A stretch of DNA of 20,557 bases from a virus. Both the position numbers and the translations under genes were made by a program. Shown piece after piece: positions 1 through 20,557 of this stretch. The stretch covers positions 1 through 20,557 of IMG/VR virus record IMGVR_UViG_3300037042_003781; one strand, written 5' to 3'. How positions within the stretch are numbered: the first letter of the stretch is position 1; each line of letters opens with the position of its first letter. The notes under the pieces were generated by a model. It did no database searches. It was not told where the DNA came from and saw only the letters and a list, made by a program, of their open reading frames with translations.

Positions 1-141
1 CAGCTTATCACAGATCAGCTTCAAATGCGGTGGCGGCTTCAACCCGCTCACATACTCAATATACGCAGCAAACGACGCCATCGCCTCTTCGCGTTCAACC
101 AGCTCATCCAGCAAGTCATCCGTCGATAGGTTATCGTTCAT
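1..141 (-). CDS. Terminase large subunit candidate, N-terminal fragment (runs off the left edge)
   Basis: On the minus strand an ATG at 141 opens a frame with no stop through base 1, giving 47 residues starting MNDNLSTDDLLDELVEREEA. It continues with FAAYIEYVSGLKPPPHLKLICDKL. A short acidic helix followed by a segment in which the proteins 'sit on' a target (Y-x-x-G-x-x-P-x-x-H-x-x-L) is typical of the extreme N-terminus of phage large terminases, the ATPase-nuclease motors that package DNA. The position just downstream of a small-terminase candidate supports this. The ATPase and nuclease motifs lie outside the window, so the call rests on an N-terminal resemblance and context. A gap of 42 bases separates it from the gene upstream, and that gap holds a perfect palindrome and a 12-base tandem repeat. 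Confidence 0.6.
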   Translation of the reverse strand, partial: MNDNLSTDDLLDELVEREEAMASFAAYIEYVSGLKPPPHLKLICDKL

Positions 142-152
142 TCGGCACACCT

Positions 153-189
153 GTAATCCGCATATGCGGGTTTATATGCGGGTTTACAT
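153..189. repeat. 12-bp palindrome plus 12-bp tandem repeat at a gene junction
   Basis: CCGCATATGCGG at 158-169 is a perfect palindrome. Overlapping it, ATGCGGGTTTAT (164-175) is followed directly by ATGCGGGTTTAC (176-187). Related 12-base units sit at the next two gene junctions (396-430 and 803-814). Confidence 0.75.
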
Positions 190-372
190 GCACGCTCGTA
201 ATTTCGCTTCAGCTTCCATTATATCTTCGCGCCGATCCATCATGATCTCAGCCATTTCAAACGCATCTTCGGCTATCTGATCTCCGATACCTGTGCCTTT
301 ATGCACGCTAAACAGCGCCTGCATCGCCAAGCCAGCATACCAATCGCGTAACTCTTCATCGCTCTTTCGCAT
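184..372 (-). CDS. Small phage protein of unknown function (62 aa)
   Basis: The ATG at 372 overlaps the stop codon of the gene upstream (TGATG), and an AAGGGAG ribosome site lies just before it; a GTG one codon earlier is possible but sits too close to that site. The protein is helical, with an E-L-R-D-W-Y-A-G-L-A-M-Q-A-L segment near the N-terminus and a run of acidic and methionine residues after it. Proteins of this look are frequent next to terminase genes in phages, but I know no function for them. It is co-transcribed with the terminase candidates. Confidence 0.7.
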   Translation of the reverse strand: MRKSDEELRDWYAGLAMQALFSVHKGTGIGDQIAEDAFEMAEIMMDRREDIMEAEAKLRACM

Positions 373-779
373 CACTTTTCTCCCTTAACCCACATATGCG
401 TTTTATATGAGAGTTTAGATGAGAGTTTAATTTCACGCGCATATCTAGCGTGATGCTCATCCATTTCGTCCATAAACTCTCTGTACGCTTGACGGCCATG
501 CGTCTGCATAAAGTGCGCCTCAAGGTCGTTATGTTTCCTAACATAAAACTTTAGATTGCGCTCCAGATCTGCCGCTTCATGGCGCAGAGTCAAGAACTGT
601 TCCATCACGTCAGCGCAACGCTCTCTTGTCTCTTGCCACTGTTCATCCGTCAACTTAGGCATACGATCACCGTACATCACATAAATCAGATTGCACACGT
701 CCACGCTCAACTCAGGGTCAAACGTCATCTGCACCAATTCAACATCAGTCACCTTCTTTACCAATTCAGCAATACTCAT
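372..779 (-). CDS. Phage protein of unknown function, helical (135 aa)
   Basis: The start ATG at 779 overlaps the upstream stop by one base, with AAAGGAG seven bases ahead; a GTG at 782 is the longer alternative. The middle of the protein is rich in charged helical residues (about residues 55-120), which suggests a helical bundle or coiled coil. The C-terminus reads KLSS-KLSY-KTHM-WVKGEK, a four-residue periodicity that is the direct product of the 12-base DNA repeat at 396-430. The final KGEK is encoded by the ribosome site of the next gene. No function is recognised. Confidence 0.72.
   Translation of the reverse strand: MSIAELVKKVTDVELVQMTFDPELSVDVCNLIYVMYGDRMPKLTDEQWQETRERCADVMEQFLTLRHEAADLERNLKFYVRKHNDLEAHFMQTHGRQAYREFMDEMDEHHARYAREIKLSSKLSYKTHMWVKGEK
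396..430. repeat. 12-bp tandem repeat inside a gene end
   Basis: ATGAGAGTTTAG (407-418) is followed by ATGAGAGTTTAA (419-430) and preceded by an 11-base degenerate unit (396-406). It is the second of three related junction repeats on the left arm and is translated on the minus strand. Confidence 0.7.
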
Positions 780-1030
780 CACTTTTCTCCTTTAATCCCC
801 ATATGCGGGTTAAATTCAACGCCATCCAACCACGCATCCACCAAACGGTGCAACCCCTCGCGGTTCAGTCGTCCCTCCTGCGTGTCCGGGAATGGACACT
901 TCTGCCGCAACAGTAAATCGTGACCCTCACGGCCATGATCCATTGTGTCCAGTAATTCCACAATCACCTTTGCGTTCGGGTCCATAAACCCAGAAACAAA
1001 TCGTGTGGCGTAACTATACGGTTTCGCCAT
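779..1030 (-). CDS. Small phage protein of unknown function (83 aa)
   Basis: The ATG at 1030 lies 17 bases inside the end of the terminase small-subunit gene and is preceded by GGAAGGG. The protein begins MAKPYSYATRFVSGFMDPNA and has no cysteine motif or membrane segment that I can see. It ends NPHMGIKGEK, nearly the same ending as its downstream neighbour, because both gene ends share the same junction repeat and ribosome site. Function unknown. Confidence 0.68.
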   Translation of the reverse strand: MAKPYSYATRFVSGFMDPNAKVIVELLDTMDHGREGHDLLLRQKCPFPDTQEGRLNREGLHRLVDAWLDGVEFNPHMGIKGEK

Positions 1031-1538
1031 CTATAACCCTTCCCTCAATAACATTCACCGGCTTCGCCCGGTCAGCAACCATCGCACGCAACGTAGCCAG
1101 ATCAAGATCCTTCGCCGTCACCGTGTGATTGATATTCACAGTCTGATCCATAAACCCTAGCAACTGAGCCTGCGTCTTCACCGCGCTAATCGCACTCGTA
1201 AAATTCCTAGCATCCAATGCCCGCTCATGCACCGCCTGCAATTCATCCAAGAACAAATCCCGCGTGTACTCCGTCCGCTCAATCACCAGCCCGGAAGACT
1301 CAGCCTCCGTAACCAGCCGCTGAACTGCTGGCCGCGCCAGCTGGCGTTCCGCCACTACCTTGATGTGATACTCAGGGTTCGTAATACCAGCGCGTACACA
1401 CGCCAACTCAGCAGGGTTCTTCGTCTTCAATGCCCTCAGGCGCACATACTCACGCGCAAAAACCAAATCACGGTCATCCGCCTCAGCGTCATCGCTGATC
1501 AAAGATCCTAATCCAAAACCACCGTCTTCCATGTCCAT
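1014..1538 (-). CDS. Terminase small subunit candidate
   Basis: This is the first gene of the leftward unit. The protein (about 174 aa) has an N-terminal acidic tail, then a helical region of the form FAREYVRLRALKTKNPAELACVRAGITN followed by VAERQLARPAVQRLV. That pattern matches the DNA-binding helix-turn-helix region of phage small terminases, where A-x-x-A-G is followed by a segment ending in ...RPxVQ. A central helix (about 90-135) and a C-terminal tail typical of the oligomerisation part follow. Small terminases recognise the packaging site and hand DNA to the large subunit. I chose the ATG at 1538 because AAGGG precedes it at ideal spacing; an upstream GTG at 1559 would add seven residues. 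The large-subunit candidate three genes downstream supports the call. Confidence 0.68.
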   Translation of the reverse strand: MDMEDGGFGLGSLISDDAEADDRDLVFAREYVRLRALKTKNPAELACVRAGITNPEYHIKVVAERQLARPAVQRLVTEAESSGLVIERTEYTRDLFLDELQAVHERALDARNFTSAISAVKTQAQLLGFMDQTVNINHTVTAKDLDLATLRAMVADRAKPVNVIEGRVIDGETV

Positions 1539-1616
1539 ATCATCCCTTATAATCAGCACTCATAGTAAATCAATATATAATTTTTTTGGGAGCCGCAGTT
1601 ATAAACAAAGGGGGTT

Positions 1617-1662
1617 ATATCAGGGGGTAGGGGGGGTCAGAGCGCGGGTTAAAAATGTGGGG
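1617..1662 (+). repeat. G-tract module, copy 1
   Basis: ATATCAGGGGGTAGGGGGG (1617-1635) is followed after 16 bases by AAAATGTGGGG (1652-1662). Both segments recur exactly, in the same order, in copy 2. Four or more G-runs lie on the plus strand within about 45 bases. Confidence 0.85.
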
Positions 1663-1860
1663 TTCAGATCCTCAGTTGTTCCCCGGATCGGAGGATTCCA
1701 CGCGACCATTCTTGGTTTCATGTCATCTCAGACAATCATCAGGCGTTTCAAGTTCCGGGCTAGATGTGCGCTGTAGTCCCACGCGCACCCACGCCACATG
1801 CTTATAACCCAAAATTTAAAATTTTAAACCCATAAAAAACAAGCCCCCGGTTCAGCTGCA

Positions 1861-1919
1861 ATATCAGGGGGTAGGGGGGTAAATATAGAGGGTAAACTGT
1901 TTTCACGCAAAATGTGGGG
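1861..1919 (+). repeat. G-tract module, copy 2
   Basis: The same 19-base segment is at 1861-1879 and the same 11-base segment at 1909-1919, with a longer spacer of 29 bases. A GAGGGGG run and an alternating TATATATATATA tract follow at once. Confidence 0.85.
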
Positions 1920-2008
1920 CTGAGGGGGTATATATATATATAAAATGCGCCTGACCTGCACAAAGTGGGTGGGTGGGGGTCTAGCTGGGCCAGCTGGCGG
2001 TCAGCAGC

Positions 2009-2089
2009 TCCTGTTTGGCGGTCGGGATCACATTGCGCTGTGATCGCGTCGCAGTCCTGGCTCACATTGCGCTGTGATGTCTCCTGTTT
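2009..2089. promoter_or_regulatory. Twin inverted-repeat operator candidate
   Basis: GATCACA-TTGCGC-TGTGATC (2026-2045) is a perfect inverted repeat with 7-base arms. A second copy, TCACA-TTGCGC-TGTGA (2062-2077), has the same six-base centre. The centres are 34 bases apart, and the pair is bracketed by CTCCTGTTT direct repeats at 2009-2017 and 2081-2089. It sits just upstream of the early promoter, so a paired protein-binding site is the simplest reading. Confidence 0.65.
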
Positions 2090-2122
2090 TCGCCCTGGTG
2101 TATTTAGTGGATGACATGGCGG

Positions 2123-2151
2123 TTGACATACCTGCTGACGCTGATAAGAAT
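2123..2151 (+). promoter_or_regulatory. Sigma70-type early promoter candidate
   Basis: A perfect -35 box TTGACA (2123-2128) is followed after 17 bases by AAGAAT (2146-2151), a four-of-six match to the -10 box. It lies 66 bases ahead of the first early gene and downstream of the twin inverted repeats. Confidence 0.5.
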
Positions 2152-2217
2152 TGCAGCGGGCGAGTTGCCCAGCGGGTCGGGCCGTGTCTCCCGTCGATAG
2201 TGCAAAGGAAACATAAC

Positions 2218-2517
2218 ATGAAGATTGAACCTAACAGCTGGTTCCAGACGATCCGCCCTGACGAGGTGGCCGAGTGCTGGGACGGAGTTCTTGCAGCTGG
2301 CTTGTATGAGCCGCTCTGGCATTGCGTCGATCTCTACACGGGCCCAACGCCTGAGGAGAGTGAAGAGCCTTGCATCGGCCTCAACTGCGTTGCCGACTTC
2401 TGGGATCGGTTCTCACCGGACAAACAGCAGCTGCTGAACCAGCTGGCGGATCGCAACGATCGTTCACCTTGGGCTGACCGCGACGAAGTAGCCTTCGATC
2501 CCTTCAACTTCTCATAA
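2218..2517 (+). CDS. First early gene, small unknown protein (99 aa)
   Basis: The ATG at 2218 is preceded by AAAGGAAACATAAC, a leader shared by the next three genes, which is why I prefer it to an ATG at 2074 that would run through the promoter. The product is acidic and rich in tryptophan (MKIEPNSWFQTIRPDEVAEC..., with W in every 15 or so residues), ending DPFNFS. I do not recognise a family. As the first gene behind the promoter at 2123 it would be among the earliest made in infection, a place where phages often keep host-modifying proteins; that is inference. Confidence 0.75.
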   Translation: MKIEPNSWFQTIRPDEVAECWDGVLAAGLYEPLWHCVDLYTGPTPEESEEPCIGLNCVADFWDRFSPDKQQLLNQLADRNDRSPWADRDEVAFDPFNFS

Positions 2518-2524
2518 CCCAACC

Positions 2525-2560
2525 GACCGGCTGCGGAGGCAGAACCTGCTGCAGCCGGTC
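2525..2560 (+). other. Intergenic hairpin (10-bp perfect stem)
   Basis: GACCGGCTGC (2525-2534) is the exact reverse complement of GCAGCCGGTC (2551-2560). The 16-base loop contains a smaller GCAG/CTGC stem. No T-run follows, so this is not a classical terminator; it could protect or attenuate the mRNA between two early genes. Confidence 0.7.
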
Positions 2561-2581
2561 ACAGTTCAAAGGAAACATACC

Positions 2582-3148
2582 ATGTCTAAGTTTGATACCT
2601 TATCGTCGGCGAACATCCTCGCCCTGAACGCAGCCTCTGATCGCGACCGGCTGGTGGTTCACCTGTTCACCGAGATGGCGGAGAAGAACCGCCAGCTGGA
2701 GCAGGAGATCAGCCAGTGGCGTGACAATGCGGACACCACCGCCCTGCGCCTCGCCCAGCTGGAGGTGCGGCTCGACAAGCTGAGCGACCTGACAGTCGGC
2801 GACCAGCTGGACTCGTTCGACGAGCGGGTGCTCAACGTGCTGGACGTTCGCAGCGGATCAGCTCGTGCTGCTCTGCAGCTGGAGGACACGGACGTCCAGC
2901 GCTGGATGATGTCAGCCATCGAGGAGAACAGCGGCGAGGCGTTCAGCCACATCGAGGCCGAGATCGAGGAGAAGCTCTGCGACTTCACCGAAACATGCGC
3001 CTTCACCGAAGCCGTCGAGGAGGCGGTGCGCGATGGCTTGAGCAGGGCAGTCGAGGAAGCGCTCGAAGGAACCCTGCACGATGCCATCATCGACGCACTG
3101 GGCGATGCCGAGGACATCGTTCGCAAGGGCCTCCGCTCTATCCTGTAA
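2582..3148 (+). CDS. Coiled-coil early protein of unknown function (188 aa)
   Basis: The ATG at 2582 follows AAAGGAAACATACC. Residues about 25-75 form a likely coiled coil (EMAEKNRQLEQEI..., ALRLAQLEVRLDKLSDL). The C-terminal half, from about residue 110, is a series of acidic amphipathic helices with repeats of the type EEAVRDGLSRAVEEALEGTL, where Ala/Leu alternate with Glu/Asp. There are no catalytic motifs or membrane segments. The composition resembles oligomeric scaffolding-like or inhibitor-like phage proteins, but I cannot name a function. Its DNA is markedly GC-richer than the small genes after 5.5 kb, and it carries three of the CCAGCTGG octamers, each encoding Gln-Leu. Confidence 0.78.
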   Translation: MSKFDTLSSANILALNAASDRDRLVVHLFTEMAEKNRQLEQEISQWRDNADTTALRLAQLEVRLDKLSDLTVGDQLDSFDERVLNVLDVRSGSARAALQLEDTDVQRWMMSAIEENSGEAFSHIEAEIEEKLCDFTETCAFTEAVEEAVRDGLSRAVEEALEGTLHDAIIDALGDAEDIVRKGLRSIL

Positions 3149-3155
3149 TCGTCCC

Positions 3156-3184
3156 GGAGGCGGTCGGCCCAGCTGGTCGCCTCC
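3156..3184 (+). other. Intergenic hairpin (7-bp stem around CCAGCTGG)
   Basis: GGAGGCG (3156-3162) pairs exactly with CGCCTCC (3178-3184). The loop contains the palindromic octamer CCAGCTGG (3169-3176). Like the hairpin at 2525 it sits just ahead of an AAAGGAA ribosome site and has no T-run. Confidence 0.6.
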
Positions 3185-3204
3185 AACCCTTGAAAGGAAC
3201 CGAC

Positions 3205-3366
3205 ATGATCGAGTCGAAAGAAGTTTACCAAGAGTATTGCGCCGAATGCCGCTGGAACGGCCAGCGCCCGCTCACATGGAACGAATGGCTGGCGGATGAC
3301 TACCGCTCCGCCGCACAGGATCGCGCCGCGCAGCTGCACGACACCGACACTTGGGATCTGTATTGA
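3205..3366 (+). CDS. Small unknown protein (53 aa)
   Basis: The ATG at 3205 follows GAAAGGAACCGAC. The product, MIESKEVYQEYCAECRWNGQ and onward, contains a C-x-x-C pair and the W-N-G-Q-R-P-L-T-W-N-E-W-L segment, then ends TDTWDLY. A single Cys pair is not enough for a zinc finger unless the protein dimerises. The next gene starts 14 bases downstream with the same leader. Function unknown. Confidence 0.68.
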   Translation: MIESKEVYQEYCAECRWNGQRPLTWNEWLADDYRSAAQDRAAQLHDTDTWDLY

Positions 3367-3380
3367 AAGGAACGCATACC

Positions 3381-3617
3381 ATGACACGTAAAGACTATGT
3401 TTTGATCGCCGAGGTTCTCGCCCAATTCAGCCGCGACATCGCCGAGAACGAGGATCCAGCCCTGACCGAGCGAGCGCGGGCAATCCTGATCGGTGAGCGG
3501 GTGGCGACCGACACTATCGCGCACCGGCTGGCTGACAAGCTCCGGCAGGACAACTACCGCTTTGACCAGAGGCGCTTCATCGATGCCTGCCAGCTGGACG
3601 CTGAGCGGCTGGCGTGA
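3381..3617 (+). CDS. Conserved-type small phage protein (78 aa)
   Basis: The start follows GAAAGGAACGCATACC. The sequence MTRKDYVLIAEVLAQFSRDI, then an Arg-Ala rich helix, then NYRFDQRRFIDACQ is a pattern I associate with a common small phage protein of unknown role: R-K-D-Y-x-x-I-A at the N-terminus and F-D-x-x-R-F near the end. It is helical with no enzymatic motif. It is the last clear gene before the terminator at 3692. Confidence 0.75.
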   Translation: MTRKDYVLIAEVLAQFSRDIAENEDPALTERARAILIGERVATDTIAHRLADKLRQDNYRFDQRRFIDACQLDAERLA

Positions 3618-3685
3618 TCGGACACGCGCACCTGTGCCTAGTCGGCATACTGGTGCTAGGTCTAATGATCCTGCACCGCAGCTGA
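3614..3685 (+). CDS. Possible 23-residue membrane peptide
   Basis: A GTG at 3614 overlaps the stop of the preceding gene (GTGA) and opens MIGHAHLCLVGILVLGLMIL followed by HRS and TGA. The run from about residue 6 to 20 is hydrophobic enough for one membrane segment, with His/Arg at the ends. The frame ends seven bases before the terminator, so the gene would close the operon. A frame this short could be chance; the overlap signature and hydrophobic run argue for it. Confidence 0.4.
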   Translation: MIGHAHLCLVGILVLGLMILHRS

Positions 3686-3691
3686 AAGATC

Positions 3692-3716
3692 GGGGGCCTT
3701 CGGGCTCCCTTTTTTT
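3692..3716 (+). terminator. Rho-independent terminator
   Basis: GGGGGCC (3692-3698), a TTCG tetraloop and GGCTCCC (3703-3709) form a 7-bp GC-rich stem with one G-U pair, followed by seven T (3710-3716). It ends the first early operon. Confidence 0.93.
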
Positions 3717-3741
3717 GCGCCGCCTCCGCCCTCCCCTTGGG

Positions 3742-3764
3742 TTGAGATACATAGGTTGGCGCGA
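3742..3764 (+). repeat. Dispersed element, copy 1
   Basis: TTGAGATACATAGG, one base, then TGGCGCGA. It is the first of five copies of a roughly 22-base element found only behind the two terminators in this window. The consensus is TTGAATTACATAGG, Y, TGGCGCG, and two copies are preceded by CTGGGA. Confidence 0.8.
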
Positions 3765-3782
3765 CCCCCCATTTTTCTGGGA

Positions 3783-3805
3783 TTGATAGACATAGGCTGG
3801 CGCGA
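3783..3805 (+). repeat. Dispersed element, copy 2
   Basis: TTGATAGACATAGG, C, TGGCGCGA, preceded by TTCTGGGA. It starts 41 bases after copy 1, about four helical turns. Confidence 0.8.
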
Positions 3806-3831
3806 AATGCGACGAACCGATGATTATGGCG

Positions 3832-3860
3832 TTGACATAATTGCCGAAGTCGTGTTTTCT
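3832..3860 (+). promoter_or_regulatory. Promoter candidate for the second early operon
   Basis: TTGACA (3832-3837) is a perfect -35 box and is embedded in ATGGCGTTGACATA, close to the ATGGCGGTTGACATA around the 2123 promoter. The matching -10 position holds only TTTTCT (3855-3860), a weak match, so another factor may be needed. Confidence 0.35.
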
Positions 3861-3898
3861 CCACCTGTCATAACGGATGACACAAGGAAGGATTTACT

Positions 3899-4069
3899 AT
3901 GAGAACGATTGACCTGACCCCTACATGGGAAACCGCAGTGCGGATTTATATTATGGTGCTTGAGGATGGCGAGGAGAAGGGCAAAGAGATGGCCCGTGAG
4001 GAGCTCATGCGCTTGGCCCGTAACTATGACGCGCTTGTCGCGGATATGAAGCAGGAGGAGGCAGCATGA
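3899..4069 (+). CDS. Small conserved-type phage protein (56 aa)
   Basis: The ATG at 3899 follows AAGGAAGG at good spacing. The N-terminus MRTIDLTPTWETAVRIYIMV and a later EMAREELMRLAR match a pattern I recall from many phages (x-T-I-D-L-T-P-T-W, then a Met/Ala/Arg/Leu helix). The function of that family is unknown to me. It ends EEAA, where the two Glu codons are the GGAGGAGG ribosome site of the next gene, which starts inside its stop (ATGA at 4066-4069). Confidence 0.78.
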   Translation: MRTIDLTPTWETAVRIYIMVLEDGEEKGKEMAREELMRLARNYDALVADMKQEEAA

Positions 4070-4308
4070 CCCAAGGAATAGAAACCAAGCACATCAAGCC
4101 CACGAACACCAAGGGCTCCCGCATCAAGGCCAGCGCATGGGCTGGCAGCGTTACAGTCGGCTATGACTACGCGCTCGACACCGAGGACAACCACGCGAAC
4201 GCAGCAATGGCGCTTGCCCAGAAGTTAGGATGGGGAGGCGACTATGTGTGTGGCGGCAACGTCAAGGGCAACGGCTACCTATTTGTCAAGCGGGAGAGCC
4301 GCTCATGA
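4066..4308 (+). CDS. Conserved-type phage protein, unknown function (80 aa)
   Basis: The start overlaps the previous stop by four bases. It contains H-I-K-P-T-N-T-K-G-S-R-I-K-A at residues about 9-22, then A-x-x-A-x-A-L-A-Q-K-L-G-W and a C-terminal G-Y-L-F-V-K strand. These three blocks recur in a widespread phage hypothetical family, probably a small alpha/beta fold. No catalytic residues stand out. It is translationally coupled on both sides. Confidence 0.75.
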   Translation: MTQGIETKHIKPTNTKGSRIKASAWAGSVTVGYDYALDTEDNHANAAMALAQKLGWGGDYVCGGNVKGNGYLFVKRESRS

Positions 4309-4556
4309 ACCGCCTCCCTAACTATATCACGTTTGCTTGGCAGCGCAGCGATGGCGATTATGAAATCGTCGGCACGTTGAACGGCGAGACCATCGACGAT
4401 TACCGCCTATGGAATAGCACTGTCCGCATGATGCTCACGCTCCTGCAGCTGAACGACAGCGACACGCAAGCCTACCACCGCGAGGACGTAGTGTCTGTGC
4501 TTGAGACAGGCGAGGAAGAGGATTGGATGCCTATCAAGATGGGAGGCGCAGCATGA
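4305..4556 (+). CDS. Small unknown phage protein (83 aa)
   Basis: The ATG at 4305 overlaps the stop at 4306-4308. The sequence starts MNRLPNYITFAWQRSDGDYE and continues with strand-like segments, then V-R-M-M-L-T-L-L and an acidic stretch ETGEEEDWMPIKMGG. I do not recognise it. Its last codons (GGGAGGCGCAGC) supply the ribosome site for the next start at 4553. Confidence 0.68.
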   Translation: MNRLPNYITFAWQRSDGDYEIVGTLNGETIDDYRLWNSTVRMMLTLLQLNDSDTQAYHREDVVSVLETGEEEDWMPIKMGGAA

Positions 4557-4843
4557 CCCACTATATCGGAACAATCTATTTCCTTGGTAAGTATCGGCCG
4601 CTATCAGTCGAAGGGGATAGCCTAGAAGAAGTAATGATAGAGCTAACCTATCGCGCACAGGAAGCCCCAGAGGAGGTGCGTGAGCGCGTTAAGACCCTCT
4701 GGCTAACCAGTGACACCCGATACACCCGCCAAAGCGTTGAGCATGGATATTATGGCGCTTGTTGGATGCAGGCAGACAAGCCAGCGTTCGAAGGCAACCC
4801 ATGGGAAAGCATGCCGCCCTGTCCGAACCTAATCTACAACTGA
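4553..4843 (+). CDS. Small unknown phage protein (96 aa)
   Basis: It overlaps the previous stop by four bases (ATGA) and is the last gene before the terminator at 4849. It begins MTHYIGTIYFLGKYRPLSVE, which looks like a beta hairpin, followed by an acidic helix EVMIELTYRAQEAPEEVRER and a C-terminal part with W, Y and P-C-P. Function unknown. Confidence 0.7.
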   Translation: MTHYIGTIYFLGKYRPLSVEGDSLEEVMIELTYRAQEAPEEVRERVKTLWLTSDTRYTRQSVEHGYYGACWMQADKPAFEGNPWESMPPCPNLIYN

Positions 4844-4848
4844 AATCA

Positions 4849-4873
4849 GGGGGGCTTCGGCTCCCCTTTTTTT
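4849..4873 (+). terminator. Rho-independent terminator
   Basis: GGGGGGC (4849-4855), TTCG loop, GCTCCCC (4860-4866), then seven T (4867-4873). It has the same loop and length as the terminator at 3692 and starts five bases after the previous gene ends. Confidence 0.93.
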
Positions 4874-4877
4874 ATCC

Positions 4878-4983
4878 GGCGCGACCGACCTCTGGGATTG
4901 AATTACATAGGATGGCGCGACCCATTGCTGGCATAGGTTGGCAATCCGCTGACGCTATTGGTTGAATTACATAGGCTGGCGCG
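4878..4983 (+). repeat. Dispersed element array, copies 3 to 5
   Basis: A 3' fragment GGCGCGACC (4878-4886) is followed by copy 3 (4898-4920, TTGAATTACATAGG, A, TGGCGCGA), a shortened copy 4 (CATAGGTTGGC, 4932-4942) and copy 5 (4962-4983, TTGAATTACATAGG, C, TGGCGCG). Copy 5 has TTGAAT and, 17 bases later, TATTTT (4985-4990), so it could double as a sigma70-type promoter. The other copies lack a -10 box. Confidence 0.78.
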
Positions 4984-4984
4984 C

Positions 4985-5365
4985 TATTTTGCCACCCTCA
5001 CACAAAAAACGGCTGATTTCTGCGGGTTTGAGGGGTATTTATCACGCTTTTTGCCAAAGTCACACGCCTCTTGTGAGGGTAAAAATGGCGCAAATCCCCC
5101 CTTTTTCTATCTATATCTATAAATATAATGATTTATTTATATATATATCCCCCCCGAGATTTTTAATTCTCTTTAGAGAGGGGGGGAGGGAGATATATAT
5201 ATAGGGATATATTTTCGGGAAATCCGTGACATTTTCGGATTATCCTTTTGTATCAATGCTTTATAGCCACACGGGGGCGTGAGGGTAGCAAAAATTCCCC
5301 TGCAATTACAATGGCTTATTGGTCACGGGGAGTGTGACATTTTGGGGCAAATCCGTGACCTTTTG
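4985..5365. other. Candidate replication origin: repeats around an AT-rich core
   Basis: GTGAGGGT occurs at 5073-5080 and 5279-5286 and inverted at 4994-5001, where a 9-base inverted repeat forms with 5072-5080. AAATCCGTGAC(A/C)TTTT occurs at 5220-5235 and 5349-5364, and GTGACATTTT again at 5334-5343. Between them, 5108-5148 is almost pure A/T. Short direct and inverted repeats next to an easily melted core are the usual design of an origin bound by an initiator. No gene ahead of 5279 is credible here. Replication genes follow downstream, but no initiator is recognised. Confidence 0.5.
5138..5203. repeat. Large imperfect palindrome with TA and C/G arms
   Basis: TATATATATAT plus seven C (5138-5155) face seven G (5180-5186), an AGGGAG insertion and ATATATATATA (5193-5203). 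The 24-base centre contains a small CTCTTTAGAG hairpin. Confidence 0.75.
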
Positions 5366-5515
5366 CGAAATATATTGGATGATAAGATTATTTGCGTTCG
5401 GATGTTGTTTGATGACGTTTTATTGTTGACAGATGAAAAGACGTTGGATTATGTGTTGTGTGTGGCTGGCAATGGCGTGTCAGTCACTGATTATATGGAA
5501 GGACTTTTGAAATGA
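5279..5515 (+). CDS. Uncertain small gene at the edge of the repeat region (up to 78 aa)
   Basis: The frame ends at TGA 5513-5515 inside the ATG of the next gene (ATGA), which supports translation through it. The longest start is a GTG at 5279, but that GTG is part of a repeated GTGAGGGT motif and has no clear ribosome site; the first ATG in frame is at 5402. The protein-like part is the second half: DDKIICVRMLFDDVLLLTDE and onward. I would trust the 3' end but not the start. No family is recognised. Confidence 0.45.
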   Translation: MRVAKIPLQLQWLIGHGECDILGQIRDLLRNILDDKIICVRMLFDDVLLLTDEKTLDYVLCVAGNGVSVTDYMEGLLK

Positions 5516-5820
5516 CGTTTACATTGACGGGTAAATCATCACCTTGGGGCACTGTTCAGGACGAAGAGCAGATTGCCGAGGGTATCATTTATGTTTCGAC
5601 GGCATCGCATGGCGGCATCTGGGTTGCCCGTGAATTGCTTCCCCGTATCACGAAAGAGATGAAAGATTATGCGGCTTATTGGTCGGGTTCATCGCAATGG
5701 TTTGAGGAGGATTGCGCGGCGCAGTGCGTGGTGGTTAGCTTCCCCGAATATTTCCCTGCGGATCAGGTTGAACGCGCATGGGATTCCGTCCGCCGTTATG
5801 TGACGAAGGAGGCGGCGTGA
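5512..5820 (+). CDS. DUF7007-like phage protein (102 aa)
   Basis: It opens with a four-base overlap of the preceding frame. The sequence has S-P-W-G-x-V-Q near residue 10, then I-A-E-G-I-I-Y-V-S-T-A-S-H-G-G-I-W-V at about 22-39 and later W-F-E-E-D-C-A. The S-T-x-S-H-G-G-I block followed by an E-E-D-C block matches, from memory, a domain named DUF7007 found in phages and plasmids. Its biochemical role is unknown. It heads the chain of overlapping small genes. Confidence 0.72.
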   Translation: MTFTLTGKSSPWGTVQDEEQIAEGIIYVSTASHGGIWVARELLPRITKEMKDYAAYWSGSSQWFEEDCAAQCVVVSFPEYFPADQVERAWDSVRRYVTKEAA

Positions 5821-5927
5821 TGTTTAGAGTAATTGATCACCCGTTTAATCGTGCATGGTATGCTGACATGATCGGCTTGGTGCTGGTGAATCCGCCGTCT
5901 TATTGCATTGTCGAAAGGGTTTCGTGA
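5820..5927 (+). CDS. Small protein of 35 aa, unknown function
   Basis: The ATG at 5820 overlaps the upstream stop (TGATG), and its own stop overlaps the next ATG at 5927 in the same way. The product is MFRVIDHPFNRAWYADMIGL followed by VLVNPPSYCIVERVS. The I-D-H-P-F-N-R-x-W-Y start is one I associate with a recurrent small phage protein. The double overlap makes a real gene likely despite the length. Confidence 0.65.
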   Translation: MFRVIDHPFNRAWYADMIGLVLVNPPSYCIVERVS

Positions 5928-6175
5928 TGGCTGACGTTGATGCTGTGATGCGCGAGGCGATTAAATCGCTAGACTATGCGGTGATGGTATTGGAGGCCCC
6001 TAAACGGGCTTCCATTCGTGATACGCTGGCGGAGCTGATTGAGGCGCGAAAGACTGTAGCGGATATGCTGGCGGCTCTGGAGCGGATTGTGGAGGTCGAG
6101 GGCAATGGCGGTTCGGCGATAGGTATGCGGTATATCGCATTGGCTGCGATTAAGGCCGCGAAGGGAGAGGCATGA
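5927..6175 (+). CDS. Small helical phage protein (82 aa)
   Basis: The start at 5927 (TGATG overlap, GAAAGGG upstream) is preferred to one at 5903. The protein is almost wholly helical: a possible pair of helices (residues 5-30 and 35-60), then I-V-E-V-E-G-N-G-G and a final A-L-A-A-I-K-A-A-K-G-E-A. The ending matches that of the gene at 6617, because both encode the same AAGGGAGAGGC ribosome site for the following gene. No function is known. Confidence 0.72.
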   Translation: MADVDAVMREAIKSLDYAVMVLEAPKRASIRDTLAELIEARKTVADMLAALERIVEVEGNGGSAIGMRYIALAAIKAAKGEA

Positions 6176-6459
6176 TGGATAAGGATACGACATATAACGG
6201 ATGGACGAATTACGAGACTTGGCGCGTTAATCTGGAGATGTTTGACGCTGATTTTGCCAGCTACAACGGACTAGACGCATACGATCTGGGGCAGAGCTTG
6301 CGCGAGATGGCGTTGGAGACTGTTGGCAGTCAGGCGTCAGGGATTGCGTTGGATTATGCCGAGGCGTTTTTAAATAGCGTTAATTGGTATGAAATCGCGT
6401 CGATGAATATCGAAGCATATCGGCCAGAGGCGGATGACGATGAAGAGGAGGATGCGTGA
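6172..6459 (+). CDS. DUF7249-like phage protein (95 aa)
   Basis: It overlaps the previous gene by four bases; two consecutive ATG codons (6172, 6175) could serve as start. Residues about 8-20 read Y-N-G-W-T-N-Y-E-T-W-R-V-N-L-E, a signature I recall from a widespread phage family (DUF7249) also found next to anti-restriction-type plasmid genes. The C-terminus is strongly acidic (PEADDDEEEDA) and also supplies GAAGAGGAGG as the next ribosome site. The role is unknown; a host- or DNA-mimic function would be speculation. Confidence 0.75.
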   Translation: MMDKDTTYNGWTNYETWRVNLEMFDADFASYNGLDAYDLGQSLREMALETVGSQASGIALDYAEAFLNSVNWYEIASMNIEAYRPEADDDEEEDA

Positions 6460-6617
6460 TGGCTGCAACGTATGTTTTTGGCACTGATTTATATGTCGGT
6501 GCGGATAGCTTGGCGGAGGCCCGTGACGGCCTGTTGGAATTGCTGGCGGATATAGTCCGGCGCAACGATGGCGATGCGTTTCATGTGAAAGATATGATTT
6601 ACGAGGAGAAAGCGTGA
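6459..6617 (+). CDS. Small unknown protein (52 aa)
   Basis: The ATG at 6459 and the stop at 6615-6617 overlap both neighbours (TGATG). The product begins MAATYVFGTDLYVGADSLAE and ends VKDMIYEEKA. It has one predicted helix in the middle and no recognisable motif. The overlap on both sides and the GAGGAG site ahead of its start support it. Confidence 0.65.
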   Translation: MAATYVFGTDLYVGADSLAEARDGLLELLADIVRRNDGDAFHVKDMIYEEKA

Positions 6618-6934
6618 TGGCTTGGTATATTGATGGAAGTGCGTCGATGGGTAATCTGGATGTATTCCAGACCGACAAAACATTGGGCGACTATCGCGTT
6701 TGCATGATTGATTGCGACGATGAGACTGTAAGCGAGAGCGACCACGAGGCAAACGCAAAGCTGATAGCGGCAGCGCCTGACCTATTGGCGGCATTGGAGG
6801 CAGTGCTTCCCGATTTATGGGACGGCATAGAATTAGCAACCGAACAAAGCGTTAATGAGGCATGGCTTGCAGATGCGTTGCATCGACTGGACGCAGCCCG
6901 TGCCGCCGTAAACAAAGCGAAGGGAGAGGCGTGA
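6617..6934 (+). CDS. Small phage protein with an A-K-L-I-A-A-A-P-D-L-L-A-A-L helix (105 aa)
   Basis: The start ATG at 6617 follows GAGGAGAAAGCG; a GTG one codon earlier is less likely. The segment E-A-N-A-K-L-I-A-A-A-P-D-L-L-A-A-L-E-A-V-L (about residues 45-65) is a hallmark of a very common family of small phage proteins found in early regions. A second helix with D-A-L-H-R-L-D-A-A-R follows, and the ending is KAKGEA. The biochemical role of the family is not known to me. Confidence 0.75.
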   Translation: MAWYIDGSASMGNLDVFQTDKTLGDYRVCMIDCDDETVSESDHEANAKLIAAAPDLLAALEAVLPDLWDGIELATEQSVNEAWLADALHRLDAARAAVNKAKGEA

Positions 6935-7407
6935 TGCCGAATTGGTGTGAAAATGTGGTGACGTTTACGGGGCCGAGAGTGAATCTGGACGCGCTGATTG
7001 ATGGCGCTGGCAAAGGCGAATTGTTGAACGCGATTCGCCCGATGCCGGATAGCGTCTTTCGGGGGAACGTCGGCAAGGACGAGCGCGAGGAGCATGGCTC
7101 GAATAATTGGTATGACTGGAGCATCGAGTATTGGGGGACGAAATGGGACGTTAAGGACGTTGACATTGACGACGATGGCGAGAGCGTGACGTTTCGTTTC
7201 GATAGCGCATGGTCGCCACCTGTTGAGGCGTATCGGTATGCTGAGGAACAGGGCTTGGCTGTGGACGCGAAGTATTGCGAGACAGGCGTTGATTTCGTTG
7301 GTCGCTATGGCGCGGGTGTTGAGGCAATCTCGAAGATTAATGAATGCAAGGACGAAGAGCTGCGCGATTGTTTCGCGTTTGCGTTTGAGGAGTGGGACGA
7401 TGATTGA
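6934..7407 (+). CDS. YubB/Api92-like ferredoxin-fold protein (157 aa)
   Basis: The start overlaps the previous stop (TGATG). The first residues M-P-N-W-C-E-N-V-V-T-F-T-G are the signature of the DUF1281/Api92-type family, named for the YubB ferredoxin-like domain, found on conjugative plasmids and phages. Further family blocks are W-Y-D-W-x-I-E-Y-W-G-T-K-W-D (about 53-66), F-D-S-A-W-S-P-P (about 88-95) and the acidic C-terminus EEWDDD. The fold is known; the function is not, and it is usually listed among accessory proteins. It is the best recognised gene of this cluster. Confidence 0.86.
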   Translation: MPNWCENVVTFTGPRVNLDALIDGAGKGELLNAIRPMPDSVFRGNVGKDEREEHGSNNWYDWSIEYWGTKWDVKDVDIDDDGESVTFRFDSAWSPPVEAYRYAEEQGLAVDAKYCETGVDFVGRYGAGVEAISKINECKDEELRDCFAFAFEEWDDD

Positions 7408-7651
7408 AACCACCATAGTTAAGCGCAGCTACGAGCCGTTTTATTTTAAGCCGTTGCCGGACGAGCGCGAGACGATCCAAGCGCCGGACACGGCCAGCCT
7501 TTATGCGCTGTTCTTTCGGGAATACGCGAACCGCTACAAATACTGCAATAGCGTTAGCTATGCGCTGGATGATGCCGAGATGCGTGAGGGGTATCGGGTC
7601 TGGTTCAGTGACGTTCGCAATTACGCCGACAATGGGGGGGATATGTGGTGA
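7400..7651 (+). CDS. Small unknown protein (83 aa)
   Basis: The ATG at 7400 lies eight bases inside the previous gene, with GAGGAG upstream. The product starts MIETTIVKRSYEPFYFKPLP and has many aromatic residues (Y-x-Y-C-N, Y-R-V-W-F), then ends NGGDMW. Its stop is overlapped by the GTG of the next gene. No family recognised. Confidence 0.66.
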   Translation: MIETTIVKRSYEPFYFKPLPDERETIQAPDTASLYALFFREYANRYKYCNSVSYALDDAEMREGYRVWFSDVRNYADNGGDMW

Positions 7652-7887
7652 TCCATCATGACATGGGAGACATATTGTTGGCCCCTCTGTTTCTTGAGCA
7701 GGGGACGGAAGAGGCCAAGATTAAGGCAAAGAGCGATCTTTGGAAATTTTCGAGGCGATACGAAGCAATGCACATAGCTTTGGAAAGCATGGTGTCTAAT
7801 TACGCGCAGACAGGGCGGGTTACGGATCACTTTGTTGCCGACGTTGCGCGGATGCTGGAGGAGTGGAACGATGAACGATTGGGATAG
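7648..7887 (+). CDS. Small unknown protein (79 aa), GTG start
   Basis: The GTG at 7648 overlaps the previous stop (GTGA) behind a GGGGGGG stretch; an ATG at 7663 is an alternative that would shorten it by five residues. The product is helical and rich in Ala, Leu, Met and charged residues, with K-S-D-L-W-K-F-S-R-R-Y-E-A-M in the middle. It overlaps the following gene by 17 bases. No function recognised. Confidence 0.65.
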   Translation: MIHHDMGDILLAPLFLEQGTEEAKIKAKSDLWKFSRRYEAMHIALESMVSNYAQTGRVTDHFVADVARMLEEWNDERLG

Positions 7888-8008
7888 GATGGCACTTGCC
7901 TTCGATGTGCTTTGGAACGCCGAGGTGACAGGAGAATTTGACGATTGCGTATGGATCAAGGTTCACCGCGACGATTGGGAAAAGCTGATGGGGGAGGAAG
8001 AGGCATGA
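7871..8008 (+). CDS. Small acidic protein (45 aa), unknown function
   Basis: The ATG at 7871 follows GGAGGAGTGGAACG within the end of the previous gene. The product is MNDWDRMALAFDVLWNAEVT and onward, with three Trp, ending LMGEEEA, where GGGGAGGAAGAGG serves the next gene. Its stop overlaps the next ATG (8005). Confidence 0.62.
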   Translation: MNDWDRMALAFDVLWNAEVTGEFDDCVWIKVHRDDWEKLMGEEEA

Positions 8009-8178
8009 ACGTGCGTTTAGAATTGGATTGCAAGGAGGTTGCGCGGTTTGAGTATGGCATTCACGCTATGTGGGCGGCGCTGGCTTTGAGCAAGGAAGAT
8101 GATCGGCTTTGGACAGTGATAGACGAGCGCGAGAGCGAGGTCACGACTATCGAGTATCGAAACGGAAAGGCATATTGA
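8005..8178 (+). CDS. Small unknown protein (57 aa)
   Basis: It has a four-base overlap with the previous stop and GGAGGAAGAGG upstream. The protein is MNVRLELDCKEVARFEYGIH and onward, likely a small beta-rich fold, ending YRNGKAY. No known motif. Confidence 0.62.
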   Translation: MNVRLELDCKEVARFEYGIHAMWAALALSKEDDRLWTVIDERESEVTTIEYRNGKAY

Positions 8179-8179
8179 T

Positions 8180-8332
8180 ATGAAGAAGTTTGATTTCACG
8201 CTGGGCTTTTCCGTGATGGCTAACGATGAGTTGGACGCACGGGTGAAGCTGAAGGATTTGCTGAAAGCGATTAGCAAGGAAGAGATTTTGTGGGCCATGA
8301 AGCTGGTGGAGGCTGATGATGGAGAAGGATGA
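8180..8332 (+). CDS. Small unknown protein (50 aa)
   Basis: The ATG at 8180 comes one base after the previous stop, and its ribosome site is weak (GGAAAGG). The product starts MKKFDFTLGFSVMANDELDA and continues with a helix of alternating Lys and Leu, ending DDGEG. Its stop lies 16 bases inside the next gene. Confidence 0.6.
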   Translation: MKKFDFTLGFSVMANDELDARVKLKDLLKAISKEEILWAMKLVEADDGEG

Positions 8333-8621
8333 TTTTCTGGCGCTGTATCGTTTGAACCGAGCGCCTATCGCGGAGAGCATTATGTTTATGTTGCGTCCGC
8401 AGATCGAGAAGATGGTTAAGGCCGAGGTTGCAAGCAAGGTGGATACGAACGTCTATCGGTTTCAGGAGGCGTTCACGGATTCGGCTCAATTCTTTGACAT
8501 GATCGACGATAAGTTGCGCCAGATCATTGCAGAGGAAGGTTCGTTTTCCATGCTACGCGAGGGCATGAAGGCCATGATTGACGAGCTTGAGAGGCTCGAA
8601 GCATTTGCAGGAGAAGGATGA
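8316..8621 (+). CDS. Helical phage protein of unknown function (101 aa)
   Basis: Two tandem ATG codons (8316, 8319) follow GGAGG; the second has better spacing. The product is helical throughout, with P-Q-I-E-K-M-V-K-A-E-V-A near residue 30 and a C-terminal acidic helix ending RLEAFAGEG. Coiled-coil character is likely. Its last codons, GGAGAAGGATGAT, repeat exactly the junction before it (8321-8333). Confidence 0.65.
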   Translation: MMEKDDFLALYRLNRAPIAESIMFMLRPQIEKMVKAEVASKVDTNVYRFQEAFTDSAQFFDMIDDKLRQIIAEEGSFSMLREGMKAMIDELERLEAFAGEG

Positions 8622-8767
8622 TGAATAGATGGTTAGCAAAGAAGTTGTTTGAGTTGGCCGCTTGGCTGGACTGGGATGCGGTTGCCCCGACGAAGAGGGC
8701 TGGCCGTCCCAAGGGCAGCAAGGATAAGAAGCCGCGCAAGAGTCCTGTGCGTAAGGTGCAATCGTGA
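8618..8767 (+). CDS. Small basic protein with an AT-hook-like motif (49 aa)
   Basis: The ATG at 8618 overlaps the previous stop. After an amphipathic N-terminal helix (W-L-A-K-K-L-F-E-L-A-A-W-L-D-W) the C-terminal half is very basic: T-K-R-A-G-R-P-K-G-S-K-D-K-K-P-R-K. G-R-P flanked by basic residues is the core of the AT-hook, which binds the minor groove of A/T-rich DNA. In a 49-residue phage protein this could be a small nucleoid or host-DNA binder. The R-x-G-R-P-K-G-S part also resembles the basic tails of some HTH proteins, so function stays open. Confidence 0.66.
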   Translation: MMNRWLAKKLFELAAWLDWDAVAPTKRAGRPKGSKDKKPRKSPVRKVQS

Positions 8768-8952
8768 ACAGGGATCTGGAGGCAGACGCAGTGGAGCTGC
8801 TCGATATGCTGGATCTGATTGTCAATTCGGTTGATGAACACGTTAGCGGCGATGACAGCACGGACGTAGACCCGTCTTTGTGGGATGATTACTACAAGGC
8901 GATGGATTTGCTCATTGAGCATGGCCGGAGAGAACCGAGGAGGAAACGATGA
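8764..8952 (+). CDS. Small acidic unknown protein (62 aa), GTG start
   Basis: The GTG at 8764 overlaps the previous stop (GTGA); upstream GTAAGGTG gives a modest ribosome site. The product is acidic in the middle (V-D-E-H-V-S-G-D-D-S-T-D-V-D-P) and basic at the end (REPRRKR), the latter encoding GAGGAGG for the next gene. No family recognised. Confidence 0.64.
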   Translation: MNRDLEADAVELLDMLDLIVNSVDEHVSGDDSTDVDPSLWDDYYKAMDLLIEHGRREPRRKR

Positions 8953-9230
8953 ACACTGAAGAGCGTTTCGTAGTGAAACAGATAGTGGGGCGCGCTCTGG
9001 ACAAGGGCTATTTGTTGTCGGTGTTTGACGGCGAGGAATATCCTATCCGGCATAGCGATGACGCTGAAGCTGTGATGGCAGAGCTTGGACACTGCGATGA
9101 GGAGTGGCTTCAGGTGGCGAACGCTGACCGCAAGCGGATTGGCATGATATTTTTTGTCTATGGGAATGACCCCGATGAGGTGGTCTGTGATTACACGGAC
9201 AAAGCAGAGATCGAGGAGATAGTCGGATGA
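8949..9230 (+). CDS. Conserved-type phage protein, unknown function (93 aa)
   Basis: It overlaps the previous stop by four bases, behind GAGGAGG. The pattern S-V-F-D-G-E-E-Y-P-I-R-x-S, then E-E-W-L-Q-V-x-x-A-D, then I-F-F-V-Y-G-N-D-P-D-E-V-V-C-D-Y is one I have seen in many phages as a conserved hypothetical. It suggests a small alpha/beta fold. Function unknown. Confidence 0.74.
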   Translation: MNTEERFVVKQIVGRALDKGYLLSVFDGEEYPIRHSDDAEAVMAELGHCDEEWLQVANADRKRIGMIFFVYGNDPDEVVCDYTDKAEIEEIVG

Positions 9231-9415
9231 CTGATTACGAAGTAATCCTGAAGGCACGCGATGCCTTTAATGAACGTGATAGGGCGGCGCGACAGCTGCG
9301 AGAGATTGATAGTAAAATACAAGGTTTGGTGACAGATTATAGTTTGGCGGTCAGGGTCTGGGGCTTCACACCGATTATGCTTAGGCAGGCGGTTCGTTCG
9401 AGGCTGGGCGATTGA
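9227..9415 (+). CDS. Small helical protein (62 aa)
   Basis: It overlaps the previous stop by four bases. A coiled-coil-like N-terminal half (ARDAFNERDRAARQLREIDS) is followed by strands (AVRVWGF) and a basic end. No function recognised. Confidence 0.64.
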   Translation: MTDYEVILKARDAFNERDRAARQLREIDSKIQGLVTDYSLAVRVWGFTPIMLRQAVRSRLGD

Positions 9416-9744
9416 TCCACGGATTTGCTAATCGCTACGAGGAGAAGGGGACTATTCCCTTCGAGGTGGTGGAATATATAAGCGGGCACGAGATGGTGAT
9501 TCGCGAGATGATTGCTGACCTGAAGAAAGGTTGGCGACCCGCGATGATCATGGGGCATTGCACGAACGAGGCGGAGCAGGACTGGACGATAGAGCCTGAC
9601 CCGAAAGCATTGACGTTCCGTATCCGGCTGGACAAGCACGGGAAATGGAAGGATGCTGCGGGTAAGGTGTATCGCACCGAGGCTGCGCCGATACGCTTTC
9701 ATAAGTTTAGTTTTGTTGGCGGCGTTTACGACAGCGAAGGTTAG
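9412..9744 (+). CDS. Unknown phage protein (110 aa), probable TTG start
   Basis: The frame is open from TTG 9412, which overlaps the preceding stop (TTGA); no ATG lies near its start, and an ATG at 9493 would remove a quarter of the protein. The overlap pattern and a GAGG upstream support the rare start. It has one Cys, many aromatic residues and a basic centre (R-I-R-L-D-K-H-G-K-W-K). It closes the chain of overlapping genes, followed by 79 non-coding bases. Function unknown. Confidence 0.6.
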   Translation: MIHGFANRYEEKGTIPFEVVEYISGHEMVIREMIADLKKGWRPAMIMGHCTNEAEQDWTIEPDPKALTFRIRLDKHGKWKDAAGKVYRTEAAPIRFHKFSFVGGVYDSEG

Positions 9745-9823
9745 GGCTTGTCAGTTTTGTTTTGCTGTGCCAGCATTAGTGTTTGTGCGTTTGACGGCGC
9801 GATTTTAGAAAGGTATTAACAAC

Positions 9824-10216
9824 ATGACCGGAAAATGTGGCTCTGTCCAAGGCTTGCCTAAAAACCACATATCTTCCAGCGGAGGCCGTCCTTTCCCCGC
9901 CGCTGGTAAGACCGTCAATCTCCGGTCAATATCTATAAGCGACATCAAGGATCGCTTGAGTTCCACGCACATCGAGGCGCTTTGCAAAGAGTGGCTGCCC
10001 AATGGCAGGCGGCAGGGTGGCTGGTTTGTATCCACTGCGCCTTGGCGCGATGATCGCAACGCTTCGCTGGGGGTATCCCTTAAAACTGGGCGTTGGAAAG
10101 ACTTCGCGACTGGTGAGCATGGCGACATGATCGATTTATCTATGAGGCTATTCGGGGGTAGCTTGCACAAAACATTAAAAGGATTTGCGGAAATGCTGGG
10201 CATGAACCATGCGTAA
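9824..10216 (+). CDS. Primase N-terminal-like protein (130 aa)
   Basis: The ATG at 9824 follows AAAGG. After a disordered start, residues about 55-125 read L-C-K-E-W-L-P-N-G-R-R-Q-G-G-W-F-V..., then A-P-W-R-D-D-R-N-A-S-L-G-V-S-L-K-T-G-R-W-K-D-F-A-T-G-E-H-G-D-M-I-D-L. The K-T-G-x-W-x-D-F-A-T-G-x-x-G-D block is typical of the N-terminal part of phage primase-helicases, where it normally precedes the TOPRIM domain. The Cys/His zinc ligands usual in such domains are not evident. It overlaps the next gene by eight bases, so the two products likely work as one primase. Confidence 0.72.
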   Translation: MTGKCGSVQGLPKNHISSSGGRPFPAAGKTVNLRSISISDIKDRLSSTHIEALCKEWLPNGRRQGGWFVSTAPWRDDRNASLGVSLKTGRWKDFATGEHGDMIDLSMRLFGGSLHKTLKGFAEMLGMNHA

Positions 10217-12614
10217 GATAGACCTGACGGCGATTAAGGCCGGGGATATAACTGACACACCGAGCATAGTCACGCCCATGCCGGAGCCGATTGTGGTTCC
10301 TGCAAAGCTGAAGACTGCGCTGGGTGGTGAGCCGGACTCGATGTGGATATACCGCATGGCTGATGGCTCTGCCTTTGGCGCGGTGGCGCGTTGGAACCCC
10401 GAAGGTAAGCGGAAAGAGATCCGACCGATAGTCTGGGACGGCAAGAAGTATATCACTTCGGGCTTTGGGCAGGGACGCCCGCTCTATAACAGCGACATGA
10501 TTGCGTCTGCGCCGAATGCGCCAGTGCTGCTTGTCGAGGGTGAGAAGGCAGCTGATGCAGCGCCACAGTATTTGCCGGAGGGCTGGGTTGTTTCGACATG
10601 GCAGGGCGGTGCGAATGCCGTCGAGCAGACCAGTTGGGATATACTGGAGGGGCATAGCGTCGTGGTCTGGCCGGACAATGACGGGGCTGGGGCGCAAGCG
10701 GCGATTGAAATCCAGAACATTCTAGCGCGCCATGCTGTGCCTGTCTCGATTGTCGGGCTTAGTCCGGCGTTTCCTGATGCGTGGGACTTGGGCGACGAGC
10801 TGCCAGCGAAGGTGAAGCCGGAGAACATTACGGGATTGCTGCGCCGAGAATTGAAACGCGCTACCGTTGCTGTTCTTGATGAACCCGTCAAAGAAGAAGA
10901 GATCATCGACTATGATGAGGATGTGGCGCGACAGTGGCGACCGCTGGGCTATGACAACAATAAATTTATGTTGCAGACGCAGCAACGTGGTCAGGTGGAG
11001 ATATTTGATCCCGACCGCCTGATGAGCCAGAAGGGCTGTGTAAATATCTATGGCAACGTAGCTCACTGGGGTAGCCAGCAGGGTCTGCCCGATGGCAAGG
11101 GTGTTGATTGGATACAGGCTGGCATTCAAATCATGGATAGCTGCCATAATCTGGGCGTCTATGATCCCAAGCGGCTGCGTGGGCGTGGTATCTGGATAGA
11201 CAAGGGTGAGGATGATGTTGATCGCGCCGTGATGAATGCTGGTAGTAAGCTGGTGGTGAGTAGGGCTGGGACTGAGACGCGAGAGATTCCGTTTGTGCGC
11301 TTCAAGAGCCGTTGGATTTATCAGAAGAGTGTCGATCTGATATTAAATATTGATGATTACAATGCACAAGCAAGCGATGACGATGGCCGGATGATCCGAG
11401 AGTTGTGCAACAAGGTGCGCTGGGATGCGCCTATCTATGGCGACCTGTTGGCTGGCTGGATTGCGACCGCTGTTGTTTGCGGTGGCTTGCAATGGCGAAC
11501 GCACGCATGGGTAACGGGCAATCAGGGTTCGGGTAAGTCAACGATTGTGAATGAGATTGCGGGCGCTTGCCTTGGGGACTTGGCTATCTATCCTATGGGG
11601 GCAACGACTGAGGCTGGTATCCGTCAGCTGCTGCGTAATGATGCTATGCCTGTGGTGTTTGATGAGGCCGAGGGTGACGATAAGCAGAAGCAGCAAAACG
11701 AGGCGCGCCGTAAGGCTGTTATGGATCTGATGCGGCAGGCTTCGAGCGAGGGGCGTGGCCGTATTCTGAAGGGCTCTGCGAACCATAGCGCACAGACGTT
11801 TACGATGCGGTCGTCGTTCCTGATGTCATCGATTGGCGTTGGCCTGAAGGAAGCAGCCGACCTTTCCAGAACGGCAGTGCTGACGATCAAGCCGCTGGAA
11901 AGCTACAGTCATGACGAGCGGAAGAAAAAAGAGATGGAGTTCAAGGACTTCTTGAGCCTTGCATCGGAGATCCCGGATGATATGCCACAGCGCTTGGTTG
12001 CGCGGCAGCTGCACAATCTGTTTACGTTGCGTCATAACGTGGAGATTTTCAAAGAGACGATTGCCGTTATGCTGGCAAACCGCCGTATTGGTGATCAGCT
12101 GGGGACGCTGATGGCCGGATGCCATAGCCTGTATAGCACGAAGCGTTTAGACCTGAAGCAGTGCGAGAAATACCTGAACACCGTAAACCTCGATGAGTTC
12201 CTACAGGTGAAGTCAGAGCGCGAAGACGTTTCCCTGCTGCATCACATTGTGGGGAGCATGATTCGGGTTGAGACTGTTCATGGCACGCAGGATCGCACGA
12301 TTGGTGAGCTAATGGTTATTTGTTTTAGAAATGATGAACACGCAGACGTTAATTTGAAAGTATCAGAAGCTACTCTTGCCCGTTATGGAATGAAGATTGA
12401 CCGCGATGGTAAGTCTGTTCATGGCGTATGGATAGGCCAGAGCATTCAGTCTATGAACCGGATCATGCAAACATCTGTTTATTACGAAGGTTGGGCTGGC
12501 GTTTTGATGCGCCATCCATATGCAAAGAAGAGTGCGAATAGTATCAGCTTCGGCGGCACATCGGCACGAGCAATTCATCTACCTAAGCAGGAGTGGCCAG
12601 TAGGACTATGGTAA
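10209..12614 (+). CDS. Primase-helicase: TOPRIM domain plus P-loop ATPase (801 aa)
   Basis: The largest complete gene of the window. Residues about 105-165 form a TOPRIM domain: V-E-G-E-K-A-A-D-A-A (E110) and W-P-D-N-D-G-A-G (D156, D158) match the metal-binding signature of primases. A C-terminal ATPase follows, with Walker A G-N-Q-G-S-G-K-S-T at 437-445 and Walker B P-V-V-F-D-E-A-E-G around 481-489. The region after it (M-R-S-S-F-L-M-S-S-I-G) fits the sensor part of SF3/DUF927-like helicases. Expected roles are making RNA primers and unwinding DNA at the phage fork. The start overlaps the primase-like gene by eight bases. Whether it is an SF3, SF4 or DUF927 type needs a profile search. Confidence 0.86.
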   Translation: MRKIDLTAIKAGDITDTPSIVTPMPEPIVVPAKLKTALGGEPDSMWIYRMADGSAFGAVARWNPEGKRKEIRPIVWDGKKYITSGFGQGRPLYNSDMIASAPNAPVLLVEGEKAADAAPQYLPEGWVVSTWQGGANAVEQTSWDILEGHSVVVWPDNDGAGAQAAIEIQNILARHAVPVSIVGLSPAFPDAWDLGDELPAKVKPENITGLLRRELKRATVAVLDEPVKEEEIIDYDEDVARQWRPLGYDNNKFMLQTQQRGQVEIFDPDRLMSQKGCVNIYGNVAHWGSQQGLPDGKGVDWIQAGIQIMDSCHNLGVYDPKRLRGRGIWIDKGEDDVDRAVMNAGSKLVVSRAGTETREIPFVRFKSRWIYQKSVDLILNIDDYNAQASDDDGRMIRELCNKVRWDAPIYGDLLAGWIATAVVCGGLQWRTHAWVTGNQGSGKSTIVNEIAGACLGDLAIYPMGATTEAGIRQLLRNDAMPVVFDEAEGDDKQKQQNEARRKAVMDLMRQASSEGRGRILKGSANHSAQTFTMRSSFLMSSIGVGLKEAADLSRTAVLTIKPLESYSHDERKKKEMEFKDFLSLASEIPDDMPQRLVARQLHNLFTLRHNVEIFKETIAVMLANRRIGDQLGTLMAGCHSLYSTKRLDLKQCEKYLNTVNLDEFLQVKSEREDVSLLHHIVGSMIRVETVHGTQDRTIGELMVICFRNDEHADVNLKVSEATLARYGMKIDRDGKSVHGVWIGQSIQSMNRIMQTSVYYEGWAGVLMRHPYAKKSANSISFGGTSARAIHLPKQEWPVGLW

Positions 12615-12781
12615 AAAAGAACAAACACGAGGGCGAGGAATTGGCCTTCAAGATCATCCGTGATTGGCCGGACACTACGCTTCTTGGCAAGCGTCCGCAT
12701 CACATTACCGCTGCGTTTGGCATTAGCTTGCCTACTGCTGAAAGGCTGTTGAAAGATGAGCGCCGTAGGCGTAACTTCTAG
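12608..12781 (+). CDS. Small HTH-like protein (57 aa)
   Basis: The ATG at 12608 lies seven bases inside the helicase gene. The basic sequence is MVKKNKHEGEELAFKIIRDW and onward, then H-H-I-T-A-A-F-G-I-S-L-P-T-A-E-R-L-L-K-D-E-R-R-R-R, which reads as helix, turn and recognition helix with A-F-G-I-S as the turn and T-A-E-R-L-L as the second helix. A DNA-binding regulator is plausible. The promoter and inverted repeat that follow at 12783 would be natural targets. Confidence 0.68.
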   Translation: MVKKNKHEGEELAFKIIRDWPDTTLLGKRPHHITAAFGISLPTAERLLKDERRRRNF

Positions 12782-12782
12782 G

Positions 12783-12810
12783 TTGAATTACACCGATTAA
12801 AGTGTAATAT
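12783..12810 (+). promoter_or_regulatory. Promoter overlapping an inverted repeat
   Basis: TTGAAT (12783-12788) is followed after 16 bases by TAATAT (12805-12810). Between and across them ATTACAC (12787-12793) and GTGTAAT (12802-12808) form a perfect 7-bp inverted repeat with an eight-base centre. The first ten bases, TTGAATTACA, equal the start of dispersed-element copies 3 and 5. Confidence 0.55.
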
Positions 12811-12833
12811 TTATAAGATGAACGGAGAATAAT

Positions 12834-13061
12834 ATGAGCTTTGAAATTGAAGATGAACATGCAATCCCTGCTGCGCGGCAGCACAATGGTCGCCGGGAGA
12901 AATACCCTTGGTCGCAGCTGGAAATTGGCCAGAGCTTCTTTGTAAAGGATGTTGCGTTGCGCTCGATGAGTAGCACTGCTTCCCATGCAGGTCGCCGCAA
13001 TGGCAAGAAGTTCATTGCTCGTGATGCTGAAGGCGGCATTCGGGTGTGGCGCTATGAGTGA
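12834..13061 (+). CDS. DUF7303-like phage protein (75 aa)
   Basis: The ATG at 12834 follows CGGAGAATAAT. The core R-E-K-Y-P-W-S-Q-L-E-I-G-Q-S-F-F-V (about 21-37), then R-R-N-G-K-K-F-I-A-R and final G-I-R-V-W-R-Y-E match, from memory, a common small phage protein (DUF7303 type) with a compact alpha/beta fold. Its role is unknown. It is the first gene after a strong promoter candidate. Confidence 0.76.
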   Translation: MSFEIEDEHAIPAARQHNGRREKYPWSQLEIGQSFFVKDVALRSMSSTASHAGRRNGKKFIARDAEGGIRVWRYE

Positions 13062-13269
13062 TATTGTTGAGGCTCAGGACATTGACGGGCAACTGTATGT
13101 GTCCGCCCACAATCTACCGCAGTTTCTTGAGCGTGCCAGTGAGCGCGGAGCGGAGATCGAGCGCGCCCGCATTGTGTCATGGCTGCGTGATAATGTCGGC
13201 ACGGTGATCAGTGACTTGATCAGCATTCAGATTGAAGAGTGTGAACACCTGAAAGAACGGGGCGTATGA
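13054..13269 (+). CDS. Small helical protein (71 aa)
   Basis: The ATG at 13054 overlaps the previous gene by eight bases. The product starts MSDIVEAQDIDGQLYVSAHN and is helical after residue 20, with an acidic end that includes EECEHLKERGV. No domain recognised. Confidence 0.64.
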   Translation: MSDIVEAQDIDGQLYVSAHNLPQFLERASERGAEIERARIVSWLRDNVGTVISDLISIQIEECEHLKERGV

Positions 13270-13334
13270 TACGCCGCCTGATTGACTGGGTGCTGGAGCG
13301 ACTGCTCGATGGATATGAGGATTGGGATCAGTGA
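13266..13334 (+). CDS. Possible 22-residue peptide
   Basis: An ATG at 13266 overlaps the previous stop (ATGA) and a TGA at 13332-13334 overlaps the next GTG. It encodes MIRRLIDWVLERLLDGYEDW plus DQ, an amphipathic helix with a basic start. The double overlap is the only support; it might serve only to couple translation. Confidence 0.35.
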   Translation: MIRRLIDWVLERLLDGYEDWDQ

Positions 13335-13504
13335 CAGAGGCAGAGGAAGAACGCGACCGCATTGTGGGTATTATCCAAGCGCGTATCGACATCCATCGCA
13401 ACTTCATTAACTTCTGCATGGATAACGATGTGCAGGTAACGCCTAGCATCTTTAGCGCCATAGTCGAATTGCGTGCGCTGTTGCGGAAAATAGAATGCCA
13501 ATAG
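13331..13504 (+). CDS. Small unknown protein (57 aa), GTG start
   Basis: The GTG at 13331 overlaps the small frame before it (GTGA); a TTG at 13322 is the alternative. The product is MTEAEEERDRIVGIIQARID and onward, helical, ending ALLRKIECQ. No known motif. Confidence 0.58.
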   Translation: MTEAEEERDRIVGIIQARIDIHRNFINFCMDNDVQVTPSIFSAIVELRALLRKIECQ

Positions 13505-13665
13505 TAAGACGGTCTGTAAGAGTGTGGACGCCTGAGAAGGACGCCCAGCTGCTGGAATATTATGAGCATGGCCTGAGGCCAGCCTACATGGCGGAACAAA
13601 TGGGGCTCACGATTGCGTCCGTGGAATGCCGCTATAGGAAACTGAAGAAGGGACTGGGGAAATGA
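13495..13665 (+). CDS. GcrA/Myb-like HTH protein (56 aa)
   Basis: The ATG at 13495 overlaps the preceding gene by ten bases. The core reads V-W-T-P-E-K-D-A-Q-L-L-E-Y-Y-E-H-G-L-R-P-A-Y-M-A-E-Q-M-G-L-T-I-A-S-V-E-C-R-Y-R-K-L. W-T-x-E-x-x-x-x-L-L, then a G, then x-x-M-A-E-Q-M-G, T, S-V and K-L is the pattern of the small HTH shared by GcrA, a methylation-sensitive cell-cycle regulator of Alphaproteobacteria, and Myb/SANT domains. It covers almost the whole protein. It probably binds DNA. Whether it imitates host GcrA is open. Confidence 0.66.
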   Translation: MPIVRRSVRVWTPEKDAQLLEYYEHGLRPAYMAEQMGLTIASVECRYRKLKKGLGK

Positions 13666-13844
13666 TGCACGAAGATGACACGTTAATCCGCGAGGCCGCT
13701 CGTGCTATCTGTTACGACCAAGCCTCAAAGAGTGATAAGCCACAAATAACGCTGTATATGTCCGGCGCGTGGGACGAAACAGTCTGGATGCGTCTGGTTG
13801 AGGCTGGCATCCGTAAGGGTATTGATATTGGGAGGTCGCTGTGA
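13662..13844 (+). CDS. Small unknown protein (60 aa)
   Basis: Tandem ATG codons at 13662 and 13665 overlap the previous stop. The sequence has I-R-E-A-A-R-A-I-C-Y-D-Q-A and W-M-R-L-V-E-A-G-I-R, two helices, and no known motif. Its end overlaps the next GTG. Confidence 0.64.
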   Translation: MMHEDDTLIREAARAICYDQASKSDKPQITLYMSGAWDETVWMRLVEAGIRKGIDIGRSL

Positions 13845-14374
13845 GCAGCAGAAACCTACCGCACCATCTCTATGTCCACGTTGACAGTTCGTTCATCCGC
13901 AAGGACGGCAAAGGCTTCGAGCCTGCCGTCTGGTTCGCCCTGAGATCCGAGCCTGACCGAGCGTGGGGTTGCCATGTGATGCTTGAGTGCGGCGCTGTCT
14001 ATCGCAACGTGCCACCTCATGCGCTGGCATTCAGCGCCTGCCCAGCGCCGCACTGGACACTGCAAGACGCGCAGGTCTGGGACTGTTATGGAACCGAGTT
14101 CGATGTAATCCGTTATGAATATCTGGTAAACCTTGAGGCGCGTTACGATGGCAAGGATGACCGGGCGACCTGTCTGTTCACCGCCTGCCCGCACAGCGAT
14201 GGGTTCAGTGCGTCACCTGACCAGAGCAAAGAGTTCATGTTTATGCGGACGGAAGGCGACCGCCTGTTGATCCGACCGACGAATATGGTTTTGTTCGAGG
14301 AGCGCAGCTTCACTGAGGACAGTGGCTGGCCAACCGACATCATGACATCCACGCAAGTATGGCGTGCGGAGTAA
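13841..14374 (+). CDS. Conserved-type phage protein upstream of the helicase (177 aa)
   Basis: The GTG at 13841 overlaps the previous stop (GTGA) with GGGAGG upstream. The protein has N-L-P-H-H-L-Y-V-H-V-D at residues 5-15, P-A-V-W-F-A-L-R-S near 28-36, R-A-W-G-C-H-V-M-L-E-C-G-A-V-Y-R-N-V-P-P-H-A-L around 40-62 and later C-P-H-S. I recall this block as a frequent hypothetical protein beside phage recombination genes. Four Cys and several His could bind metal. No catalytic family is recognised. Confidence 0.76.
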   Translation: MSSRNLPHHLYVHVDSSFIRKDGKGFEPAVWFALRSEPDRAWGCHVMLECGAVYRNVPPHALAFSACPAPHWTLQDAQVWDCYGTEFDVIRYEYLVNLEARYDGKDDRATCLFTACPHSDGFSASPDQSKEFMFMRTEGDRLLIRPTNMVLFEERSFTEDSGWPTDIMTSTQVWRAE

Positions 14375-14383
14375 AGCAAATCT

Positions 14384-15868
14384 ATGGTTAAACTTAGAGA
14401 CTACCAAGACTCAGCCGTTGAGGCTGTGCGCGACAGCTTTCGCAATGGGCACAAGAAAACCCTGCTCGTTTCCCCTACGGGATCGGGCAAGACGGTGATC
14501 TTTAGCTACATCGCGGCAGGCATGGCGAAGAACAACAAGCGCATCCTAATCGTGGCGCACAGGCGTGAGCTGCTCAAGCAAATCAGTGCTGCGCTAAAGA
14601 AGGTGGGCGTATCACACGCCGTCCTAGCTGGCGGCACTCCGGGCATCCCTATCGCCAACGTGGTGGTGGCATCCGTGTTCACATTGGTGCGGCGCATGAA
14701 GACGATGAAGCCGTTCGACCTGATCATTGGTGACGAGGCGCATCACTTCACGCCTGACAGCAGCTGGGGCAAGGTTGTCGCCGGCTTTCCGACAGCTCGT
14801 GTTCTGGGCGTCACGGCTACGCCTGCACGGCTTGACGGCAAAGGCATGGGTCAGATGTTCGATGACATGGTGATGGGGCCTACGGTCGCAGAGCTGATGG
14901 CTCAGGGCTTCCTATCTAACGCTGTTGTCTATGCGCCTAGCGCACCGGATCTTGGCACTGTTGGCACGCGCATGGGCGACTACGTATCCAAGCAGCTCGA
15001 AGACGCGATGGACAAGCCAATCATCACCGGCAGCGCTGTTAAGCACTATGGTAAGTATGCGAATGGTAAGAAGGCAATCGCGTTCTGCGTGAGCGTCAAG
15101 CACGCTAAGGATGTGGCCGAAGACTTCCGTCAGGCTGGACACGCAGCCAGCCACATCGATGGCGGCATGGATGAAACTGAGCGCGATGGCGTTCTCAAAG
15201 CATTTGAAGAAGACCGGATACAGATTCTGACCAGCTGCGATCTGGTGAGCGAGGGCTTCGATCTCCCGTCTGTTGAGGTTGCGATCCTATTGCGCCCGAC
15301 TAAATCCCTTGGATTGTATCTGCAGCAATGCGGTCGAGCAATCAGGCCGCACCCTGACAAGGAGAAGACAATCATTCTTGATCATGCAGGCAACACCGCA
15401 AGGCACGGTTTCATTGACGATGACAGGGACTGGAGTCTTGCTGACGGGTTTGTTGCAAACCGTGGCAAGAACGATGAGAATGTTGTCTCAGTCCGTACAT
15501 GCCCTGCCTGCTTTGCGGTTCATAAACCGACCCCGACCTGCCCAATGTGCGGACACGCCTATCCTGTAATGGGTAGGGATGTGAAGCATGTCGATGGCGA
15601 TCTGGTTGAGACGCGCCGTGAGGCAGAGAACGCAATAGCTGAAGATGCGATGCAGAAGAAGTTTAAGGTTCTCACTAGCGTTGCCCGTAAGCGTGGCTAT
15701 AATAACCCGACGCAGTGGGCGTTCAATGTTATCTGCGGGCAAGAGGTATCGCGCCTTACCAAGATGATAGGTGGACATGATGCTCAGACAACCAACGGTT
15801 TGACGGCAAGAGAGAGGTCTTTGGTATGGAAGATGGCGAAGGCGACAGCGAAGAATTCCATGCGGTAG
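14384..15868 (+). CDS. SF2 DEAD/H-box helicase with zinc ribbon (494 aa)
   Basis: The motifs of a superfamily 2 helicase are in order: R-D-Y-Q (5-8), S-P-T-G-S-G-K-T Walker A (30-37), V-A-H-R-R-E-L (57-63), G-D-E-A-H-H (116-121, DEAH), V-T-A-T-P (143-147), motif V-like S-E-G-F-D-L-P (289-295) and Q-Q-C-G-R-A-I-R-P motif VI (314-322). C373/C376 and C386/C389 form a CxxC pair of a zinc ribbon, followed by a helical tail. Such RecQ/UvsW-like phage helicases remodel branched DNA in recombination-dependent replication. The nuclease genes downstream support that use here. Confidence 0.93.
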   Translation: MVKLRDYQDSAVEAVRDSFRNGHKKTLLVSPTGSGKTVIFSYIAAGMAKNNKRILIVAHRRELLKQISAALKKVGVSHAVLAGGTPGIPIANVVVASVFTLVRRMKTMKPFDLIIGDEAHHFTPDSSWGKVVAGFPTARVLGVTATPARLDGKGMGQMFDDMVMGPTVAELMAQGFLSNAVVYAPSAPDLGTVGTRMGDYVSKQLEDAMDKPIITGSAVKHYGKYANGKKAIAFCVSVKHAKDVAEDFRQAGHAASHIDGGMDETERDGVLKAFEEDRIQILTSCDLVSEGFDLPSVEVAILLRPTKSLGLYLQQCGRAIRPHPDKEKTIILDHAGNTARHGFIDDDRDWSLADGFVANRGKNDENVVSVRTCPACFAVHKPTPTCPMCGHAYPVMGRDVKHVDGDLVETRREAENAIAEDAMQKKFKVLTSVARKRGYNNPTQWAFNVICGQEVSRLTKMIGGHDAQTTNGLTARERSLVWKMAKATAKNSMR

Positions 15869-16050
15869 TTGTTCCAATATCCCTCATCCATGCGCTAACA
15901 TTTGAGATGTTACATGTGATCGACCAGTGGCATGAGGACAGAGGCATTGTTCAATTAGATGGCCACAGGTGCTTTGTTGCGATGATGGCTTCCGTTGAGG
16001 CCGCGATGGAGACGCTCAACAATGAATCTGGAAAAGCAACACTGCAATGA
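15826..16050 (+). CDS. Small unknown protein between helicase and VRR-NUC (74 aa)
   Basis: The ATG at 15826 lies 43 bases inside the helicase gene, preceded by GAGAGG; the end overlaps the next gene by four bases (ATGA). The product starts MEDGEGDSEEFHAVVVPISL and is acidic at first, then helical (TFEMLHVIDQWHEDRG). A shorter version from ATG 15907 is possible. No function recognised. Confidence 0.62.
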   Translation: MEDGEGDSEEFHAVVVPISLIHALTFEMLHVIDQWHEDRGIVQLDGHRCFVAMMASVEAAMETLNNESGKATLQ

Positions 16051-16367
16051 GAGAGGCCGTAATCCAACAGGACATCCGACTCGCTCTGGGTCAGAGGCAG
16101 GACATCATGATGTTCCGCATCAACGTGGGCAAGTTCCGACCGCTCGATGGTGGAGCCCGTGTTATCCAGTCTGCCCCTGAAGGGACGCCCGATCTGCTTG
16201 GCGTCATGACACCGGGCCGAGCATTCGCTATCGAGGTCAAGACCGAGAAGGGAAAGCAGCGCCTTGCTCAAGCGGCATGGCAGAGTGCGTGGGAAAAGCG
16301 CGGCGGGATATATATTTTAGCTCGATCTGTAGAAGATGTTTACAAGGGGCTTGACATTACTCCGTAG
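16047..16367 (+). CDS. VRR-NUC domain nuclease (106 aa)
   Basis: The entire protein is one VRR-NUC domain of the PD-(D/E)xK superfamily. The motif G-T-P-D-L-L-G-V is at residues 46-53 (D49) and F-A-I-E-V-K-T-E-K-G-K at 60-70 (E63, K65). E-x-V-I-Q-Q near the start completes the family pattern. Stand-alone phage VRR-NUC proteins cut structured DNA, in some cases Holliday junctions. Following a branch-remodelling helicase, it may resolve recombination or replication intermediates before packaging. Confidence 0.9.
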   Translation: MREAVIQQDIRLALGQRQDIMMFRINVGKFRPLDGGARVIQSAPEGTPDLLGVMTPGRAFAIEVKTEKGKQRLAQAAWQSAWEKRGGIYILARSVEDVYKGLDITP

Positions 16368-16405
16368 TCATCTGTATGCCATGTGTAGGCCGACTAGATA
16401 CGGCC
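16351..16405 (+). promoter_or_regulatory. Promoter candidate with hairpin ahead of the exonuclease gene
   Basis: TTGACA (16351-16356) lies at the end of the VRR-NUC gene; the -10 position is weak (TATGCC after 18 bases). GGCCG (16388-16392) and CGGCC (16401-16405) form a 5-bp inverted repeat with an eight-base centre, just ahead of the ribosome site. This is the only gap wider than 50 bases in the recombination block. Confidence 0.35.
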
Positions 16406-16422
16406 ATAACCGGAGAATAAAA

Positions 16423-17358
16423 ATGGCTATAATTCAAGTACGTGACCAGAAGCACTGGCACGAGTTGCGTTCCCAACACGTTGGTGGGAGCGATGTTGCT
16501 GCGTTGTTTGGGCTGTCGCCCTATTCAAGTCGCTGGCAATTGTGGATGGAGAAGTCTGGTAAGCTGTCGCCGGAGGACATCTCTGGCAATAAGGCTGTGC
16601 AAGCTGGCACGTTCCTTGAGAGCGGCATTGCCAACTGGGCTGCGCATCGTTGGTCTATGGATCTGGCGAAGGTCAATGACTATTACACGGTCGATGACTG
16701 CCCCGGAATGGGTGCGTCGTTCGATTACATCGCGAACAATGGCGCTCCTGTCGAGATCAAATGGTCTGCCCGTGGCTATGGCTGGAACTACAATGGTGAA
16801 GAGATCGATGAAGCACCTGAGAACTATCTGCTTCAGGTGCAGCACCAGCTGGCCTGCACGACATCGGATCACGCATGGCTTGTTGCCTTGATCGATGACG
16901 AGCCACGCCGCATGAAGGTTCCGCGCAACGACAACATCATTGATGCTATCAAGCATGAGATCACGCTGTTCTGGCAGTCGATTGCTGATGGCAAGGAGCC
17001 GGAGCCGGACTATGCGACGGATGTTGCTGCGATTACGAAGCTCATGGGGACGTTGCCTAAGAGCGATGTTGTCCTTGATGACGCAGACGCTCTGCTCTTC
17101 TTGGACTATAAGACTGCCAAGGAAGACGAAAAGATTGCCGCAGCTCGTGCCGATGAAGCCAAAGCAACGCTATTGATGAAGGCGCGTGCGAAGCTGGAGC
17201 TTATGAACACATCGCAGGACAAGGCTTCCGTCAAGTGCGGCGAATACAAGATGTCGATCAGCAATGTTCCCAGTAATCCCGGCAAGGAAATCACGCCGGA
17301 CATGGTTGGCACTATGACTGGCAAGCGTTCTGGCTACACAACCGTGAGGATCACATAA
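16423..17358 (+). CDS. YqaJ-like exonuclease (lambda Exo family, 311 aa)
   Basis: The ATG at 16423 follows CGGAGAATAAAA. V-G-G-S-D-V-A-A-L-F-G-L-S-P-Y-S-S (20-36) is the classic YqaJ opening, F-L-E-S-G-I (64-69, E66) follows, and G-A-S-F-D-Y-I (97-103, D101) with P-V-E-I-K-W (109-114, E111 and K113) form the PD-(D/E)xK active site; Q138 and Q140 complete it. It resects double-stranded DNA ends 5' to 3' so that the RecT-type protein can load. The C-terminal part (about 200-311) is helical and more variable. Confidence 0.92.
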   Translation: MAIIQVRDQKHWHELRSQHVGGSDVAALFGLSPYSSRWQLWMEKSGKLSPEDISGNKAVQAGTFLESGIANWAAHRWSMDLAKVNDYYTVDDCPGMGASFDYIANNGAPVEIKWSARGYGWNYNGEEIDEAPENYLLQVQHQLACTTSDHAWLVALIDDEPRRMKVPRNDNIIDAIKHEITLFWQSIADGKEPEPDYATDVAAITKLMGTLPKSDVVLDDADALLFLDYKTAKEDEKIAAARADEAKATLLMKARAKLELMNTSQDKASVKCGEYKMSISNVPSNPGKEITPDMVGTMTGKRSGYTTVRIT

Positions 17359-17519
17359 TGAAGGATGTTGTTATGATGAGGGTCAGCAGGGATCTGCTGG
17401 CAAGGCTGCGCGAAATCGCAGGTAAGCATCCTTTGAAGCCCACGCTTCGAGCTACTGTCGAGCGTGCCATAGAGTTGATGATTGAAGATTTGGAAGAGGA
17501 AATGAAAAATGCAAAGTAA
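17358..17519 (+). CDS. Ribbon-helix-helix candidate regulator (53 aa)
   Basis: The ATG at 17358 overlaps the exonuclease stop (TAATG), and its end lies 11 bases inside recT. The sequence is MKDVVMMRVSRDLLARLREI, a Lys/Pro-rich turn (G-K-H-P-L-K-P-T-L), then R-A-T-V-E-R-A-I-E-L-M-I-E-D-L. A short strand with alternating residues (V-V-M-M-R-V) followed by two helices is the ribbon-helix-helix plan. It probably binds DNA as a dimer, possibly controlling this operon. Confidence 0.7.
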   Translation: MKDVVMMRVSRDLLARLREIAGKHPLKPTLRATVERAIELMIEDLEEEMKNAK

Positions 17520-18537
17520 CGAGATCGTTCCTGCCAAGCCGATGGATCGGTTTAAGCAAGAGCTAGTTGCACGCGAGGGCCACCTTCGCAGCCTACTGCC
17601 GCAGGCCATGACGGTCGATAAGTTCCAAGCTATCGTAGTGGCCGCTGTCGCTGATAACATGGACTTGCTGGACTGCGACCGTGGCTCACTGTTGAAGGCG
17701 TGTCTGAACGCTGCAGAGCTGGGCCTATCGCTCAATAAGAACATGGGTGAAGCTGACATCCTGAAGGTCTGGGATGGCCGCATGAAGAAGAATGTCGCCC
17801 AGTTCCGCCCGCGCTACAAGGGATTGATGAAGCTGGCCTTGCAGGCAGGCGAAGTTCTGAAGATCGAAAGCCGTCTGGTGTACGAGAAGGATGTGTTCGA
17901 GGTCGAGGAAGGCATCGAGCCACGCATCATTCACAAGCACGGCCTGTCGGATCGCGGCGAGAAGATTGGTGCGTACTGCGTATGGAAACTGAAGAACGGC
18001 GAGACGCAGTTCGAGATCATGAGCAAGGAAGAGATCCTTTCGATCCGCAACCGCTCATCATCGAAGACCAAGGAGGGCGTTATCGTCGGCCCTTGGAAGA
18101 CTGACGAAGCTGAGATGTGGCGTAAGACTGTGGTGCGTAGGGCCAGCAAGTATATGCCCCTGTCCACCGAAGCGCAGCGTGCAGTGATGGTTGCCAATCA
18201 GGCTGAAGGCATCATCGAGGCCGATGACTATAGCGGTGACGAGATGGACATCACTGACTTCCACGACGTTCCTGTAGCGGCAGCTCAGGTGCAGACCCTT
18301 GAGGAAAAGATTGTCGCCAAGGCTAAGACACCCCTGCACATCGATATACTGGAAGCGGGTGATGATGAAGAAGGTATGACTGATTGGGATGGGTGGGCGA
18401 ACACAGCATGTGATCTTGTTGCAAGCCTATCTCCAGAAGAGCGCGAAGCGTGGCGCAAATTGCACGAAGCTATGCTTGAAGAAGCAGAGCTGATGGCCCC
18501 ACGCAATACTACCAAGTTGATGAAGTTTTTTAAGTAG
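17509..18537 (+). CDS. recT: RecT-family single-strand annealing protein
   Basis: The 342-residue protein has the RecT order: C-L-N-A-A-E-L-G-L-S-L (65-75), F-R-P-R-Y-K-G-L-M-K-L-A (99-110) and E-M-W-R-K-T-V-V-R-R-A-S-K-Y-M-P-L-S (202-219). It anneals complementary single strands left by the exonuclease encoded two genes upstream. The C-terminal third (about 230-342) is acidic and low in conservation, as usual. Overlap with the ribbon-helix-helix gene shows common transcription. The gene pair order exo, RHH, recT differs from the usual direct exo-recT pair. Confidence 0.92.
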   Translation: MQSNEIVPAKPMDRFKQELVAREGHLRSLLPQAMTVDKFQAIVVAAVADNMDLLDCDRGSLLKACLNAAELGLSLNKNMGEADILKVWDGRMKKNVAQFRPRYKGLMKLALQAGEVLKIESRLVYEKDVFEVEEGIEPRIIHKHGLSDRGEKIGAYCVWKLKNGETQFEIMSKEEILSIRNRSSSKTKEGVIVGPWKTDEAEMWRKTVVRRASKYMPLSTEAQRAVMVANQAEGIIEADDYSGDEMDITDFHDVPVAAAQVQTLEEKIVAKAKTPLHIDILEAGDDEEGMTDWDGWANTACDLVASLSPEEREAWRKLHEAMLEEAELMAPRNTTKLMKFFK

Positions 18538-18547
18538 GAGAAAGTAA

Positions 18548-18838
18548 ATGGGTAAAAAGTATGATCTCGTCGTCAAGGTTGGCGAATACACAGATGGCCA
18601 AGGCCAGACCAAAGGCCGCTTCAAGAATGTCGGCGTCATGATGGAAGGGGACAATGGCCCCTACCTGCTGCTCGACCGCACGTTTAACCCAGCTGGCGTT
18701 GGCGGCAACGAAGGCCGTGAGAGCATCATCGTATCGCTCTATGAGCCTAAGGATAATGCTGGCCAGCAGCAGGCCCCAGCGGCTAAGTCAGGTGGCTACA
18801 AGGCTCGTGACCTAGACGGCGACGACGTTCCGTTTTAA
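18548..18838 (+). CDS. SSB-like single-stranded DNA-binding protein (96 aa)
   Basis: The ATG at 18548 follows TAGGAGAAAGTAA. A short beta-rich domain (K-K-Y-D-L-V-V-K-V-G-E-Y-T-D, G-R-F-K-N-V-G-V, Y-L-L-L-D-R-T-F-N-P-A-G) is followed by a Gln/Ala/Gly linker and an acidic tail ending D-L-D-G-D-D-V-P-F. That tail is the hallmark of bacterial SSB proteins, used to recruit partners. The OB fold is short compared with host SSB, in line with phage versions. It would work with RecT and the helicase. Confidence 0.76.
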   Translation: MGKKYDLVVKVGEYTDGQGQTKGRFKNVGVMMEGDNGPYLLLDRTFNPAGVGGNEGRESIIVSLYEPKDNAGQQQAPAAKSGGYKARDLDGDDVPF

Positions 18839-18839
18839 G

Positions 18840-20557
18840 TTACTGAGGGAGGGCGGCCTCAGTGCCGCCTTCCACTTCGTACTCGCCATCTTCGTATTGG
18901 CCCTCTTCATCTTCAACTTTGATCGTCTTGTAAATCTCTTCGTAAGCCGGACGCTTGAGCTTACCAACTCTGTCGAGCTTCATACCCGGATATAGCTCTG
19001 CCATCATGGCGTTTTTAAGAGTCTGATCTGACGGCGGCTTGATGGCGTCTTCCATATTTCCTTTTTGAAGTTCAGCTCCATACTCTTTGGAAATTTTCTG
19101 AATTTCTTTATCAAATTCCATGCGAATATTTTCTGCCTCAGCTTTTTTACCAGCCTTGTCAGCCTTGGCTGCATCTGCCAGCAGCTTGCCAAGGCGCAAC
19201 GTATTTCTCCGCTCTGCGTTTCGCGTTGACTCAGAAACTTCCTTCCCGGCCTGCCTCGCCTGCATCTCGCGTGCAATGTCAGCTGACTGGAAGCCTAAGC
19301 CACGCTTAGCCTGCTCCTTAAATGGTAACTCCTCAGGTTCTATAACGAGCCTACCGTAGCGCGTCCTGACACCCTCCTGCGGGTACTGCACAAAGCCTTT
19401 TAGGAGATCCGACGGCCCCTTACCAATGAACGGAGATACGGCTGCCACATAAGCACCAATGGGCTGCACTCCAGATTGGCGACGATCAAGATACTCTGAG
19501 ATCTTTAGGACGCTGGTTGAGATGGCAGGGACAATCGCAAGGCCGTCATTAAATTCAGGAATGACTGATGTGAAGCCAACCCGCTCACTAAGATTCAATC
19601 CAAGCAATGAGCGAGATGGGCCACGTAGGATTGCCTCAGCATCTCTACGGGCATCTTCTCCACCACCGAACATCTCGGCCAGCATTAATTGCGCCTCAGT
19701 GCGAAAATCTAATTTTTTCTTCCAAATATTGTTATACGCATATTGGAAGATATTGATTGCATCGTCACCAAACGGAATTGCAAATAGCAAACCGGATACA
19801 GTCCACATCGTCATGATTGTAAACACGGCTGCGACTTTACCACGAGGCCCCTGATTGCGCAGATTTTCAGACAGCAAGAACATTGTCTGCAATGCGTACT
19901 GGGAAAACTGCAAAAGCACCCCACCCGCCCCGCGCATGACAGGCGGCTTTTCAATCTGACCACCCATGAATGTCGCTGTCTCAACCATAAATTCAGCGAC
20001 ATCATAAGGATTAGAGCCTTCCTCAATGATGATCTTGGCACGCTCGTTTTTGCTGTAGGCTTCCTTCCAATTCTTTAAAGCCTTCGGATCTTTGGCATAC
20101 CGATACGCCACAATAAAAGCAGCAGCCTTGTTCATCTCTTCAGTAACCGAGATAACACTGGCTCCGTATTGGAAATAGCGCTGGGCTGTCCGCTTAATTC
20201 CGCCGCCACGGGACGCCATGACTTCGCTTTCGACGCCCATAAGCTCTGGATTCATCTGGGCCCGAACAGTCCCCCGCTTGTTTGCAAGGATTAGGGCCTC
20301 TCTCTCTTCATCCGTAAGACCCGGTATTGCGTATGGATCAACGTGCATTCCATATCCGACCTGACCACGGAATCCAGCTATAACCTGAGCTGACATCTTA
20401 TAAATATCGAGGCCAGCAGACCCCTTCATGATCGTCATCTGTGGGGCCGTGACTGTCCAAACAGACATGGCATTGACCGTTGAGGATGCAACGCTACCCC
20501 ACATAGAGCCAAAAAAGCCAATCGTCCTAAGCCCACGCCACATGACATGCTCAGGGC
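18840..20557 (-). CDS. Large virion-type protein, C-terminal part (PLxRFG/large-polyvalent-like), runs off the right edge
   Basis: The minus-strand frame stays open to base 20557; no stop lies upstream of the Met at 20543 (the codons before it read P-E-H-V). So at least 572 residues are seen and the real N-terminus is outside. There are two hydrophobic segments (T-I-M-T-M-W-T-V-S-G-L-L-F-A-I-P and V-N-A-M-S-V-W-T-V), a K-P-P-V-M-R-G-A-G-G-V-L-L-Q-F-S-Q-Y block as in the C-terminal regions of very long phage proteins of the PLxRFG kind, long charged helices and an acidic tail. Such proteins are carried in the virion and injected. The family call is by appearance and size, not a confirmed match. 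Confidence 0.7.
   Translation of the reverse strand, partial: PEHVMWRGLRTIGFFGSMWGSVASSTVNAMSVWTVTAPQMTIMKGSAGLDIYKMSAQVIAGFRGQVGYGMHVDPYAIPGLTDEEREALILANKRGTVRAQMNPELMGVESEVMASRGGGIKRTAQRYFQYGASVISVTEEMNKAAAFIVAYRYAKDPKALKNWKEAYSKNERAKIIIEEGSNPYDVAEFMVETATFMGGQIEKPPVMRGAGGVLLQFSQYALQTMFLLSENLRNQGPRGKVAAVFTIMTMWTVSGLLFAIPFGDDAINIFQYAYNNIWKKKLDFRTEAQLMLAEMFGGGEDARRDAEAILRGPSRSLLGLNLSERVGFTSVIPEFNDGLAIVPAISTSVLKISEYLDRRQSGVQPIGAYVAAVSPFIGKGPSDLLKGFVQYPQEGVRTRYGRLVIEPEELPFKEQAKRGLGFQSADIAREMQARQAGKEVSESTRNAERRNTLRLGKLLADAAKADKAGKKAEAENIRMEFDKEIQKISKEYGAELQKGNMEDAIKPPSDQTLKNAMMAELYPGMKLDRVGKLKRPAYEEIYKTIKVEDEEGQYEDGEYEVEGGTEAALPQ
18843..18873. terminator. Hairpins at the convergent gene end
   Basis: 18848-18857 pairs with 18864-18873 in a 10-bp stem with one G-T pair and a six-base loop. 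A rival inverted repeat CTGAGG (18843-18848) / CCTCAG (18857-18862) overlaps it. There is no T-run on either strand, so termination, if any, is not of the simple type. Confidence 0.4.

Follow-up and report, generated by a model that had tools for sequence, protein, structure and literature searches.

A directional 22-base repeat behind the early terminators of an unisolated phage group is a candidate binding site for a phage-encoded regulator

Behind the terminators of two early operons in an unisolated phage lies a 22-base element that recurs in a single orientation and at equivalent positions in related phages, in which its copy number varies; it has no RNA structure and no recurrent counterpart in host genomes. 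The explanation that we prefer, and to which we give an even chance of being right, is that a phage-encoded DNA-binding regulator uses the element as an asymmetric, directional site from which it would act at a transcription boundary. From sequence comparison we infer that a protein binds the element, that the phage encodes this protein and what the protein does there.

The window, which is the whole stretch of 20,557 nucleotides that was analysed, represents part of a podovirus-like genome, and within it the element is confined to two slots, one following the early operon 1 terminator and the other that of early operon 2. In slot 1 the operon 1 terminator is followed by the sites and then by the sigma70-type promoter of operon 2, while in slot 2 the operon 2 terminator is followed by the sites and then by an origin-like region. 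The features concerned are as follows.

3692..3716, plus strand: intrinsic terminator of early operon 1 (GGGGGCCTTCGGGCTCCC followed by T7), 25 nt from T-run to element
3742..3763, plus strand: element copy 1 (TTGAGATACATAGGTTGGCGCG), kept in L005, L008, L036 and L037
3783..3804, plus strand: element copy 2 (TTGATAGACATAGGCTGGCGCG), 41 bp after copy 1
3832..3860, plus strand: sigma70-like promoter of early operon 2 (TTGACA-17-TTTTCT), read from sequence; it fails a strict consensus scan
3866..3882, plus strand: inverted repeat TGTCAT-N5-ATGACA, directly after the -10 box at the start of the operon-2 transcripts
3899..4843, plus strand: early operon 2, with small genes at 3899-4069, 4066-4308, 4305-4556 and 4553-4843
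4848..4873, plus strand: intrinsic terminator of early operon 2, 24 nt from T-run to element
4898..4919, plus strand: element copy 3 (TTGAATTACATAGGATGGCGCG)
4924..4945, plus strand: degenerate copy (ATTGCTGGCATAGGTTGGCAAT), shifted in phase by about half a helical turn relative to the neighbouring copies
4962..4983, plus strand: element copy 4 (TTGAATTACATAGGCTGGCGCG), 64 bp after copy 3
4985..5400, no strand assigned: origin-like region, with an AT-rich core and flanking GTGACATTTT/TGTCAC-type repeats in both directions

The first-pass annotation of this DNA had described a repeated 22-base element placed after terminators, and both observations stood: the four full copies (3742, 3783, 4898 and 4962) all lie on the plus strand, no match at three or fewer mismatches was obtained in 100 dinucleotide shuffles (chance expectation 0), and both terminators are real consensus matches. 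The details required correction. The consensus of the window is TTGANNNACATAGGNTGGCGCG, and that given earlier, TTGAATTACATAGG, is exact for the two slot-2 copies but not for the slot-1 copies, which read TTGAGATACATAGG and TTGATAGACATAGG. One of the two fragments assigned to slot 2 is clear (4924-4945; L040 has the same degenerate copy), whereas the other carries little weight, being no more than the hexamer GGCGCG at about 4878. A spacing of about 41 bases holds in slot 1 but not in slot 2, where the intervals are 26 + 38 = 64. The assertion that the element occurs nowhere else was sound insofar as a position weight matrix (PWM) scan of the window gave nothing else convincing, but two weaker matches do lie inside two genes, at 8973-8994 and 9270-9291; we regard these as coding coincidences because they are also found in relatives whose contigs stop short of the slots.

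The relatives were collected from IMG/VR by a primase search. In the window, a minus-strand TerS-like gene (1014-1559), assigned from its position before TerL in relatives, is accompanied by plus-strand early genes for a primase-helicase, a helicase, a RecE-type exonuclease and RecT, and then by a large minus-strand virion protein. The IMG/VR record G026, classed there as linear, runs to 54,968 bases, and its ends overlap by 123 bases; this terminal direct repeat (L079 1-123 and the end of L080) shows that the genome, of about 54.8 kb, is complete. G037, a near-complete carrier of the element at 53.5 kb, is without some tail-fibre genes. Portal proteins are about 40% identical to those of HTVC027P, HTVC023P and DSL-LC04 and 36% identical to that of CRP-901; the group as a whole is unisolated, and Pelagibacter and Roseobacter are among the bacterial hosts of its nearest isolates. 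No near-identical DNA was found among isolated phages, and a search of GTDB cellular genomes with the primase profile, in which a prophage might have revealed the host, found no relative. The carriers of the element form a group of lytic-looking water phages.

Among these relatives the element occupies the equivalents of slot 1 or slot 2, with zero to four copies per slot and always on the early-gene strand. Carriers within the close clade are L005, L006, L008, L036-L038, L040, L043 and L114/L115, while a distant-clade form, TTGAACNGCATAGGCAGGCNCG, was found in L016, L026, L031, L087, L091 and L092, including phages with just 65-71% primase identity to the window and with diverged flanks, and a further form, TTGAACTGCATAGG(A/G)A(T/C)GCC(T/C)G, in L119 and L215. 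The longest arrays, of three and four sites with a period of 28-32 bp, are those of L091. The core common to the relatives is TTGAA-N3-SATAGG-N2-GGC, and across 39 copies three conserved blocks, TTGA, ATAGG and GGC, stand about one helical turn apart with no dyad. In this set TTGA, GGC and the terminal CG are strongly conserved; the invariance of ATAGG is partly due to the pattern with which the 39 copies were gathered, which itself contained ATAGG. A structured RNA element was rejected, as RNAalifold gave no consensus fold for 37 distinct copies and there was no Rfam match.

Beyond the phage group, a loose-consensus scan of IMG/VR returned only a few isolated matches (L202, L203, L216 and L219). 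The same was true of cellular DNA: a scan of 85,000 genomes in GTDB gave 13 single matches, each within a long-open-frame stretch and none near relatives of the window phage. A host regulator box was rejected, since these matches are isolated and show no recurrent intergenic copies, and the lack of a recurrent motif in host genomes points to a phage protein as the reader of the element.

The spacing of the sites was then compared between genomes. Distances from full site to full site cluster near whole helical turns, with a best-fit period of 11.2 (p ~0.002-0.01), and the degenerate middle copies lie about half a turn off; the phasing tests were post hoc, and draw on few independent events in related genomes. 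This pattern suggests that the sites would be bound on one face of the helix. Nearly all slots stand directly behind a hairpin and T-run, and this holds for terminators of differing sequence; in slot 2 of L091 the hairpin has no T-run, and in L215 and slot 2 of L119 the element comes right after a promoter-like sequence instead of, or besides, a terminator. From T-run to first site the distance is usually 24 bp and otherwise 3, 14, 35, 39, 46 or 100 bp: the close clade keeps to 24-26 bp apart from L115 (14) and slot 1 of L008 (35), and beyond it the values are 3 in L119, 46 in the L016/L031/L092 lineage, 39 in L215 and 100 in L026. Phasing relative to the T-run, which L215 breaks, gave p 0.0004-0.004 before that genome was included and p ~0.04 once it was, and hints only weakly at sites in phase with the T-run. 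Taken together, the asymmetry, the three blocks one turn apart, the variable arrays, the near-whole-turn spacing and the lack of RNA structure argue for a protein-binding site.

In the mechanism that we propose, a boundary module would be made up of an intrinsic terminator, an array of one to four adjacent sites behind it and then the next early promoter (slot 1) or the origin-like region (slot 2). The protein bound there would most likely influence transcription across the boundary, perhaps by halting host RNA polymerase that has read through the terminator and thereby keeping it from running unchecked into the next operon or the origin. In slot 1 the protein may in addition control the sigma70-type promoter that lies 3-5 helical turns downstream. 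Because the terminator is the most constant neighbour of the element, we favour a role in blocking read-through at the boundary. The protein could work in a stoperator-like manner or as an upstream regulator. The more specific proposal of a terminator-coupled, one-way roadblock at helically phased asymmetric sites, insulating the early operons and the origin in a lytic phage, is one that we advance tentatively, as a possibility more doubtful than probable; if true, it would amount to stoperator-like control without lysogeny. The conserved array provides a defined DNA bait for the regulator, and would allow stoperator-like roadblocks in lytic phages to be tested.

The closest parallel is with the stoperators of cluster A mycobacteriophages such as L5 and TipsytheTRex, which are asymmetric sites for the immunity repressor with an orientation that follows transcription (PMC9283540). 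The element resembles these in its asymmetric sites, its short intergenic spaces, its transcription-tied orientation, its many copies and its single phage-specific consensus (PMC9283540), and the copies in both slots are intergenic, asymmetric and all on the early-gene strand. In contrast, L5 has more than 20 stoperators of 13 bp, dispersed genome-wide and bound by a prophage repressor, whereas the present sites are of 22 bp, occur in lytic-looking phages and, by PWM scan, are restricted to two slots. Scanning of the larger genes revealed no integrase, and no repressor was found in the phage group. We do not claim membership in the stoperator family, as the sites are not genome-wide, neither repressor nor integrase was seen and binding is only predicted.

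A second known arrangement, the promoter-early-stem-loop (PeSL) of T4, repeatedly sets a terminator and a promoter between early genes that are small and variable. The slots share this punctuation but add to it a conserved array of 22-bp sites between terminator and promoter.

Among the alternatives, the one that fares best is that the element is an operator, for an activator or a repressor, serving only the adjacent sigma70 promoter of operon 2 and having no role at the terminator, which we consider possible but unlikely. In slot 1 the distance from the last CATAGG to the TTGAC -35 box is near whole turns, at 41/42 bp in six clade-A genomes, including the 41 bp that separate copy 2 from the operon-2 promoter in the window, and 32 bp in L091; the promoter is also retained together with the array in L091 and L119, even if the TTGACA box of L119, about 55 bp away as counted by eye, is off the whole-turn rule. 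Against a role confined to the promoter, the last copy in slot 2 of clade A is not closely followed by a sigma70-like box, about 450 bp separate it from the next promoter, and the terminator is the more constant neighbour. The inverted repeat at 3866..3882, which all clade-A slot-1 relatives retain, is probably a separate operator.

Iterons, as in P1, R6K and the lambda origin, are direct repeats beside an AT-rich region with spacing near whole turns. The element is similar to these in its direct repeats, length, AT-rich neighbour and near-whole-turn spacing, and it might represent replication sites, either initiator iterons or polar fork barriers that would make replication of the origin region one-way. 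Consistent with this, one cluster of iteron-length direct repeats adjoins the AT-rich, repeat-flanked region at 4985..5400, which we infer to be a replication origin, and all copies lie on one side of it in a single orientation. However, the origin-like region is present but the element missing in nine relatives (L012, L017-L019, L023, L024, L029, L030 and L033), and two of these, L012 and L030, lack the entire slot-1 module; the element can thus be lost and is no core signal for replication, and its function must be dispensable or replaceable. Slot 1, moreover, stands 1.1 kb away beside a promoter, and the origin-like region has repeats of its own. We consider a replication function decidedly unlikely. 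An initiator or repressor binding at a spacing of about 41 bp had been suggested by the first-pass annotation; a protein-binding array is indeed what fits best, but the retention of the origin-like region in relatives without the element speaks against a replication initiator. The annotation had also named absence from related phages and random occurrence within genes as evidence against its reading: some related phages do lack the element, but it is not scattered at random in genes.

The origin-like region itself was recognized in other genomes (L005 2051-2550, L016 3230-3660 and L026 4560-5020), with a constant core that contains TATATA stretches and with flanking repeats that differ by clade (GTGACATTTT, GTTTCA, or CGTTTTAT/ATACAG). 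It resembles a P4-alpha-type origin, which would be read by the 801-aa primase-helicase.

It is very unlikely that the element is a promoter, whether for a phage-specific RNA polymerase of the single-subunit type or for the host enzyme acting with a specificity factor of the phage. Promoters of the T7 type, such as phi1.1A/B, resemble the element in length, one-way orientation, an ATAGG start-like core and an early position, and in a T7-like geometry ATAGG would span -3 to +2 and TTGA would be the recognition block at -12 to -9, with slot 2, beside the AT-rich origin, copying the phi1.1A/B origin. Unlike such promoters, the element forms tandem arrays, whose period of 28-32 bp does not suit promoters, and neither of the two checks that were run favoured the special or modified polymerase that had been put forward earlier. 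There are just two copies of the element in G037, both of them in slot 2, and its late genes are preceded by none; no single-subunit RNA polymerase gene was found in G037, G026 or other large contigs, whether as a family match among the large proteins examined or as a combination of polymerase motifs in a six-frame scan, from which the G037 loci were left out. A motif-scan match in the portal protein was a false positive, a virion RNA polymerase was rejected since PHROG 2206 matches only the flanking parts of polyvalent proteins, which have no polymerase motifs, and a PF00940 search of whole records was run without a positive control. The larger genes of G037 match G026 or other relatives, except for a few small proteins or proteins of unidentified function, and its missing tail-fibre stretch is covered in G005 and G006 by homologues of G026 tail proteins. 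Four metagenomic CRP-901-type relatives are reported to encode an RNA polymerase, but CRP-901 and CRP-902 do not (PMC10149686). A sigma70 promoter at each copy was rejected, there being no conserved -10 box downstream of TTGAA; as noted previously, a sigma70-like -10 box (TATTTT at 17 bp) accompanies one copy only, that at 4962. A sigma54 promoter (TGGCACN5TTGC) was likewise rejected, as TGGCGCG is present with no conserved TTGC and distant copies read AGGCCCG.

There is similarly little chance that the element is punctuation for recombination, a short homology between the slots for swapping operon-2 cassettes, in the manner of the PeSL elements of T4: the terminator-plus-element block common to both slots does form a 79-nt repeat (D3, 72% identity), the gene content between them varies strongly and an HNH-type gene lies in or beside slot 2 of L037 and L038, but three phased blocks kept while spacers drift, and arrays of three to four sites, are more than homology needs, and shuffling may be a by-product. 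The HNH-like gene, assigned by eye, is inserted on the opposite strand (L037 6700-7300, L038 10500-10950), where it replaces the elements in L037 and adjoins them in L038.

To return to the phage-encoded regulator, no early gene family was present in all carriers of the element and absent from non-carriers. A 62-aa putative HTH protein (12593-12781), encoded next to the primase, occurs in nearly every relative that reaches the region, non-carriers included, and is a candidate binder by elimination only. A 56-aa D5/GcrA/Myb-like DNA-binding protein, encoded at 13495-13665 in the window, is present only in some clade-A phages; it was excluded as the binder because the carrier G037 is without it.

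Two further motifs were observed near the early operons. Between terminator 2 and the origin-like region, distant clades have a second motif, GGGCTTTAAAA(T/C)CG, which was found in L016, L017, L018, L024, L026, L029, L030, L031 and L033, whether or not the 22-base element is there too. At 2025-2078 in the window, upstream of early operon 1, lie two ATCACATTGCGCTGTGAT-type inverted repeats, 34 bp apart, that likely constitute an operator, and the counterpart of this inverted repeat in L016 is TCACATTGCAATGTGA.
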